Shown here piece by piece: positions 1-64,000 of a stretch of DNA of 64,000 bases (positions are counted from its first letter, which is position 1; each line of letters begins with the position of its first letter). The notes beneath the pieces were generated by a model. The model was not told the DNA's origin. It saw only the letters and a program-made list of their open reading frames with translations, and made no database searches. The translations under genes were made by a program, and so were the position numbers. The DNA comes from Desulfoferula mesophila (GTDB lineage Bacteria; Desulfobacterota; Desulfarculia; Desulfarculales; Desulfarculaceae). Location of the stretch: positions 1,875,501-1,939,500 of the forward strand of contig NZ_AP028679.1 in assembly GCF_037076455.1 (NCBI RefSeq), in the 5' to 3' direction.

Positions 1-277
1 CCTCCAGCCGGGGCAGCGCCTGGGCCAGGGCTCGGCGCTGGGCCTCGCCGTGGAAGCCGTGCAGGCCCGCCACCTCCACCGCCCAGGCGGGGAGCCCGGA
101 GCGACAGGCCATTTCCTGCGCCAAGGATTCTACGTCTTGCCCTACCACCAGAGCCGCCGCATCCAGGCCCAGGGCCGCGGCCACCCGGCGGGTGCAGGCC
201 AGCACCTCCCAAGTAACCGGGGCCAGGCCCTCGGGTCCCAGCTCGGCTATTGCCACCACCCGGCCCGGCGCGCTCAC
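1..277 (-). CDS. etfA: Electron transfer flavoprotein alpha subunit, N-terminal part (runs off the window)
   Basis: About 92 N-terminal codons are present and the gene continues beyond base 1. It starts with GTG at 277, overlapping the etfB stop in a GTGA arrangement, which points to translational coupling. The peptide begins VSAPGRVVAIAELGPEG and shows the alternating strand/helix pattern of the EtfA N-terminal domain. EtfA normally carries the FAD in its C-terminal half, which lies outside the window. With EtfB it would form the soluble heterodimer that accepts electrons from the acyl-CoA dehydrogenases encoded nearby. The call rests on position after etfB and on this partial match. Confidence 0.85.
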   Translation of the reverse strand, partial: MSAPGRVVAIAELGPEGLAPVTWEVLACTRRVAAALGLDAAALVVGQDVESLAQEMACRSGLPAWAVEVAGLHGFHGEAQRRALAQALPRLE

Positions 278-1038
278 AGCAGGCTCCTTTCGCGCAGGAT
301 GGCCAGCAGGCGTTGGGCTTTTTGGGACGGGTCGCCCTCCAGCACCAGTCCGGCGCGCCGCTTTTCCGGCGGGGCCAGGGCCAGGATATCCTCACGCGTC
401 ACTGGGTCGGCCAACTCGGCGGCGGTCAGGGTGAGGGGCGTGGTCTTCTTGGCCCGCAGCAGGGCCGACAGGGTAGGGTAGCGGGGCTGGGCGGGACCCG
501 ACTGAATGGTGAGCAGACCGGGTAGGGGCAGGGCCATGGTTTGCCTGCGTCCGCCCTCCATTTCCCGCTTTACTTTCAGGGCGCCGCCCGCCACTTCCAA
601 ACTGACCACCGAAGTGACCAAGGGCAGGCCCAGGCGCACGGCCAGCATGGGTCCCACCGCGCCCTGCATGGCGTCCTCGGACATGACCCCGGTGAGGATC
701 AGGTCAAAGCTTTGCTCGCGCGCATAGGCCGCGATCCAGGCGGCCAAGGAGGCCGGGCGGGGCGGCGGCGTTTCCGGGGCGATCAGGTGCACCGCCTGGT
801 CCACGCCCATGCCCAGGGCCCGGCGCAGGGCCTCCACCACCGGCTCCGGCCCCACGCTGAGGGCGGTCACCTGGGTGTGGGGCAGGCGGTCCTTGAGACG
901 CAGGGCCTCCTCCAGGGCAAGTTCGTCATAGGAGCTTATCTTGCGGCGCAGGGGAGGGCGGGGGCGCAGCTCGGCCCCTTGGATGTTGAAAAGGCTTTCC
1001 GGCTCCCACACCTGTTTTATGCACACCAGAACCCGCAC
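274..1038 (-). CDS. etfB: Electron transfer flavoprotein beta subunit
   Basis: A 254-residue protein starting MRVLVCIKQVWEPES, the typical EtfB opening, followed by the EtfB strand/helix pattern and the segment DLILTGVMSEDAMQGAVG near the nucleotide-binding region. The open frame extends upstream to 1212, but I choose the GTG at 1038 because it starts the conserved domain and has GGGGGAAG just upstream. EtfB binds the AMP or second flavin and docks the dehydrogenase. It is translationally coupled to etfA. A regulatory motif shared with the fadB upstream region lies about 70 bases before the start, suggesting co-regulation of beta-oxidation and its electron acceptor. Confidence 0.92.
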   Translation of the reverse strand: MRVLVCIKQVWEPESLFNIQGAELRPRPPLRRKISSYDELALEEALRLKDRLPHTQVTALSVGPEPVVEALRRALGMGVDQAVHLIAPETPPPRPASLAAWIAAYAREQSFDLILTGVMSEDAMQGAVGPMLAVRLGLPLVTSVVSLEVAGGALKVKREMEGGRRQTMALPLPGLLTIQSGPAQPRYPTLSALLRAKKTTPLTLTAAELADPVTREDILALAPPEKRRAGLVLEGDPSQKAQRLLAILRERSLL

Positions 1039-1108
1039 GACCAGACGCTTCCCCCGCTTGTGAGCCAAAGATGCCTCCAGTGTAGGCCATCGCGGAGCAC
1101 CTGCCAAT

Positions 1109-1136
1109 AAAAAACGAACGATCGCTCGGAAAAAGG
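1109..1136 (-). promoter_or_regulatory. 28-bp motif upstream of etfBA, shared with the fadB upstream region
   Basis: Six A residues, a 14-bp near-palindrome at 1115-1128 (CGAACGATCGCTCG, one mismatched pair) and GAAAAAGG. The same arrangement occurs at 11755-11782 with 24 of 28 identical bases and in the same orientation relative to the downstream beta-oxidation genes. This is the appearance of an operator for a shared regulator. The TetR protein at 3135 or the MerR protein at 11823 are candidates. Confidence 0.6.
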
Positions 1137-1214
1137 TTGCATCGCAAAGTGGAATGAGGCTACATTTAGCCACGACCCAGGCAAACCACAACGGCCGGAG
1201 AGAACCCGACAAAC

Positions 1215-1913
1215 ATGAGCGTCTTGTACCTGATGCGCCACGGCCAGGCCTCCTTTGGCCAGGACAACTACGACCGGCTCTCCGAGTTGGGGCGGCGGCA
1301 AGCTTCCCTCACGGGGGAGCATCTGGCCGCGCTGGGCCTCAGCTTTGATGCCGCCTATTGCGGCACCATGTCCCGGCAGCAAGACACGGCCCAAGCGGCC
1401 CTGGCCGCCTTGCCCGATCCGCCGCCGCTTACCGAATTACCGGGGCTCAACGAATATCAATCCGAGCCCATCATCCAGGCCCTGCTGCCGGCCATGCGGG
1501 CCGAAGACCCCGCCGTGGCCCAGGCCCTGCCGCGCATGTATGAGGACCGCAAGGCCTTCCAGGTGGTCTACGAGCGTGCCATGCGTCTGTGGATATCCGG
1601 GCGCTATCAATTGGACCAAGGGGAGCCCTGGCCGGAGTTTTTGGCCCGCAGCCGGGCGGCCTTGGAGCGGGTGAGGGCGGACAACGGCCGGGGCAAGACC
1701 GTGCTGGCCTTCACCTCCGGCGGCCCTATCTCCGCCGCCGTGCGCCTGGCCCTGGGCCTGGGCGACGAATCCGCCCTGCGCCTGACCTGGGTCATCAAGA
1801 ACGCCTCCTTGAGCAGCTTTTTCTACAACGACCGCGATTTCTCCCTGTCCCTGTTCAACTCAACCGCCCATTTGGAGTTGCGCCGGGAACCGGGGCTGAT
1901 CACTTATCGCTAG
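1215..1913 (+). CDS. Histidine phosphatase (phosphoglycerate mutase-like) family protein
   Basis: A 232-residue protein with the N-terminal catalytic RHG motif (residues 8-10, in YLMRHGQAS). The ATG at 1215 is preceded by GGAGAGA. In the C-terminal half the place where the family normally has a second catalytic His (SHG) reads TSGGPI, so the active site may be altered. It is the first gene of a run with an acyl-CoA dehydrogenase (16-bp gap) and a phosphotransferase, so a phosphorylated acyl-CoA or CoA-related substrate is possible, but this is inference. Homologues are often annotated simply as histidine phosphatase family proteins. Confidence 0.85.
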   Translation: MSVLYLMRHGQASFGQDNYDRLSELGRRQASLTGEHLAALGLSFDAAYCGTMSRQQDTAQAALAALPDPPPLTELPGLNEYQSEPIIQALLPAMRAEDPAVAQALPRMYEDRKAFQVVYERAMRLWISGRYQLDQGEPWPEFLARSRAALERVRADNGRGKTVLAFTSGGPISAAVRLALGLGDESALRLTWVIKNASLSSFFYNDRDFSLSLFNSTAHLELRREPGLITYR

Positions 1914-1929
1914 GCCGAAAGGGCAAGCC

Positions 1930-3138
1930 ATGGATTTTCAGATTTCCGAGGACACCCAGACCATCCTGGAGCTCATCAACGAGTTCGTGGACAAGGAACT
2001 GCTGCCCCTGGAGCAGGACTTTTTACACCGCCCCTGGGACGAGCTGATGCCCACGCTCGCGGCCAAGCGGGAGATGGTCAAGCAGATGGAGCTGTGGGCT
2101 CCCCTGCACCCCAAGGAGTACGGCGGGGTGGGCCTGGGCCTGGTGGACTACGGCCTGGTGTGCGAAGCCCTGGCCCGCAGCCCCCTGGGGGTGTTCGTTT
2201 TCGGTTGTCAGGCTCCGGACGCGGGCAACATCGAGATCCTCATCAAGTACGGCACCCCAGAGCAGAAGGAGAAGTACCTGAAGCCGCTCATCGCGGGCGA
2301 CATCCGCTCCTGCTTCTCCATGACCGAGCCAGAGCAGCCCGGCTCCAACCCGGTGCTCATGGATACCACGGCGGTCAAAGAGGGCGGCGACTACGTGATC
2401 AACGGGCACAAGTGGTTCACTTCCTCGGCCGACGGCGCCTCCTTTGCCATCGTCATGGCGGTGACCAACCCCGAGGCGCCCCGCCACCTGCGGGCCTCCA
2501 TGATTATCGTGCCCACCGACACCCCCGGCTTCAATCTGGTGCGCAACATCCCGGTGATGGGGCACGTGGGATCGGGCTGGCACAGCCACGGCGAAATACT
2601 CTACCAGTCCTGCCGGGTGCCTCAGGCCAACCTGCTGGGCCCCGAGGGGCACGGTTTTGTCATCGCCCAGGAGCGCCTGGGTCCGGGGCGCATCCACCAC
2701 TGCATGCGCTGGATCGGCATCTGCAACCGGGCCTTGGAGATGATGTGCCACCAGGCCCTGACTCGGGAAATCTCGCCGGGCCAGCGTTTGGCCGACAAGC
2801 AGATCATCCAGGCCTGGATAGCCGAGAGCGCCGCCGAGATGCGGGCCGCCCGGCTCATGGTGCTCAACTGCGCCTGGCGCATCGAGCACTATGGGCAGAA
2901 GGAGGCCCGTCAGGACATATCGCTCATCAAGTTCTACACCGCCGGGGTGATGCAGCGGGTCTTGGACCGGGCGGTGCAGGCCCACGGAGGCCTGGGGGTC
3001 ACCGACGACACCGTGCTGGCCTCCTGGTATCGCGGCGAGCGCTCGGCGCGCATCTACGATGGGGTGGACGAGGTGCACAAGGTCTCGGTGGCCCGGCGCA
3101 TCCTCAAACAATACGCGGCGGAGCACGGCCTGGCATGA
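1930..3138 (+). CDS. Acyl-CoA dehydrogenase, ACAD10/11- or LvaC-like
   Basis: A 402-residue single-domain acyl-CoA dehydrogenase with the usual helical N-terminal domain, central beta domain (FSMTEPEQPGSNP, then INGHKWFTSSADGA) and helical C-terminal domain containing QAHGGLGVTDD. Near the C-terminus the motif is YDGVDEVHK (residues 376-384). An Asp in the ADG/YDG-x-DEVH context is characteristic of the ACAD10/11 group rather than the Glu of classical short-chain enzymes. It would use FAD and ETF. The stop overlaps the TetR start (ATGA) and an APH-type kinase follows, the same partnership as in mammalian ACAD11 and bacterial LvaA/LvaC, which process 4-hydroxyacyl-CoAs through a phosphorylated intermediate. 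Confidence 0.9.
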   Translation: MDFQISEDTQTILELINEFVDKELLPLEQDFLHRPWDELMPTLAAKREMVKQMELWAPLHPKEYGGVGLGLVDYGLVCEALARSPLGVFVFGCQAPDAGNIEILIKYGTPEQKEKYLKPLIAGDIRSCFSMTEPEQPGSNPVLMDTTAVKEGGDYVINGHKWFTSSADGASFAIVMAVTNPEAPRHLRASMIIVPTDTPGFNLVRNIPVMGHVGSGWHSHGEILYQSCRVPQANLLGPEGHGFVIAQERLGPGRIHHCMRWIGICNRALEMMCHQALTREISPGQRLADKQIIQAWIAESAAEMRAARLMVLNCAWRIEHYGQKEARQDISLIKFYTAGVMQRVLDRAVQAHGGLGVTDDTVLASWYRGERSARIYDGVDEVHKVSVARRILKQYAAEHGLA

Positions 3139-3854
3139 CCTACCGTGAGTTCAGACGCCAGACCAGGCTGAGCCAGGAGGAGTTTTGCCAAGAGGTCTTG
3201 GCCGCCCACCGCCAGGAGATCAAGGCCAAGAAGGAGCACACCGCGGTAAAGAACCTGGAGCTCATCTTCGAGGCCACTCTCAAGGTGAGCAACCAAAAGG
3301 GCTTCCAGGCCATGACCATGCGCGACCTGAGCAAGGCCAGCGGCCTGTCCATCGGCGCGCTCTACGATTACTTTGCGGGCAAGGAGGCCTTGCTGGAGAT
3401 GATCCAGGAGACCGGGCGGCGCATCACCCGGCGGGTCATGGGCCAGGCGGTGACCGACGCTCAGACGCCGCCGGAAAAGCTGGCCTCGGCCATCCGGGCC
3501 CATATCTACCTCAGCGAGGCCATGCAGCCCTGGTTCTTCTTTTCCTACATGGAGGCGCGCCACTTGGGCAAGGTGGAGAAGCAGCGCTCCAAGGAGGCGG
3601 AGATGGCCACCGAGCGCTACATCTCCGAGGTGATCAAGCAGGGCAAGCGCCAGGGGGTCTTCGCCCCGGTGGATCACCAGCTCACCGCCGCGGTGATCAA
3701 AGGCATGTTGCAGGATTGGTACCTCAAGCGCTGGAAGTACGCCAAGCGTCGGGTGAGCGTGGACCGCTACGCCGATTTCGTGGTGGGGCTGGCTCAGGGG
3801 TATTGCCGCAACGGCCTGGGCGTTGCGGGAGTGGGGGAGGCGAGCGATGAGTGA
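3135..3854 (+). CDS. TetR/AcrR family transcriptional regulator
   Basis: A 239-residue protein. I choose the ATG at 3135 (overlapping the upstream stop) although the frame is open further upstream. An unusual basic N-terminal extension of about 35 residues precedes the TetR helix-turn-helix, recognisable as MTMRDLSKASGLSIGALYDYF followed by KEALL (about residues 59-85). The remainder is the all-helical ligand-binding domain. It sits between an acyl-CoA dehydrogenase and a phosphotransferase and is co-transcribed with both, so it probably senses an acyl-CoA and controls this operon. The near-palindrome at 1115-1128 is a candidate operator. Confidence 0.9.
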   Translation: MTYREFRRQTRLSQEEFCQEVLAAHRQEIKAKKEHTAVKNLELIFEATLKVSNQKGFQAMTMRDLSKASGLSIGALYDYFAGKEALLEMIQETGRRITRRVMGQAVTDAQTPPEKLASAIRAHIYLSEAMQPWFFFSYMEARHLGKVEKQRSKEAEMATERYISEVIKQGKRQGVFAPVDHQLTAAVIKGMLQDWYLKRWKYAKRRVSVDRYADFVVGLAQGYCRNGLGVAGVGEASDE

Positions 3855-4917
3855 TTTGCTGGACCGGGCCGCCCAGGTACGCCAGGGCGAGGAACTGGAC
3901 GCCGGACGGTTGGATGAATTTCTGCGCTCCAGCATCCCCGGCCTTAAGGGTGAACTCAAGATCAGCCAGTTCCCGTCGGGCTTTTCCAATCTGACCTATT
4001 TCTTGCGGGTGGGCCAGCGGGAGATGGTCTTGCGGCGGCCTCCCCACGGCACCAAGGCCAAGACCGCCCACGACATGGGCCGCGAGTACAAGGTGCTCAC
4101 CGCGTTGCGCCCGGTGTTCCCCTATTGCCCACGCCCTCTGGTATACAGCGAGGACCCGGCGGTGATGGGTTGCCCCTTCTACGTGATGGAGCGCATCCAG
4201 GGCATAATCCTGCGCCGCAGCCTGCCGCCCGAGCTGGGGTTCGGACCGGCGGAGTTGGAGCGGCTTACCAAGCGCCTGGTGGAGGTGATGGCCGAGCTGC
4301 ACGCGGTGGATTACCGGGCCGCCGGGCTGGGCGAGTTCGGCAAACCCCGGGGCTACGTGCGACGCCAGGTAGAGGGCTGGAGCAAGCGCTTTCGCGCCGC
4401 CCGCACCCCGGACGTGCCCGACGGCGAGGCGGTCATGGCCTGGTTGGCCGCGGAGATGCCTCCGGAAAGTCCCACCGCCACGGTAATCCACAACGACCTG
4501 AAGCTGGACAACGTGGTGTTGGACCCTGCCGATCCCCTTAAAATCATCGGGGTGCTGGACTGGGAGATGGCCACCTTGGGTGATCCGCTCATGGACCTGG
4601 CCTGCACCCTGGCCTATTGGGTGCAAGAGGACGATCCCCCTCCCTTGAAGCAAAACGCCTCCATGATAACCCACCTGCCCGGCTGTCTCACCCGGCGTCA
4701 GGCGGTGGAGTATTACGGCAGGCTCACCGGCCGGGTGATGGACCGCATGGATTTTTATTACTGCTTCGGCCTGTTTCGCTTGGCGGTGATCGCCCAGCAG
4801 ATTTACTATCGCTATTATCACGGTCAGACTGCGGACCAGCGCTTCGCAGTGTTGGGGGGCCTGGTGGGCCTGCTTTTGGCCAAGGGTCAAGCGGTGATGG
4901 ACGGCGCGGAGGTCTAG
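3847..4917 (+). CDS. APH-fold phosphotransferase, ACAD10/11 kinase-domain or LvaA-like
   Basis: A 356-residue protein whose start overlaps the TetR gene by 8 bases. It has the aminoglycoside phosphotransferase (protein-kinase-like) fold: a glycine-containing N-lobe near SGFSNLTYFL, the catalytic loop HNDLKLDN (H215, D217, N222) and the metal-binding LDWEMATLGDP segment. This subgroup acts on hydroxyacyl-CoA or other small metabolites rather than antibiotics. Together with the acyl-CoA dehydrogenase upstream it matches the two halves of ACAD10/11, in which the kinase phosphorylates a 4-hydroxyacyl-CoA and the dehydrogenase-fold domain eliminates phosphate. The role here is inferred from family and context. 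Confidence 0.88.
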   Translation: MSDLLDRAAQVRQGEELDAGRLDEFLRSSIPGLKGELKISQFPSGFSNLTYFLRVGQREMVLRRPPHGTKAKTAHDMGREYKVLTALRPVFPYCPRPLVYSEDPAVMGCPFYVMERIQGIILRRSLPPELGFGPAELERLTKRLVEVMAELHAVDYRAAGLGEFGKPRGYVRRQVEGWSKRFRAARTPDVPDGEAVMAWLAAEMPPESPTATVIHNDLKLDNVVLDPADPLKIIGVLDWEMATLGDPLMDLACTLAYWVQEDDPPPLKQNASMITHLPGCLTRRQAVEYYGRLTGRVMDRMDFYYCFGLFRLAVIAQQIYYRYYHGQTADQRFAVLGGLVGLLLAKGQAVMDGAEV

Positions 4918-4949
4918 GCCGGCCCGACCCCATCGGCAAGGAGAGAATC

Positions 4950-6272
4950 ATGGACAAGCCCCTGGTTTCGTTGGTGCGTTATGACAAGGCCCTGGAGCCG
5001 GTGCGCCGGGCCATCGAGCTTTGCGGCGGGTTGCAGCGCATTCCGGCCCACGCCAAGGTATTCATTAAGCCCAACATCGTCTTTTGGACCAGGGCGGTGG
5101 ATTTCCCCAAGTGGGGAGTGGTGACCACCAGCCGTCTGGTCAACGACGTGGTGACCCTGCTGATTGAGCAGGGGGTGAGCGACATCACCATTGGCGAGGG
5201 CATGGTGGTCAGCGATCTTCGGGACAGCGAGACCCCGGCCCATGCCTTTGAGAGCCTGGGCTATGCCAAGCTGCGCGAGCGCTACGGGGTGAAGGTGATC
5301 GATACCTTCCAGCGGCCCTTCCAGGAAGTGGACCTGGGCGAGGGGGTGAAGCTCAACTTCAACCAGGACATCCTGGCCAGCGATTTCGTCATCGACCTGC
5401 CGGTGATGAAAACCCACGCCCAGACCGTGGTGAGCCTGGGCATCAAGAACCTCAAGGGCATGATCGACGTGGCCTCGCGCAAGCGCTGCCACAACGCGGA
5501 CTTGGACAAGGATCTAAACTTTTTCGTCGCCCGCCTGGCCGACCCCATGCCGCCGCTTTTGACCCTGATTGACGGCACCTTCACCTCGGAATACGGCCCG
5601 GCCTTTGACGGGTTGATCCACCGCCGCGATTTGCTGGTGGCCTCCTGGGACGTGCTGGCCGCCGACATCGTGGGCAGCAACCTGCTGGGCCACGATCCGG
5701 CCGGCGTGCCCCACCTGGTCCATGCGGCCCACAACCGTGGCCGTTCCCTGGCCCTGGATTCGGTGGAAGTGAAAGGCGAGGCGGTGGCTGATCACGCCAA
5801 GTATCACGCCTGGAGCTTTCCCTACACCGAGGACGGGTGCCTGCCGGTGCCCATGGCCAAGCGGGGAATGGCCGGTATTGCCTATTACAAGTACGACAAC
5901 AGCCTGTGCACCTATTGCTCGGGCATCAACGGCGCGGTGCTCTCGGCCATCGCCATGAGCTGGCAGGGCGAGCCCTGGGATGAGGTGGAGGTGCTCACCG
6001 GCAAGCGCATGCAGCCCCGGCCGGGGGCTAACAAAACCATCCTGCTGGGCAAATGCATGTACCAGGCCCACAAGGACAACCCGTCAATCAAGGAGATGAT
6101 CGCGGTCAAGGGCTGCCCGCCCAAGCCGGAGCAGATCGTCAAGGCGCTGCACCAGGCGGGCATCATGGCTGACGACCAGTTCTTCGCCAACCTGGAGCGC
6201 ATGCCCGGCATGTTCATGAAACGCTACAAGGACAAGCCCGAGTTCGACCCGAGCCTGTTCAGCATCGCCTAG
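4950..6272 (+). CDS. DUF362 domain-containing protein
   Basis: A 440-residue protein; the ATG at 4950 follows a good AAGGAGAG ribosome site. It shows DUF362 signatures: FIKPNIVFW near the N-terminus, GEGMVV, DLPVMKTHAQTVVSLGIKNLKG and a cysteine pair in LCTYCSGINGAV. The family has no established general reaction; some members bind iron-sulfur clusters or are linked to dehydrogenation. It lies in the same operon as the phosphotransferase (32-base gap) and hydroxyacyl-CoA dehydrogenase, so a role in the same acyl-CoA pathway is likely. The function is not recognisable from sequence alone. Confidence 0.82.
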   Translation: MDKPLVSLVRYDKALEPVRRAIELCGGLQRIPAHAKVFIKPNIVFWTRAVDFPKWGVVTTSRLVNDVVTLLIEQGVSDITIGEGMVVSDLRDSETPAHAFESLGYAKLRERYGVKVIDTFQRPFQEVDLGEGVKLNFNQDILASDFVIDLPVMKTHAQTVVSLGIKNLKGMIDVASRKRCHNADLDKDLNFFVARLADPMPPLLTLIDGTFTSEYGPAFDGLIHRRDLLVASWDVLAADIVGSNLLGHDPAGVPHLVHAAHNRGRSLALDSVEVKGEAVADHAKYHAWSFPYTEDGCLPVPMAKRGMAGIAYYKYDNSLCTYCSGINGAVLSAIAMSWQGEPWDEVEVLTGKRMQPRPGANKTILLGKCMYQAHKDNPSIKEMIAVKGCPPKPEQIVKALHQAGIMADDQFFANLERMPGMFMKRYKDKPEFDPSLFSIA

Positions 6273-6292
6273 GCTGGTCGAGAAAGGGAGCT

Positions 6293-7177
6293 ATGGACAT
6301 GGCGCGAGTGTTGGTGGTGGGGGCCGGGTTCATGGGCGCGGGCATCGCCCAGGTGTGCGCCCAGGCGGGGCATCGGGTCAGCCTGATGGACGTGAAGCCC
6401 GCGGCCCTGGAGCGGGCCATGGAGGGTATGCGAACCTCGATGGACAAGCTGGCCGCCAAGGGGCTGATCGGCGAGGAGCCCGAGACGGTGTTGGCCAGAG
6501 TTACGCCGGTGAGCGATATGCACAGCGCGGCCCAGGCGGATTGGGTTCTCGAGGCGGCTCTGGAGTTGGAGCCGCTCAAGCTGGAGCTGTTCGCCGAACT
6601 GGATCGCCTGGCCCCGGTGGAGACCCCCCTGGCCAGCAACACCTCCTCCATACCCATCAGCCGTCTGGGCGCGGCCACGAGTCACCCCCAACGAGTGCTG
6701 GGCCTGCATTTTTTCGGGCCCGTGCCCCTGATGGGCCTGGTGGAGGTGGTCAAGGGCGAGCGTACCTCCAACGAGGTGTTTGAGCGGGGAGTGGAGTTTA
6801 TCCGCGCCCTGGGCAAACACCCGGTACGGGTGGAGCGTGACATCCCCGGCTTTGTCATGAACCGGGTCTTTGCCGCCGCCTTTCGCGAGGCCGTGAGCCT
6901 GGTGGCCGACGGGGTGACCACCCCCGAGGACCTGGACGCGGGCATGCGCTTGGGCTACGGCTGGGCGGCCGGTCCCTTCCAGGTGGTGGACAACGCCGGC
7001 CTGGACACCTTCGTGTTGATCGACCGCTTCTTGCGCGCCGCGGGGGAAGATGATTTGCTGGTGCGCAGCGACCTGGTGGAGCGCTTGGCGCAAGAGGGGC
7101 GCCTGGGGCGCAAAGTTGGCAAGGGCTTTTACGACTACACCCCCGAGGGCAAGCAGGTTCCTCGCCGCAAAGAGTAG
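6293..7177 (+). CDS. 3-hydroxyacyl-CoA dehydrogenase (NAD-dependent)
   Basis: A 294-residue stand-alone enzyme, the usual size for 3-hydroxybutyryl-CoA dehydrogenases. The Rossmann motif VVGAGFMGAGIAQ lies at about residues 7-19, followed by SNTSSIPIS and the catalytic-His segment LHFFGPVPLM. Most relatives have HFFNPVP, so Asn is replaced by Gly here. The C-terminal helical domain contains DIPGFVMNRV. It oxidises the 3-hydroxyacyl-CoA produced after hydration, passing electrons to NAD. It is the last gene of the plus-strand run beginning at the histidine phosphatase and is convergent with the patatin gene. Confidence 0.92.
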   Translation: MDMARVLVVGAGFMGAGIAQVCAQAGHRVSLMDVKPAALERAMEGMRTSMDKLAAKGLIGEEPETVLARVTPVSDMHSAAQADWVLEAALELEPLKLELFAELDRLAPVETPLASNTSSIPISRLGAATSHPQRVLGLHFFGPVPLMGLVEVVKGERTSNEVFERGVEFIRALGKHPVRVERDIPGFVMNRVFAAAFREAVSLVADGVTTPEDLDAGMRLGYGWAAGPFQVVDNAGLDTFVLIDRFLRAAGEDDLLVRSDLVERLAQEGRLGRKVGKGFYDYTPEGKQVPRRKE

Positions 7178-7222
7178 GGCGTCTGCCCGGTCGGGGCGAT
7201 CGACGCCGTAGAGCACTTGGTC

Positions 7223-8077
7223 TCAGTAAAGAGCCGAGGCTCCGTGCCGAGAGAACAGTTCCCCGTCGCGCAGCCCCTGCTCGTAGCTTTCCCGCACCAG
7301 ATCCGGGTTGGCCTTTTCCCACTTGGATATGGCCAAATCCCTCGAGGGCTGCACATAGGTCACTCCCGGTTGGCCTTGCAGCTCCTCGGCCGGATAGCGC
7401 CGGGTTAGCAGCACCAGCACCGGGCGCTCTTCCGGCCCCATGAGCTCCAGCGGGGCGTTGTCCAAGATGCCGCCGTCCACTACCTTGCAGCCGTCCCAAC
7501 TGCACCAGGGGACCATGGGAGGCAGGCAGGAAGAGGCCACTACCAGGTCCACCAACTCACTTACCGTGGCGCACTGGGCGGCGCGGCCCACCACCGGCCG
7601 GAAGCCCAGTTTGCGGGCGTAGCGGTGATGCACCGGATCGCCCCTGCTCTTGTCCAGGCTGTAACCCAAATAGCCCAGGCCCACCCCCAGGGCCGATTTG
7701 GCCCAGGCCGGGGGGCGGCTCATGAAGATGCGCAGGTCAGGGCCCTGTTTGAGGCGCTGAAAGGGCTCGCCCTGCAGCACCGATTCCAGGGCCTCGCGGT
7801 AGATCTTCAAGCCGGTGGGGTCGGGCAAAAAAGGGTTGCGCCCCGGGGGGGCGTACTTGGCCCGGTGGTTGTGGGCGGCCTGGTAGTAGTCCATGGCCGC
7901 TTCGATCTCGCCGGCAAAGACGTGGCAGGCGGTGCTGGCCCCGGCGCTCACCGCCGCCACCGCGTTGGGGGCCAGGCCCAGGGCCGGGGCCGCGCTCTGC
8001 CAAAAGCCGGCCTGCCAAAAACAGCGCGAGCCGCCGCCCGCGAAGACGGCGCCCTTGTATGAATTTTGTTCAGTCAT
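7223..8077 (-). CDS. Patatin-like phospholipase
   Basis: A 284-residue protein. I choose the ATG at 8077 (MTEQNSYKG); a GTG at 8125 is an alternative. Patatin features are the oxyanion-hole glycines GGGSR (residues 14-18), the nucleophile Ser44 in AVSAGAS (the usual first Gly of GxSxG is Ala) and the dyad Asp201 in VDGGILDN. No signal peptide is visible, so it is likely cytoplasmic and may release fatty acids from lipids or acyl-CoA. It is separated from the thiolase by a strong terminator and is probably transcribed alone. Confidence 0.85.
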   Translation of the reverse strand: MTEQNSYKGAVFAGGGSRCFWQAGFWQSAAPALGLAPNAVAAVSAGASTACHVFAGEIEAAMDYYQAAHNHRAKYAPPGRNPFLPDPTGLKIYREALESVLQGEPFQRLKQGPDLRIFMSRPPAWAKSALGVGLGYLGYSLDKSRGDPVHHRYARKLGFRPVVGRAAQCATVSELVDLVVASSCLPPMVPWCSWDGCKVVDGGILDNAPLELMGPEERPVLVLLTRRYPAEELQGQPGVTYVQPSRDLAISKWEKANPDLVRESYEQGLRDGELFSRHGASALY

Positions 8078-8173
8078 AACGCCGGGATTGCCTCGATAAA
8101 CGCCAGGTAAACCTCTTTCCACCAAATTTAATTATTATGAATATTTCATGAAGTAGGCAAATCCTTAGAGCGC

Positions 8174-8213
8174 GAAAAAGCCCGCCCCGCGCAAAAAAAA
8201 TGCGGGGCGGGCT
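8174..8213 (-). terminator. Rho-independent terminator after the thiolase gene
   Basis: A perfect 12-bp GC-rich stem (8179-8190 with 8202-8213) around an A-rich loop. Read on the minus strand it is followed by a T run (complement of AAAAAG at 8175-8180), so it ends the fadB-thiolase transcript. Confidence 0.85.
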
Positions 8214-8234
8214 CGCGTCGCGGATTGCAGGGGC

Positions 8235-9437
8235 CTAGGCTTCGCGCTCGATGATGGTGGCCACGCCCTGGCCGCCGCCCACGCAGGCGTTGGCGCAGCC
8301 CCAGCGGGCGTCCTTGGCCTCCAGAATGCGGGCCAATGTGCCGATTAGCCGGTTGCCCGTGGCGCCCAGGGGATGGCCGATGGCCAGGCCGCCGCCCATC
8401 ACGTTGACCCGCTCGGGGTCCAGGCCCAACTCCTTGATGCAGTTGAGGGCCACGATGGCAAAGGCCTCGTTGATCTCCCAATAGTCGATGTCGCCGGGGG
8501 CCATGCCCAGCATCTTGAGGGCCTTGAGGCTGGCGGGCACCGGTCCCTGGCCCATGATGGTGGGGTCCACCCCGGCGAAGCCGATGGAGCGGATGGTGGC
8601 CAGGGGCTTGATGCCCTTGGCCAGGGCCCTTTCCTTGGACATGAGCAACAGGCCGGTGCCCGCCGCGTTCAGCGGCGAGCTGACCCCTGCGGTGATGACC
8701 CCGTCCTTCTTGAAGGCGGGCTTGAGCGAGGCCAGGCCTTCCAGGGTGGTGTCGCCGCGCACCGCCTGGTCTTGGGTCACGTTCATCACCGAGCCGTCGG
8801 CCTGGGGCGCCTCGATGGGCAGGATCTCGCCGTCGAAGAAACCGTCGGTCTGGGCCTGGGCCGCCAGGTGGTGGGAGCGAACCGCCCATTCGTCCATTTC
8901 CTGCTTGGTGCAGCCGGACTGGGCAAAGAGCTTTTCCGCGGTGAGGCCCATGTTCATGGCGCTCATCATGTCCCAGTGGCTATAGTCGGGGTTCAGGAAA
9001 AGGTTCAGGTTGGGCGCGGCCAGGCCCCGGTCCTTGGTGGTGCCGCCCATGGGCACCCGGGTCATGTGCTCCATGCCGCCCACCATGACCACATCGGCAA
9101 AGCCCTGGGCGATCTCCATGAAGCCGATGTGCACTCCGGCCATGGCCGAGCCACACTGCTGGTCCACGAACTTGGCGGCGATGGTTTCTGGCAGGTTGGC
9201 CAGGAAGATGGGAGTGCGTCCGCCATAGGTCCACTGCTCGCCCACCCCGGTGGCCGAACCCACGATGAAGTCGTCGATCTCCTCGGGAGCCACGCCGGAG
9301 CGCTTGATCAACTCGGGAAGCACCTGGGCCAGCAGCTCGTCGGCCCTGAGAGCGTGGAACCAGTCGCGGCCCGGGTCGTTGGGCCGGCAGCGCGATTGCG
9401 CCGTACGCAGGTAGCCGACGATAACCACTTCTTGCAT
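8235..9437 (-). CDS. fadA: Acetyl-CoA acyltransferase (thiolase)
   Basis: A 400-residue thiolase. The ATG at 9437 follows an AAGGAGAG ribosome site; the longer open frame is not used. Catalytic residues are visible: nucleophile Cys95 in QQCGSAMAG, the NEAFA segment, the His in GLAIGHPLGATG (about residue 356) and Cys385 in CVGGGQG. It cleaves 3-ketoacyl-CoA with CoA to give acetyl-CoA. Only 11 bases separate it from the upstream FadB-type gene, so the two form the two-component beta-oxidation complex. Confidence 0.94.
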   Translation of the reverse strand: MQEVVIVGYLRTAQSRCRPNDPGRDWFHALRADELLAQVLPELIKRSGVAPEEIDDFIVGSATGVGEQWTYGGRTPIFLANLPETIAAKFVDQQCGSAMAGVHIGFMEIAQGFADVVMVGGMEHMTRVPMGGTTKDRGLAAPNLNLFLNPDYSHWDMMSAMNMGLTAEKLFAQSGCTKQEMDEWAVRSHHLAAQAQTDGFFDGEILPIEAPQADGSVMNVTQDQAVRGDTTLEGLASLKPAFKKDGVITAGVSSPLNAAGTGLLLMSKERALAKGIKPLATIRSIGFAGVDPTIMGQGPVPASLKALKMLGMAPGDIDYWEINEAFAIVALNCIKELGLDPERVNVMGGGLAIGHPLGATGNRLIGTLARILEAKDARWGCANACVGGGQGVATIIEREA

Positions 9438-9448
9438 CGTCACTCTCC

Positions 9449-11578
9449 TTAATCCTGGTAAAAGGTTTGGCCCTGGGCGGCCATTTTTTTGATCAGCTCG
9501 GCCGGGGCGAAGCGCTCGCCGTAGGCGGCCTCCAGTTCCTGAAGCTTGGCCAGCACGTTGGCCAGGCCCCACTTGTCGGCGTAGCGCAGGATGCCGCCCC
9601 GGTAGGGCGGGAACCCGGTGCCGTAGATCATGGCCAAATCCATGTCCGCCGGCCGGTCGCAGATGCCTTCCTCGATCATCAGGGCCGCCTCGTTGATGCC
9701 GGTGGCCAGCATGGCGTCGATGATCTCCTGGCGGCTCATCTCCTTGGGTTGCACCTGGTTGGCGGCCAGGTAGTCGGCCACCACCTGGGCCAGGCGCGGG
9801 TTGGGCTTGGGCTCGCGTTCCGAGTAGTCGAAGTAGCCCCGCCCGGTCTTGCGGCCATAGTCGCCCAACTGGTAGATGGCTTCGGTGAGCGGATGCACGT
9901 TATAGCGCGAGCCCAGACGCTTGGCGAAGGTCTGGTTCACGTGGTAGTTGATGTCGATGCCGGTCAGGTCGGCCAGGGTGGCCGGGCCCATGGGCATGCC
10001 GAAGTCGCGCATGGCTTCTTCGATCTCCACCGGGTTGACCCCGTCGGCCATGAGGAACACCGAGCCGCCCATCAGCCCGCCCAGTTGGCGCGAGACGTAG
10101 AAGCCGGGGCCGTCGTTGACCACCACCGGCACCTTCTTGATGGTGCGGCCAAAAGCCACGCTGGTGGCCAGGGTCTGATCAGAGGTCTTGGCGGCGCAGA
10201 TGATCTCCAGCAGGGGCATGCGCTCGGCCGGGTTGAAGAAGTGCAACCCGATCATGCGGCCGGGATCGGCCAGCACCGTGGCCATCTCGGTGATGGGCAG
10301 GGCCGAGGTGTTGGTGGCGAATATCACCTCGGGACGGCAAATGCCCTCCAGCTTCTTCCAGATGTCCTGCTTCACCTCCATGTTTTCCACGACCGCTTCG
10401 ATCAGCAGATCCACCCCGGCCATGTCTTCCAGCTTGGTGGTGGTGCTGAGCTTTTGGCTGAGCAGGGCCTCCAGTTGCTCTGGCTTGATCTTTTTGGTCT
10501 TGAGCTTGAAGGCGAAGGTCTTCTTGATGGCGGCCAGGGCCTTTTCCAGGGCCTGATCATTGACCTCCCACAGCACCGCCTCCAGGCCGCTGGACAAGAG
10601 CAGATGCACGATGCTCGAGCCCATGACCCCGCCGCCCAGCATGCCCACCTTTTGTGGCTTGGCCGGGGTGAGGCCCTTGATGCGGGGCAGGCGACCGGCG
10701 GAGCGCTCGTTCAAGAAGATGCCGATGAGGTTTTTGGCCACGTCGGACACCAGGCAGTCTCCGAACAACTCCGCCTCGCGGGTGATGTCCGCCTGGAAGT
10801 CGGTGGTCAGGCCCTTTTCCACCGCCTCGATGATCTTGAAGGGGGCGATGTAACCCTTGGCCTTGGGTGCGGTCTGGGCCTTGATGAAGTTGATCAGGTG
10901 TTTTTTTTCGCTGGCGCTGGGCAGGCGGTCGAAACGGCGGCTGGCCCGGCGGCTGTGGTGACTCAGCAGGCCCTTCTGGAAGTTGGCCGCCGCGGCCAGG
11001 GCCGTTTCGCGCAGCTTGTCCAGGGGGGCCAGCTCGTCCACCAGGCCCAGGGACCAGGCCTTTTGGGCCTTGATGAACTTACCGGTGAGCATGAGGTCCA
11101 GGGCGTCGGGCAGGCCGATGACCCGGGGCATGCGCTGGGTGCCGGCGCTGCCGGGCAGCAGGCCCAGCTTGACCTCGGGCAGGCCCAGGCTCACCCCCTG
11201 GGCGGCCACGCGGTAGTGGCAGGCCAGGGCGATCTCCATGCCCCCGCCCAGGCAGTTGCCGTTGATGGCCGCGATGATTGGCTTGGGCGAGGCCTCCAGG
11301 CCGTTGAGCCAGGCGTGCACGTCCATGAGCTTGGCCACGAAGGGGGCCTTTTCGGTCACGGTGAGCAACTGGGTCACGTCGGCCCCTGCCACGAAGTTCT
11401 TGCCGGTTCCGGTGAGGATGATCACCTTAACCGCCGGGTCTTCCACCGCCTCCAGGGTGGCCTGCTTCAACTCCAGGATGAAGTGCTCGGACATTTGGTT
11501 GACCGGGGGGTTGTCCATCTGGATGATCAGCACCCCGTCCTGCAACTCCATCTTCACCGTCTTGTAGTCCGTGTTCAT
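9449..11578 (-). CDS. fadB: Bifunctional enoyl-CoA hydratase / 3-hydroxyacyl-CoA dehydrogenase
   Basis: A 709-residue fusion in FadB/FadJ order. The N-terminal crotonase domain (about 1-190) has GTGKNFVAGADV, the oxyanion-hole segment GNCLGGGMEIALAC and LLPGSAGTQRMPR. The Rossmann domain starts with GMLGGGVMGSS at about residue 313 and is followed by LHFFNPAERMPLLE. The C-terminal helical domain has NDGPGFYVSRQ and a second dehydrogenase-like repeat. It hydrates 2-enoyl-CoA and oxidises the product with NAD. It is the first gene of the two-gene operon with thiolase, with a TATAAT promoter and the shared 28-bp motif upstream. Confidence 0.95.
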   Translation of the reverse strand: MNTDYKTVKMELQDGVLIIQMDNPPVNQMSEHFILELKQATLEAVEDPAVKVIILTGTGKNFVAGADVTQLLTVTEKAPFVAKLMDVHAWLNGLEASPKPIIAAINGNCLGGGMEIALACHYRVAAQGVSLGLPEVKLGLLPGSAGTQRMPRVIGLPDALDLMLTGKFIKAQKAWSLGLVDELAPLDKLRETALAAAANFQKGLLSHHSRRASRRFDRLPSASEKKHLINFIKAQTAPKAKGYIAPFKIIEAVEKGLTTDFQADITREAELFGDCLVSDVAKNLIGIFLNERSAGRLPRIKGLTPAKPQKVGMLGGGVMGSSIVHLLLSSGLEAVLWEVNDQALEKALAAIKKTFAFKLKTKKIKPEQLEALLSQKLSTTTKLEDMAGVDLLIEAVVENMEVKQDIWKKLEGICRPEVIFATNTSALPITEMATVLADPGRMIGLHFFNPAERMPLLEIICAAKTSDQTLATSVAFGRTIKKVPVVVNDGPGFYVSRQLGGLMGGSVFLMADGVNPVEIEEAMRDFGMPMGPATLADLTGIDINYHVNQTFAKRLGSRYNVHPLTEAIYQLGDYGRKTGRGYFDYSEREPKPNPRLAQVVADYLAANQVQPKEMSRQEIIDAMLATGINEAALMIEEGICDRPADMDLAMIYGTGFPPYRGGILRYADKWGLANVLAKLQELEAAYGERFAPAELIKKMAAQGQTFYQD

Positions 11579-11721
11579 AGCCCTCTCCCTGAATCCCCAA
11601 AATCGCCGTCACCCGACCGGTGTCATTGGGCGGGCATGGTCGCCTGCCCAGGCTGGTAACGCCGTTAATATGCTGGTAAATAACGTATTGCGTTGCTCTT
11701 CACTAAACTTGCAACACACAG

Positions 11722-11750
11722 ATTATACAAGAAAAGCCATAACTCAATGC
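11722..11750 (-). promoter_or_regulatory. Probable sigma70 promoter of fadB-fadA
   Basis: On the minus strand a perfect TATAAT lies at 11727-11722, with TTGCAT about 19 bases upstream (11752-11747). The start is about 140 bases before the fadB ATG. The shared regulatory motif at 11755-11782 abuts the -35 region. Confidence 0.6.
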
Positions 11751-11754
11751 AAGT

Positions 11755-11782
11755 AAAAAATGAACGTTGGTTCGGAAAAAGG
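11755..11782 (-). promoter_or_regulatory. 28-bp motif upstream of fadB, shared with the etfBA upstream region
   Basis: A6, then TGAACGTTGGTTCG, then GAAAAAGG. It matches 1109-1136 at 24 of 28 positions, in the same orientation to the downstream gene. Here it lies immediately upstream of the -35 region, suggesting an activator or an upstream operator. Confidence 0.6.
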
Positions 11783-11822
11783 GATAAGGCGATGAGCGTG
11801 GCGCGGCAAAGGAGGGTGCGGT

Positions 11823-12512
11823 TCAGTTGCTTGGTTTTTCTTCCAGGTATTGCCGCGCGTACTTGCGGTAGAGGTGATAGAAGAGCACGCCCATGATCTC
11901 GTGGCCTCTAAGAGCCAATTCTTCCCGCTCGGCCTGTTTCATGCCCACCGTGGCTCGCCGGAAATCCTCGATCAAATCCTTGGCCACGTTTTTGAAAGTG
12001 TTGGCCAGCATGGGCAGGGTGACCTCGGGCTGGAAGTTCCTGGAGCGGTTGATGCCCAGCTTGGCCATGTTGACCATGACCTTGCCGATGATGATGTCGT
12101 CTTGGGAATAGACGTTCTCGCCGTTTTCTTCCTTTGGGCTGATGAGCTGCCACTCCTTGAGGATGGGCAGCCAGCGGGCGGCCAGGCTGGTGGCCTTGAG
12201 AAAAGCCTGGTCGCCCACCACTCCGGTGCCCAGGTAGTGCTCCATGGGGCGGAAGTATTCGGTGCGCAGCTTGAGCATGGCCATTTTGCTGGCGCTGCGG
12301 TTTTCCCACATGATCTTCTTGATGGTGGGCAGGGGCAGGAAAAAGTCGTTTTGCAGCTCCTTGATGAGCCGTATGCGTTCCACGTAGCTTTCGTCGTAGT
12401 CGGCGGAATTGGAGCCCAGCTTGCGGGGCTTGGGCAAGAGACCGGATCTTATATAGTAGTGAATGGTCTGCTTGGGCACGTCGGTGCGCCTGGCCAGTTC
12501 GCTGATTTTCAT
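11823..12512 (-). CDS. MerR family transcriptional regulator
   Basis: A 229-residue protein. The ATG at 12512 starts the winged-helix MKISELARRTDVPKQTIHYYIRSG and has an AGGGGG ribosome site. The N-terminal 70 residues are a MerR helix-turn-helix (IHYYIRSGLLPKP, then a DYDESYVERI wing). The roughly 150-residue effector domain lacks the metal-binding cysteine pattern of classical MerR. MerR regulators of this architecture control acyl-CoA degradation genes in Proteobacteria. It stands directly upstream of the fadB-fadA operon on the same strand, so it is a candidate regulator of that operon. Confidence 0.88.
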   Translation of the reverse strand: MKISELARRTDVPKQTIHYYIRSGLLPKPRKLGSNSADYDESYVERIRLIKELQNDFFLPLPTIKKIMWENRSASKMAMLKLRTEYFRPMEHYLGTGVVGDQAFLKATSLAARWLPILKEWQLISPKEENGENVYSQDDIIIGKVMVNMAKLGINRSRNFQPEVTLPMLANTFKNVAKDLIEDFRRATVGMKQAEREELALRGHEIMGVLFYHLYRKYARQYLEEKPSN

Positions 12513-13465
12513 CTCCCCCTTGCCTCCCCAGCCAAGGTTTAGGCCGCGCTCAAATTTTACATGAACCAAGATGAATCATGCTCAACGGCCGGATACCCTT
12601 TTACACCATCGAGCCTCACCCCCCAAGCGCTCAAATTCTTTCCGGGCCGATTCGGTTCTTCAGGAGGTTATCGCTGCACTCCGCCGGACGCATCAACATG
12701 GTGTAGACAAACTATATAATGCTCTCATAATGTGAATAAATTGGCAAGATATCTTTAGGTTAATACTATATTAAATAATATTAACGAATAGCTTGACTAA
12801 ACGTTTAGTGGAAATATACAGTATACGCTGAAAAGACGAGGTTGGGCGGCGGGCGACCCCGACATGAAGGAGCGCAGCCCAGGACAGCCGGCAATGAGTC
12901 TTTCCAGCGCGGCTGGGCTCTCGTCTAGGGGTGAGCGGGGCGCTTGTAGCAAATGAATTGCCGTTGTCCCTAACGCCCATATCGCCGCATGCAAACAGGA
13001 AGGGTTTAATGCCATAATGGCTTGGACCGTTTTCAATAATCTACTTCCTAGCATCTTGACACCTGCACAATATCAGCCATTGCCGCGAAGAAGGCAACGG
13101 CTCGAATCCAACTAGGTAGCATCAGGAATTTGACCGGCCGATGCATCACCGGCCGCCCAAGTATCGATAAATCAGCCTAGCGCGCCGTTGGCGGCGCCCA
13201 CGGCTTGGCGGATATTGAGGCCCACCCACGGCCCCTCCGCGCCACATCTTGCGCTGCACTCTGAACCGCGGACAACTTGATTGCCAGCTTGACTGGGGAG
13301 GATCACGCCGGAGCACGACTGAGCCGACGCGCCAAGCCTTACGCCGGGCAAGAGCTTAGGGCCCATGGCCCCAACCCGAGCAGGGAAATCCGGCCACGTC
13401 CGGATCGCGGGCAGGAAACCTGCCATGGCGAACGGCTTGGCCCAAACGTAAAAGGGGAGGGAAGT
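12513..13465. other. Long non-coding region upstream of the LIV transporter operon
   Basis: About 950 bases without a convincing gene. The first part is the MerR promoter region. Positions 12700-12830 are AT-rich against the GC-rich surroundings and contain a promoter with a perfect palindrome (12793-12820). The remaining roughly 640 bases before livK contain no ORF with recognisable protein features, so they may be a long 5' leader or decayed sequence. Confidence 0.6.
12793..12820 (+). promoter_or_regulatory. Promoter with embedded operator palindrome
   Basis: TTGACT (12793-12798) and TATACA (12815-12820) are spaced by 16 bases. The spacer and part of the -35 form a perfect 14-bp palindrome, ACTAAACGTTTAGT (12796-12809). 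Its placement between -35 and -10 is typical for repression by a TetR-type dimer. The next plus-strand gene is livK, about 640 bases downstream. Confidence 0.65.
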
Positions 13466-14752
13466 ATGATGCAGTTTTTGGGCAAAGTAGGAGCAGTGCT
13501 GCTGGGGCTGGCCTTGGTCCTGGCCGTGTGCCTGCCGGTGGGCGCGGTGGAGCCCATCAAGATAGGCGTGCTGGGGCCCATGTCCTTCACCCAGGGCGAG
13601 GGCCACTGGAACGGGGCCTCCATGGCCGCCGATGAGATCAACAAGGCCGGCGGCATCAAGGTGGGCGCCCAGGCGAGGCCCATCGAGCTGGTCAAGGTGG
13701 ACACCAACGAGTTCCTGAGCGTTCCCGACGCCACCAACGCCATCGAAATGGCCATCAGCCGCTATAACGTGGACTTTTTGGTGGGCGGCTTCCGCACCGA
13801 GGCGGTGATGGTGATGCAGGACATCGCCATGGACGCCAAGAAGATCTTCATCGGCTGCGGCGCGGCCCACCCCGAGCTTTGCACCAAGGTGACCAAGGAT
13901 TACGACCGCTACAAGTATTGGTTCCGCCTGACCCCCATCAACTCCAAGTTCCTGGGCAAGGTGGACTTCATCCTGCTGGGCACGGTCGGGGCCATCATGA
14001 AAAAGACCCTGGGCATCGAAAAGATCAAGGTGGCCATCGTGGCCGAAAAGGCTGCCTGGGCCGACCCCATCGTGGGCATCGCCCAGAAGCTGCTGCCGGC
14101 CAAGATGGGCATGGAAGTGGTGGGCGTGTGGCGTCCCTCGCCGGTGGCCAAGGACTGCACCGCCGAGTTGGCCGCCATCCAGCGGGCCGGGGCCCACATC
14201 GTGTTCACCACCTTCTCCTCCTCGGTGGGCCTGACCTTTGCCAAGCAGATGGGCGAGCTCAAGGTCCCGGCGGTGGCGGTGGGCATCAACGTGGAGTCCC
14301 AGAAGTCCGGCTTCTGGGAGGCCACTGGCGGCAACGGCAACTACGCGGTGACCATCAACACCTACGCCCGGGTGGAGATCACCCCCAAGACCATTCCCTT
14401 CTACGACAAGTACGTGAAGCTCTACAAGGAGGCGCCCAACTACACCGCCGGCACCTATGACGCCCTGTACATCCTCAAGGAGGCGGTGGAAAAGGCCGGC
14501 AGCGTCAACTCCGACAAGGTGCTGCCCTTCCTGGAGAAGACCGACTACATCGACACCGCGGGCCGCGTGGTGTTCGACAAGTCCCACGACGTCACCTGGG
14601 GTCCCGAGTACGTCACCTCCATCGGCACCCAGTGGCAGGATGGCAAGATCCAGTGTATCTGGCCCTATCACTGGGAGAAAGTGTTCTACAAGGGCACCGT
14701 GCCCTTTAAGATGCCTCCCTGGGTCGTGGAATATTACAAGAAGAAAAAGTAA
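13466..14752 (+). CDS. LIV-type ABC transporter periplasmic substrate-binding protein
   Basis: A 428-residue protein starting at the ATG at 13466 behind AAAGGGGAGG. A signal peptide (basic Lys, hydrophobic core VGAVLLGLALVLAVCL, likely cleavage after VGA near residue 27) precedes the mature start VEPIKIGVLGPMSFTQGEG. Periplasmic binding fold type I segments follow, including VDFLVGGFRTEAVMVMQD and AGTYDALYILKEAVEKAG. It captures the substrate outside the membrane and delivers it to LivH/LivM. Operon partners include an acyl-CoA ligase and an acyl-CoA dehydrogenase, so the ligand is more likely a carboxylic acid than an amino acid. Confidence 0.93.
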   Translation: MMQFLGKVGAVLLGLALVLAVCLPVGAVEPIKIGVLGPMSFTQGEGHWNGASMAADEINKAGGIKVGAQARPIELVKVDTNEFLSVPDATNAIEMAISRYNVDFLVGGFRTEAVMVMQDIAMDAKKIFIGCGAAHPELCTKVTKDYDRYKYWFRLTPINSKFLGKVDFILLGTVGAIMKKTLGIEKIKVAIVAEKAAWADPIVGIAQKLLPAKMGMEVVGVWRPSPVAKDCTAELAAIQRAGAHIVFTTFSSSVGLTFAKQMGELKVPAVAVGINVESQKSGFWEATGGNGNYAVTINTYARVEITPKTIPFYDKYVKLYKEAPNYTAGTYDALYILKEAVEKAGSVNSDKVLPFLEKTDYIDTAGRVVFDKSHDVTWGPEYVTSIGTQWQDGKIQCIWPYHWEKVFYKGTVPFKMPPWVVEYYKKKK

Positions 14753-14764
14753 CCCCTGGCCTTT

Positions 14765-14797
14765 CGCCGCTCGCGGGAGCCCGTCCCGCGGGCGGCG
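14765..14797 (+). promoter_or_regulatory. GC-rich hairpin between binding-protein and permease genes
   Basis: A 14-bp stem (14765-14778 with 14784-14797, one U-G pair) around a 5-base loop, with no T run after it. It probably stabilises the upstream mRNA segment so that the binding protein is made in excess over the permease. Confidence 0.65.
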
Positions 14798-14885
14798 CCA
14801 GGCCTGACCCGCCAACCCCGGGCGCGCGGCCTCCGGGACGCGCCCGACGTCCAAGCTTATCGCCAATCGCACGCTGGGTGGACGC

Positions 14886-15755
14886 ATGATTATCGACATC
14901 ATCATCGACGGCTTGATCAAGGGCAGTGTTTACGCCTTGCTGGCCATCGGGTTTTCTCTGGTGCTGGGCGTGGCGCGCATCATCAACATCGCCCACACCG
15001 CCCTGTACATGACCGCCGCCTACTTCATCTACATCGGCACCAAGTTGATGGGCCTGCCCGCCCCGGTGGCCATGCTGGCCGCCATCATGCTCACCGTGGT
15101 GCTGGGACTGCTGATCTACAACTTTTTCATCCGGCCCATCCAGGAGCACGAGGCGGCGGTGCTCATCGCCACCATCGCCGTGGCCATGATGATCCAGGAG
15201 GTCTTTTTGATGACCTTCGGCGGCCACTATCTGGGCGTGAGTCCCCTGATAGACGGCTACGCCACCTTCCTGGGGGTCAAGGTCACCTACCAGCATCTGC
15301 TGGCCCTGGGTCTGGCCCTGGTGGTGCTGTTGGCCACCCGGCTCTTTTTGCAAAAGACCCGCCTGGGCCTGGCCATACGCTCCACCGCCCAGGACCGGGA
15401 GGTGGCCAACCTCATGGGCATGAACGTTACCCGGGTGGCCATGGGCACCATGGCCGTTTCGGTGGGCATGGCCGCCATCACCGGGGCCATCGTGGTTCCC
15501 TTGGTCACCGTGGAACCCACCATGTGGATGCACCCCTTGATCATGATGCTGGCCATCGTGGTCTTGGGCGGCCTGGGCAGCATCGAGGGCAGCTTCGTGG
15601 GGGCCTTCATCCTGGGCTTCGCCGAATCCCTGGTGGTGTTCCTGGTGCCCATGGGCTCGTTTCTCAAGGACTCGGTGGCCCTGTCCATCATGATTCTGGT
15701 GCTGCTGATCCGCCCCGAGGGCCTGTTCGGGGTTTCCTTCGAGGAGGAGCGATAG
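14886..15755 (+). CDS. LIV-type ABC transporter permease, LivH-like
   Basis: A 289-residue integral membrane protein with about eight hydrophobic segments. It starts MIIDIIIDGLIKGSVYALLA and has the LivH-type GFSLVLGVARIINIAHTAL near the N-terminus. The LivH-like coupling region includes TRLGLAIRSTAQDREVANLMG and VLGGLGSIEGSFVGA. It pairs with the LivM-like product of the next gene (1-base gap) to form the translocation channel. Confidence 0.93.
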   Translation: MIIDIIIDGLIKGSVYALLAIGFSLVLGVARIINIAHTALYMTAAYFIYIGTKLMGLPAPVAMLAAIMLTVVLGLLIYNFFIRPIQEHEAAVLIATIAVAMMIQEVFLMTFGGHYLGVSPLIDGYATFLGVKVTYQHLLALGLALVVLLATRLFLQKTRLGLAIRSTAQDREVANLMGMNVTRVAMGTMAVSVGMAAITGAIVVPLVTVEPTMWMHPLIMMLAIVVLGGLGSIEGSFVGAFILGFAESLVVFLVPMGSFLKDSVALSIMILVLLIRPEGLFGVSFEEER

Positions 15756-15756
15756 C

Positions 15757-16818
15757 ATGGGCCTGGTGGGCATGTATTTTCGCAGAACCATGGGCATCCT
15801 GCGCAAAGAGGTGCTGGTGCTGCCCAGCCGCGTGGCGGTGCTGGTTTTCATCGTGGCCCTCATGGCCCTGCCGATCTTCACCCAGGACTACTACTTCCTG
15901 CGGGTGATGATCCTTACCTCCATCTTCGCCATCTTCGCGGCGAGTTGGGACTTGCTCTCGGGTTTCACCGGGCAGATGAACTTCGGCCACGCCCTGTTCT
16001 TCGGGGTGGCCTCTTATGCCACCGCCCTGTTGAACCTGAAGCTGGGCCTGCCGCCGTATTTCTCCATCCCCCTGGGGGCGGTGGGCGGAGTGCTGGCCGG
16101 CTTGGTGGTGGGCATCCCTTGCCTCAGGCTCAAGGGCTCCTACCTGGCCCTGACCACCTTGGCCTTTCCCATAATCCTCACCGGCATAGTCTTCGCCATT
16201 CCCGACATCACCGGCGGCGAGTTGGGCCTGTCCGGGTTGTCGCGCCTTACCGGCTCGCGGGTGCTGGACTACTACCTGGCCAGCGGCCTGATGCTTTTGC
16301 TGGGCTTTGCCATGTGGAAGATCACCGACTCCAAGACCGGCATCATCCTGCACGCCATCCGCGAAGACGAGCTGGCGGTGAGAACCGCTGGCATCAACAC
16401 CACCCGCTACAAGCTACTGGCCTTTTGTCTGAGCGGGTTTTTCGCCGGGGTGGCCGGCGGGCTCTACGCCCATTTCATGCGCCTGGCCGGGCCTTCGGGC
16501 CTGGAGGTGGGGCTGTCCTTCCAGGTCATCATCTGGGCGGTGTTCGGCGGCATGGTCACCATCTACGGCCCCATCGCGGGGGTGTTCATCCTCTATCCGC
16601 TGATGGAGGTGCTGCGCGTGGTCCTGGACCAGTTCCCCAGCCTGCCCGAGATACGCATGTTCATTTTCGCGGGCCTGGTTCTGCTGACCCTGTTGTTCAT
16701 GCCCGAGGGGCTCATCCCCTGGGTGCGCGACAAGATAGAGGTCGAGTGCCCCCGCTGCAAGGTGCGCAACGTTCTCGGCCGGCAACGCTGCCGCGTGTGC
16801 GACGCCGAGTTGGATTGA
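15757..16818 (+). CDS. LIV-type ABC transporter permease, LivM-like, with a C-terminal zinc-ribbon tail
   Basis: A 353-residue membrane protein with the LivM signatures WDLLSGFTGQMNFGHALFFG, GIPCLRLKGSYLALTTLAFP and AIREDELAVRTAGINTTRYK, and PEGLIPW at the end of the last membrane segment. Beyond that the chain does not stop but carries a roughly 25-residue cytoplasmic tail with two CxxC pairs (C331/C334 and C345/C348), a compact zinc-ribbon pattern not normally present in LivM. The ATG at 15757 is one base after the livH stop. The tail may sense metal or redox state, or contact the ATPases; this is inference. Confidence 0.92.
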   Translation: MGLVGMYFRRTMGILRKEVLVLPSRVAVLVFIVALMALPIFTQDYYFLRVMILTSIFAIFAASWDLLSGFTGQMNFGHALFFGVASYATALLNLKLGLPPYFSIPLGAVGGVLAGLVVGIPCLRLKGSYLALTTLAFPIILTGIVFAIPDITGGELGLSGLSRLTGSRVLDYYLASGLMLLLGFAMWKITDSKTGIILHAIREDELAVRTAGINTTRYKLLAFCLSGFFAGVAGGLYAHFMRLAGPSGLEVGLSFQVIIWAVFGGMVTIYGPIAGVFILYPLMEVLRVVLDQFPSLPEIRMFIFAGLVLLTLLFMPEGLIPWVRDKIEVECPRCKVRNVLGRQRCRVCDAELD

Positions 16819-16864
16819 GCCAAGGCAGGTCCTTTTTTCCAAGCAACTTGTGAGGTGAAATAGC

Positions 16865-18577
16865 ATGGATGCCAAGCAGGCCTACTTAAGCAAACCCTGG
16901 CTGCAACACTATCCCTCGGAAGTGCCTCCCGAGCTGGAAATCCCGGTTGTCTCCATTCCGGAGATGTTCGAGCGGGTGGTGGAAAAATACGGCAACAAGA
17001 CCTCGCTGATCTACTACGGCAAAAAGATCAGCTACCGGGAACTGAAGGACCAGGCCGACCGCTTCGCCGCCGCCCTGAGCGGCATGGGGGTGGCCAAGGG
17101 CGATCGGGTGGCCCTGTTTTTGCTCAACTGCCCCCAATACGTCATCGCCTATCTGGGCGCCCTGAAGGCGGGCGCGGTGGTCACCCCGGTGAGCCCGGTC
17201 TACACCAGCCAGGAGGTGCGTCACCAGCTGAACGACAGCGGGGCCAAGGTGGTGGTGTGCCAAGACATCCTTTACGACAAGGTGGCCGAGTCAGGAGTGG
17301 AGTTGGACAAGGTGATCATCACCGGGGTGGACGAGTATCTGCCCAAGCTCAAGAAGATGTTCGCCAAGAAGATAATGGCCAAGGCCTACGGCGGCATGCA
17401 TGTGCCCGACGAGGCCCAGATCCAGCGCGAGGGCCTGCTAAAGTTCCAGGAGGTCATCAAGAGCGCGCCCGCCCAGGCGCCTTCGGTGAGCATCGATCCG
17501 CTTGCCGATTTGGCCGCGCTGCCCTATACCGGCGGCACCACCGGCCTGCCCAAGGCGGCCATGCTGACCCACTACAACATCATCGCCTGCCAGGCCCAGT
17601 CGCTGTCTTTTTGGAAGGAGCAGTTCGAAGAGGGCAACGAAACCATCATCGCCTTTTTGCCCATGTTCCACATCTACGGGCAGGTGGTGATCATGCTGAC
17701 CAGCCTGGTCAACGGCTACACCATGGTGCTGTTCACCACCCCGGACATGGACGAGATCCTGGGCGCGGTGGAGCGCTACGACGCCTCGGGCTTCTACGGG
17801 GTGCCCACCTTGTACGAGTACCTGAAGGAATACGACAAGACCGACCGGGTGGATTGGAAACGCATCAAGGTGATCGTGTGCGGGGCGGACACCCTGCATG
17901 AAAGCACCGTGCAGGGCTGGGAGCGGCGCACCGGCAGCCACATCACCGAGGGCTACGGCATGACCGAGACCGCGGCGGTGAGCCATACCAATCCCCTGCA
18001 CCGGCCCAAGCGGGGCTCATTCGGCATCCCCATCCCCAACGTAACCGCCGCCATCATGGAGGTGGACGGGAATGAGTTCTTGCCGGTGGGGGAGGTGGGA
18101 GAGATGGTGCTCAGCGGGCCCAACATCATGGGGGGATACTGGCAGCGCCCGGACGACAACCGGGACACCATGATCGAGATTGAAGGCCGCACTTGGATGC
18201 GCACCGGCGATTTGGTGAGCATGGACGAGGAGGGCTATTTCCATTTCTTCGACCGCAAGCGCGATTTGATCAAGCACAAGGGCTACTCGGTGTTCGCCAA
18301 GCACGTGGAGGAGGTGCTCTACAACCATCCCCAGGTCAAGGCCGCCGGGGTGGTGGGGGTGCCCGATCCCAAGGTGGGCCAGCTCATCAAGGCCTACGTG
18401 GTGTTGCAGGCCGAGGCCCGGGGCAAGCTCTCCGAGGAGGAGCTGATCTCCCACTGCAAGGACAAGCTGGCCCACTACAAGGTTCCCCAGATCATCGAGT
18501 TCCGGGGCGAGCTGCCCAAGACCGACGTGGGCAAGGTCTCCCGCCGGGAGCTGCGCGAAGAGGCGGAGGAAAGCTAG
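16865..18577 (+). CDS. AMP-forming acyl-CoA synthetase (long-chain fatty-acid or aromatic-acid CoA ligase-like)
   Basis: A 570-residue AMP-binding protein with the P-loop-like motif YTGGTTGLPKAAMLTHYN, the core motif EGYGMTETAAVSHTNP, the hinge WMRTGDLVSMDEEGYFHFFDRKRD and the C-terminal catalytic Lys segment LPKTDVGKVSRRELRE. It makes acyl-CoA from a carboxylate, ATP and CoA. It lies inside the transporter operon between livM and livG (2 bases before livG), so it most likely activates the acid brought in by this importer. Substrate chain length cannot be told from sequence. Confidence 0.92.
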   Translation: MDAKQAYLSKPWLQHYPSEVPPELEIPVVSIPEMFERVVEKYGNKTSLIYYGKKISYRELKDQADRFAAALSGMGVAKGDRVALFLLNCPQYVIAYLGALKAGAVVTPVSPVYTSQEVRHQLNDSGAKVVVCQDILYDKVAESGVELDKVIITGVDEYLPKLKKMFAKKIMAKAYGGMHVPDEAQIQREGLLKFQEVIKSAPAQAPSVSIDPLADLAALPYTGGTTGLPKAAMLTHYNIIACQAQSLSFWKEQFEEGNETIIAFLPMFHIYGQVVIMLTSLVNGYTMVLFTTPDMDEILGAVERYDASGFYGVPTLYEYLKEYDKTDRVDWKRIKVIVCGADTLHESTVQGWERRTGSHITEGYGMTETAAVSHTNPLHRPKRGSFGIPIPNVTAAIMEVDGNEFLPVGEVGEMVLSGPNIMGGYWQRPDDNRDTMIEIEGRTWMRTGDLVSMDEEGYFHFFDRKRDLIKHKGYSVFAKHVEEVLYNHPQVKAAGVVGVPDPKVGQLIKAYVVLQAEARGKLSEEELISHCKDKLAHYKVPQIIEFRGELPKTDVGKVSRRELREEAEES

Positions 18578-18579
18578 CC

Positions 18580-19347
18580 ATGGCCCAGCCCTTTTTGGAG
18601 GTAAGCGGCCTGCACAAGGACTTCGGGGGGGTCACCGCCACCAACGAGGTCAGCTTCGACATGAGCCGCGACGAGATCGTGGGGCTCATCGGCCCCAACG
18701 GGGCGGGCAAGACCACCCTGGTCAGGCTCATCACCGGCATCCTGCGCCCGGACCGGGGCAGCATCCGTTTCAAGGGCAAGAACATCGTCGGCAAGAAGAC
18801 CTGGGACATCGTCAACCAGGGCATCGCCTGCACCTTCCAGAACATGCGGCCCTTCCGTCGCCTGCCCATCATCGCCAACGTGATGGTCTCCTGCCTGAGC
18901 CCACGGGCCATGAAGCGCGGCGAGTGGGTGAAGAAGGTGGAGGCCAAGGCCATGGACGCCCTGGAGTTCGCGGGCATCTCGGACATGGCCCTGGAAAAGG
19001 CCTCCACGCTTTCCCAAGGCGACCTCAAGCGCCTGGAAGTGGCCCGGGCCGTGGCCACCGAGCCGGAACTGCTGCTTCTGGACGAGCCCTTCGGCGGCCT
19101 GAGCCCGGCGGAGACCGACCTCATGGCCAAGTCCATCGCCCGGCTGCACAAGGGAGGCCGCTTCGGCCGCCTGCACAGCGAGGGACCGGCCATGATCATC
19201 ATCGAGCACAAACTGGCCCAGCTCATGAAGATCGTGGACCGCATCATCGTGGTGAACTTCGGCACCATCATTGCCGACGGTACGCCGGAGCAAATCGTGG
19301 CCAATCCCGAGGTGGTGCAGGCCTACTTGGGAGAGGGAGGGGGCTAA
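18580..19347 (+). CDS. LIV-type ABC transporter ATP-binding protein, LivG-like
   Basis: A 255-residue ATPase. The ATG at 18580 lies 2 bases after the ligase stop. Walker A is GPNGAGKTT, Walker B is LLLLDEPFGG, and the LivG-type insert after the Q-loop (CTFQNMRPFRRLPIIANVM) is present. The ABC signature reads LSQGDLKRLEVARA instead of the common LSYGQQRRLEIARA, a mild departure. A short insert KGGRFGRLHSEGPA lies before the MIIIEHK H-loop. It powers import with LivF. Confidence 0.93.
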   Translation: MAQPFLEVSGLHKDFGGVTATNEVSFDMSRDEIVGLIGPNGAGKTTLVRLITGILRPDRGSIRFKGKNIVGKKTWDIVNQGIACTFQNMRPFRRLPIIANVMVSCLSPRAMKRGEWVKKVEAKAMDALEFAGISDMALEKASTLSQGDLKRLEVARAVATEPELLLLDEPFGGLSPAETDLMAKSIARLHKGGRFGRLHSEGPAMIIIEHKLAQLMKIVDRIIVVNFGTIIADGTPEQIVANPEVVQAYLGEGGG

Positions 19348-20097
19348 GTGCTGCTGGAGGTTGCCAACCTGACGGTTGCCTATGACAAGGCCATGATCAT
19401 CAACGACTTGAGCATGGCGGTGGACCAGGGCGAGTTGGTGAGCCTGGTGGGTCCCAACGGGGCGGGCAAGACCACCCTGCTGCGGGCCATCACCGGCCTG
19501 GTGGCCTGGGAAAAGATGACCCTAAGGGGAACCGCCGGCGGCGACGTGACCCTCAAGGGCAAGATCACCTTTGACGGCCGCTCCATAGAAAAGGCCCCGG
19601 CCCACGAGATCGTGCGTTTGGGCCTGGTGCATTGTCCGGAGCGGCGGCGGCCCTTCCGGGAGCTGAGCGTGCGGGAGAACCTCCTGGCCGGGGCTTATCT
19701 GCACCCGGATAAGGCCCAGGTGCAGGCGGACCTGGAAATGGTCTATCAGCTCTTTCCGGTGCTGGCCAAGCGCGGCCGGCAGGTCTCGGGCACCATGTCC
19801 GGCGGCGAGCAGCAGATGCTGGCCGTGGGCCGGGCCCTGATGTCGCGGCCCAAGCTGCTTTGCATCGACGAGCCATCCACCGGCCTGGCCCCCCTGATGC
19901 GCCAGGAGGTGTTCAACAAGATTCAGCAGATCAGACAAATGGGCATCACCATTTTGCTGGTGGAGCAGGAGGTGGCCACGGTGTTCAAGATGGCCACCCG
20001 CAACTACGTGCTGTCCTCGGGCAAGATTATCGCCCAGGGCAAGGGCGAGGACCTGCTGCAAGACGAGGTGATTCGTAAGACCTACCTGGGCCTATAG
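19348..20097 (+). CDS. LIV-type ABC transporter ATP-binding protein, LivF-like
   Basis: A 249-residue ATPase with a GTG start directly after the livG TAA and behind a GGGAGAGGGAGG stretch. Walker A GPNGAGKTTLLRAITG, signature MSGGEQQMLAVGRAL, Walker B LLCIDEPSTGLAP and the H-loop region LLVEQEV are all intact. A small insert after Walker A (about residues 52-68) is longer than in most LivF proteins. It is the last transporter gene; a 149-base gap follows. Confidence 0.93.
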   Translation: MLLEVANLTVAYDKAMIINDLSMAVDQGELVSLVGPNGAGKTTLLRAITGLVAWEKMTLRGTAGGDVTLKGKITFDGRSIEKAPAHEIVRLGLVHCPERRRPFRELSVRENLLAGAYLHPDKAQVQADLEMVYQLFPVLAKRGRQVSGTMSGGEQQMLAVGRALMSRPKLLCIDEPSTGLAPLMRQEVFNKIQQIRQMGITILLVEQEVATVFKMATRNYVLSSGKIIAQGKGEDLLQDEVIRKTYLGL

Positions 20098-20246
20098 GGG
20101 GAAGCGGGAGCGCCCCGCTACGCCGTCCCATCAGAGCAATGAAGGTTTGCGTTGATTGGTGGATGGCTATATGATGTCGTAACGTATAGCGTAGGTAAAC
20201 GATAAACAATAAATGCCGGCTCGGCAGTGGGTCGGGGGAGACCAAC

Positions 20247-22067
20247 ATGGGCGTCAACTATTTCCGCCGCGACGGCCGGGACAGCAAGTTCGTGCTCTTG
20301 GAGCACTTGGGGGTGGAGCGGCTTCTGGGCTACGAGCCGTACCGCGATTTTTCGGCCGAGGACTTCGCCATGATCCTAGACGAGGCCCTCAAGGTGGGCA
20401 AGGAAGTCCTGGGGCCCGCCTTGCAGGACGGCGACCGCATCGGCTGCGCCTATGAAGGCGGCAAGGTGGTCACACCCGACGCCCTGAAAGAATGCTGGCG
20501 GGTGCTCAACGAAAACGGCTGGCCCTCGGCCACCTATAACCCCGAGTTCGGGGGCCAGGGCCTGCCCGAGGTGGTGGGCGGCCTGGTGGGGGAGATATTC
20601 AACGGGGCCAACATGGCCATGATGACCTATGCCGGGCTCATGGTGGGCAACGGCCACCTCATCGAGGATTTCGGCACCGACCAGGACCGGGCCATGTTCC
20701 TGGAGAAGATGTACACCGGCGTGTGGGGCGGCACCATGTGCCTTACCGAACCGGACGCCGGTTCGGACGTGGGGGCGCTACGCACCAAGGCCATACCCGA
20801 CCCCGAGGCGGACGACCCGCGCATCTACAAGATCGAGGGGGTCAAGCGCTTCATCACCTGCGGCGAGCACGACCTAACCGAGAACATCATCCACCTGGTC
20901 CTGGCACGCATCGAGGGCGGGCCCGCCGGCACCAAGGGGGTGAGCCTGTTCATCGTCCCCAAGATTTGGGTGAACCCCGACGGCAGCATGGGCGAGCCCA
21001 ACGACGTTTTCTGCGCGGGCATCGAGCACAAGATGGGCATCCACGGCTCCAGCACCTGCACCCTGAACTTCGGGGAGCAGGGCAAGTGCCGGGGCATCCT
21101 CTTGGGCGAACCCCACAGCGGCATGGCCAAGATGTTCCAGATGATGAATCACGCCCGCATCGGCTGCGGCATCCAGGCGGCCGGGGCCACGGCCAGCGCC
21201 TATGACACCGCCCGCATCTATGCCAAGGAGCGCGTGCAGGGCGCGCCGCTGAGCGACCGCCACGGGGCTGCGGTGCCCATCATCCAGCACGAGGACGTGC
21301 GGCGCATGCTCATGAACCTCAAGGCGGGCTCCGAGGCCATGCGGGCGTTCATCGCCTATCTGCTGTTCAACTCCGACGTGGCCAAGCACGACCCGGACGA
21401 GGCGGAGCGCCAAAAGGCCCAGGCCAGGGTGGACATCCTCACTCCCCTGGTAAAGGCCTATCCTCCGGACCTGGGCTACATGCTCATCCGCGACGCCATC
21501 CAGGTGTTGGGCGGGGCGGGCTATTGCAGCGACTTCCCGGTGGAGCAGTACGGCCGCGACATCAAGATCCTCTCCATCTGGGAGGGCACCAACTACATCC
21601 AGGCCCTGGACCTGGTGGGGCGCAAGCTAGGGGCTCAGGGGGGCAAGGTGTTCCAGGAGTGGGTGATGGAACTGATGGCCTTTGCCCAGGCCAACGAGGC
21701 GGACCAGGACTTCCAGGCGGACTGCAAGCTGCTGGGACAGGCGGTGGGCATGGTCGCTGATTTCGCCCAGCGCTTTGCCGGGTACTTCAAGCAGGGGCGC
21801 ATCTCCCTGGTGCCCATGTTCGCCACCCGCTTTTTGGAGTGCTTCGCCGAGACGGTGCTGGCCAAGCTCATGCTGGAGCAGGGGCTCATCGCCGGCGGGA
21901 AGCTGGGCACCGTGGACCCGGCCTCCGCGGACGGGCTGTTCTATCAGGGCAAGGTGGCCTCGGCCAAGTTCTTCTGCCGCAACATCCTGACCAACGTTTT
22001 CGGGCGCTACGCCTCCCTGAAGACCGAGGACCTCTCGGCCATGGAAATACCCGAGGAGGCCTTTTAA
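20247..22067 (+). CDS. Acyl-CoA dehydrogenase, large type with C-terminal extension
   Basis: A 606-residue protein, longer than the roughly 380-residue classic enzymes and similar in size to the DmdC/FadE5-type group. The N-terminal segment begins MGVNYFRRDGRD; the FAD domain has CLTEPDAGSDVGAL and KRFITCGEHDLTEN, and the catalytic-base region reads ILSIWEGTNYIQALDLVGRK (WEGT). A helical C-terminal domain of about 130 residues follows. It oxidises acyl-CoA to 2-enoyl-CoA with ETF as acceptor. It follows the importer and ligase and is ended by a strong terminator, so uptake, activation and first oxidation may be one unit. Confidence 0.92.
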   Translation: MGVNYFRRDGRDSKFVLLEHLGVERLLGYEPYRDFSAEDFAMILDEALKVGKEVLGPALQDGDRIGCAYEGGKVVTPDALKECWRVLNENGWPSATYNPEFGGQGLPEVVGGLVGEIFNGANMAMMTYAGLMVGNGHLIEDFGTDQDRAMFLEKMYTGVWGGTMCLTEPDAGSDVGALRTKAIPDPEADDPRIYKIEGVKRFITCGEHDLTENIIHLVLARIEGGPAGTKGVSLFIVPKIWVNPDGSMGEPNDVFCAGIEHKMGIHGSSTCTLNFGEQGKCRGILLGEPHSGMAKMFQMMNHARIGCGIQAAGATASAYDTARIYAKERVQGAPLSDRHGAAVPIIQHEDVRRMLMNLKAGSEAMRAFIAYLLFNSDVAKHDPDEAERQKAQARVDILTPLVKAYPPDLGYMLIRDAIQVLGGAGYCSDFPVEQYGRDIKILSIWEGTNYIQALDLVGRKLGAQGGKVFQEWVMELMAFAQANEADQDFQADCKLLGQAVGMVADFAQRFAGYFKQGRISLVPMFATRFLECFAETVLAKLMLEQGLIAGGKLGTVDPASADGLFYQGKVASAKFFCRNILTNVFGRYASLKTEDLSAMEIPEEAF

Positions 22068-22100
22068 GGCGGGCGCGGCCTAAGCTCCCTCCGCAAAAAC

Positions 22101-22140
22101 AGCGGCCCCTCCGGAACACCGGAGGGGCCGCTATCGTTTT
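22101..22140 (+). terminator. Rho-independent terminator
   Basis: A perfect 14-bp stem (22101-22114 with 22119-22132), loop AACA, and TTTT at 22137-22140. It closes the LIV/acyl-CoA dehydrogenase operon. Confidence 0.85.
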
Positions 22141-22227
22141 AACGGACAGGCAAACGGGCGTGGTTGCATCGGTACGCCACGACCCGAGGTCGCCTGGATT
22201 GCCCTGGCTTGTCGCCCGGGGGCGAGA

Positions 22228-22614
22228 CTAGCCGACAAGCTCCTTGATGCGCTTGACCAAGGCGGCGGGGTCCACCGGCTTGTCGAACCACTCGTCTACT
22301 TCCAGGGACTTTATGGCCGAGTGGGGCGCGTAGCTCGAGTCCATGGCGTGATCCGCCACGGCGGTCAGCATGATCACCGGGATATCGCGCAGCGCCTGGT
22401 CCTTGGAAACCTCCTTGGCCACGGCGAAGCCGTCCTTGTCCTCCATCATCACGTCCAGGACGATGAGGTCCGGGCTTTCCTGGCGGGCCTTTTCCAGGCC
22501 TTCGATCCCGCCGTAGGCGGCCAAGGGCTCCATGCCCTCGGTCTCCAGCAGCATGCTTACGGCTTCCACCAAATCGGGATCATCATCAATGATCAGCACT
22601 CTTTTACCGGCCAT
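22228..22614 (-). CDS. Single-domain response regulator (receiver only)
   Basis: A 128-residue CheY-type receiver. The ATG at 22614 starts MAGKRVLIIDDDPD behind GAGAGGGG. The phosphorylation site is Asp54 in LIVLDVMMEDKDG, with the acidic pair near residue 11, Thr in MLTAVAD and Lys in WFDKPVDP. No output domain follows, so it must act through protein contact. It is divergent from a PAS histidine kinase gene with a shared AT-rich promoter region (22615-22827), and that kinase is the obvious partner. Confidence 0.92.
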   Translation of the reverse strand: MAGKRVLIIDDDPDLVEAVSMLLETEGMEPLAAYGGIEGLEKARQESPDLIVLDVMMEDKDGFAVAKEVSKDQALRDIPVIMLTAVADHAMDSSYAPHSAIKSLEVDEWFDKPVDPAALVKRIKELVG

Positions 22615-22827
22615 TCCAACCCCTCTCCCAACGGGTAATCGGGCACCAATACAGTGATAAATAGCATAGCAATATAATGGATAAACTGTCAATAAACCGC
22701 AGCCGCCAAGCCGGGACAGCGAAAACCGTTTGCGCCGGCGATTGTTGGTTAGCCTACTATTATGATAATCTATCCGATGATTGTTTACCCGGTTGCCATG
22801 CCCCATCGCCGGGCCTAAGAGGAATCC

Positions 22828-24459
22828 ATGGACCAAAAAAGGCATTCAGCCGAAGAGCTGGCCGCCGAGAACCAAGCCCTGCGTGAGCGCGTCAGGGAGT
22901 TGGAGGAGTATCAAAAAAGCAGCCGAGAGCGCCAGCGGGAGATGGACCGCGAGCGCAAGTTCAGCGAGATGCTGCTCGACAGCCTGCCCGATGCCATCTA
23001 TGTGGTGGACCCCCGGACCTTTAAGGTGATGGACTGCAATCAGGTGTTTCTGGACCAACTGGGCCTGACCCGCGACAAGGTCATCGGCCACACCTGCTAT
23101 CAGCTCACCCGCCGCCGCCCCGAACCCTGCCAGGAAAGCAAGGACGCCTGCCACGCCGTGGAGACCATGCGAACCGGCAAGCCGACGGTGTCCGAGCAGG
23201 TGCAGGTATCCGCCGAGGGCGGCGAGCGCTACATTGAATGCACCGCCCTGCCGGTCATGGGCTCGGACGGCGAGGTGGCCCGGGTGGTGCACGTGCACCG
23301 CGACATCACCCGCCGCCAGAGGGCCTGGCACCGCTTCCAGGAGGTGAACCGGGAGCTGGTTCGCTCCAACTCCTTTTTGCGAAACCTGATCAAAAGCTCG
23401 GTGGACGCGGTGATCGCCGCCGACATGACCGGCCGCATCATCCTGTTCAACGAGGCGGCGGGGGACATTTCCGGCTATAGCGAGCAGGAGGCGCTCAACG
23501 AGGTGGACATCCGCGACATCTATCCGGGCAACGGGGCGCGGGAGATCATGGCGCTGTTGCGTAGCGAGGAGCACGGCGGCAAGGGCAAGCTCAAATCCCA
23601 CGAGGTGCGCCTGCTGCGCAAGGACGGCAGCATCGTACCCATCAGCTTGTCCGCGGCGGTGGTCAGCGAAGGCGACAACGAGGTGGCCACGGTGGGCTTC
23701 TTCTACGACCTAAGGGCCAAACTGCGCATGGAGCAAGAGCTGGACCACACCCGCATCCAGCTTTTGCAATCGGAAAAGATGGCCTCCATCGGCAAGCTGG
23801 CCGCCGGGGTGGCCCACCAGCTCAACAACCCCCTGGCCGGGATCACCCTGTACGGCAACCTGCTGGCCGAGGAATACGACTTGCTGTCCGAGGCCCGCGA
23901 CGACCTGCGGCGCATCTTGGACAACGCCCAGCGCTGCCGCGACACCATCAAGGAGCTGTTGCAGTTCGCCCGGCAAACCAAAAGGGAGATGCGCCCCAGC
24001 GACCTCAACCAGGCCTTGTCGCGCACCATGTTCCTGCTGGAAAACCAGTCCCAGTTCCAGAACATCAAGGTGAAGCTGGACCTGGACCCCGAGCTGCCCC
24101 AGGTTCCGGCCGACATCCAGCAGCTCAACCACGTGTTCATGAACATCGTCCTCAACGCCGCCGAGGCCATGCGGGGCACGGGGCGCATAGACGTGCGCAC
24201 CCGGCGCTTTCCCGGAGGGCGCGGCGTGTTGGTGGAGATACAGGACACGGGGCCGGGCATCCCCCCCGAGGTGCTCCCCCACGTATTCGAGCCCTTCTTT
24301 ACCACCAAGGAAGAGGGGGAGGGCACCGGCCTGGGGCTCAGCGTGGCCTTTGGAATAGTAAAGAACCACCGCGGCAGTATCGAGGTTTTCAGCCCTCGCG
24401 GCCAAGGCACCCTGTTCGTCATCAAACTGCCCTCCACGATCGCCGCCGAGGAGGAATAA
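22828..24459 (+). CDS. PAS-domain sensor histidine kinase (soluble)
   Basis: A 543-residue kinase without membrane segments. A charged coiled coil (residues 1-45) leads to PAS1 (about 48-165), which has cysteines at CYQLT and CQESKDACH that could bind a cofactor. PAS2 (about 185-300) follows, then HisKA with phospho-acceptor His330 in GVAHQLNNPLAG. The HATPase domain has NIVLNAAEAM, DTGPGIP and GTGLGLSV. It probably senses a cytoplasmic redox or ligand signal. The next gene starts 4 bases later and is co-transcribed. Confidence 0.92.
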   Translation: MDQKRHSAEELAAENQALRERVRELEEYQKSSRERQREMDRERKFSEMLLDSLPDAIYVVDPRTFKVMDCNQVFLDQLGLTRDKVIGHTCYQLTRRRPEPCQESKDACHAVETMRTGKPTVSEQVQVSAEGGERYIECTALPVMGSDGEVARVVHVHRDITRRQRAWHRFQEVNRELVRSNSFLRNLIKSSVDAVIAADMTGRIILFNEAAGDISGYSEQEALNEVDIRDIYPGNGAREIMALLRSEEHGGKGKLKSHEVRLLRKDGSIVPISLSAAVVSEGDNEVATVGFFYDLRAKLRMEQELDHTRIQLLQSEKMASIGKLAAGVAHQLNNPLAGITLYGNLLAEEYDLLSEARDDLRRILDNAQRCRDTIKELLQFARQTKREMRPSDLNQALSRTMFLLENQSQFQNIKVKLDLDPELPQVPADIQQLNHVFMNIVLNAAEAMRGTGRIDVRTRRFPGGRGVLVEIQDTGPGIPPEVLPHVFEPFFTTKEEGEGTGLGLSVAFGIVKNHRGSIEVFSPRGQGTLFVIKLPSTIAAEEE

Positions 24460-24463
24460 AGAC

Positions 24464-25975
24464 GTGAGCCAGAGCGAAGCGACATCCGTGCCGGTGCTGG
24501 TTATCGACGACGAACGCGACCTGCGCGACGGTTGCGAGCGCTTTTTGCGCCGCCTGGGCTGCGCCGTGGCCAAGGCACCCGACGGCGCGGCCGGGCTGGC
24601 CGCCATGGAACAAAGCCCGGCGGACATCGTGCTGCTGGATTTGAAGATGCCGGGCATGGACGGGTTGGAGGTGCTCAAACGGCTGCGCCAGTTCCATCCC
24701 CAGGCGCTGGTCATCGTCATCACCGGCTACGCCACGGTGGAAACCGCCATCGAGGCCATGAAACTAGGGGCCTACGACTTTTTGCCCAAGCCCTTTCAGC
24801 CGGACCATCTTCGGCTCACCGTGGGCCGGGCCATGGACCGTCTGCGTCTTACCCGTGAGAAAGAGCGCCTGGAGCAAGAGCGCCTGCAGACCCTGCACGA
24901 CCTGGCCGGGGAGCAGAGCCGCCTGCGCACCGTGATTCGCGCCTTGCCCATGGGGGTGTTGGTGACCCAGCCGGACGGGCGGGTGGTGCTGCACAATCCC
25001 AGTTTCTGCCAGATGGCCGGGCTGGACCCGGACAGCCCGCCCGGCCGGGAGTTGAGCCACTACCTGAGCGAGCCCCAGGTGGGCGCCCTGGCGCAGGGCG
25101 CCTCCCAAAATGGCCGAGCCGCGGGGCAGGGCAATGGCGAGGAGCCCCCGGCGGTGGAGTTCACCACCAAGCAGGGGCGCACGCTGCTGGCCCAGGCCAC
25201 GCCGGTGTTGGGCGACGGCGGCGCGAGTCTGGGGGCGGTGCTGGTGTTCATTGACGTGACCCCCTACCGCATGCTGGATCAGTTGCGCCAGGAGTTCGTG
25301 GCCAAGGTGAGCCATGAACTGCGCTCACCCTTGTCCACCATCCTGCTGCAGTTGACGCTGCTGTTGGGGGAGGACGGCGCGGCCCCGCCCCAGGGGCATC
25401 GCCATCTGCTGGTGCGGGCCAGGGAGCGCACCCAAGGGCTCATCTCCTTTGTGCGCGACCTGTTGGACCTGAGCCGCCTGGAGAATGGGGGAGGGGCGGC
25501 CGCCCAGCCGGTAGAGGTGAGCCTGGAAAAGGTGCTCGCCTCGGTGAGCGAGGCGCTGGGCGATCAGGCCCGCAGCCGGGGGATGGAACTACGGCTGGAG
25601 TTGCCCGCCGAGCCGTTGCCCCCGCTTAGGGCCGATCCCGTGGGCCTGGAGAGCGTGTTCACCAACCTGGCGGCCAACGCCATCAACTACTCGTCCGACG
25701 GCGGCCAGGTGACGCTCAAGGCCTGGAGCGAGGGGGACTCCCTCAAGGTGGCGGTGAGCGACCAGGGTTTTGGTATCGAACCGGAGAAGCTAGGCCTGAT
25801 CTTTGACAAATTTTACCGCGTCAAGAACGAGAAGACCCGCTACGTCACCGGCACCGGCCTGGGCCTGCCCATCGTAAAGAACGTGGTGGAAAACCTGGGC
25901 GGCGCGGTGGCGGTGGACAGCGAGCTGGGCAAGGGCAGCACCTTCACCGTGACCCTGCCTGTCACACCTACCTAG
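24464..25975 (+). CDS. Hybrid receiver-PAS-histidine kinase
   Basis: A 503-residue protein with a GTG start 4 bases after the upstream kinase. The N-terminal receiver (residues 10-125) has Asp59 in LLDLKMPGMDG; then a linker coiled coil, a PAS domain (about 155-270), HisKA with His284 in KVSHELRSPLS, and HATPase with NLAANAINYSSDGG, DQGFGIEP and GTGLGLPIV. The receiver-first order suggests it receives phosphate from the preceding kinase and passes a signal on. No DNA-binding domain is present, so the final output lies elsewhere. Confidence 0.92.
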   Translation: MSQSEATSVPVLVIDDERDLRDGCERFLRRLGCAVAKAPDGAAGLAAMEQSPADIVLLDLKMPGMDGLEVLKRLRQFHPQALVIVITGYATVETAIEAMKLGAYDFLPKPFQPDHLRLTVGRAMDRLRLTREKERLEQERLQTLHDLAGEQSRLRTVIRALPMGVLVTQPDGRVVLHNPSFCQMAGLDPDSPPGRELSHYLSEPQVGALAQGASQNGRAAGQGNGEEPPAVEFTTKQGRTLLAQATPVLGDGGASLGAVLVFIDVTPYRMLDQLRQEFVAKVSHELRSPLSTILLQLTLLLGEDGAAPPQGHRHLLVRARERTQGLISFVRDLLDLSRLENGGGAAAQPVEVSLEKVLASVSEALGDQARSRGMELRLELPAEPLPPLRADPVGLESVFTNLAANAINYSSDGGQVTLKAWSEGDSLKVAVSDQGFGIEPEKLGLIFDKFYRVKNEKTRYVTGTGLGLPIVKNVVENLGGAVAVDSELGKGSTFTVTLPVTPT

Positions 25976-25980
25976 AAAAG

Positions 25981-26020
25981 AATCGCCGAGCCAGGGCTGA
26001 GTGGCCCCGGTCCGGCGATT
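25981..26020 (+). terminator. Possible terminator hairpin between convergent genes
   Basis: An 8-bp stem AATCGCCG (25981-25988) with CGGCGATT (26013-26020), a long loop, and no clear T run on the plus strand. A weak candidate. Confidence 0.4.
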
Positions 26021-26057
26021 CCCCCCTCCCCGCTACGCCCCTCGGGCGTGGTCGGTC

Positions 26058-26990
26058 CTAGTCCAATGGGGGCCGGGGATACAGCCCCCCGCCCTCCACG
26101 ATTTCGGGGACTTTTTCTTCCCACTCGATGGCCATGATGTGGAAGCCGGCCACGCCGGGGACCTCCTTGAGGCGCTGCACGGCTTCTATGCACATCTTGA
26201 CGCCTTCTTCCGGTTGCTTTTCCTTGGGCACCCCGGCGATACGCTCCACCACCTCGTCTGGCACGTCCATGCCCGGCACCCGGTTCTTCATGTACTTGGC
26301 CATGCCCGCCGACTTGAGCGGGGTGAGGCCGGCCAAGACGTACACCTTTTCCAGCAGGCCCCGGTCGCGGGCCTCGCCCAGCCAGCGTTCGAACTTGTCC
26401 AGGTTGAAGATGCACTGGGTCTGGATGAACTCCACCCCGGCGGCCACCTTTTTGGCCAGGCGGGGCACCCGCACCTCAAAGGGGTCGGCAAAGGGGTTGG
26501 CCGCCGCGCCCACGAACATGCTGGGCGGCCGCTTGATCTCGTCGCCGCCCAGGAACTTGCCTTCGTCGCGCATGTGCCGGACGGTCTGGATCAGTTGCAT
26601 GGAGTCCAGGTCGTGCACGTTTTGCCCGGCCGCGCAGTCGCCGAAGCTCTGGTGGTCGCCGGATAGGCAGAGGATGTTGTGGATGTCGAAGGAGGCCGCG
26701 CCCAGGATGTCGCTCTGCATGGCGATGCGGTTGCGGTCGCGGGTCACCATCTGCAATATGGGCTCCAGCCCGGCCAGCTTGAGATGGATGCACGATGCCA
26801 GGGAGCAGAGCCGGGTCACCGAGGTCTGGTTGTCGGTGATGTTGATGGCGTCCACGTGGTTTTTGATGAGCTGGGCCTTTTCCTTGATGGCCTCGGCGTC
26901 GCTGCCCCGGGGCGGCCCGCACTCGCTGGTCACCGCCTGGTGGCCGGCCTTGAGCATCTTCTCCAGTTTGCTCGGGGTGGTGCTACTCAC
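26058..26990 (-). CDS. metF: Methylenetetrahydrofolate reductase
   Basis: A 310-residue MTHFR TIM barrel (FAD family). It has CGPPRGSDAEAI near the N-terminus, the folate/FAD strand INITDNQTS, VTRDRNRIAMQSDILGAASFDIHNILCLSGD and GAAANPFADPFEVRV. It reduces methylene-THF to methyl-THF. The start overlaps the metV stop by 4 bases. In acetogens MetF with MetV and Hdr/Mvh subunits forms a large complex that takes electrons from a flavin-based system; the gene order here implies the same. This is the last gene of the minus-strand operon. Confidence 0.9.
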   Translation of the reverse strand: MSSTTPSKLEKMLKAGHQAVTSECGPPRGSDAEAIKEKAQLIKNHVDAINITDNQTSVTRLCSLASCIHLKLAGLEPILQMVTRDRNRIAMQSDILGAASFDIHNILCLSGDHQSFGDCAAGQNVHDLDSMQLIQTVRHMRDEGKFLGGDEIKRPPSMFVGAAANPFADPFEVRVPRLAKKVAAGVEFIQTQCIFNLDKFERWLGEARDRGLLEKVYVLAGLTPLKSAGMAKYMKNRVPGMDVPDEVVERIAGVPKEKQPEEGVKMCIEAVQRLKEVPGVAGFHIMAIEWEEKVPEIVEGGGLYPRPPLD

Positions 26991-27655
26991 GAGACCACCT
27001 CCTCTTTTATGCGCGTGCGGGGGCCTCCCGCCCGGTCGGTGGACCAGTCCTTGATGGGCGTGAGGGTCTCGTAGTCATCCATGCGGCCCAGGGATTTCAG
27101 GCGGTCCACGATGAGCTGCCAGGCGCAGTCCACGTCCTTGGATATCTCGCACTTGCCCTTGGTGGAGCCGCCGCAGGGGCCGTTGAGCACCCGTTTGGCG
27201 CAGCGGCTCACCGGACAGATGCCCGCCGTCTGGGCCAGCAGGCAGGTGCCGCAGCCCTGACAACGCTCGCTCCACACACCGCGCTCCAAGGCCCCGCCCA
27301 TGAAGGAGGTGTTCACGCCGGGCACCACGGGGATTTTGGCGTACTCCTCGGCCATGAACTGGCAGCCCACGCCGCAGGCGATGGAGACCACGATGTCATA
27401 GGGCTCCACCGTCTCCCTGGCCCCCACCACGTATTCCCGGTCGCACTGGCGCTGCAGGGTGGTCTCGCCCACCTGGGCCTCGACGCCCTGGTTGAGAAAG
27501 TGCAGGCGCAGGGCCGAGGCCAGGATGCCCACCTCCTTGGTGCCTCCCACCTCGCAGACCGTGACGCATTCGTTGCAGCCGGCCACCAGGATCTTGCGGT
27601 GGTCCTTGACCAGGTCGAAAATTTCCTCCAAGGGTTTGCCGTTGGCTACGATCAT
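26987..27655 (-). CDS. metV: MetV-like methylenetetrahydrofolate reductase partner, cysteine-rich
   Basis: A 222-residue protein beginning MIVANGKPLEEIF (ATG at 27655, with AAAGGGGAG upstream). It has the MTHFR C-terminal domain pattern with many cysteines: CNECVTVC near residue 28, CGVGCQF in the middle, and a C-terminal cluster CQGCGTCLLAQTAGICPVSRC followed by GPCGG. In acetogens this protein binds a zinc or Fe-S centre and links MetF to the Hdr/Mvh electron input. It starts 1 base after the mvhD stop and overlaps metF. Confidence 0.88.
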   Translation of the reverse strand: MIVANGKPLEEIFDLVKDHRKILVAGCNECVTVCEVGGTKEVGILASALRLHFLNQGVEAQVGETTLQRQCDREYVVGARETVEPYDIVVSIACGVGCQFMAEEYAKIPVVPGVNTSFMGGALERGVWSERCQGCGTCLLAQTAGICPVSRCAKRVLNGPCGGSTKGKCEISKDVDCAWQLIVDRLKSLGRMDDYETLTPIKDWSTDRAGGPRTRIKEEVVS

Positions 27656-27656
27656 T

Positions 27657-28115
27657 TCACGCCGCTCCCCTTTCCGCCGCCTCACCGGCGGCCGGCGTCG
27701 CTCCGGCCAGCTTGGCCGGGTTGGGCCCCAGGGCCCTGATGCGCTCGGTCATCTCCCGGGCGAACTGGGCGAACTTGGGCGCCTCGCCCGAGGTGAGGTT
27801 GTACATCTGCACCCTCTCGCCACCGGTGCCCACCTGCTCCAGCAGGCGCCGGGCCTGCTCCACCCGCTTGCGGGCCTTGAAGTTGCCCTGCTCGTAGAAG
27901 CAGCTGCCTTCCATGCAGCCCACCAGGTAGACCCCGTCGGCCCCTTTTTCAAAGGCACGCAGGATGTGCAGGATGTCCACCTTTCCGGTGCAGGGCACGC
28001 GGATTATGCGCACCTGGGCCGGGTAATTCAGACGCATCGAACCTGCCAGGTCCGCGGCTGAATAGCCTCAGGCGTTGCAGCAAAAAGCCACGATAACCGG
28101 CTCGAAGCCCTCCAT
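27657..28115 (-). CDS. mvhD: MvhD-like iron-sulfur subunit containing selenocysteine (in-frame UGA)
   Basis: A 152-residue protein when the TGA at 28070-28068 is read as selenocysteine, residue 16. The N-terminus is [25 protein letters not shown]. The family consensus is CCNxCxYAGAD, so the UGA sits exactly at a conserved Fe-S ligand Cys position. After the UGA the frame continues through IIRVPCTGKVD and VGCMEGSCFY to a normal stop. A 7-bp hairpin starts 14 bases after the UGA. The ATG overlaps the hdrA stop (ATGTGATGG). MvhD passes electrons between a hydrogenase or other donor and HdrA. Standard annotation would report only the 126-residue C-terminal part. Confidence 0.88.
28038..28054 (-). 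promoter_or_regulatory. Candidate bacterial SECIS hairpin for mvhD
   Basis: CGGACCU (28054-28048), loop GGC, AGGUUCG (28044-28038), one G-U pair, beginning 14 bases after the UGA. The distance suits a bacterial SelB-binding hairpin inside the coding region. Loop identity differs from the E. coli fdhF type. Confidence 0.55.
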
Positions 28116-31100
28116 CACATCACTCCCTCCAGCAGACCGTCCACTTGCGCGAGGATCTGGTCGTCCTCGTACCAATTGAGCTCTATGGCCTTGGCCGGGC
28201 ACTCGGCGGCGCAGATGCCGCAGCCCCGGCACAGGGCTTCGTCGATCTGGCTGACCCCGTCCTCGTTGATGCGCGGCACCCCGTAGGGGCAGGAGTAGAC
28301 GCACACCAGGCAGGAGGCGCACAGGTCGGGGTTCACCCGCGAAGTCACCGGCGACAGCTCCAACTCGCTTTGGGAAAGCAGGGTGGCCGCTCGCCCGGCC
28401 GCGGCCAGGGCCTGGGCAATGGATTCGCCCACCAGCTTGGGCCCGTGGGCCGTGCCGCACACGTAGACCCCGTCGGTGGCCATGTCCACCGGGCGGAGCT
28501 TCACGTGGGCCTCCAACAGATAGCCGTCCGCGTTGCGGGCCAGCTTCATGATGGAATACAAGTCCTCGGATTCGCGGGGACGCATCCCGGCGCTCAGGAC
28601 CAGCAGGTCGGCCCGCGCCTGGATCTCGCGGCCCAGCACGTGGTCGATGAAGCTCACCTGAATGCCGTCTTCTGTTGGGGTCACCTCCGGGGGATGCTCC
28701 TGGTCGTAGCGGAAGAAGACCACGCCCTTTTTGCGGGCCTCGGTGTAATAGTCCTCCATGAGGCCGTAGGTGCGCATGTCGCGGTAGAGCACGTAGACCT
28801 GCATCTCGGGGTTGAGTTCCTTGAGGTGCAGGGCGTTCTTGACCGCGCTCTGGCAGCAGATGCGCGAGCAGTTGGGGTAGTCCTCGCGCCGGGAGCCCAC
28901 GCACTGGATCATCACCACCGCGTCCAGGCCTTTGGCCCCTTCCGGGTCTTCCAGGCGTTGGGCCAGCTCCACTTGGGTCACCACCCTGGGGTCCTCGCCG
29001 TAGCCGTATTCGCTGGGCTGGTATTCGCCGGCCCCGGTGGCCAGGATGAGGGCTCCGTGGTTGATCTTGCGTTCGTACATGGCCGGGCCCACGATGACCT
29101 CGGTGGTGAAGTTGCCCCTATAGCCGCTGAAGCTGGTGATCACCGTCTCGGTGAGCAGCTGGATGTTGTCGTGCTCCATGACCCGCTGGACGAGGCCGTC
29201 CACGTGGGCGTTGATGTCCGCTCCCTCGATGGTGTGGGTCAGTTGACGGGCAAAGCCGCCCAGGTTGGCCTCGCGCTCCACCAGCACCACCTCGAAGCCC
29301 TGCTCGGCCAGGGACAGGGAGGCGGTGAGTCCGGCCACTCCGGCCCCCACCACCAGGCAGCGGGGCTTGACCCCCACCGTCATGCGGGGCAGGGCGCGAT
29401 GGGTGCTCACCCGAGCCACCGCCGCGCGCACCAGATCCTTGGCCTTGGCCGTGGCCAGGGCCGGTTCGCCGCTGTGCACCCAGGAATCGTGGTTGCGAAT
29501 GTTGGCCATCTCGAACAGGTACTTGTTCAGGCCGCAGGCGGTGAGTGTGTCCATGAAGATGGGTTCGTGGGTCTTGGGGCTGCAAGAGGCCACCACCACC
29601 CGGTTGAGGTTGTGCTCGGCGATCTTGGCCTTCATCTGCTCCTGCACGTCCTGGGAGCACACGAACAGCCCGTCGTCGGCCACCACCACGTGGGGCAGGG
29701 AGGCGGCGTACTCGGTGACCGAGGGCACGTCCACCACCCCGGCGATGTTGATGCCGCACTTGCACACGAACACCCCCACCCTGGGCTCTTCGGCCGCCAC
29801 GTCGCGCTCGGGCGGAATCTCCACCGCGCGGGTAGCGCTCCAGCGGGCCGGGGACAGCTTGCCCGCCGCGGCCGCCGCCGCCGCGCTGGCCTCGGTGACC
29901 GAGCTGGGGATGTCCTTGGGCCCCTGGAAGCTGCCGCAGACCATGACCCCCGCGCGGTTGGTGGCCACCGGGGTCATGGGATCGGTGACGGCGAAGCGGT
30001 ACTTGTCCAGTTCAATCCCCAGGCGCTGAGCCAACTCGCCGCTGGAGGCGGGCACTTGCAGGCCCACCGAGAGCACCACCAGGTCGAAGGCCTCCACCTT
30101 GGCCTGGCCGTCGTCGGTGGCGTACTCGATGAGCAGGCCGCCGGTAGCCGGGTCGTCGTAGATGGTGTGGGCCCGCGACTTGATGAAGCGCACCCCCGCC
30201 TGATCCCGGGCCCGTTGGTAGTAGAGCTCGTAGTCCTTGCCAAAGGTGCGGATGTCCATGTTGAAGATGGCGCAGTCCAAATCGCCGGGGGCGTGCTCTT
30301 TGGCCACCAGGGCCTGCTTGATGGCGTACATGCAGCACACCGAGGAGCAGTAGCCGTTGCCGCAGTTGTGGGTGTCGCGCGAGCCCACGCATTGCAGCCA
30401 GGCGATCTTCAGGGGCTCCTGGTGGTCGGACAGGCGCACCAAGTGGCCCTGGGTGGGACCGGCCGGGCTGAGCAGGCGTTCGAACTCCAGGGCGGTGAGC
30501 ACGTTGGGGTTCTGCCCGAAGCGGAAGTCCAGGCCCAGGCCGTTGGGCTGATAGGGCCGCGCGCCGCTGGCCAGCACCACCGAGCCCACGTTGAGGGACA
30601 CCTCGCGGGGCGCCTCGTCGTGGTTCACCGCTCCCGCCAGGCAGGCGTCAACGCAGAGCATGCACTCGGCGCACCCGGCGCAGGCCAGGCAGCGGGAGGC
30701 CTCGGCCCGGGCCTGCTCCTCGGTGTAGGGTCCCAGCACCTCCTTGAAGTTGCGGGCCCGCTCCGCCGGGTCGGCGTGGGGCAGGTGCTCGCGGGCCTGG
30801 GGTGCCTTGTCTATCTTTTCCGGCTGTACCGGGGTCAGCTTGCGGGGGCGTCCCTGTTTTAGGTCCCGGCCCTCCACCAGGGCCGTGACCGAGCGGGCCG
30901 CCTCCTTGCCCTGGGCCACCGCCTCGATGACCGTGGCCGGGCCCAGCACCGCGTCGCCGCCGGCAAAGACAAAGGGCAGGTTGGTCTGCAGGCTCACCTC
31001 GTCCACTTGCAGGCAGTTCTTTTTGCCCACGTCCAGGCGGCAGGTGTCGTCCAGGCACTCCAGGTCCGGCTCCTGGCCAATGGCGGCCAGGGCCCCGTCC

Positions 31101-32581
31101 ACCTCTATGACGTATTCGGAACCGGGTATCTCCTGGGGCCGGGCCCGCCCCGAGGCGTCGGGCTCGCCCAGCTCCATCTTGATGACCTCCACGCCGGTCA
31201 GCTTGCCGCCGCTGGAGATGAAGCGCTTGGGCGCCACCAGGAATTGAATCTGGACGCCTTCTTCCAGGGCCTCCTCGACCTCGTCCTCATAGGCGGGCAT
31301 CTCGTTGCGGGTGCGGCGATAGAGGATGGTCACCTCTTGGCTGCCCAACCTCAGGGCGGTGCGGGCCGAGTCGATGGCCACGTTGCCGCCGCCCACCACC
31401 ACCACCCGCCGGCCCGGCGAGTTGGCCTGGCCCAGGCCGGCCCGGCGCAGGAACTCCACGCCCGGCTGCACCCCTGGAACGTCCTCGCCCTCCACCCCCA
31501 GGGTGAGGCAGCGGTGGGCGCCCACGGCCATGATCACCGCCTTGTAGCCCTCCTGTTGCAACTGGCCCACCGTGAAGTCCTCGCCCAGGGTGCTGTTGAG
31601 ACGTATCTCCACCCCCAGGGCCTTGATGTAGTCGATTTCATAGTCCAGGATACGCTGGGGCAGCCGGTAGTCGGGGATGCCCACCCGCAGCATGCCTCCG
31701 GCCACGGGCAGCGATTCGAAGATGGTTACCGCGAAGCCCTCCAGGGCCAGGTAATAGGCCGCCGAGAGGCCCGCCGGGCCCGAGCCGATCACGGCGATTT
31801 TCTCGTCCCGGGGCGGCTTGGTCTCGGGCAGGTCCATCTCCCCCTGCTCGATCTCCCACTCGGCCACGAAGCGCTTGAGGTCGCGGATGGCGATGGGCTC
31901 GTCCAGCTCACCTCGGGCGCAGGCGGTCTCGCAGGGATGGGTGCACACCCGGCCGCAGACGGCGGGCAAGGGATTCTCGTCGCGGATGACCTTTAGGGCC
32001 TCGCGGTAGCGTCCGGCGGCGATGAGGTTCACGTAGCCCTGCACCGCGATGTGGGCGGGGCAGGCCACCTTGCAGGGGCTCTGGCCCCGCTTGCTGATGG
32101 CATAGGCGCCGGGGATGGCCTGGGCGTAGCGCTTGTAGGCCGCCCTGCGCTGGGCTATGCCCGCGTCATACTCACTGTCCAGGGGTATGGGGCAGACCTT
32201 GGCGCACTCGCCGCAGGCGGTGCACTTTTCCAGGTCCACGAAACGGGGGTGTTGCAGCACCCGGGCGGTGAAGTCGCCTTCCTCGCCGTCCAGGCCCAAG
32301 ACCTCCGCGTTGGTGAGAAGCTCTATGTTCAGATGCCGGCCGACCTCGACCAGTTTAGGCGAGATAATTCACATGGCGCAGTCGTTGGTCGGGAAGGTCT
32401 TGTCCAATTGGGACATCAGGCCGCCGATGGCCGGGTCGTTCTCCACCAGGTAGACGTAGTACCCGGAATTGGCTAGGTCCAGGGCCGACTGCATCCCCGC
32501 GATGCCGCCGCCCACCACCATGACCCGTCCCACGGGCCGGGCCGGAGCCGCCAATGCCTTGCCTTGCGCGCTGTCTGCCAT
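28115..32581 (-). CDS. hdrA: HdrA-type flavoprotein: HdrA with inserted GltD-like module plus second HdrA, selenocysteine-containing
   Basis: A 1488-residue protein if the TGA at 32371-32369 is read as selenocysteine (residue 71). Residues 1-165 are an HdrA FAD domain ([16 protein letters not shown], then [22 protein letters not shown]) with a [12 protein letters not shown] cluster at about 120. Residues 165-600 are an inserted GltD/NfnB-like NAD(P)H module ([39 protein letters not shown]) ending in a [13 protein letters not shown] cluster. The remainder of HdrA follows ([16 protein letters not shown]). A second HdrA starts near residue 940 ([18 protein letters not shown]) and lacks the NDCxMU site. 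Two C-terminal 4Fe-4S motifs complete it. The likely role is flavin-based electron bifurcation among NAD(P)H, ferredoxin and the MetF/MvhD partners. No HdrB or HdrC gene is in the window. Confidence 0.9.
32336..32353 (-). promoter_or_regulatory. Candidate bacterial SECIS hairpin for hdrA
   Basis: CUGGUC (32353-32348), loop GAGGUC, GGCCGG (32341-32336): a 6-bp stem with two G-U pairs starting 16 bases after the UGA. The loop contains GGUC, as does the SelB-recognised loop of E. coli fdhF. Loop distance matches that of the mvhD hairpin. Confidence 0.65.
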
Positions 32582-32633
32582 GCCTTCATCCTTGCCTGCG
32601 GCGCCGCCGGGGAGCGTCCCCGGCCGTGCCTGA

Positions 32634-33497
32634 TTAGGCCCCCAATATCTGCGGCAGCCGGTCTTCCCAACCCAGCGGGGAGATCATCACCCCGCTGTGG
32701 CCGGCCGCTTTGATGCCCTCGATCAACTCCTGGGCGATGAGGATGCCCTCGCGCACCCGGTCCGGCGCGTCCTTGATGCGCTCGATGAGCGCGTCGGGCA
32801 TATGCACGTGCTTCATGTGGCGGCCGATGGCCCGGGCCATGCCCACCGATTTGAGCAGGAGCACGTTGGGTATGAGCTTCGCCTGGCGATCGCCCAGGTG
32901 CTTGGTAAAGGCGGCCAGGGAGTCCAGGTCGTACACGGGCGGGGTGACGAAGAATTGAGCCCCGGCGGCCAGCTTGCGGTCCAACTCCGCCAACTCCTGC
33001 TGCACCGCACCCAGGGCCCCGGTGTTGAGGGTGGCGCCCACCGTGAAGCTGGGGGCGCCCTCCAACTCCACCCCGGCCATGTCCTTGCCCGTGGCCAGCT
33101 TGGCAATGACCTCCATGAGCTCCAGCTCGTCCAGGTCGTAGACCGGCCTGGCCTTGTGGTGGTCGCCCAGGTTGGGCGCGTCGCCCTCCACGGCCATGAC
33201 GTTGGCGATGCCCAGGGCCGCGGCCGAGAGCAGGTCGGCCTGCAGAGCCAGGCGGTTGCGGTCGCGACAGCAGACCTGCAGCACCGTCTCGATGCCCTTG
33301 TTGGCCAAGAGCATGCACCCGCCCAAAGAGCCCAGCTTCATCACCGCGTTGGCCATCTCCGGCACCACCACGGCGTCCACCTTGCCCTTGACGCGCTGGG
33401 CGTGGCCCACGAAGGCCTCCACGTCCACGCCCTTGGGCGGCTCCAACTCCACTAGGGTCACGAACTGTCCCTGGGCCAACTTCTCTGCGAAACTCAT
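32634..33497 (-). CDS. Methylenetetrahydrofolate reductase-like protein, second paralogue
   Basis: A 287-residue MTHFR-family barrel. The ATG at 33497 starts [25 protein letters not shown] behind GAGAGGGG. The segment [19 protein letters not shown] matches the TRDRNR region of the metF copy at 26058, and [14 protein letters not shown] is the corresponding flavin region. It differs clearly from the downstream copy and may use another pterin or act as a structural or electron-entry subunit. It is the first gene of the operon, 52 bases before hdrA. Confidence 0.85.
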
Positions 33498-33987
33498 ATC
33501 CCCTCTCACAACAGGTAGCCGCCGAACCGGTTGCCGGCCAGGGCTGGCGGCTAGGGGAGCGGCGGGAGCGGTCCCGGTGAAATCAATAAAAAGCGGCCCG
33601 CCGAAGCGGACCTATCTCAACGAGGTTTCCCAGGCCGCAGCGGCGGCGCAGGACTCCGAATGCGCATCAAAGAGGGTGTAGTGGTTGCGAAGGCGGCGGC
33701 ACGAGCTATGACCGCGGTTCGAACCAAGAAGTGCGAGCAGAGGGGATTGGGATGAAAGCCGCCGTGAACTTGCCGTATGAAAGCCGCCATGGGAACAACG
33801 GATCATTTCACGCATCAACAGGCTCCAGGCGATTTAAAGCATAGTTAATCGATCTATATTATTGGATACCGGATGGTTTGTTGTCAAGGCGTAGCCGACC
33901 GGAGCCCCGGTCCATGGCGCTTGTAACCTATTCCTTCACTGGGATATGCTGAAAACGAACCCTTGCCCTGGATCGAGAGGGAGTCAA
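33498..33987. other. Divergent intergenic region with a short gene remnant
   Basis: About 490 bases between the Hdr operon (minus) and the PaaK-like gene (plus). It holds a perfect palindrome GGTTCGAACC (33716-33725), an exact-type direct repeat of ATGAAAGCCGCC (33752-33763 and 33777-33788), and an AT-rich stretch at 33835-33890 suited to promoters. A 30-codon ORF starting at 33752 (MKAAVNLPYES) behind GAGGGGATT looks like the start of a zinc alcohol dehydrogenase or quinone reductase that has decayed; this is weak. Confidence 0.5.
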
Positions 33988-35271
33988 ATGGCCGGCAAGC
34001 AGCGCCCCTGGCGTTATTTGAACCACGCCGCCGAGACCGGCCCCTGGGCCACCAGCCGGGCCAAGCTCGAGACCGATCTGCGCCGCACCGTGGAGTTGGC
34101 CCTGGCGCGCTCCCCGGCCTATGGGGAGCTTTACGGCCGGGCCGGCTTCAAGCCCGGATCATTTAGAGGGCTTGAGGACCTGACCAGCCTGCCCCTGCTC
34201 ACCATGAACGACCTGGTGGCCAGGCAGGAGCAAGGCCCTCCTTTCGGCGGCTTCGAGACCGTGCCCGCCCAGGATTTTCACCGCATCTACATCAACCCCG
34301 GCTTCCTGTGGCAGCCAGGCGAGGGCCGCTACCGGCAGACCTCCCTGGCCGAGGCCCTGTGCGGGGGAGGGGTGTTGCCCGGCGACCGGGTGCTCAACAC
34401 CTTCTCCTATCATCTTTGGCCCTATGCCCACATGCTCGACGACTCGCTGGGCGCCATCGGGGCCACGGTCCTGCCCAGCGGCACGGGCAACGCCTTCATG
34501 CAGGTGCGCATCATGCAGAAGCTCGCGGTCAGCGCCTACATGGGCACCCCCAGCTTTTTGATGACCATAGCCCAACGGGCCGAGGCCATGGGCCTGGATC
34601 CGGCCCATGATCTGGACCTGGAGGCGGCGGTGGTGGGGGCGGAGATGCTGCCCGACAGCCTGCGCGTGCGCCTGCAAGACAAACTGGGCATATCCGTGCG
34701 CCAGATCTACGCCACGGTCTACCTGGGCTGCCTGGGCTACGAGTGCCGGGAGGCCGCGGGCCTGCACTTGCCCCAGGGCGTGCTGGTGGAGGTGGTGGAC
34801 CCGGTCACCGGCCAGGCCCAACCGCCGGGGGTGCCCGGCGAGGTGGTGGCCAGCAACCTGAACCACAAATACCCCATGCTGCGCCTGGCCACCGGCGACC
34901 TGTCCATGTGGCTGGAGGGCCAGTGCGCCTGCGGCCGCACCAGCCCCCGCCTGAAAGGGGTGCTGGGCCGCATGGACCAGGCGGTCAAGGTGCGGGGCAC
35001 CTTTGTGCACCCCTGGCAGTTGGACGAGCTCTTCGCCGCCCGGCCCGAGGTGTTCAAGTACCAGGCCGAGGTGAGCCGTCACCAAGACCAGGATTTGCTG
35101 TGCATCAAGGTGGAGCTCATGGAGGAGGTGGGGCAGGAGCTGGCTCCGCGCCGCATCCTGGAGCGCGAGCTGCGCGAATTCCTGGCGGTAAAGGCTCAGG
35201 TGGAGGTGGTGCCTCGGGGCACCATCCCCGATTTCCACGGCAAGATCATCGACCGGCGCAAGTGGGACTAG
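33988..35271 (+). CDS. Phenylacetate-CoA ligase-like AMP-binding protein (PaaK family)
   Basis: A 427-residue adenylate-forming enzyme. The ATG at 33988 follows GAGAGGGAG. PaaK-like features are a compact size, an N-terminal helix pair with ARSPAYGELYGRAG, the acceptor segment VSAYMGTPSFLM, IYATVYLGCLGYECREAAGLHL around the adenylate-binding region, and LRLATGDLS plus the Cys-rich GQCACGRTSPRLKGVLGR. It activates an aryl or other carboxylic acid to its CoA ester. An ACT-domain gene follows 15 bases later, a pairing common for PaaK-like genes in anaerobes. Confidence 0.88.
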   Translation: MAGKQRPWRYLNHAAETGPWATSRAKLETDLRRTVELALARSPAYGELYGRAGFKPGSFRGLEDLTSLPLLTMNDLVARQEQGPPFGGFETVPAQDFHRIYINPGFLWQPGEGRYRQTSLAEALCGGGVLPGDRVLNTFSYHLWPYAHMLDDSLGAIGATVLPSGTGNAFMQVRIMQKLAVSAYMGTPSFLMTIAQRAEAMGLDPAHDLDLEAAVVGAEMLPDSLRVRLQDKLGISVRQIYATVYLGCLGYECREAAGLHLPQGVLVEVVDPVTGQAQPPGVPGEVVASNLNHKYPMLRLATGDLSMWLEGQCACGRTSPRLKGVLGRMDQAVKVRGTFVHPWQLDELFAARPEVFKYQAEVSRHQDQDLLCIKVELMEEVGQELAPRRILERELREFLAVKAQVEVVPRGTIPDFHGKIIDRRKWD

Positions 35272-35286
35272 GGCTGGGCGGGGCGC

Positions 35287-35796
35287 ATGGCTCAGGAGAA
35301 GCTAAAGGTCGGGGGGCTGATGCAGAGCGACGGCCGCTCCATGCTCAGGGTGCTATCCGCCTTCAATCTTATGGACGGCCCGGGGGTGATCATGGCGGCT
35401 CTGGCCGCCCAGGGCATCAACGTGGAGCTTCTGGTCTCGGCCCTGGACCAGGAGGACGCCATCAACCTGTCGCTGGTGGTGGCCGGCAAGGACCTGGAGC
35501 ACGCCCTGGTGGTTTTGGAAGGCGTCAAGCAAGACTTGGAGGCGAGGGCCATCACCTATCTGCCCGACGTGACGGTGCTGACCCTGTTCGGTCCCCACCT
35601 CCGGGAAAAGCCGCGCATCCCCGGAGTGATGTTCACTACCCTGGCCTCGGTGGGAATCTGCCCCCAGGCCATCAGCACCAGCATCTCCAGCGTGTCGTGC
35701 GTGGTGCCCGGCCTCCAGGCCGCCTTGGCCGTGGAGGCCCTGTCCGAAAGATTCGAGTTGCCCTACAAGGCCCAGCAGCGCCCCAAGAACTGGTAA
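35287..35796 (+). CDS. ACT domain-containing protein
   Basis: A 169-residue soluble protein with two ACT-like halves. Residues 15-75 (MLRVLSAFNLMDGPGVIMAALAAQG) and residues 95-155 (VTVLTLFGPHLREKP and GVMFTTLASVGICPQAISTS) resemble the tandem regulatory domains of aspartate kinase without a catalytic part. ACT domains bind amino acids or related acids, so it may regulate the adjacent CoA ligase allosterically. Confidence 0.8.
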   Translation: MAQEKLKVGGLMQSDGRSMLRVLSAFNLMDGPGVIMAALAAQGINVELLVSALDQEDAINLSLVVAGKDLEHALVVLEGVKQDLEARAITYLPDVTVLTLFGPHLREKPRIPGVMFTTLASVGICPQAISTSISSVSCVVPGLQAALAVEALSERFELPYKAQQRPKNW

Positions 35797-35905
35797 GGCG
35801 CGGCCGAGGGGGGCCGAGACGCGGAGTCCGGTGCGCGCTCCCTTTGTCGATGGTAAAATCGCAAAATATCATTCTTCTGCAATCGACCGGAGTTTAGGAT
35901 CAGCC

Positions 35906-36745
35906 ATGACCCCCGATCCCGCCATAAGCCGCCTGTTGCCCAATGCCAGTCTTAGAGGCATGCGGGTGCTGGTGCGCGGGGCGGGGGAGATGGCCAGCGG
36001 GGTGGCCTATCGCCTGGCCCACGCGGGCTTCCACGTGTTGATGACCGAGATCCCCACCCCCCTGGCGGTGCGCCGCTCGGTCAGCTTTTGCGAGGCGGTG
36101 TACGAGGGCAGCAAGGTGGTGGAGGGCCGTACGGCCCGGCTCATCCAGGAGCCTGGTGAGGCCCCGGAGCTGTGGGCCCGCGCCGAACTGCCGGTGTTGG
36201 TGGACCCGCACATGAGATGCCGGGCGGCCATTCGCCCCATGGTTATCGTGGACGCCCTCTTGGCCAAGCGCAACACCGGCCTGCACAAGGGCATGGCTCC
36301 CCTGACCATCGGGCTGGGGCCGGGCTTCCACGCCCCGGACCAGGTGGACCTGGCCATAGAGACCAACCGGGGCCACAACCTGGGGCGGCTCATCAGCCTG
36401 GGCGCGCCCGAGCCCAACACCGGGGTGCCGGGCACCCTGGGCGGCTACTCCCTGGAGAGGGTACTGCGTTCACCGGCCGACGGCCGCTTCCAAACCCAGG
36501 TGGCCTTGGGCCAGCGAGTGGAGGCCGGACAGGTGGTGGCCACGGTGGATGGCCAAGCCGTCGAGGCCCAGGTGGCGGGCATCCTGCGCGGCCTGCTGCG
36601 GCCGGGCGCGCTGGTGACCCAGGGCACCAAAGTGGGTGACGTGGACCCCAGGGGCTGCATCGAATATCTGCACACCATCAGCGAAAAGGCCCGCGCCATC
36701 GGGGGATCGGTGCTGGAGGGCATCCTGGCCACTTTCAACCGTTGA
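35906..36745 (+). CDS. yqeB: YqeB family protein (EF2563 type, selenium-dependent molybdenum hydroxylase system)
   Basis: A 279-residue protein starting at the ATG at 35906. The N-terminal Rossmann-like motif VLVRGAGEMASGVAYRLAHAG, the segment MRPMVIVDALLAKRNTG (RPMVIVDALLAKRNTG here) and KGMAPLTIGLGPGFHAP are characteristic of the EF2563/YqeB family. The C-terminal part (about 190-260) resembles a lipoyl-like barrel (VALGQRVEAGQVVATVDG). The family is a marker for use of selenium as a labile cofactor in molybdenum hydroxylases. No hydroxylase or selD gene lies in the window. Its presence agrees with selenocysteine use in this genome. Confidence 0.85.
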   Translation: MTPDPAISRLLPNASLRGMRVLVRGAGEMASGVAYRLAHAGFHVLMTEIPTPLAVRRSVSFCEAVYEGSKVVEGRTARLIQEPGEAPELWARAELPVLVDPHMRCRAAIRPMVIVDALLAKRNTGLHKGMAPLTIGLGPGFHAPDQVDLAIETNRGHNLGRLISLGAPEPNTGVPGTLGGYSLERVLRSPADGRFQTQVALGQRVEAGQVVATVDGQAVEAQVAGILRGLLRPGALVTQGTKVGDVDPRGCIEYLHTISEKARAIGGSVLEGILATFNR

Positions 36746-37068
36746 GTTCGTGGGTAATCCTGTTGCAAAACGCCGTGTTGCCAGCCGGGCCGGGGCAATT
36801 CCCGGGGTTGGGCCGTCCCGTTTGTATTATACCGCTATGCGGTATCAGGTATTGGCTTGTGATACTCTTTAATTTGCATTACATTGTCGGCCGGTTCGTC
36901 GGGATGGACCCGAACCCTGCGCCCAAGGGGAAATTTCTTGCAAGGCGCTGGGGTGGAAGCTTAAAAATGCATGATCGAGATGTGGAGCGGTTTGAACAGT
37001 CGCAATAATTTAGTAGGTCTGATTAACGGCAAGCGCGCGCTGCCGGACTTGGGAAAGGCGATGCATCG
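36746..37068. other. Intergenic region upstream of the CoA-transferase genes
   Basis: About 320 bases without a supported gene. It contains an inverted repeat at 36829-36845, then an AT-rich part (36850-36885) that probably carries the promoter, and a leader up to the ribosome site GGGAAAGG before 37069. A short plus-strand ORF across the region has no recognisable domain and was left out. Confidence 0.5.
36829..36845. promoter_or_regulatory. Inverted repeat, probable operator for the CoA-transferase operon
   Basis: ATACCGC, 3-base spacer TAT, GCGGTAT: perfect 7-bp arms. It stands in the promoter-like AT-rich region about 225 bases before the CoA-transferase start. Confidence 0.5.
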
Positions 37069-38028
37069 ATGAGCGACAAATTTATGTCCACCGCCGAGGC
37101 GGTCGATAAATTTATTCATGACGGAGACCAGATAGCTCTGGGCGGCTTTACCATCAACCGCAACCCCATGAGCCTGGCTCGGGAGATCGTCCGCCAACAC
37201 AAAAAGGACCTTTACCTGGTGGTGCATTCCCACGGGCAGGCCTTGGAGCTGTTGATCGGGGCGGGCTGTGTAAAGCGCCTGGAGTTAGCCTACGGCGGCG
37301 TCGCCAGATTCGCCCCCACCGGCCAGCGCTTCAAGAAGGCGTTTTTGGAAAAGAGCATCGAGGTAGAGGATTACACCAATTACCAGATGACCCTGAGATT
37401 CATGGCCGGGGCCATGGGGCTCCCCTTCATCGCCACCACTTCGGGCCTGCAGACCGACGTGGTCAAGGTTTCCGGCTTTTCACCAGCCACCAGGAAACAA
37501 GAGGGCGTGCCCGACGAAAAGCTGACCGTCATAAAAAACCCCATCGACCCCGAGTCGGGGGATGTGGTCATCTTGCCGCCCCTGAACCCGGACGTCACCC
37601 TGCTGCACGCCCAGTATGCCGGGGATGAAGGCACCATTCGCATGGAGGGGCTTTCCTTCGCGGACATAGAGCAGGCCAAGGCGGCCAAGCATGTGCTCGT
37701 TTCCTGCGAGCACGTGGTGCCCGAAGAAATGCTCCGGCGGGAGCCGGACCGCAACTGCCTGCCCCCGTTTTTGGTGGACGCCATCATTCCCACCCCTTAT
37801 GGCGCCCATCCCACCGGTTGCTATATGTTCTATGACTATGATCCCACGCACCTGAACCTGTTCAAACAGATGGCGCGGGACGATGCGATGTTCCAGCAAT
37901 ACCTGGACGAATGGGTCATGCCCCTGGCAACCCAAGAAGAGTATTTGGACAAGGTCGGCGCTTCCAGCCTGGTTCGGATCAAGGCCAACCCCTTCATCGG
38001 TTACGCCCCCGGCATGGACAGAAGTTGA
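37069..38028 (+). CDS. Family I CoA-transferase subunit A (glutaconate CoA-transferase-like)
   Basis: A 319-residue protein with the GctA-type start MSTAEAVDKFIHDGDQIALGGF, followed by NPMSLAREIVRQHKKDL and a central LPFIATTSGLQTDVV segment. It forms the alpha half of a heteromeric CoA-transferase that moves CoA from acetyl-CoA or another donor to a carboxylic acid. Subunit B begins 11 bases downstream. Usual GctA proteins are about 320 residues, as here. Confidence 0.9.
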   Translation: MSDKFMSTAEAVDKFIHDGDQIALGGFTINRNPMSLAREIVRQHKKDLYLVVHSHGQALELLIGAGCVKRLELAYGGVARFAPTGQRFKKAFLEKSIEVEDYTNYQMTLRFMAGAMGLPFIATTSGLQTDVVKVSGFSPATRKQEGVPDEKLTVIKNPIDPESGDVVILPPLNPDVTLLHAQYAGDEGTIRMEGLSFADIEQAKAAKHVLVSCEHVVPEEMLRREPDRNCLPPFLVDAIIPTPYGAHPTGCYMFYDYDPTHLNLFKQMARDDAMFQQYLDEWVMPLATQEEYLDKVGASSLVRIKANPFIGYAPGMDRS

Positions 38029-38039
38029 GCGGAGCTATC

Positions 38040-38813
38040 ATGGACCAAAAATACACAGCAAATGAGATCATGGCCTTGTGCGCCGGACGCCTGGTTCAAG
38101 ACGGCGACATCCTTTTTGCCGGCACCGGCCTGAGCATGCTGGCGGCGACCGTGGCCAAGCAGATACACGCCCCTCGCTCCACGGTGTTTTTCGAAACCGG
38201 CGGCATCGACCCAGCCTTGGATGAGCTGCCCCTGGGCGTGGCCGACTCCAGGGTGATGGTCGGCACTTCAGTCAACAGCGGTCTGGCCGACGCCCTGAGC
38301 CTTTTGGGGCATCCCAAGCTCAAGACCATCGCCTTCCTGGGAGCGGCCCAAGTCGATTGTTATGGCAACCTCAACTCGACCATGCTGGGCACCTATGACA
38401 AGCCCTTGCAGCGGTTCCCCGGTTCCGGGGGGGCCTGCGATGCCGCCAGCCTGGGCTATGGTTACGTCATTTTCATGAAACACGAGGTCAGGCGGTTCGT
38501 GGAAAAGCTGGACTACTTCACCACCCCGGGCTGGCTCACCGGCGGCGATTCAAGGGTGAAAGCCGGTTTCAAACGCGGCGGCCCCATAGCCGTGGTCACC
38601 AACCTGGGCATACTGAAGTTCGACGATACCAGCAAAAAAATGTATCTCGCCGAGTATTACAAATTCACCACCCCTGAAAAGATAGCGGAAGCGACCGGGT
38701 TCGAGCTGGACATCTCACGGGCCCGACCGACCATGGAGCCGACGGAGCAAGAACTGAGTATTTTGCGCACCAAGGTTGATCCCCAGCGGCTCATATTGGG
38801 ACCCGCCGCCTAG
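38040..38813 (+). CDS. Family I CoA-transferase subunit B (glutaconate CoA-transferase-like)
   Basis: A 257-residue protein; the ATG at 38040 follows GGAGC. It begins MDQKYTANEIMALCAGRLVQDGDILFAGTG and has the catalytic-Glu region VFFETGGIDPA, then GAAQVDCYGNLNST, all typical for the beta subunit that carries the glutamyl-CoA thioester. It pairs with the 37069 product and is followed by a strong terminator. Confidence 0.9.
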   Translation: MDQKYTANEIMALCAGRLVQDGDILFAGTGLSMLAATVAKQIHAPRSTVFFETGGIDPALDELPLGVADSRVMVGTSVNSGLADALSLLGHPKLKTIAFLGAAQVDCYGNLNSTMLGTYDKPLQRFPGSGGACDAASLGYGYVIFMKHEVRRFVEKLDYFTTPGWLTGGDSRVKAGFKRGGPIAVVTNLGILKFDDTSKKMYLAEYYKFTTPEKIAEATGFELDISRARPTMEPTEQELSILRTKVDPQRLILGPAA

Positions 38814-38900
38814 CCTTGGGTCCTGCCGCTCGGCTTGTCGCAAAGTGCTCCAAGCCGGTTGAGGCATTGACCCTAACTGGCATTCGGCCAAGAGTAACAC

Positions 38901-38940
38901 CGGTGGCCCGGGACATACCCCGGGCCACCGGGCAGTCTTT
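38901..38940 (+). terminator. Rho-independent terminator after the CoA-transferase genes
   Basis: A perfect 12-bp stem (38901-38912 with 38919-38930), a 6-base loop ACATAC, and TTT at 38938-38940. Confidence 0.75.
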
Positions 38941-39103
38941 ACCTTGATGAATTTGAGCGCATTCGCCGCTGTATAGCCCTGACGTTTGGATGTTTGGACC
39001 AACTCGCGACTTGGCGGAGGCGGCCTTGCTTGTCCCCGCTATTCATGCTCTTCAACGACCAGATTCGGACTGGGGTTTCCCTTGAACCCTATAAAGCCCA
39101 GGT

Positions 39104-39132
39104 TTGCAATCTTATATGAGAAATGTTATAAA
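39104..39132 (+). promoter_or_regulatory. Probable sigma70 promoter of the Kor operon
   Basis: TTGCAA (39104-39109), a 17-base spacer, and TATAAA (39127-39132) in an AT-rich island, about 140 bases before the korA ATG. Confidence 0.6.
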
Positions 39133-39271
39133 ATATGTTATATTGTTTCGGCTTTTGCATATAATAAGCTGATTATTTTAATATAATTACTATCTGTCGC
39201 CCTGTGGGGACAGCTTTGGCAGCAGGCTCTTTGGGGCTTGGCGGTTACCATATTAGGGAAAGGGTCTGGTC

Positions 39272-40417
39272 ATGCCATTGCGCACGGTGACCAATCCCGT
39301 GAAAGCGGGCTCGCGCTATCTGTCGGGCAACGATGCCGCCGCCGAGGGGGCCATCGCCGCCGGTTGCCGCTACTACGGCGGCTATCCCATCACCCCCTCC
39401 TCGGAAATCATGGAGTACATGAGCCGGGAGTTGGCCCCGCGGGGCGGCGCCTTCATGCAGATGGAGGACGAGATCGCCTCCATCTCCTCGGTGGTGGGCG
39501 CCTCTTGGACCGGCTCCAAAGCCATGACCGCCACCAGCGGGCCGGGCCTTAGCCTCATGCAGGAGTGCCTGGGCTACGCCGCCTTTACCGAGACCCCGGT
39601 GGTGCTGGTGGATGTGCAGCGGGCCGGCCCTTGCACCGGCCAGGCCACCAAGGTGGGGGCCGGAGACCTCATGGCGGTCAAGTGGGGATCCCACGGCGAC
39701 TATCAGGTGGTGGCCCTGTCCCCCTGGTCGGTGCAGGAGATGTTCAGCCTCACCGTGGAGGCCTTCAACCTCTCCGAACGCCTCAGGGTACCGGCCTTCC
39801 TTTTGGCCGAGGAGGCCACCGGCCATCTGCGCGAGCGGGTGGACCTGCCCGAGTCCCTGGAAATCTACGACCGCGACTACCAGCCCCATGAGCCGCCTTT
39901 TGGCTGCGACGAGCCCGACGGCATCCCCTCCATGCCCCGCTTCGGGGACGGGGAAAACCTTCTGGTCACCGGCTCCACCCACGACCGCTGGGGCTATCGC
40001 AAGACCGAGGGACCGGCCTTTCACGACGCGCTGGTGCGCCGCCTGAGCCAAAAGGTGCTCAGTCGCAAGGCCGAGATTTGCCGCCATGAGGGCTATTACC
40101 TGGACGACGCCGAGTTGGTGGTGGTGGCCTATGGCTTCACCGCACGGGCCGCCCTGCGCGCGGTGCGCCAGGCCCGCCGGGGCGGCCTGGCCGTGGGCTT
40201 GTTGCGCCTGATAACCATCTGGCCCTTTGACGACGAGCTGATTCGCCGGGTGGCCCAGGGGGCCAAGGGCTTTTTGGTGCCGGAGATGAACCTGGGACAG
40301 GTGGACGGCCTAGTGCGCTCCGCCGCCGGAGACACGCCGGTGAAGTCGTTGACCCAGGTCAACGGCAGCACCATCAGCCCGGCGAGCATCCTCGCCGCGC
40401 TGGGGGAGATGCGCTGA
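39272..40417 (+). CDS. korA: 2-oxoacid:ferredoxin oxidoreductase subunit alpha
   Basis: A 381-residue protein with the conserved YGGYPITPSSEIMEYM segment, ATSGPGLSLMQECLGYA and VLVDVQRAGPCTGQATKVGAGDL, as in KorA/VorB-type alpha subunits. It carries the pyrimidine-binding and transketolase C-terminal domains. With the next genes it forms a CoA-dependent decarboxylating oxidoreductase that reduces ferredoxin. Its stop overlaps the korB start (TGATG). Confidence 0.93.
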   Translation: MPLRTVTNPVKAGSRYLSGNDAAAEGAIAAGCRYYGGYPITPSSEIMEYMSRELAPRGGAFMQMEDEIASISSVVGASWTGSKAMTATSGPGLSLMQECLGYAAFTETPVVLVDVQRAGPCTGQATKVGAGDLMAVKWGSHGDYQVVALSPWSVQEMFSLTVEAFNLSERLRVPAFLLAEEATGHLRERVDLPESLEIYDRDYQPHEPPFGCDEPDGIPSMPRFGDGENLLVTGSTHDRWGYRKTEGPAFHDALVRRLSQKVLSRKAEICRHEGYYLDDAELVVVAYGFTARAALRAVRQARRGGLAVGLLRLITIWPFDDELIRRVAQGAKGFLVPEMNLGQVDGLVRSAAGDTPVKSLTQVNGSTISPASILAALGEMR

Positions 40418-41172
40418 TGGCCCGCTCCATGGAGAAATATCTGCGGCCCGAAGTGAAGACCACGCCGTTTTGCCCCGGCTGCGGCCATGGGGTGCTCATG
40501 GGCTCGTTGCTCCGGGCCATCGACCAGCTCGGGCTGGACATGAAAAACACCCTGTTCGTTTCGGGCATCGGCTGCGCGGCCTGGATTCCCAGCCCCAACT
40601 TCGCGGCAGACACCCTGCACACCCTGCATGGCCGGGCAGTGGCCTTTGCCACCGGGGCCAAGGCGGCCAACCCCGATCTCAAGGTGATCGTGATCTCCGG
40701 CGACGGCGACCTGGCCTCCATCGGGGGCAACCACCTGATCCACGCCGCCCGGCGCAATCTGGAACTGACGGTCATCTGCGCCAACAACATGATCTACGGC
40801 ATGACCGGCGGCCAGATGGCCCCCACCACCCCCCAGGGGCACCTCACCGCCACCAGCGTGCAGGGCAACCCCTACCGGCCCTTTGACCTGGTCAAGCTGG
40901 TCAAGGGGGCGGGCGCGCCCTACGTGGCCCGGGGAGCGGTGACCCGGCCCTATGAGTTGATCGGCTATCTCAAGAAGGCCATTGCCTCCCCGGACTTCGC
41001 CTTTGTGGACGTGCTCAGCCCTTGCCCCACCCAATACGGGCGGCGCAACAAGCTGGATTCGGCCGGGGCCATGTACGAGCGTTTGCGGGGACTGTGCCAA
41101 GAATCGGCAGAGGGGACCTGCGCGCCGGGGGACGCGGGAGACTCCCTGCGGTTGGGTGAGTTCAATGACTGA
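40417..41172 (+). CDS. korB: 2-oxoacid:ferredoxin oxidoreductase subunit beta
   Basis: A 251-residue TPP-binding subunit. FCPGCGHG and GIGCAAW provide cluster cysteines, GDGDLASIGGNHLIHAARR with ICANNMIYGMTGGQ is the TPP/Mg site. It extends about 30 residues past the usual end with low-complexity sequence. It overlaps the gamma-subunit gene by 8 bases. Confidence 0.93.
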   Translation: MARSMEKYLRPEVKTTPFCPGCGHGVLMGSLLRAIDQLGLDMKNTLFVSGIGCAAWIPSPNFAADTLHTLHGRAVAFATGAKAANPDLKVIVISGDGDLASIGGNHLIHAARRNLELTVICANNMIYGMTGGQMAPTTPQGHLTATSVQGNPYRPFDLVKLVKGAGAPYVARGAVTRPYELIGYLKKAIASPDFAFVDVLSPCPTQYGRRNKLDSAGAMYERLRGLCQESAEGTCAPGDAGDSLRLGEFND

Positions 41173-41707
41173 GCGCAAGGAAATACGTCTGGCCGGTTTG
41201 GGCGGCCAAGGGGTGGTGCTGGCCGGAGTGCTCTTGGGCCAGGCCGCGGTGGACCAGGGCCTGTACGCGGCGGGCTCCAACTCCTACGGGGCCCAGGCAC
41301 GGGGAGGCGGCGCCCGGGCCGACCTGGTGCTGGACAACCAAGAGATCGACTACCCCCACGTGGAACAACCCGACCTGCTGGTGGCCATGAGCCAGGGGGC
41401 CTACGACGCCTACGCCTCGGGCGTGGCCGACGGCGGCATGGTGCTGTTCGACTCCGGCCTGGTGACGCCCGTCGCTCCCCATGACCGCTACGGCGCCAAG
41501 GTGACCGCCATGGCCCTGGAGGAGTTCGGCAGCCGTCAGGTGGCCAACGTGCTCTGGGTGGGGTTGGTGGCCGGGGTTACCGGCTGGTTCGACAGCCGGG
41601 CCCTGGAGAAGACCATGCTGGGCCTGGTGCCCGAGCGCTTCGCCGAGCTGAACAAGGCGGCTTTGGCCAAGGGCCTGCAAGAGGGCCGCGCCTGGGAGGT
41701 GGCCTGA
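41165..41707 (+). CDS. korC: 2-oxoacid:ferredoxin oxidoreductase subunit gamma
   Basis: A 180-residue protein with the gamma-domain motif RLAGLGGQGVVLAGVLLG and GSNSYGAQARGGGARADLV. The ATG at 41165 lies within the end of korB. It completes the alpha/beta/gamma core. Its stop overlaps the start of the next flavoprotein gene (TGATG), showing tight co-translation. Confidence 0.92.
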   Translation: MTERKEIRLAGLGGQGVVLAGVLLGQAAVDQGLYAAGSNSYGAQARGGGARADLVLDNQEIDYPHVEQPDLLVAMSQGAYDAYASGVADGGMVLFDSGLVTPVAPHDRYGAKVTAMALEEFGSRQVANVLWVGLVAGVTGWFDSRALEKTMLGLVPERFAELNKAALAKGLQEGRAWEVA

Positions 41708-43050
41708 TGGAAGGCAGAACTCATGTGCCCGTGGTGGACGAGGCCCTGTGCGGGGTGTGCGGGGTGTGCCGGGGGGCCTGCCCGGCCCTGGGCAGCCCCG
41801 ACCTGCTGGAGGGCGAAAGCGACACCATGCGCGCCGCGCTGGCCTCCCAGGCGGACGCGGGCCAAAGCGAGCTGGCCCCCTGCCAAGACGCCTGCCCCCT
41901 GGGCCAGGACATCAACGGCTATTTGGGCGCCCTGGCCAAGGGCGCGCAAACGGACGCCTTGGAGATAATCCTCCGGGACAATCCCTTGCCTTCGGTGCTG
42001 GGCCAGGTGTGCCATCATCCTTGCCAGCAGGCCTGTTTCTCCTCCCCGGTGCAGAGGCCGCCCTCCATACGCGACCTCAAGCGCTTCGCGGCCCAGGCCC
42101 CGCGCCCCGTGCCGGTGTTGCCCTCGGGATATCCCCTGGCCAAGGTGGCCATCGTGGGGGCCGGGCCCGCCGGGCTGGCCGCCGCCTGGGAGCTGGCCCG
42201 CCGAGGGGCCAAGGCGGTGGTCTTTGACGCCCAGCCCATGGCCGGGGGCATGTTGGCCTGGGCCATCCCCGACTTCCGCCTGCCGCGCCAGGATCTGCAG
42301 CGGGACCTGGACTACGTGGCCGCCCACGGGGTGGAGTTCAAGCTGGGCCATGCCCTGAGACCCGAAGAGGTTGCGGCCCTGCGCGAGGAGTATGACGCGG
42401 TGATCCTGGCCTGCGGCGCGCCCCTGGCCCAAAAAGCCGGGCTGCCCGGAGAGGAGCTGCCCGGCGTATACCAGGGCCTGGACTTTTTGCGCGACACCGC
42501 CCTGTGCAAGCCGCCGAAGCTCAAGGCTCCGGTGGTGGTGGTGGGCGGCGGCAACGTGGCCCTGGACGCGGCCCGCGAGGCCCTGCGCCGGGGCCTGCCG
42601 GTAACGCTGGCCTATCGCCGCGACCGCGAGCAGATGCCCGCCTACGCCGAAGAACTGGCCGCGGCCGAGGCCGAAGGCCTGAACTTCGTCTTCCGAGTGC
42701 AGCCCGTGGCCCTACAAAGGGGGGAGGGCGGCGGCGTGACCTCGCTCACGGTGCAGGGCACCCAGCCCGGAGCGCCGGGAGCCGACGGCCGGGTGGCCTT
42801 CCAGCCGGACGGCGCTCCGCCGCGCCAATTGGAGGCGGGCAGCGTGATCCTGGCTCTGGGGCAGAAAAGCGAGGCCGAGGCCTGGCAAAACGGCCTGGCC
42901 CTGGACGGCCTGCAAGGCGACGCCCGGGGGCGGCTGGCTCCGGGCCTGTACGTGGCCGGCGATCTGGCCAGCGGCCCGGCCACGGTGGTGCAGGCCATGG
43001 CCGGAGGAATCAAGGCCGCCCGGGCCATCATGGAAGAGGTGCAATCATGA
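41707..43050 (+). CDS. GltD/NfnB-like FAD- and NAD(P)H-binding iron-sulfur oxidoreductase
   Basis: A 447-residue protein. The N-terminus has CGVCGVCRGACPALG and the GltD-type cysteine pattern CQDACPLGQDINGYL with CHHPCQQACF. FAD motif VGAGPAGLAAAWELARRG and NAD(P) motif [21 protein letters not shown] follow, ending GPATVVQAMAGGIKAARAIME. It resembles the NAD(P)H module inserted in HdrA in this window. Embedded in the Kor operon, it probably moves electrons between the reduced ferredoxin of Kor and NAD(P). Confidence 0.88.
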   Translation: MEGRTHVPVVDEALCGVCGVCRGACPALGSPDLLEGESDTMRAALASQADAGQSELAPCQDACPLGQDINGYLGALAKGAQTDALEIILRDNPLPSVLGQVCHHPCQQACFSSPVQRPPSIRDLKRFAAQAPRPVPVLPSGYPLAKVAIVGAGPAGLAAAWELARRGAKAVVFDAQPMAGGMLAWAIPDFRLPRQDLQRDLDYVAAHGVEFKLGHALRPEEVAALREEYDAVILACGAPLAQKAGLPGEELPGVYQGLDFLRDTALCKPPKLKAPVVVVGGGNVALDAAREALRRGLPVTLAYRRDREQMPAYAEELAAAEAEGLNFVFRVQPVALQRGEGGGVTSLTVQGTQPGAPGADGRVAFQPDGAPPRQLEAGSVILALGQKSEAEAWQNGLALDGLQGDARGRLAPGLYVAGDLASGPATVVQAMAGGIKAARAIMEEVQS

Positions 43051-43325
43051 GCCTGCGTCCGCCGTGCCCCCTGCCTGAAAGCGCCCCCGCCCTTGGTCAT
43101 GGGGAGATAACCCTCGAACAGGCCCGGGCCGAAGCGGCCCGCTGTTTGTCGGGCCACTCCTGCCAGGGATGCGAGCTATGCCTGTTGATCTGCCCCGACC
43201 TGGCCATCACCAAGGACCCGGACAACGGACGGGCGGTGATAGACCTGGCCTTTTGCAAGGGCTGCGGCCTTTGCGCCGAGGTATGTCCCAAGGGGGCTAT
43301 AACCATGCAGCTCGACCAGGGCTAA
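43047..43325 (+). CDS. korD: 2[4Fe-4S] ferredoxin-like subunit (delta-type)
   Basis: A 92-residue protein whose ATG overlaps the upstream stop. Two cluster motifs are present, CQGCELCLLICP and CKGCGLCAEVCPKGA, each of the CxxCxxCxxxCP form. It is the expected electron-exit subunit of the oxidoreductase. An N-terminal 30-residue extension has no cluster motif. It is the last gene of the operon. Confidence 0.9.
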   Translation: MSLRPPCPLPESAPALGHGEITLEQARAEAARCLSGHSCQGCELCLLICPDLAITKDPDNGRAVIDLAFCKGCGLCAEVCPKGAITMQLDQG

Positions 43326-43340
43326 CCCCGGCGCAGCCAG

Positions 43341-43430
43341 AAGCTGCATGGCGGCGTTGTCGGCGTCACTCGGTCCTCGGCGTAGGTAGACTACGCCTGC
43401 GTCCCCTGGCTGTGCCGGAATGATCCTTTG
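43341..43430. repeat. Candidate extragenic palindromic repeat element
   Basis: A GC-rich imperfect palindrome around GGCGTAG, GTAGA, CTACGCC (43379-43397), flanked by CTCGG and GCGTCCCC stretches. Similar CTACGCC-centred elements are common extragenic repeats in Proteobacteria. Only one copy is in this window, so repetition is unproven. Confidence 0.4.
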
Positions 43431-43437
43431 AAAAGAA

Positions 43438-43475
43438 ACGGCCGGGACGCGCCGACATCCCGGCCGTAGGTTTTT
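43438..43475 (+). terminator. Bidirectional terminator between the Kor operon and the BKACE gene
   Basis: A perfect 10-bp stem ACGGCCGGGA (43438-43447) with TCCCGGCCGT (43458-43467), followed by TTTTT on plus (43471-43475) and TTTCTTTT on minus. Confidence 0.85.
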
Positions 43476-43488
43476 ATACGCAGGTAGG

Positions 43489-44322
43489 TCAGGCCTTGGG
43501 TTTGATGCCCAGGATCTGGCGGGCATCGTCGCAGGTGGCCACCTCCCGTTGCAGGATCTTGGCCAGCTCCACGGTGCGCTCCACGAAGCGGGCGTTGCTG
43601 TCGGCCAGCACCCCCCGGCTCAAATACAAGTTGTCTTCAAAGCCCACCCGCACGTGGCCGCCCATGAGAATGGCGTGGGTGGTGATGGGCAACTGGCGGG
43701 CCCCCACGCCCAGCACCGACCAGGGGCAATCGATATTCAGCTGGCGGCGGAAAGCCATTAGGGTGTCCAAATCGGCGGGCGCGCCCCAGGGTATGCCCAA
43801 GCAGAATTGGAAATAGGGCGGCTCGTTCACCAGGCCGCGCTGCACCATGTCCAGGGCTTGGCGCAAGTGGCCCAGCTCGAACACCTCGATCTCCGGCTTG
43901 ACCCCGTTTTCCTGCATGCGCCTGGCCGCCTTGTCCACCCATTCGGTGGGATTGATGAACACCCGGCCCCGGAAATTGAGGCTGCCCACGTCCAGGGAAC
44001 ACAGGTCCGGCTTAAGCGAGATGGGCAGCATGCGTTCCTCGTCCGGATCCTCGGCCTGGATGTTGAAGCCGCTGGTGGTCAGGTTGACCAGCATGTCGCT
44101 TTCGGCCCGGATGCGCTCCAGGGCCTCGGCGAAAAGCTCGCGCTCAAAGGCCGGGGAGCCGCTCTGGGGATCGCGCACGTGAATGTGGACTACGCTGGCC
44201 CCGGCCCGCCAGGCGCGCAATGCCTCTTGGGCGATTTCCTCGGGCGAGTGAGGGATGGCCGGGTTTTGCTCCCGGGTGGGGGCGGAGCCGCAAACGGCCA
44301 CGTTGATGATCAGTTTGTCCAA
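43489..44322 (-). CDS. BKACE family enzyme (3-keto-5-aminohexanoate cleavage enzyme-like, DUF849)
   Basis: A 277-residue TIM-barrel protein starting with TTG at 44322 behind AGGAGG. DUF849 signatures are INVAVCGSAPTREQNPAIP near the start, VVHIHVRDPQSGSP with the metal-binding HIH, CSLDVGSLNF, and MGGHVRVGFEDNLYLSRG near the C-terminus. Members condense a beta-keto acid with acetyl-CoA to yield acetoacetate and a new CoA ester. It is divergent from a GntR regulator and TRAP genes, which suggests a shared regulon for one imported compound. Confidence 0.9.
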   Translation of the reverse strand: MDKLIINVAVCGSAPTREQNPAIPHSPEEIAQEALRAWRAGASVVHIHVRDPQSGSPAFERELFAEALERIRAESDMLVNLTTSGFNIQAEDPDEERMLPISLKPDLCSLDVGSLNFRGRVFINPTEWVDKAARRMQENGVKPEIEVFELGHLRQALDMVQRGLVNEPPYFQFCLGIPWGAPADLDTLMAFRRQLNIDCPWSVLGVGARQLPITTHAILMGGHVRVGFEDNLYLSRGVLADSNARFVERTVELAKILQREVATCDDARQILGIKPKA

Positions 44323-44466
44323 AGGGACCTCCTCTTCCCAGGTTGGATTTCAGGCTGACGGGCTTCGCTCCTCCGGGGAGCGCACCCTCGCGGCTTGTCT
44401 TCGGCATAAAGGCGCGGTCTTCTTGTTCCGGCAACAAAAATAAAGCGACCTTGGCGCTATCACCGC

Positions 44467-44503
44467 TTGACTTGCCGAACGATAGCATAATATAAAATAT
44501 TAT
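44467..44503 (+). promoter_or_regulatory. Promoter with AT-rich inverted repeat, upstream of gntR
   Basis: TTGACT (44467-44472), an 18-base spacer, and TATAAA (44491-44496). The -10 lies inside an inverted repeat ATAATAT-AAA-ATATTAT (44487-44503), a likely operator for the GntR product in the shared divergent region. Confidence 0.6.
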
Positions 44504-44615
44504 ATTTAATAATAAGTAATAAACTATATTTCAAAAGATTTCGGCCGTCACCCCAATGGTTTGGTGGAGGGGCTGCGGATACTGTCAGCGCGGTTAACCG
44601 AAGGGGACGTAACTA

Positions 44616-45296
44616 TTGAAAAGCGCACAAACCTTGGTCGAAAAAGCATATCAGCAGATCAAGCTGATGCTGTTAAATGACGAACTGGTGGCCGGACAAA
44701 AGCTGCGCTACCAAGACATAGCCAAGCGGCTGGAAATGAGCCAGACGCCGGTCAATCTGGCCCTGGTTCGCCTGGAAAACGAGGGCCTGGTTCACTGGGA
44801 GGCCAACAAGGGCTACTCCGTGCCGGAGTTGGACCTGGAAGAAGCCCTGGAGCTTTACGAACTAAGGGTGCTCTTGGAAGGTTTTCTGGTGGAAAAGGCG
44901 GCCGAGCGCATCAGCGATGACGAATTGTCCGAGTTGCGCCTCTTGCTGGACGGCCACCGCTCGGTGCGCGGCGAGGTGTACTGTAGAGAGCGCTTGTGGT
45001 GCGACGCGCGCATCCACTTGGCCATCGCCCGCTACAGCGGCCACAAAAACGGGACCGTGTATTTGCGCCAGTTGTTCGATCGCATCTATCTGCGCTACCG
45101 GCCCGAGCGCCTTTCCATCGAGCGCTTGAGCGAAGCCGAGCACCAGCATGAGGAGTTGTTCAAAGCCTTGGCCGCCCACGACGTGCAGCAGGCCAAGCAG
45201 GTGATGACCCATCACATATCGATAGGCCAGCAACGCATGCTCAAGGGCATAAGAACTCAAGTAGAGGAACGCAGCAGGATCAAGCTCTGGGGTTGA
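44616..45296 (+). CDS. GntR family transcriptional regulator (FCD type)
   Basis: A 226-residue protein with a TTG start behind AAGGGGAC. The winged helix (residues 5-70) contains AKRLEMSQTPVNLALVRLENEGLV; the C-terminal FCD domain has ELRVLLEGFLVEKAAERIS, RIHLAIARYSGHKNGT and EHQHEELFKALAAHD with the metal-site histidines. It precedes the TAXI-TRAP genes on the same strand and is divergent from the BKACE gene, so it likely senses their substrate. Confidence 0.9.
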   Translation: MKSAQTLVEKAYQQIKLMLLNDELVAGQKLRYQDIAKRLEMSQTPVNLALVRLENEGLVHWEANKGYSVPELDLEEALELYELRVLLEGFLVEKAAERISDDELSELRLLLDGHRSVRGEVYCRERLWCDARIHLAIARYSGHKNGTVYLRQLFDRIYLRYRPERLSIERLSEAEHQHEELFKALAAHDVQQAKQVMTHHISIGQQRMLKGIRTQVEERSRIKLWG

Positions 45297-45374
45297 TCGC
45301 TTGGTCCCGCCGCGCCGCTTCACCTAGAAAAATCGAGGAGAAAAACAAGTTCATCTTTACCGTAGGAGGGAAGA

Positions 45375-46343
45375 ATGCCGAAGAAGTTTTGCCTAATCGC
45401 GGTGGCGGTCGTACTTAGCCTTTGCCTGATGGCGCCGGCGGCCATGGCCGAGACCAAATTCCTGCGCATGTTCTCGGGTCCGGAGGGGGGTTCCTGGTAT
45501 CCCCTGGGGTCGGCCATGATGAGCATCGTCGAGAAAAACCTCAAGATATCCACCTCCAACGGCCCCGGCGGCGGAGTGGGCAACTGCAAGGCGGTCAACG
45601 GCGGCCGGGCGGACCTGGGCTGGACCTATACCCACACCGCCTACAACGCCTATAACGGCCGCGGCAAGTTCGACAAAAAGAACACCAACCTGCGTCACCT
45701 GATGTCCTTGTACCCCGGCGTGTTCCAGATGGCCGTGGACAAGAGCAGCAAGATCTTCAGCGTGGCCGACCTGGCCAACAAGCGCATCGTGCCCGGCAAG
45801 GTCGGCTTCACCGGCACGGTCATCGCCGAGCTGGTGCTCAAGGCCTATGGCATCACCTTTGAGAGCATCAAGAAGAACGGCGGCTCGGTGAGCTTCGTGG
45901 GCTACTCCGACTCCGCCGCCCTGTTGAAGGACGGCCACAGCGACGCTTACATGGCCGTGACCTCCTGCCCCCAGTCCACCATCATCGACCTCAACTTCCG
46001 CCCGGGCATCCGTTTCCTGCCGGTTGACGCCAAGCACATGGCCAAGATTCTGAAGATGGAGCCCGGTCTGATGGCCACCGATATTCCCGTCGGCGCCTAC
46101 AAAGGCCTCAAGGCACCGGTTCCCGCGGTGGGCACCGTGACCTGCATCGTGATCAACAAGGACGTGCCCGACGACGTGGCCTACAACATCGTCAAGACCC
46201 TCTACGCCAACTGGCCCGAACTGGCCAAGGTGAAGAAGGCGGCCATCGACGCTTCCAAGCCTGACAAGGCCCTGGCCGGCGTCGGCATCCCCGTGCATCC
46301 CGGCGCCATGCGCTACTACAAGGAAATGCACATAGCCAAGTAA
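45375..46343 (+). CDS. TRAP transporter solute receptor, TAXI family
   Basis: A 322-residue periplasmic protein (AGGAGGG ribosome site). The signal peptide MPKKFCLIAVAVVLSLCLMA ends after AMA near residue 25. The mature TAXI features are FLRMFSGPEGGSWYPLGSAM and NGGRADLGWTYTHTAYNAYNG. TAXI receptors bind carboxylic acids or amino acids and feed a fused TRAP permease, which is the next gene. Confidence 0.92.
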   Translation: MPKKFCLIAVAVVLSLCLMAPAAMAETKFLRMFSGPEGGSWYPLGSAMMSIVEKNLKISTSNGPGGGVGNCKAVNGGRADLGWTYTHTAYNAYNGRGKFDKKNTNLRHLMSLYPGVFQMAVDKSSKIFSVADLANKRIVPGKVGFTGTVIAELVLKAYGITFESIKKNGGSVSFVGYSDSAALLKDGHSDAYMAVTSCPQSTIIDLNFRPGIRFLPVDAKHMAKILKMEPGLMATDIPVGAYKGLKAPVPAVGTVTCIVINKDVPDDVAYNIVKTLYANWPELAKVKKAAIDASKPDKALAGVGIPVHPGAMRYYKEMHIAK

Positions 46344-46377
46344 GGCTGCCTCGGACCTTATGAAACCACAACGGGTG

Positions 46378-46407
46378 CTACCCGGCCGCTTTCGGGCGGC
46401 CGGGTAG
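46378..46407 (+). promoter_or_regulatory. GC-rich hairpin between receptor and permease genes
   Basis: A perfect 12-bp stem (46378-46389 with 46396-46407), loop TTTCGG, no T run. It resembles the hairpins at 14765 and 51790, in the same position relative to a binding-protein gene. Confidence 0.65.
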
Positions 46408-46451
46408 GCAACCCCTGCAGTTAGTCAGTCCAACCACAGCGAGAGCGAGCC

Positions 46452-48416
46452 TTGGCAACACAAGAGAAGAAAATACAGTACGAGGAGGGCAAGAAGCAGA
46501 GCATCCTGGAATGGATGCTGGCCCAGAAGAAGGGCGTCTTCGCCTACCCTCTGGAGCTGTTCATCTGCCTGCTTTCCCTGGGACTAAGCGTTTACCACCT
46601 TTACGTGGCCTACGCCGGATCGCTGGAGGCCCACGCCTTTAGATCCACCCACCTGGCCTTTGTGATGGTGCTGTGCTTTTTGCTCCGGCCCTTGGGGCGC
46701 GCATCCTGGACCGCCCCCAAGAACGCCTGGTTCGGGGTTGACCTGCTGTTCATAGGGCTGACCATCGCCATACAGGTCTACACCCTGTGGGATCTGGATT
46801 CCTTTATCCTGCGGCGGGGCGACCTCAGCGATCTGGACATCTACGCCGGCACCACCCTGTTGATCCTCCTGTTGGAGGTGACCCGGCGGGTGGTGGGCTG
46901 GGCCATGGTCATCATCGCCGCCTTTTTCCTGGTGCAGACGTCTTTTTCCGATCATTTCTTCTGGATTTTCTACGGCCCGCCCAGCGACTGGTTCACCATC
47001 ATCGACTACCTGTTCATGCGCGAGAACGGTATCTACGGCATCCCCCTGATGGTGATGGCCACCTATATTTTCTTGTTCATCCTCTTCGGGGCCATACTGG
47101 TGCGCTCGGGAGCGGGACGCTTTTTCATCAACGTAGCCATGGCCATCACCGGCAGCCGGGTGGGCGGCCCGGCCAAGGCCTCGGTGGTCAGCTCCTGCCT
47201 GATGGCCTCGGTGTCGGGATCGGCGGTGGCCAACGTGGTCACCACCGGCAGCTTCACCATCCCCCTGATGAAGCGCATCGGCTACCGTCCCTATTTCGCA
47301 GGAGCGGTGGAGGCCTGCGCCTCCAGCGGCGGTCAGATCATGCCGCCGGTGATGGGTGCCGCGGCCTTTGTCATCGCCGAGTTCATGAACGTTCCCTATC
47401 TCTACGTGGCCTTGGCGGGGCTGTTCCCAGCGCTGATCTACTTCTTCTCCATCTTCGTTATGGTCCACTTCGAGGCGCGCAAAAAGAACCTGGCCACCGT
47501 GCCCCGCAGCGAGCTGCCCAACCTGAAGGAGGAGCTCAAGCGCGGCGGGCACCTGTTCATCAGCATCCTGGTTATCGTGGTGCTCATGGTGGTGGGCTAC
47601 ACGCCCATGTTCGCCGCTTTCTGGGCCATTATCTCCATCCTGGTGCTCAGCGCCCTGCGCAAGGAAACCAGGATGACCCCGGTGCAGATCTTCTCGGCCC
47701 TGGAAGAGGGGGCGCGCCAGGCGGTGAGCGTGTCGGTGGCCTGCGCCACGGCGGGCATCATCATCGGCTGCGTGTTCGTCTCCGGGCTGGGGCTCAAGTT
47801 CACCACGGTTATCGTCTCCATAGCCGGGGGTGAGCTGTGGATCGCCCTGGTGCTCACCATGTTCGCTTCGCTCATCCTGGGCATGGGCCTGACCACCACG
47901 GCGGTTTACATTACCCTGGCGGCCTTGGTCATCCCGGCCCTTACCCAGATGGGAGTGGCCCCCATAGCGGCCCACTTGTTCGCTTTCTACTTCGGCCTGG
48001 TTTCGGCCATCACCCCGCCGGTGGCCCTGGCCTCCTTTGCCGCGGCGGGCATAGCGGGCTCCAACCCCATGCAGACGGGATTCCACTCCTTCCGCTTGGG
48101 TATAGCCAAGTACATCCTGCCCTTTGTGTTCGTCTACAACCCGGCCATAGTCTTCGTGGGTGACTGGTATCACGTCGTTTCGGCCGTGGCCGGCGGTTTC
48201 GCGGGAATCTACGCCCTGACCGTGACCACCGAGGGCTGGATGCTCAAGAGAGTGGGCTGGGCCATTCGCCTGGTCATGGGCGTGGTGGCCCTCATGATGT
48301 TCCATCCGGACCTGTTGACCGATCTCATCGGTTGGATACTTTTCGTGGTGATCATGATTTTGCACTGGCGGCAAACCAAACGGGAAGGCGCCTTGGTAAC
48401 GGAGGTGGCGGCATGA
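46452..48416 (+). CDS. TRAP transporter permease, fused 4TM/12TM type
   Basis: A 654-residue membrane protein (TTG start). An N-terminal 4-helix DctQ-like part (about 30-160) is fused to a DctM-like part with GAILVRSGAGRFFINVAMAITGSRVGG, SGSAVANVVTTGSFTIP and ASSGGQIMPPVMGAAAFV. It performs sodium-coupled import using the TAXI receptor. Its stop overlaps the next small gene. Confidence 0.93.
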   Translation: MATQEKKIQYEEGKKQSILEWMLAQKKGVFAYPLELFICLLSLGLSVYHLYVAYAGSLEAHAFRSTHLAFVMVLCFLLRPLGRASWTAPKNAWFGVDLLFIGLTIAIQVYTLWDLDSFILRRGDLSDLDIYAGTTLLILLLEVTRRVVGWAMVIIAAFFLVQTSFSDHFFWIFYGPPSDWFTIIDYLFMRENGIYGIPLMVMATYIFLFILFGAILVRSGAGRFFINVAMAITGSRVGGPAKASVVSSCLMASVSGSAVANVVTTGSFTIPLMKRIGYRPYFAGAVEACASSGGQIMPPVMGAAAFVIAEFMNVPYLYVALAGLFPALIYFFSIFVMVHFEARKKNLATVPRSELPNLKEELKRGGHLFISILVIVVLMVVGYTPMFAAFWAIISILVLSALRKETRMTPVQIFSALEEGARQAVSVSVACATAGIIIGCVFVSGLGLKFTTVIVSIAGGELWIALVLTMFASLILGMGLTTTAVYITLAALVIPALTQMGVAPIAAHLFAFYFGLVSAITPPVALASFAAAGIAGSNPMQTGFHSFRLGIAKYILPFVFVYNPAIVFVGDWYHVVSAVAGGFAGIYALTVTTEGWMLKRVGWAIRLVMGVVALMMFHPDLLTDLIGWILFVVIMILHWRQTKREGALVTEVAA

Positions 48417-48610
48417 AGCGCTGGTTGGCTTGGCTTCCCCTGGTAATCACCGCCGTGTTGATGTGGTACGCCCGCATTACCAACGTGGGGGTGACCCATT
48501 ACAACCTATTCCTGTTGGGCCTGTTGGCCTGGTGCTTTATCATTATCTTGTTTTACCGCGCCAACCGGAACCCGGAAGAGATCGAGGACAACGGGAAAAC
48601 CCTAGACTGA
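48413..48610 (+). CDS. Small membrane protein of the TRAP operon
   Basis: A 65-residue protein with two hydrophobic segments (about 3-20 and 27-48) and a charged C-terminus NRNPEEIEDNGKTLD. Its ATG overlaps the permease stop (ATGA). It has no recognised family; its position suggests an accessory membrane subunit or chaperone of the TAXI-TRAP permease. Confidence 0.75.
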   Translation: MKRWLAWLPLVITAVLMWYARITNVGVTHYNLFLLGLLAWCFIIILFYRANRNPEEIEDNGKTLD

Positions 48611-48625
48611 GAAAAGGACGCGAAA

Positions 48626-49153
48626 ATGCCCAACGGCTCCATGGTGACCCCCTTTGACGGCAACGCGCCCCAAATAGACCCCACCGCTTTTGTGGACCCC
48701 TCGGCCAGGATAATCGGCAAGGTTACCCTGGCTCCCGGGGCCATGGTCTGGCCCGGCGCGGTGCTGAGGGCCGACGATGATGTCATCGAGGTGGGCCAGG
48801 GCAGCGCGGTGCTGGACTTGGCCCTGTTGGAATCGCCCCAAGGCAAGCCGGTGATCGTGGCCCCCGGCGCCCTGGTCAGCCACCAGGTGTGCCTGCACGG
48901 GGCCACCGTGCACAGCGGGGCCCTGGTGGGCATCGGGGCCATCGTGCTGGACGGCGCGGTGGTGGGGGCCGGAGCCCTGGTGGGAGCCGGGGCGGTGGTG
49001 CCGCCCAGGATGCAGATCCCAGAAGGGGTGCTGGTGTTGGGCCAGCCGGCCAAGGTGATCCGCGAGTTGAAACCCGCCGAGCGCGAAGAGGTGGCCCGGC
49101 AACTGGCCGACCTGGCCGCCAAGGCCAAAATCTACCGTTCGCAAACCTTGTGA
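48626..49153 (+). CDS. Gamma-carbonic-anhydrase-like left-handed beta-helix protein
   Basis: A 175-residue hexapeptide-repeat protein of the YrdA/PaaY kind. Ligand histidines H86 and H91 lie in VSHQVCLHG. Aligning with the family, the first zinc ligand (SMLH in E. coli YrdA) appears as AVLD, so Asp64 replaces His. Enzymatic carbonic anhydrase activity is doubtful; a CoA-ester or other acyl-related role is possible. It is the next gene in the TRAP operon. Confidence 0.85.
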   Translation: MPNGSMVTPFDGNAPQIDPTAFVDPSARIIGKVTLAPGAMVWPGAVLRADDDVIEVGQGSAVLDLALLESPQGKPVIVAPGALVSHQVCLHGATVHSGALVGIGAIVLDGAVVGAGALVGAGAVVPPRMQIPEGVLVLGQPAKVIRELKPAEREEVARQLADLAAKAKIYRSQTL

Positions 49154-49216
49154 ACAGGGCGGGGCGGTTGCCGTGAGCGCCGCTCCGCCTTTTTTGCCCC
49201 CCAGGAGAAACATCCC

Positions 49217-49594
49217 ATGGAACTCAAGCTGGATCATGTTCACCTGCGCTGCCAAGACCTTGAAGCGGCGGTGTCCTATTATCAAAAAATGTTGGGCGGC
49301 GAGGTGGTGGCGCGCATCGAGGCCCGGGGCATGCCCCTGGTGCGCATGAAGGTGGGCGACGTGTTTCTGGCCTTTTCTCCCCAGCGCGACGACGAGCCCG
49401 AACCCCAGAGCGGCCTGCATTGGGGAACCTATGAGCTGGGTTTTTGGGTGGACGACGTGCAACGGGCCTATGAGGAACTCAAGGCCAAGGGCGCCGAGTT
49501 CGTAATCGAGCCAATGGAGTTGCGCCCGGGGGTATGGGCCGCGTTTTTCTTGGCCCCGGACGGAGTCAAGATCGAGATATTGCACCGGGATTGA
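49217..49594 (+). CDS. VOC family (glyoxalase/bleomycin-resistance fold) protein
   Basis: A 125-residue protein starting MELKLDHVHLRCQDLEAAVSYYQKMLGG, a clear VOC pattern with a metal-ligand His (H7 or H9) and a C-terminal Glu in KIEILHRD. Members isomerise or cleave small metabolites, including methylmalonyl-CoA epimerase and dioxygenases. The substrate is not clear. It is the last gene of the TAXI-TRAP run and is followed by a terminator. Confidence 0.85.
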   Translation: MELKLDHVHLRCQDLEAAVSYYQKMLGGEVVARIEARGMPLVRMKVGDVFLAFSPQRDDEPEPQSGLHWGTYELGFWVDDVQRAYEELKAKGAEFVIEPMELRPGVWAAFFLAPDGVKIEILHRD

Positions 49595-49632
49595 TCGGGG
49601 CAGGGCGGGCGGCCGCCTGGGGACTTCAGCAT

Positions 49633-49667
49633 GGCGAAAGCGCGTTGCAACGCGCTCTCGCCTTTTT
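49633..49667 (+). terminator. Rho-independent terminator after the VOC gene
   Basis: The palindrome AGCGCGTTGCAACGCGCT (49639-49656) inside a longer GGCG/CGCC stem, with TTTTT at 49663-49667. An AT-rich stretch follows (49680-49760) with no gene before the convergent gntR. Confidence 0.85.
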
Positions 49668-49827
49668 AATGTGCCATAAATGAGCTCGAAAAATAATTAA
49701 AGTAAATTATAAAGAAAAAATATTAAATAACTAATATATATAATCAATATAAAAGGATCACGAGAGGGGGCCGGGGTGACGGATCCATCGGACAACGATT
49801 GGGGAGGTTCGGCCGGAGGGTTGGGGA

Positions 49828-50568
49828 TCAGACGCCGTTGGACTTTTCCTCGGCGGCCATCTTCAGCCAGGCGGTTTCCAGGTTTTTCATTTGCGAATTG
49901 ATCTTCTTCACGTGCTCCAAGGCCAACTGTTGGGCCAGGTCCGCATCGCGTTGTTGCAAAGCGCGCAAAATGCCGCGGTGATCTTCATCCGTGTGCAGAA
50001 TCAAATGTTTGGGTTTCAGGGCGGTCACAAAGGCCAGGGTGAAATCCAGGACACGGTTTATCAGGGCCGCATAGATGGGGTTGCCGCAGGCCCGGCCCAC
50101 TTCCCGGTGGAAATTACCGGTAATGTCTCTTTTTTCGTCGGGATTATTTTCGTAATAGCTCTCATCGATGATGTTTTCCAGGTCGATCAAATCCTCGTCG
50201 GTGGCATTGGTGGCCGCCAAGCGAAACACCTCAGGTTCCACGAATTGGCGCACCTGGACCAGGTGGTCCACGGTAAGTTGGCGCAAGCGGATGAGATCGG
50301 CCACGTTTTCCAAAAGGAATAGATGGTCGATGCGCCCCACCATGGCCCCGCCCTTGGTTCCGCGGTTGATTTTTATCAGGCCTTGGGCCTGTAAATAGCG
50401 CAGGGCTTCACGAATCACCGGTCGGCTTACAGCCATCTGCCGCGCCAGCTTGGTCTCGTTGGGCAAGGTGTCGCCCAGTTTGAGAGCCCCCGTGAGTATG
50501 GCCTCGCGTATCTCCGAAGCCACGACTTCGTAGAGGTTTTCCTGTTTTCCCACCGCCTTGAGGCTCAA
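49828..50568 (-). CDS. GntR family transcriptional regulator (FadR subfamily)
   Basis: A 246-residue protein if started at the TTG at 50568, which has AAGGGGAC at a good distance. The frame remains open to a TTG at 50655 (275 residues) without a clear ribosome site. The winged helix contains REAILTGALKLGDTLPNETKLA and MAVSRPVIREALRYLQAQGLI; the C-terminal FCD domain has RQFVEPEVFRLAA and NFHREVGRACGN. It is divergent from the TRAP/dctP operon, whose promoter region holds a clear palindrome, so it probably represses that operon. Confidence 0.9.
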   Translation of the reverse strand: MSLKAVGKQENLYEVVASEIREAILTGALKLGDTLPNETKLARQMAVSRPVIREALRYLQAQGLIKINRGTKGGAMVGRIDHLFLLENVADLIRLRQLTVDHLVQVRQFVEPEVFRLAATNATDEDLIDLENIIDESYYENNPDEKRDITGNFHREVGRACGNPIYAALINRVLDFTLAFVTALKPKHLILHTDEDHRGILRALQQRDADLAQQLALEHVKKINSQMKNLETAWLKMAAEEKSNGV

Positions 50569-50648
50569 TTTACCGTCCCCTTGTGACCTTGTGTAAGTTA
50601 CCTTGTGATCTACAAAATCCCAAATTTGGCGCTTTGCAACTTTTTCGG

Positions 50649-50706
50649 TTGACAAATACTAACACAGCAAGATACATCATGTGTAGGTAAAACGTAATAC
50701 GTATTA
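50649..50706 (+). promoter_or_regulatory. dctP promoter region with GntR-type operator
   Basis: A TTGACA -35 (50649-50654) with a weak -10 near 50671-50677, followed by a perfect 12-bp palindrome TAATACGTATTA (50695-50706). It lies between divergent gntR and dctP genes, as expected for autoregulation and repression. Confidence 0.6.
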
Positions 50707-50752
50707 ACAATAGGGGGGCGCCAACGTTGTCACACACAAGGAGGTCTCTAAA

Positions 50753-51766
50753 ATGAGGTCCAAATCGCTCGCGATCCTCGCTACCCTTCTCCTGCTGGTA
50801 TTTGGGACGGCCACACTGGCCTCCGCCATGAACATCCGCCTCAACATCGTATATGGGCCCAAGCATCCCTTGGCCAAGGGCGTGTTTAAAAACTGGGCCG
50901 AACAAGTGAAAAAAGTAACCGACGGACGAGTCAAGGTTACCATTTTCTACGCCAGTGCCCTGGCCAAAATCACCCAGGTGTTTGACGCCACGGTTTCCGG
51001 CCAGATCGACGCCGGTCTTTCCTGCCCCACCTATGCCCAGGACCGCTTCCCTCTGAGCGGCATCCTGGACCAGCCCATGGTGGCCACCTCCAGCGCCGAG
51101 GCCAACAGCGCCGCACTGTGGAAGCTGTATGAAAAGTACCCGGCCATGCAAAAGGAGTATGAGAAGGTCAAGGTGCTGTGGTTCTACACCAACCCCGCCT
51201 TCCAGCTCCACTTCACCAAGCGCGATGTGCGCAATCTGGAAGAGCTCAAGGGAGCCATCGTCTCCGCCGGCGGCAGCGCCGCCCTGCAGATGCTCAAGGC
51301 CCTGGGCGCCAACCCCGAGGCCCTGCCCATGCCCGAGGTGTTCCTGGCCCTGCAAAAGGGCGTGGTGGAAGGCTGCTTCCTGCCTTATCCTCCCTTGCGC
51401 CCCCGCCGCATGACCGACATCCTCACCACGCACACCGTGGGTGACTTTTCGGCCACCGGCTTCTACGTGATCATGAACCAGAAGAAGTGGAACAGCATCT
51501 CCCCCACGGACCAGAAGGCCATCATGCAGGTCAGCGGCCTGGCCGCGGCCAAGATGTCCGGCCGCGACTTTGACCAGGCCCAGGAGCGCGACGTGGCCTG
51601 GATGAAGAAGAAGGGCGACAAGTTCTTCGTCTTGGATCCCACCGAGCGGGCCAAGTGGATGGCGCGGGTAAAGCCCCTGCGCGACGCCTGGGTCAAGGAC
51701 CTGGAGGCCAAGGGCCTGCCCGCCCAGGCGGTGCTGGACGACGCCCTGAAGATGCTTAACAAGTAA
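50753..51766 (+). CDS. TRAP transporter substrate-binding protein, DctP family
   Basis: A 337-residue periplasmic protein. The ATG at 50753 follows AAGGAGGT. The signal peptide MRSKSLAILATLLLLVFGTATLASA ends near residue 25. DctP features are LNIVYGPKHPLAKGVFKNWAEQV, DAGLSCPTYAQDRFPLS and the solute-Arg region. It captures the solute for the fused permease in the next gene. The family binds carboxylates, sulfonates and related acids. Confidence 0.93.
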   Translation: MRSKSLAILATLLLLVFGTATLASAMNIRLNIVYGPKHPLAKGVFKNWAEQVKKVTDGRVKVTIFYASALAKITQVFDATVSGQIDAGLSCPTYAQDRFPLSGILDQPMVATSSAEANSAALWKLYEKYPAMQKEYEKVKVLWFYTNPAFQLHFTKRDVRNLEELKGAIVSAGGSAALQMLKALGANPEALPMPEVFLALQKGVVEGCFLPYPPLRPRRMTDILTTHTVGDFSATGFYVIMNQKKWNSISPTDQKAIMQVSGLAAAKMSGRDFDQAQERDVAWMKKKGDKFFVLDPTERAKWMARVKPLRDAWVKDLEAKGLPAQAVLDDALKMLNK

Positions 51767-51789
51767 AACAAACGAACCTACCGCTCAAG

Positions 51790-51821
51790 CACCCTCGGCC
51801 GAGCCATCTCGGTCGAGGGTG
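51790..51821 (+). promoter_or_regulatory. GC-rich hairpin between dctP and the permease gene
   Basis: A 14-bp stem (51790-51803 with 51808-51821, one G-U pair), loop CCAT, followed by GTTTGGG, without a true T run. It probably attenuates or stabilises mRNA so that receptor exceeds permease. Confidence 0.65.
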
Positions 51822-51879
51822 TTTGGGACGGTTTAGAAGCTTCCCCCATAACGAATGGGGAGCAAAGGGTCTACCGGTT

Positions 51880-53772
51880 ATGCAAATCCTTAAGTTGCAC
51901 GACGGGCTGGCCAAGACGATCACACCGGTATCACGTATTTTCAACGGTGTGGGCGCGTCCATGGCCCTGCTCATGGTGCTCTTGGTGACGGCCAACGTGA
52001 TCACGCGCAGCGTATTCGGCTTCTCCCTCACCGGAGTGGTGGAGTTGGAAGAGATCATGTTGATTCTGTTGGTCTTCGGCGCCATGGGCCACGCCCAGTT
52101 GGCCAACAAACACATCGGGGTGGATTTTTTCACCTCGCACATGTCCGACCTCAACCAACTCAGACTGGCCTGTTTCACCCAGCTGTTGAGCGGCTGGTTC
52201 TTCCTCATGTGCACTTGGCAGAGCCTGGTCATTTCCCACACCTATTGGGTGGAAAACGACACCACGCTGCTGCTAAAGATATCCAAGACCCCCCTTACCC
52301 TCATAATCGCCTTGGGCCTATTTTTGTTGGCCTTGGCCCTGGTCAAGGACGGCATAAAGAGCTCCGCCGAGTTGCTGCAAAAGAAGCAGGGCGTCTGGGC
52401 GGGCATGTCCTGGTTGGTTTCCATCATCCTTATACTGGGGGTGCTGGCCCCTGGCTGGTTCGATTGGAGCATCGAGCCCGACGCCAATGGATGGATTTGG
52501 GGCGTGGCCCTGTTGGCCCTTTTGTTCTCGGGCATGCTCATCGGCGGCGCCCTGGGTTTCCTGGGCGCCTTCGGCATGGCCTGGTGCTTCGGCACCGACG
52601 CGGGGCTGGGTCTGTTGCAGACCGTCCCCTTGTCTTCCGTTTCCTCCTACTCCCTGTGCGTCATCCCCTTCTTCGTGCTCATGGGCGAGATCTGCTTCCA
52701 CTCCGGGCTCAGCGACAAGCTCTATCGTGCCGCCTACCGCTGGGTGGGCCATCTGCCCGGCGGCTTGGCCATAGCCACGGTGCTGGCCTGCGGCGCTTTC
52801 AGCGCGGTCAGCGGCTCCTCCCTGGCCACCTCGGCCACCATGGGCACCGTGGCCTTGCCGGAGATGCGACGCTACGGCTATAAGGACAGCCTGGCCACCG
52901 GCTCCATCGCCGCGGGCGGCACCCTGGGCATCCTCATCCCGCCCAGCGTGATCCTGATCATCTACGGCGTGTTGGTTGAGCAATCCATCGCGGACCTGTT
53001 TTTCGCCGGCATCATCCCGGGCTTTATCATGGTGGCCTACTACTGCATCGCCATCATGATCTGGGCCAAGCTGCGGCCGGACCTGGGACCCCGCGGCCCG
53101 CAGCATAAGTTCCCCGAAAAGGTACGCTCCCTGGCCGACACCTGGGAGGTGATGTGCCTGTTCCTGCTGGTCATGGGAGGCATCTACGGAGGCTGGTTCA
53201 CCCCCACCGAGGCCGGCGCCATCGGCGCGGCCGGGGCCCTGATCTTCGGCCTCATTCGCCGCCGGGTGAGCAAGAAGAACATGAAGGACTCGCTGTTGGC
53301 CACCGGCCGCACCACGGCCATGGTCTTCTTGGTGGTTATCGGCACCGCAGTGTTCGGCTACTTCCTCACTTCCACCCAGATACCCATGCACCTGGCCGAA
53401 TGGGCGGCCAACCTGCCGGTCCCGCCCTTCGTGGTCATAGCCGCCATCATCACCTGCTGCTTCCTGTTGGGCTGCGTGATGGGAACCTTGCCCCTGGTGT
53501 TCATCACCGTGCCCATCTTCGCGCCGGTGGTGGAATCGCTGGGCTACGACCTGATTTGGTTCGGAGTGGTCATGGTGGTGGTTTCGGAGATCGGCCTCAT
53601 CACCCCGCCGGTGGGCATGAACGTGTTCATCATGAAGGGCGTGGCCGACGACGTGCCGCTGACCACCATTTTCAAGGGCATCGTTCCTTTCCTGTTGGCC
53701 GACATCGCGGTCATGATTACTTTGCTCGCCTTCCCCTCCGTGACCCTGTTCCTGCCGAAACTGCTTAATTGA
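51880..53772 (+). CDS. TRAP transporter permease, fused DctQ-DctM
   Basis: A 630-residue membrane protein. I choose the ATG at 51880 (MQILKLHDGL) over an upstream open frame. The first roughly 170 residues are DctQ-like, then a loop, then a DctM domain with GALGFLGAFGMAW, AGGTLGILIPPSVILIIYG and GLITPPVGMNVFIMKGVAD. It forms the channel for the dctP-bound solute. The 14-base gap to the next gene supports one operon. Confidence 0.93.
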   Translation: MQILKLHDGLAKTITPVSRIFNGVGASMALLMVLLVTANVITRSVFGFSLTGVVELEEIMLILLVFGAMGHAQLANKHIGVDFFTSHMSDLNQLRLACFTQLLSGWFFLMCTWQSLVISHTYWVENDTTLLLKISKTPLTLIIALGLFLLALALVKDGIKSSAELLQKKQGVWAGMSWLVSIILILGVLAPGWFDWSIEPDANGWIWGVALLALLFSGMLIGGALGFLGAFGMAWCFGTDAGLGLLQTVPLSSVSSYSLCVIPFFVLMGEICFHSGLSDKLYRAAYRWVGHLPGGLAIATVLACGAFSAVSGSSLATSATMGTVALPEMRRYGYKDSLATGSIAAGGTLGILIPPSVILIIYGVLVEQSIADLFFAGIIPGFIMVAYYCIAIMIWAKLRPDLGPRGPQHKFPEKVRSLADTWEVMCLFLLVMGGIYGGWFTPTEAGAIGAAGALIFGLIRRRVSKKNMKDSLLATGRTTAMVFLVVIGTAVFGYFLTSTQIPMHLAEWAANLPVPPFVVIAAIITCCFLLGCVMGTLPLVFITVPIFAPVVESLGYDLIWFGVVMVVVSEIGLITPPVGMNVFIMKGVADDVPLTTIFKGIVPFLLADIAVMITLLAFPSVTLFLPKLLN

Positions 53773-53785
53773 AAGGACTCCAATA

Positions 53786-55228
53786 ATGACATACCCCACT
53801 GTTTATCCCACTGGAGCCACGGTATACGATCCCGAGCGCTGCTGGAACGGCTACACGCTGTTCCAGGCCAGGGAGCGGGGCGCCCTGCTCATCGACATGA
53901 ACGGCCGCGAGGTGAAGCTTTGGAAGAACCTGCACGGCTTCCCCAACAAGCTGCTGCCCGGCGGCTACGTCATGGGCCACTCCGGCGAGCGCAACGTCAA
54001 ATACAGCGTCCAGGACTACATGGACCTGATCCAGGTGGATTGGGACGGCAACGTGGTCTGGAAGTTCGACCAGTATGAGTACGTGGAAGACCCCGGCGAC
54101 GAGCCCCGCTGGATGGCGCGCATGCACCATGACTACCAGCGCGAAGGCAACCCGGTGGGTTACTACGTGCCGGGCATGGAGATGCCCAACGATCACGGCA
54201 ACACCCTGATCCTGGCCCACAAGAACGTGATCAACCCGGCCATCAGCGACAAGAACCTGCTGGACGACGTGGTCTACGAGGTCACCTGGGAAGGAGACAT
54301 CGTCTGGGAGTGGGCCTGCAACGAGCATTTCGACGAGTACGGCTTCCACGAGGACGCCAAGAACATCCTGTGCCGCGATCCCAACCTGCGCCCGGCGGGC
54401 GGCGGCATGGGCGACTGGATGCACATCAACTCCATGTCCGCCCTGGGTCCCAACCGCTTCTACGACGCGGGTGACGAGCGTTTCCACCCGGACAACATCA
54501 TCGTGGATGGCCGCGAGGCCAACATCATCTGGATCATCTCCAAGGCCACCGGCAAGGTGGTGTGGAAGGTGGGCCCCTACTACGACGAGACCCCGGAGCT
54601 CAAGGCCCTGGGCTGGATCATCGGCCAGCACCACGCCCACATGATTCCCCGCGGCCTGCCCGGCGAGGGCAACATCCTGGTGTTCGACAACGGCGGCTGG
54701 GGCGGCTACGGCGCTCCCAACCCCGGCAGCCCCAAGGGCTGCAAGAACGCCCTGCGCGACTACTCCCGGGTGCTGGAGTTCGATCCGGTCACCCTGAAGA
54801 TCGTGTGGCAGTACACCCCCAAGGAAGCGGGCCTGGTGCACCCCACCGACAGCAACCGTTTCTACAGCCCCTTCATCTCCAGCGCCCAGCGCCTGCCCAA
54901 CGGCAACACCCTGATCACCGAGGGCAGCGGCGGCCGCATCCTGGAGGTGACCGTGGAGCACGACCTGGTGTGGGAGTACATCAGCCCTTATTGGGGTGAG
55001 AACCTGAACCAGAACATGGTCTACCGGGCCTACCGCTCGCCCTACGACTGGGTGCCGCAACTGGACAAGCCCGTCGAGACCCCCATCGCGCCCGTGGACG
55101 TGACCACCTGCCGCATGCCGGGCGCGGCCGCCCCCGGCGCCGAATCGGTGGTGGAGATCGAAGGCACCGTGCCTTACCAGAAGTCCACCGCCCTTTGCGT
55201 GGTGACCGACGCGGACGTCAAGGACTAA
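53786..55228 (+). CDS. Arylsulfotransferase (ASST)-like beta-propeller protein
   Basis: A 480-residue protein of the arylsulfotransferase family. Repeats of propeller strands are visible as VDWDGNVVWKF, VTWEGDIVWEW, KATGKVVWKV, FDPVTLKIVWQY and VEHDLVWEY. Family histidines occur in RMHHDYQ, DWMHINSM and GQHHAHMIPRG. No signal peptide is seen, unlike periplasmic ASST of E. coli, so it is probably cytoplasmic. It could move sulfate from an aryl or alkyl donor or act on a related bond. Operon neighbours are a TRAP transporter, a GcvH-like protein and thiol redox proteins. Confidence 0.82.
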   Translation: MTYPTVYPTGATVYDPERCWNGYTLFQARERGALLIDMNGREVKLWKNLHGFPNKLLPGGYVMGHSGERNVKYSVQDYMDLIQVDWDGNVVWKFDQYEYVEDPGDEPRWMARMHHDYQREGNPVGYYVPGMEMPNDHGNTLILAHKNVINPAISDKNLLDDVVYEVTWEGDIVWEWACNEHFDEYGFHEDAKNILCRDPNLRPAGGGMGDWMHINSMSALGPNRFYDAGDERFHPDNIIVDGREANIIWIISKATGKVVWKVGPYYDETPELKALGWIIGQHHAHMIPRGLPGEGNILVFDNGGWGGYGAPNPGSPKGCKNALRDYSRVLEFDPVTLKIVWQYTPKEAGLVHPTDSNRFYSPFISSAQRLPNGNTLITEGSGGRILEVTVEHDLVWEYISPYWGENLNQNMVYRAYRSPYDWVPQLDKPVETPIAPVDVTTCRMPGAAAPGAESVVEIEGTVPYQKSTALCVVTDADVKD

Positions 55229-55243
55229 GACCAAACAGACCAT

Positions 55244-55313
55244 GGCCCCGGCCCACCTTGGGCCGGGGCCGGGCCTGACGGCGTTCCGACTGGGGCCGCC
55301 CGAACGGCGGCCC
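55244..55313 (+). promoter_or_regulatory. Two GC-rich hairpins between ASST-like and gcvH-like genes
   Basis: A 12-bp stem (55244-55255 with 55259-55270, loop CCT) and an 8-bp stem (55293-55300 with 55306-55313). No T run follows either. They may balance expression along the operon or protect the upstream mRNA. Confidence 0.55.
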
Positions 55314-55350
55314 AAGCCGAAACCCCGTACAGGCAATGCGAGAGGAAGTT

Positions 55351-55764
55351 ATGAGCACGTCAAAATCTATCGAGGAAATGCTCTTTCCCGCTGAGTTGCG
55401 CTACAGTAAAGAGCACACCTGGGTTCAGGCCACCGGTGCTACCTTGAAGGTGGGCATCAGCGACTTCGCCCAGGATCAACTGGGCGAGGTGATTTACGTG
55501 GAGCTGCCCGCCGAGGGCGACGAGTTGGACCAAGACGCCGAGTTCGGCGTGATCGAATCGGCCAAGTCCACCTCCGACCTGTTCATGCCCATATCCGGCG
55601 AGGTGGTGGCCGTGAACCACGCCTTGGAGGACGAACCCGGCTTGGTGAACCAAAGCCCCTATCAGGACGGCTGGATGCTCGAGGTCAAGCCCAGCGAGCC
55701 CGCCCAGTTAAAAGACATCCTCTCGGCCGAGGACTATCTGGGGCTTATCAAAAAGGAGGCTTAG
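55351..55764 (+). CDS. GcvH-like lipoyl carrier protein
   Basis: A 137-residue protein clearly of the GcvH family: PAELRYSKEHTWVQATG, VGISDFAQDQLGEVIYVELP, and the lipoylation Lys72 in ESAKSTSD, then LVNQSPYQDGWMLEV. The ATG at 55351 follows GAGAGG. No glycine cleavage P- or T-protein gene is in the window. Instead a glutaredoxin fusion and dihydrolipoyl dehydrogenase follow. This suggests that the lipoyl arm serves another carrier function, for instance handling of thiol- or sulfur-bound groups, as lipoate-binding proteins do in the sHdr system. This role is inference. Confidence 0.88.
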   Translation: MSTSKSIEEMLFPAELRYSKEHTWVQATGATLKVGISDFAQDQLGEVIYVELPAEGDELDQDAEFGVIESAKSTSDLFMPISGEVVAVNHALEDEPGLVNQSPYQDGWMLEVKPSEPAQLKDILSAEDYLGLIKKEA

Positions 55765-55766
55765 TC

Positions 55767-56588
55767 ATGGCCGTAACCATCTACACCGCCACCGGTTGCG
55801 CCCGGTGCAAGATCGCCAAGAAGTACATGGCCCAAAAGGGCGTCGAGTACCGCGACCTGGATATCAAGGCCGAGGGCAAGGACGAGTTCAACCGGTTTTA
55901 TCGTGAGAACCGCAAGTCGGTATACCGCGGCCCCGACGGCATCGAATTCCCGGTCTACTTCGACGGCCAGGTGGTCAAACAGGGCCTGGGGGTGGTGGTG
56001 GGCCACGTCAGCTCCCCCAAGGTGGCCGGTTTCTTCGGCGTCGGCCTGCTGCACGGCGAGTGGGTGGACGGCATCCATATCTCCCAGGGCGACCCCGAGG
56101 CCATCGACGAGCTGGTGGAGGCGCTGGCTTATCTCAAGAGCGCGGGCATGAAGTTCGAGATGGACACCGACGGCCGCAACCCCCAGGTGCTCGAGCGCCT
56201 GCTGGCCGAGGGCCTGGGCGACGTGCTCATCGTGCGCCTCATCGGCACCAAGGACATGTACGCGGCCCAGGGCTATGACCTGGCCGAGGTGGAAAAGACC
56301 ATGGCTTTGGCGGCCAAGTTCCCCGAGTACCGCTTCGCGTTGGCGGTGCGCCCGGTGGTGCGCCCGGACGGCGCGGTGGAATACCTGAAGCCCGAGGAGG
56401 CCGGCGAGATAGCGGCCTGGGTGAAAGAGGCCACCGGGGGCAACAAGCACCCCTTCGTGCTCACGCCCTTTGATCTCAAGGCCGCGGCTGATGAGCGCTT
56501 CGCCGGGCTGGCCCCCCTGGAGGCCAAGGACCTGTTCATCTATCGCAGCAAGGCCCGGGCCCACCAGGTGATGGCCGCCATCGCCTAG
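55767..56588 (+). CDS. Glutaredoxin fused to a radical-SAM-like half barrel
   Basis: A 273-residue protein 2 bases after the gcvH-like stop. Residues 1-75 are glutaredoxin-like with C11-A-R-C14 in TATGCARCKIAKK. The rest has a barrel pattern (HISQGDPEAIDELVEALAYL, MKFEMDTDGRNPQVLERLL, LGDVLIVRLIG) resembling the second half of NrdG or PFL-activase proteins, but the Cx3Cx2C cluster motif is absent. It may be a thiol reductase that works with the lipoyl protein. The fold assignment of the C-terminal part is a sequence impression and needs structure prediction. Confidence 0.7.
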   Translation: MAVTIYTATGCARCKIAKKYMAQKGVEYRDLDIKAEGKDEFNRFYRENRKSVYRGPDGIEFPVYFDGQVVKQGLGVVVGHVSSPKVAGFFGVGLLHGEWVDGIHISQGDPEAIDELVEALAYLKSAGMKFEMDTDGRNPQVLERLLAEGLGDVLIVRLIGTKDMYAAQGYDLAEVEKTMALAAKFPEYRFALAVRPVVRPDGAVEYLKPEEAGEIAAWVKEATGGNKHPFVLTPFDLKAAADERFAGLAPLEAKDLFIYRSKARAHQVMAAIA

Positions 56589-56655
56589 GGCGGATACTCC
56601 CGGCGGCTTGCCGGTAAATTCGACATGCGGGCCTGGGCCCGTTGGACAAGAGCAT

Positions 56656-58041
56656 ATGAGCAAGTACGACGTGATAGTGATCGGCGGGGGGCCCGGCGGC
56701 TACGTGGCCGCGGTGCGTTGCACCCAACTGGGGCTGAAGACTGCCGTGGTGGAAAAAGAGGCCGTGGGCGGCACCTGCGTGAATTGGGGCTGCATCCCCA
56801 TCAAGTCGCTGCTGCGCAACGCCGAGGTGGTGCACCTGCTGAACCAGGGGCGCACCTACGGCTTCGCCCTGGAGGGCCTGAGCGTGGACTACGCCGCGGC
56901 CCAGAAACGCTCCCGCCAGGTTTCCACCCGCCAGGGACGGCGGGTGCAGGCCCTGCTCAAAACCTCCGGCGTGGAGGTGATCGCGGGCAAGGCGGTGCTG
57001 GCCGGGCCGCGCCAGGTGCGCCTGGAGCCCTCGGGCGAGGTGCTGGAGGCTGGCAATATCATCCTGGCCACCGGCTCCCAGGCCCGCCAGATACCGGGAA
57101 TGGAGCCCGACGGTGAGCGTATCATCACCTTCCGCCAGGCCCTGGAGCTGACCCAGGCCCCGGCCTCGGTGGTGGTGGTGGGCGGCGGGCCCATCGGCCT
57201 GGAGTTCGCCTCGGTGTGGAACCGCTACGGCTCCAATATCACCGTGGTGGAGATGATGCCGCGCATCATGCCCCTGGAAGATCCGGACGTGAGCGAAGAG
57301 GTGGCCCGCCAGTACAAGAAGGCCAAGATGGACATCCGGGTGGAGGCGGCGGTCAAAAAGGCCGAGCTTACCGACGCCGGGGTGGCCATCACCGTGGCCC
57401 AGGGCGAGGCCGAAGAGGTGATCGATGCCCAGATGATGCTCTCGGCCATCGGCTTCGTGCCCAACACCAAGGGCCTGGGCCTAGAGGAGGCCGGGGTGCA
57501 GCTCAATCGGGCGGGACAGGTGGAGATCGACGAGCAGATGCGCTCCAGCCTGCCCGGCGTGTACGCCATCGGCGACATCACCGGCAAGCTGGCCCTGGCC
57601 CACACCGCCTCGGCCCAGGGGGTTATCGCCGCCGAGGCCATCGCGGGCCGGGCCACCGAGCCCCTGGTATACGAGAACATCCCCCGCTGCACCTTTGGCG
57701 CGCCGGAAAGCGCCTCGGTGGGCCTTACCGAGGCCCAGGCCGCGGAGCGCGGCTACGAGCCGGTGGCCCAGCAGAGCCCCCTGGCCCCCAACGGCAAGGC
57801 GGTGGCCCTCAACGAGAACGCCGGTTTCATCAAGATCATCGCCGACGCCAAGAGCCGCCGGGTGCTGGGCGTGCACATGGTGGGTCCCCACGTCACCGAG
57901 ATGATCGGCGGGGCGGCCATGGCCCTGAACCTGGGGGCCACGGTGGAGCAGATGGCCGGCACGGTGTTCCCCCATCCCACGGTGAGCGAGGCCATGATGG
58001 AAGGCCTGCACGCCCTGGCGGGGCACGCCATCCATATTTGA
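56656..58041 (+). CDS. lpd: Dihydrolipoyl dehydrogenase
   Basis: A 461-residue flavoprotein. The ATG at 56656 starts MSKYDVIVIGGGPGGYVAAV. The redox pair C41/C46 lies in GGTCVNWGCIP, the NAD motif is VVVVGGGPIGLEFASVW, and the C-terminal active-site His-Glu is in HPTVSEAM. It reoxidises dihydrolipoamide with NAD. Its obvious partner is the GcvH-like protein two genes upstream, because no 2-oxoacid dehydrogenase E2 is present nearby. Confidence 0.93.
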   Translation: MSKYDVIVIGGGPGGYVAAVRCTQLGLKTAVVEKEAVGGTCVNWGCIPIKSLLRNAEVVHLLNQGRTYGFALEGLSVDYAAAQKRSRQVSTRQGRRVQALLKTSGVEVIAGKAVLAGPRQVRLEPSGEVLEAGNIILATGSQARQIPGMEPDGERIITFRQALELTQAPASVVVVGGGPIGLEFASVWNRYGSNITVVEMMPRIMPLEDPDVSEEVARQYKKAKMDIRVEAAVKKAELTDAGVAITVAQGEAEEVIDAQMMLSAIGFVPNTKGLGLEEAGVQLNRAGQVEIDEQMRSSLPGVYAIGDITGKLALAHTASAQGVIAAEAIAGRATEPLVYENIPRCTFGAPESASVGLTEAQAAERGYEPVAQQSPLAPNGKAVALNENAGFIKIIADAKSRRVLGVHMVGPHVTEMIGGAAMALNLGATVEQMAGTVFPHPTVSEAMMEGLHALAGHAIHI

Positions 58042-58213
58042 TCCATCCCCATAGCGGCCGCTGGGGCCGGGGGCGGCCATGGTCCGTCCTCCGCGCCCCA
58101 CGGTTGTTTTTGGGCGCGGGGAGATTGATCACCGAGAGCGGGCGGCGGCCAGACCAGCAGGCCATTGCCCGGACCCGTGGCGCAAAAGCGCTTTATCATC
58201 AGGAGAAAACAAC

Positions 58214-58780
58214 GTGAGCTTTTATGTACAATGGGTCATGAACGACCCCATGCTTTCCGCCTTCATCCAGTTTGCCGTTCTGGGCACCCTGGGCGAGGTG
58301 GCCGCGCACATGTTGGTCAAACGCTGTTGGGATCTGCCCTTCACCCCGAGGCGACTGGCCCTGAAGATTTTGGCCTGGGGCGTGCTGGGCGTGGTGGTCA
58401 AGTTCGGCTTCACCGGCATCAAGGGCTTTGTCCACGGCGTGGAAGAGGCCGGTTACCTGCCCGGCTTCATGGCAAGCGGCCTGGGCCACGCCTTCGCGCT
58501 GTCGCTGGGGGCCAACTTTTTCTTCGGACCCCAGATGATGATTTTTCACCGCTTGGAAGACAACCTCATCATGCGCGAGTGGAACTTCAAGGGCATTGAC
58601 CTGGCCCTCAAAAGCCTGGCCTGGTTCTGGATCCCGGCCCACACCCTTACCTTCGCTCTGCCTCCGGCCTTCCAGATCGGGCTGGCCGCCCTATGGGGCG
58701 TGGTGCTGGGCTTTATCATGGGATTTGCCAAGAACAAGGCCGCGGCCCAGGAGATGGGTCTGGCTCCGGCGATCAATTAG
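58214..58780 (+). CDS. Integral membrane protein, weakly Mpv17-like in layout
   Basis: A 188-residue protein with a GTG start behind AGGAG. Four hydrophobic segments are evident. The last third (FWIPAHTLTFALPP, then a membrane segment ending GFAKNKAAA) is reminiscent of the W-x-P...P pattern of Mpv17/PMP22 proteins, but the match is weak. No function is assigned. It sits between lpd and the ADP-forming ligase with small gaps and may belong to the same transcript. Confidence 0.7.
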   Translation: MSFYVQWVMNDPMLSAFIQFAVLGTLGEVAAHMLVKRCWDLPFTPRRLALKILAWGVLGVVVKFGFTGIKGFVHGVEEAGYLPGFMASGLGHAFALSLGANFFFGPQMMIFHRLEDNLIMREWNFKGIDLALKSLAWFWIPAHTLTFALPPAFQIGLAALWGVVLGFIMGFAKNKAAAQEMGLAPAIN

Positions 58781-58797
58781 GCGCAAAGGGAATAGGC

Positions 58798-61458
58798 GTG
58801 GGCATTTTCAACCTGGACAGGATGCTGACCCCCCGCAGCGTGGCCGTGGTGGGGGCCAGCGAGCGCGAGGGCTCGGTGGGCCGCTCGGTCTTGGAGAACA
58901 TCCGCAAGGGAGGCTTCACCGGCGAGGTCTATCCCATCAACCCCAAACGCGACCGGGTGCTGGGGCTGCCGGCCTATGCCAGCGTGAGCCAGGCGCCGTG
59001 CCCGGTGGACCTGGCGGTGATCATCGTACCGCTCAAGTTCGCCCCGGCGGTGGTGGAGGAATGCGGCCGCTGCGGGGTGGCCGGGGCCATAATCATCTCC
59101 GGCGGGGGCAAGGAAACCGGGGAGGAGGGCGCGGCCCTGGAGCGGGCCATCCTGGCCGCGGCCAAGACCGCCGGGGTGCGCATCGTGGGCCCCAACTGCG
59201 TGGGCGTCATCAGCTCCCCCGCCTCGCTCAACGCCTCCTTTATCCACGACATGCCCAAGCCGGGCTCCCTGGCCTTCGTCTCCCAGAGCGGGGCCACCTG
59301 CACGGCGGTACTGGACCTGGCGGTGACCCAGGACATCGGCTTCAGCCACTTCATCAGCATGGGCTCCATGCTGGACGTGGACTTTGGCGACGTGATCGAT
59401 TATCTGGGCAACGATCCGGGCACCAGCGCCATCCTGCTCTACGTGGAGTCCATCACCAACCACCGCAAGTTCATCAGCGCGGCCCGGGCGGTCTCGCGGG
59501 TCAAGCCCATCATCCTGCTCAAGGTGGGGCGCAGCGCGGCCGGGGCCAAGGCGGCCATGAGCCACACCGGGGCCATGGCCGGCGAGGACGCCATCTATGA
59601 CGAGGCCTTCAAGCGGGCCGGCCTGGTGCGGGTGAACACCGTGGGCGACCTGTTCGACTGCGCCGAGCTGATCTCCAAGCAGCCGCTGCCCCAGGGGCCG
59701 AACATGGCCATCGTGACCAACGCCGGGGGGCCGGGGGTGATGGCCACCGACCACCTGGCCCTGCACGGCGGCACCGAGCCGCCTCAGCCCTCGGCGGCGA
59801 CTAAAGCCAAGCTGGATGCCATCCTGCCGCCCTTTTGGAGCCACGCCAACCCCATCGACATCCTGGGCGATGCCACGCCCGAGACCTTCCTCAAGGTGAC
59901 CCAGGTCTGCGTGGATGCCAAGGAGTTCGACGCGGTGCTGGTGCTCACCACCCCCCAGGCCCAGTTCCCCAGCACCCAAAAGGCCAAGCTCTTAAGCGAA
60001 GAGCTGACCCGGGCCGACTTTCCGGTGTTCACCTCCTGGCTGGGCGGACGCGAGGTAATGGAGAGTCGGGAGATTTTCTACAAGGCGGGCATCCCCACCT
60101 ACGAGACCCCCGAGCGGGCGGTGCAGGCGTTTTTATACCTATATCAGTACCACAAGAACCAACTCACCCTGCAGGAGACGCCTTCCAGCCTGCCCCATGA
60201 GATACGCTACGACAAGCAGGGCGCCGAATCCCTTATAACCACGGTGCTGGACGAGGGCCGCGCCCTGTTGTCCGAGAGCGAGTCCAAGAGGCTCCTGGAG
60301 CTTTACGGCATCCCGGTGCCCCCGGCCCGCCTGGCCGCCACCGCCGAGGAAGCGGCGGCCGCCGCCTCGGCCATGGGCTACCCGGTGGTGCTCAAGCTGG
60401 ACAGCCCGGACATTACCCATAAGTCCGACGCGGGGGGCGTGCGCCTGAACCTCAAGAACGAGGCGCAGGTGCAGGACGCCTTCGCGGAGATCATGGCCAA
60501 CGCCCAGGCCTACGATGCCCAGGCCCGGCTGCGCGGAGTCACGGTGCAGCCCATGGTGTCGGCCAAGGGGGTGGAGTGCATCCTGGGGGCCAAAAAGGAC
60601 CCCGAGTTCGGCCCGGTGATCCTCTTCGGCATGGGCGGCACCATGGCCGAGATCATCGGCGACCGGGCCATCGGCCTGCCGCCCCTGAACCGGCTGCTGG
60701 CCAAGCGGCTCATCGAGCAGACCAAGGTCAGCAAGGTGCTGCGGGGCTACCGCAACATCCCGCCGGCCGATTTGACCATGCTGGAAGAGGTGCTGGTGCG
60801 CCTGTCCCAGCTGCTGATCGACTTTCCCCAGATCGTCGAGTTGGACATCAACCCGCTGCTGAGCTGCTCTCAAGGGGCCTTGGCCCTGGACGCCCGGGTG
60901 GTGGTGGAGCCCACCAGCCAGGTCTCGCCCCAGCATCTGTGCATCCGACCCTATCCGGCCCAATACGAAAGCCGCGAACGCACCAGCGGCGGGCTGGAGG
61001 TTTTCCTCCGGCCCATCAAGCCCGAGGACGGCCCGGCCATGATCCGTTTGTTCAACGCCTTGTCGCCGGTGACCATCTTCCAGCGTTTCGGGCGGGTGCT
61101 GCGCACCATGCCCCCGGACCTGTTGGCCCGCCACACCCAGATCGACTATGACCGCGAAATGGCCCTGGTGGTCTTCCCCGAGGCCAGCAAGGAAATCGCG
61201 GCGGTGGGACGCATCGTGGAGCGCCCCGGGGTGGATGAGGCCGATATGGGCATGACAGTGGCCGACGCCTGGCAGGGCCGGGGATTGGGCGAGTTGCTCT
61301 TCAAACACTTGCTGGATATCGCCAAGGAGCGCAAGCTGGTGCGCGTGTCCGGGGTGATCAGCCCGGAAAACAGCTCCATGCTGAGCATGGTGAGCAAGTA
61401 CGGCGCCCAGCTCAGCGAAATGCCCGACGGCAACTTCCAGGCGGTGCTCGAGCCCTGA
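58798..61458 (+). CDS. ADP-forming acyl-CoA ligase with C-terminal GNAT domain
   Basis: An 886-residue fusion starting at the GTG at 58798 (AAAGGGA upstream). The CoA-binding Rossmann domain (VAVVGASEREGSVGRSVLENI) leads to succinyl-CoA-ligase-like domains with the phospho-acceptor His256 in MSHTGAMAGED. The ATP-grasp domain is at about 480-700 (PVVLKLDSPDITHKSDAGGV). The last roughly 150 residues are a GNAT acetyltransferase (MTVADAWQGRGLGELL). It makes ATP from acyl-CoA, or activates acids with ATP. The GNAT part resembles protein-lysine acetyltransferase fusions of the Pat group, which tune CoA-ligase activity. Confidence 0.9.
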   Translation: MGIFNLDRMLTPRSVAVVGASEREGSVGRSVLENIRKGGFTGEVYPINPKRDRVLGLPAYASVSQAPCPVDLAVIIVPLKFAPAVVEECGRCGVAGAIIISGGGKETGEEGAALERAILAAAKTAGVRIVGPNCVGVISSPASLNASFIHDMPKPGSLAFVSQSGATCTAVLDLAVTQDIGFSHFISMGSMLDVDFGDVIDYLGNDPGTSAILLYVESITNHRKFISAARAVSRVKPIILLKVGRSAAGAKAAMSHTGAMAGEDAIYDEAFKRAGLVRVNTVGDLFDCAELISKQPLPQGPNMAIVTNAGGPGVMATDHLALHGGTEPPQPSAATKAKLDAILPPFWSHANPIDILGDATPETFLKVTQVCVDAKEFDAVLVLTTPQAQFPSTQKAKLLSEELTRADFPVFTSWLGGREVMESREIFYKAGIPTYETPERAVQAFLYLYQYHKNQLTLQETPSSLPHEIRYDKQGAESLITTVLDEGRALLSESESKRLLELYGIPVPPARLAATAEEAAAAASAMGYPVVLKLDSPDITHKSDAGGVRLNLKNEAQVQDAFAEIMANAQAYDAQARLRGVTVQPMVSAKGVECILGAKKDPEFGPVILFGMGGTMAEIIGDRAIGLPPLNRLLAKRLIEQTKVSKVLRGYRNIPPADLTMLEEVLVRLSQLLIDFPQIVELDINPLLSCSQGALALDARVVVEPTSQVSPQHLCIRPYPAQYESRERTSGGLEVFLRPIKPEDGPAMIRLFNALSPVTIFQRFGRVLRTMPPDLLARHTQIDYDREMALVVFPEASKEIAAVGRIVERPGVDEADMGMTVADAWQGRGLGELLFKHLLDIAKERKLVRVSGVISPENSSMLSMVSKYGAQLSEMPDGNFQAVLEP

Positions 61459-61947
61459 ACGGTTGCGGCGATTCTTCCAAGCTCACCCCAAGCCAGGGGC
61501 GGCTGTATTAACAGGGGGAATCCGCGCGCCATATCCGATGAACAGGATTGACTGGAAGGCCCCACGCCGCCGTCGTCGGCGAGGCAGCGGGGCCGCGAGG
61601 AAAACTTTATGAAAATTCAGGATATATGGTTGTCTGATAACATGAAATGTGGCAATATTGCCAACAATCGATAGGCGCGCGCAAGACCGCCGCTACCCGG
61701 ACCGGGGCAGGGGCGGAGGCATTACTAAAAGAAAACACTGATTTTATTTGCCCTGGCGGCCGGCAGCAAGTAATCTACCAAATCCGGAAGCTGGTAGTGC
61801 CGAACGCGCCGAAACGAGTAAAGTTTTGGGCCGGGGACAAGCTGGGCGCCATCGCCAACCGCGTCATTGCGGTCGCTTGGGACGGCCAGACCCTATACCG
61901 CTACAAGGCGCCGCCGCAAGAGGCGGCGAGTTCTCAAGAGGAAATTG
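61459..61947. other. Intergenic region before the GlcD/GlcF genes
   Basis: About 490 bases without a supported gene. A promoter-like segment with a perfect palindrome lies at 61630-61663. A 21-codon ORF at 61609 behind GAGG could be a leader peptide but has no other support. Confidence 0.5.
61630..61663 (+). promoter_or_regulatory. Promoter-like segment with operator palindrome upstream of glcD
   Basis: TTGTCT (61630-61635) and CAATAT (61653-61658) are spaced by 17 bases; the -10 overlaps the perfect 14-bp palindrome TGGCAATATTGCCA (61650-61663). Binding there would block transcription. Confidence 0.55.
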
Positions 61948-63327
61948 ATGGATCAACGGGACAAAGACGCCATTAAAGAAATAGTCGGCGAAGATCACTT
62001 CACTGATGAGTTGATCGACCTGGTTTCCTATTCCTACGACAGCTCCGACCATGACCACCGCCCCGACTGCGCGGTGTATCCCGCCGACGCCGAGGAAATC
62101 GGAAAAATACTGCAGTTGGCCAATCAGCGCGGCTTCGCGGTGGTGCCCCGGGGTGCGGGCACCAGCCTGGCCGGCAGCACGGTGCCCGCCAAGGGCGGGG
62201 TGGTGCTGGATATGGTGCGCATGAACCGCATCCTGGACATCCGCATTCCGGACCGCCAGGTGGTGGTGCAGCCGGGGGTGGTCTACGCGGAGTTGCAAAA
62301 AGCCCTGGCCCCCTCGGGCTTTTGCTTCCCGCCCGACCCGGCCAGCGGCAAGGTCTGCACCCTGGGAGGCAACGTGGCCACCAACGCGGGCGGCATCCGG
62401 GGGGCCAAGTACGGGGTGACCCGTGACTACGTTTTGGCCCTGGAGGTGGTGCTGCCCGACGGGCGCATCGTGCACACCGGCACCAAGTGCATGAAGTCCG
62501 CTTCTGGCCTGGACCTCACCCGCCTGTTCGTGGGTTCGGAGGGGGTGCTGGGAGTCATCACCGAGATCACCCTGAAGATCAACCCCATGCCCACGGCCTC
62601 GCGCACCGCCCTGGCCAGCTTCGAGACCCTGCGCCAGGCCGGGCAGGCGGTGACCGACATCATGCACTCGGGCATCCTGCCCAGCGTGCTGGAGATCATG
62701 GAAGAGAACACCATCAGGGTGTTGCGCGAGAACTACGGCGCCGAGTTGCCCGACGTCAAGGCCCTGCTTCTGGTGGAGACCGACGGCTACACCGACGCCG
62801 AGGCCGCCTATGCCATGGGCAAGGTGGTGTCCGCCTTTGAGGCCAACCAGGCCAAGACCGTGAGCCAGGCCAAGGACAAGGCTTCGGCGGAAAAGCTCTG
62901 GGCCATCCGCCGGTCGGCGGGCAGCGTGGCCGGGGGCCTGCGCCCCAACAACCTCTCCGAGGACGTGACCGTGCCCATCTCCAAGGTGCCCGATCTGTTG
63001 GAGGGCATCCAGAAGATCATGGAGGGGCAACCCTACCCCTTCGTGATTTTCGGCCACGCTGGGGACGGCAACCTGCACCCCAAGATCATGTTCGACGGGG
63101 CGGACCCGGTGCAGGTCAAGGATGTGCACCACATCGCCGAGCAGGTGTTTCGGCTCACCTGCAACCTGGGCGGCACCCTGACCGGCGAGCACGGCATCGG
63201 CCTGGCCAAGGCTCCTTACATGACCATGGAGCACGAGCCCCTGGCCATGGAGTTGATGCGCCTGCTCAAGCGCACCCTGGACCCCAACAACGTGCTCAAC
63301 CCCGGCAAGATGGCCCTGGACGACTAG
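61948..63327 (+). CDS. glcD: FAD-linked 2-hydroxyacid oxidase/dehydrogenase, GlcD family
   Basis: A 459-residue flavoprotein starting at the ATG at 61948 (AGAGGAAATT upstream). FAD-binding type 4 motifs: VVPRGAGTSLAGSTVP, GGNVATNAGGIRGAKYG, and the C-terminal oxidase domain with VIFGHAGDGNLHPKI and GTLTGEHGIGLAK. It oxidises glycolate, D-lactate or a related 2-hydroxyacid. An iron-sulfur partner (GlcF-like) follows at 63407, as in LutAB/GlcDEF-type complexes of anaerobes. Confidence 0.92.
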   Translation: MDQRDKDAIKEIVGEDHFTDELIDLVSYSYDSSDHDHRPDCAVYPADAEEIGKILQLANQRGFAVVPRGAGTSLAGSTVPAKGGVVLDMVRMNRILDIRIPDRQVVVQPGVVYAELQKALAPSGFCFPPDPASGKVCTLGGNVATNAGGIRGAKYGVTRDYVLALEVVLPDGRIVHTGTKCMKSASGLDLTRLFVGSEGVLGVITEITLKINPMPTASRTALASFETLRQAGQAVTDIMHSGILPSVLEIMEENTIRVLRENYGAELPDVKALLLVETDGYTDAEAAYAMGKVVSAFEANQAKTVSQAKDKASAEKLWAIRRSAGSVAGGLRPNNLSEDVTVPISKVPDLLEGIQKIMEGQPYPFVIFGHAGDGNLHPKIMFDGADPVQVKDVHHIAEQVFRLTCNLGGTLTGEHGIGLAKAPYMTMEHEPLAMELMRLLKRTLDPNNVLNPGKMALDD

Positions 63328-63406
63328 GCCCCGTAATGGGCCCCGGGCGAACCGGGGAGCAGTGGCTTCTGACCCGCATCATTGAGAATACGGTGGGAAA
63401 TTAACG

Positions 63407-64000
63407 ATGAGCGACAAACACCCCTTGCTGGATAAATTCACCGAACAGATACAGCACTGCACCCGCTGCGGTTTTTGCCAGGCTCATTGCCCGGTTTTCG
63501 GGGCCACCGGCCGCCCGGCGCTGAACGCCCGGGGCAAGATGCTGCTCTTGAAGGAAGTGCTGGCCGGCAAGTTGGAGCTGAACCAGGACTTGGTGGATTC
63601 GCTCTTCCAGTGCACCACCTGCGCCTCCTGCGCCACCAATTGTCCCTCCGGGGTGGACGTGCCCGCCATCATCAAGGCGGCGCGCAAGGAGATGGTGGGC
63701 CTGGGCACCTGCCATCCCGCCTTCACCGGCATGAACGAGGTGCTCGACCAATACGACAACATCTACGCCGAGGACGAGCCCGAGGACTTCGACCGCGAGC
63801 GCAACAAAAAGGCCGAGGTGGTCTACTTCATCGGCTGCGTGGGCCAGTACCGCGAGGAGGACGCCACCGAGGCGGCCCTGGATCTGCTGGACCATCTGGA
63901 GGTGGACTACACCCTCATCGACGAGGTGTGCTGCTCCGGGGTGCTGGAGGACGTGGGCTTCAGCATCAAGCCCCCCCTGGCCCAGAAAAACATCGAGCGC
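63407..64000 (+). CDS. glcF: Iron-sulfur protein, GlcF-like, N-terminal part (runs off the window)
   Basis: 198 codons are present; the gene continues past the window. Two 4Fe-4S motifs occur in the first 75 residues, CTRCGFCQAHCPVFG and CTTCASCATNCPSGVD. The first CCG-type domain follows with FIGCVGQY and DEVCCSGV. It takes electrons from the GlcD product and delivers them to a quinone or other carrier. The ATG at 63407 has GGTGGGAA upstream and lies 80 bases after the glcD stop. Confidence 0.9.
   Translation, partial: MSDKHPLLDKFTEQIQHCTRCGFCQAHCPVFGATGRPALNARGKMLLLKEVLAGKLELNQDLVDSLFQCTTCASCATNCPSGVDVPAIIKAARKEMVGLGTCHPAFTGMNEVLDQYDNIYAEDEPEDFDRERNKKAEVVYFIGCVGQYREEDATEAALDLLDHLEVDYTLIDEVCCSGVLEDVGFSIKPPLAQKNIER

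Follow-up and report, generated by a model that had tools for sequence, protein, structure and literature searches.

The window, by which we mean the whole 64,000-nucleotide stretch of the Desulfoferula mesophila genome that was analysed, carries a sulfotransferase-like gene of the ASST family within a TRAP-importer operon, together with genes for a lipoyl protein, a glutaredoxin fusion (GRXF) and a dihydrolipoyl dehydrogenase (Table 1). The gene content proposed in the earlier note (a GntR-type regulator, a TRAP system, a cytoplasmic ASST-like protein, a GcvH-like protein, a glutaredoxin fusion and Lpd) was borne out in full by profile matches, and the window ASST has no signal peptide. The numbering of the lipoyl site as Lys72 is also right when counted from the ATG at 55351, which is preceded by a Shine-Dalgarno-like GAGAGGAAG. 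As claimed, gcvP and gcvT are absent from the cluster; a canonical gcvT-gcvH-gcvPA run with its own gcvH and a gcvP-type match lies elsewhere in the genome, at ~3.214-3.217 Mb. None of the module proteins gave a profile match to the APS/PAPS-reductase family. The product of 58079-58780 had no family match in the profile search and is not conserved alongside the module, and its membership in the module is doubtful.

Table 1. Genes of the cluster, in coordinates of the window.
Feature	Coordinates	Strand	Profile match or remark
GntR/FCD-type regulator	49828-50655	-	PF07729, PF00392; divergent from operon
TRAP solute-binding protein DctP	50753-51766	+	PF03480, 140 bits
Fused TRAP permease DctQM	51823-53772 (alternative start 51880)	+	PF04290 and PF06808
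Cytoplasmic ASST, six-bladed-propeller sulfotransferase	53786-55228	+	PF05935, 87.4 bits (cut-off 24.2)
GcvH-type lipoyl protein, lipoyl Lys72 in ESAK	55351-55764	+	TIGR00527, 150.3 bits (cut-off 115.85)
GRXF, glutaredoxin/NrdH domain with PFL-activase-like half barrel	55767-56588	+	PF00462, 26.8 bits (cut-off 22.9)
Dihydrolipoyl dehydrogenase Lpd	56656-58041 (alternative start 56608)	+	TIGR01350, 528 bits (cut-off 409)
Membrane protein without known family	58079-58780, probable start 58214	+	Gene called separately from 58214

In one scan of ~85,000 species for GRXF loci we found 42, distributed over Desulfobacterota and Bacillota. A cytoplasmic ASST lay within 35 of these loci, and the ASST clade was present in 48 of the 49 GRXF genomes searched, including two Clostridia MAGs with no ASST at the GRXF locus itself. 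GcvH was found in 19 loci, Lpd in 20 and either or both in 24, with both missing from the other 18 in a set of which many loci are cut by contig ends. The constant pair of the module is thus ASST with GRXF, often but not always accompanied by GcvH and Lpd, and since the linkage recurs in two phyla, it is beyond chance. The conserved ASST/GcvH-Grx-Lpd neighbourhood envisaged in the earlier note therefore stood in its ASST-GRXF part and gave way as a fixed set. Similarly, TRAP import, which had been made part of the pathway, is present at the window locus but not constant, being exchanged elsewhere for DASS, TctA or aromatic-acid-type MFS carriers; the regulator varies as well, with Crp/Fnr-type genes at other loci versus GntR/FCD in the window. 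Neither this gene combination, which the earlier note had not recognised as a described system, nor an ASST in sulfite respiration was found described in the literature searched, which included few subscription journals.

The predicted model of the window ASST superimposed on Cpz4 with Z 30.5 and on E. coli ASST with Z 22.0 in structural comparison, the best non-ASST structures being 3no2 (function unknown, Z 19.7) and a next match at Z 17.5. A phmmer search of the single window sequence against solved structures gave zero matches; the ASST family profile and the structural comparison did recover solved structures where phmmer failed. Alignment through a bridging ASST and A3 placed H356, N358 and R374 of the E. 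coli enzyme at H213, N215 and R243, and motif and spacing placed H436 at H282 and H252 at H115. All five residues (H115, H213, N215, R243 and H282) are unchanged in all 48 module-type ASSTs and intact in the window ASST.

What sets this clade apart is a C-terminal tail on which one cysteine, C471, never varies, being present in 48/48 module-type ASSTs (30/30 once rows 90% alike were dropped). The tail is confined to the module clade, and its cysteine is missing in every other ASST examined; residues 468-480, including C471, were modelled at low confidence (pLDDT <50). A second cysteine, C178, is kept in 47 of 48 module-locus ASSTs and is Leu in five TAXI-TRAP-linked ASSTs, as well as in the ASST of one relative (G001) in whose genome GRXF went undetected. 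Strict coupling of C178 to GRXF was nevertheless weakened by a Mailhella ASST that has Leu178, retains C471 and adjoins an intact GRXF, leaving C471 as the constant one.

In GRXF, the glutaredoxin/NrdH domain occupies residues 1-84 (Z ~10 to NrdH), and its active site, C11-x-R-C14, is present in every complete copy compared. The C-terminal half barrel resembles PFL activase (3can, Z 13.0), with the CxxxCxxC iron-sulfur motif of radical SAM enzymes missing, and across the aligned GRXFs no cysteine other than C11 and C14 is invariant. Most weak GRXF matches covered residues 96-220 only, looked like ordinary NrdG2-type radical SAM proteins and were set aside.

An ASST with two conserved cysteines beside a thiol-disulfide oxidoreductase gene has a precedent in DsbL/DsbI (PMC13426309), and the module might accordingly comprise an ordinary phenol-to-phenol sulfotransferase whose cysteines GRXF, GcvH and Lpd keep reduced, as a cytoplasmic counterpart of that pair. 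We consider such thiol housekeeping unlikely. DsbL/DsbI makes the disulfide of E. coli ASST in the periplasm, whereas the module appears cytoplasmic and its partner is a glutaredoxin of the reducing type; moreover, the NADH-driven chain, the tie to dsrA described below and a tail cysteine missing in other ASSTs would all be left unaccounted for.

The lipoyl lysine is unchanged in 27/27 module GcvHs, and their tree suggests that GcvH was recruited into the module more than once. The window genome has 7 GcvH-like genes in total. We had expected module genomes to be free of gcvP, and this expectation failed, 47 of 49 carrying a gcvP-type gene somewhere. In one relative (G006), GRXF even lies directly upstream of gcvT-H-PA-PB and lipA, so that GcvH, Lpd and GRXF could be spare parts serving glycine cleavage or lipoyl upkeep, with an incidental ASST link. 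This seems most improbable to us: the G006 GRXF is preceded by an ASST gene remnant (residues 399-477), by which its placement beside gcv genes looks secondary, GRXF is accompanied by ASST far more consistently than by gcv genes, and the gcvT-H-PA run of the window genome has its own H.

The earlier note had compared the lipoyl protein to those of the sHdr system. LbpA, a GcvH homologue, is essential for sHdr sulfur oxidation (PMC10332631), and given the invariant lipoyl lysine, the GcvH arm could take up sulfo or sulfane sulfur that GRXF and Lpd then process. However, GcvH is present in just 19 of the 42 loci, no sHdr or other Hdr-type genes were seen at the module loci read, and in a tree whose sequences did not include bona fide LbpA the window GcvH was placed separately from the two Hdr-linked GcvH-like proteins that the same genome encodes. 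With hosts that are sulfite reducers by dsrA, the likeness is weak and sulfur carriage on lipoamide very unlikely.

Of the 49 module genomes, 45 had a dsrA match above cut-off, against baselines of 189/395 in Desulfobacterota and 41/299 in the sampled Bacillota group. Among close ASST carriers, 13/13 were dsrA-positive (P 5.5e-5, phylogeny not corrected). The rate is high in the class of Moorella (13/22), so the Bacillota argument leans on the broader sample. Nearly all module hosts are thus sulfite or sulfate reducers by dsrA, and not known sulfur oxidisers. In 15 dsrA-positive hosts, including Moorella sulfitireducens, Bilophila and Mailhella, neither Sat nor an AprA above the cut-off was found, so free sulfate would be useless to them as an acceptor and sulfite usable; M. 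sulfitireducens is described with sulfite as acceptor (PMC11328732). As the hosts are mostly MAGs, little weight attaches to the absence of sat or aprA from any one genome. A sub-cut-off AprA-like protein occurs in 5 of 16 genomes lacking both sat and aprA, a paralogue type that is also found in genomes with true AprA.

These hosts bear on a further alternative, desulfation to sulfate, in which an import-linked, sulfatase-like ASST would pass the sulfuryl group to water or a small acceptor and the redox genes would handle the freed alcohol or phenol. Aryl sulfates do serve ASSTs as donors (PMC13426309), and the second ASST of the window genome has a sulfatase-like gene ~6 kb away. We nevertheless regard this alternative as distinctly unlikely, since the 15 dsrA-positive hosts without detected sat or over-cut-off aprA should not reduce sulfate, and the invariant neighbour is a glutaredoxin rather than a phenol-degrading enzyme.

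From the gene content, the ASST-GRXF pairing, the predicted fold, the intact catalytic residues, the invariant cysteine seen in this clade alone and the co-occurrence with dsrA, also in hosts without detected Sat and AprA, we infer a thiol acceptor, sulfite as the product, an order of electron flow and a class of substrate. The module may be a thiol-dependent, ATP-free sulfate-ester reductase, a reading to which we give an even chance. An organic sulfate ester (R-O-SO3-), probably an aromatic anion, would enter via TRAP, DASS, TctA or MFS carriers, and its sulfuryl group would move to the catalytic His282 of the cytoplasmic ASST as R-OH leaves. Transfer of the group to a thiol would next form a thiosulfonate (S-SO3-); the most likely acceptor is the invariant Cys471 of the flexible tail, with GRXF Cys11 or dihydrolipoyl-GcvH as other candidates. 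The CxxC of the GRXF glutaredoxin domain, perhaps aided by Cys178 of the ASST, would resolve the thiosulfonate and free sulfite to feed dissimilatory sulfite reductase. In APS reductase, likewise, an enzyme thiosulfonate is formed and a thioredoxin or Grx-like domain frees sulfite (PMC6827007). We found no example of an ASST using a thiol acceptor in the literature searched.

Thiols would be re-reduced along NADH -> Lpd -> lipoyl-GcvH -> GRXF, an order with a precedent in the NADH-Lpd-DlaT(lipoyl)-AhpD-AhpC chain of Mycobacterium (PMC12028322), and the net reaction would be R-OSO3- + NADH + H+ -> ROH + HSO3- + NAD+. The organosulfur theme of the earlier note and its idea that the lipoyl protein is served by a dedicated reductase are upheld by this analysis; its lipoamide as substrate carrier fared less well, an electron-donor role towards glutaredoxin being more likely, though a direct sulfo-lipoyl intermediate may occur.

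More broadly, and tentatively, at somewhat less than an even chance, the module could constitute a new entry into sulfite respiration. The ASST would act like a sulfonucleotide reductase, with a glutaredoxin of its own, supplied with electrons from NADH via Lpd and GcvH, to resolve the thiosulfonate on the tail cysteine. Organisms without Sat and Apr, such as gut Bilophila and Mailhella, could then form H2S from organic sulfates of host or dietary origin without spending ATP. The gut does contain sulfated forms of phenols, steroids and xenobiotics. If the proposal is true, sulfidogenic bacteria would have organic sulfates as additional direct electron acceptors, the use of organic sulfates by sulfite reducers without sulfate activation would be explained, and GcvH and Lpd would gain a role outside glycine cleavage. 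The module would, in addition, solve the task of APS reductase with non-homologous proteins and bypass ATP-dependent sulfate activation. According to a 2026 review, the natural acceptors of most ASTs are unidentified, and little is understood of what these enzymes do physiologically (PMC13426309); the proposal gives one AST clade a concrete, testable role.

Compared with known systems, the module ASST is closest to the PAPS-independent ASTs (E. coli AssT, D. hafniense DhAST, Streptomyces Cpz4), with which it has in common the predicted fold and the mapped catalytic His/Asn/Arg, and a ping-pong reaction via sulfo-His would be expected. It differs in having no signal peptide, an extra tail with an invariant cysteine, a glutaredoxin fusion as a nearly constant partner and co-occurrence with dsrA; the acceptors described for known ASTs are phenols, alcohols, amines and sugars, whereas here a thiol is proposed. 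With the thiol-dependent APS/PAPS reductases (CysH, plant APR) it would share the predicted logic of an enzyme thiosulfonate from which a Grx/Trx-type partner frees sulfite. The families are unrelated, however, the module enzyme being a propeller and not of the PAPS-reductase fold, and it would draw on an organic sulfate ester as donor, with no need for ATP-activated sulfate. The mycobacterial Lpd-DlaT-AhpD-AhpC chain has the same order, from NADH through Lpd, a lipoyl protein and a CxxC protein to the substrate enzyme, but in the module the lipoyl protein is GcvH, the CxxC protein the glutaredoxin fusion and the end enzyme ASST. In sHdr/LbpA sulfur oxidation, too, a lipoyl protein resembling GcvH takes part in sulfur metabolism, whereas the module loci are without Hdr-type partners and their hosts are dissimilatory sulfite reducers. 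Finally, the isethionate sulfite-lyase route of Bilophila and Desulfovibrio also draws on an organosulfur compound for the sulfite that feeds Dsr in gut bacteria; it does so by C-S cleavage of sulfonates with a glycyl radical enzyme, whereas the module is predicted to carry out reductive S-O cleavage of sulfate esters.

Re-examination of the cluster gave the same genes, coordinates and lipoyl Lys72 as the earlier note (table). Intergenic gaps are 13 bp between the genes of DctQM and the cytoplasmic, signal-peptide-less arylsulfotransferase (ASST), and 2 bp between those of the lipoyl protein GcvH and the glutaredoxin fusion protein (GRXF). The host genome (4.48 Mb, single contig), which shares its phylum with the Desulfovibrio-type genomes compared, contains dsrA, aprA and sat and is thus a sulfate reducer by gene content. 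It holds seven GcvH-like genes; the canonical one lies with gcvT and gcvPA in a separate gcv operon, which weakens the reading that the module parts serve glycine cleavage.

Features of the module and related genes
Feature	Location	Direction
TRAP DctP, fused DctQM, ASST, GcvH, GRXF, dihydrolipoyl dehydrogenase (Lpd)	window 50753-58041	all one direction
GntR/FCD regulator		divergent from this run
ASST	window 53786-55228	
GRXF	window 55767-56588	
Second cytoplasmic ASST	G000:C1:978587-980011 (L077 9076-10512)	
Canonical GcvH with gcvT and gcvPA	near 3.214-3.217 Mb	
Further GcvH-like gene, 2 kb beyond the window end	G000:C1:1941423 (L008 6891-7316)	
GcvH-like gene of a similar set	L011 9930-10358	
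HdrA-like gene	window 28115-32581	(-)
HdrA-like gene	L008 11456-14533	(-)
GRXF of the relative G006	L045 9498-10579	

The GcvH-like gene beyond the window end is enclosed by a GlcD-like gene and Fe-S (HdrB-type) oxidoreductases, and L011 has a comparable set; in this genome the apparent Hdr-linked lipoyl proteins are these two and not the module GcvH. An in-frame TGA interrupts both HdrA-like genes at an identical site (LDKT[FY]PTNDC[AS]M-TGA-I, after 70 residues, the frame open beyond); judged from sequence, both probably encode selenocysteine-containing HdrA.

The predicted ASST fold is closest to Cpz4 (Z 30.5), followed by E. coli ASST (Z 22.0); no other propeller scored above 19.7. Alignment through a bridging ASST placed E. 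coli His356, Asn358 and Arg374 at H213, N215 and R243, while H282 and H115 correspond by motif and spacing to His436, which is the residue sulfated in the E. coli enzyme (PMC13426309), and to His252. All five residues are invariant among 48 module-type ASSTs. A C-terminal tail is specific to this clade and missing from the other ASSTs examined; its invariant C471, one of seven positions more than 95% conserved within residues 432-480, was found in no ASST examined outside the clade. C178 occurs in 47 of the 48 and is Leu in five related ASSTs adjoining TAXI-type TRAP genes instead of GRXF. The second cytoplasmic ASST of the window genome (72% identical, Leu178, C471 retained) adjoins TAXI-type TRAP genes, with a sulfatase-like gene some 6 kb away and no GRXF alongside. 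In the genomes of L120 and L121 (Mailhella) and of L134, ASST-like matches number eleven or twelve per genome, many more than in the other hosts.

GRXF yields a confident AlphaFold model (mean pLDDT 93.5). Residues 1-84 are NrdH/glutaredoxin-like; from about residue 85 the predicted model forms a half barrel nearest to pyruvate formate-lyase activase (3can, Z 13.0, rmsd 3.2, 155 residues). The radical-SAM iron-sulfur motif is absent, and C11 and C14 are the only cysteines constant across copies.

The GRXF alignment, used as query in a single scan of ~85,000 species, found 42 GRXF loci. Hosts are Desulfovibrio, Bilophila, Mailhella, Desulfomicrobium, Solidesulfovibrio and other deltaproteobacterial MAGs, with Bacillota including Moorella sulfitireducens (two loci), Desulfosporosinus and Desulfovirgula. 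The window-type ASST lies within 35 of the 42 loci and somewhere in 48 of 49 GRXF genomes, the exception being a MAG. GcvH was found in 19 loci, Lpd in 20 and at least one of them in 24, many contigs being short. The importer is TRAP in the window, L099, L102 and L103 and elsewhere DASS, TctA or MFS, the last nearest to the aromatic-acid/H+ symport family. Because the ASST-GRXF linkage is kept while importer, GcvH and Lpd vary, ASST and GRXF together form the stable unit, to which GcvH and Lpd are usually but not always added. The inconstancy of GcvH weakens the earlier note's suggestion that an imported organosulfur compound or other group is carried on lipoamide, and we consider it improbable. 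In the GcvH tree the proteins of L099 and L102 cluster with the canonical ones, which suggests more than one recruitment. In G006, GRXF stands beside canonical gcvT-H-PA-PB and lipA, preceded by a C-terminal ASST gene remnant, as if the module had decayed; this remnant, too, counts against a role in glycine cleavage, which we rate as very improbable.

Near the module, several Desulfovibrio-type genomes carry an outer-membrane porin and a second ASST that is periplasmic and bears a signal peptide. At L079, L081, L082, L116, L118, L124 and L125 such paralogues neighbour the module or its second ASST, often accompanied by DESULF_POR1-type porins; one possible role for them is to transfer sulfuryl groups to phenols that can be imported.

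ASSTs are established to work by a ping-pong mechanism through sulfo-His. Combined with a CxxC protein of its own and a lipoyl chain driven by NADH, this led us to infer, with evenly balanced confidence, that the sulfuryl group of a putative organic sulfate substrate is transferred to a thiol and released as sulfite. The transfer potential of aryl sulfates is close to that of PAPS, which should make their NADH-driven reduction to sulfite favourable. The preferred candidate acceptor would be C471, and GRXF would be the best candidate for the resolving partner that frees sulfite; in APS reductases, sulfite is freed from an enzyme thiosulfonate by thioredoxin or, in plants, by a C-terminal domain with glutaredoxin function (PMC6827007). 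Electrons would pass from NADH through Lpd and the lipoyl protein to GRXF, as they do to the CxxC protein of the AhpD/AhpC path (PMC12028322). That the thiol chain is instead housekeeping for ASST, in parallel to DsbL/DsbI, whose genes accompany E. coli ASST, is unlikely and leaves the tie to dsrA unexplained.

Of the 49 module genomes, 45 had a dsrA match above the cut-off (the other four being two with partial matches and two incomplete or small assemblies), against 189/395 in the phylum and 41/299 in the sampled Bacillota group. Among the 395, dsrA was present in all 13 genomes whose ASST shows 64% identity or more (hypergeometric P 5.5e-5, uncorrected for relatedness). Neither sat nor over-cut-off aprA was found in 16 of the 49, of which 15 are dsrA-positive: Moorella sulfitireducens, described with sulfite as acceptor (PMC11328732), Bilophila, five Mailhella, Desulfosporosinus sp. 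PR, two Clostridia MAGs, one Bacillota MAG and four deltaproteobacterial MAGs. Assembly gaps could explain some absences, but two unlinked genes are missing together. Release of the sulfuryl group as sulfate, which would give hosts without Sat and Apr no usable acceptor, appears rather improbable. An AprA-like protein at ~360-440 bits, under the cut-off and distinct from true AprA, recurs in G136, G168, G309, G460 and others, in sulfate-reducing and sat-less hosts alike.

No description of this gene combination, or of an ASST reducing organic sulfates to sulfite, was found in the openly licensed papers searched. The parts belong to known families, but the whole, judged by its gene content and the reaction predicted for it, matches no described system. 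The module proteins have no homology to APS reductases and the module therefore lies outside that family, although its predicted working logic is that of APS reductase with thioredoxin.
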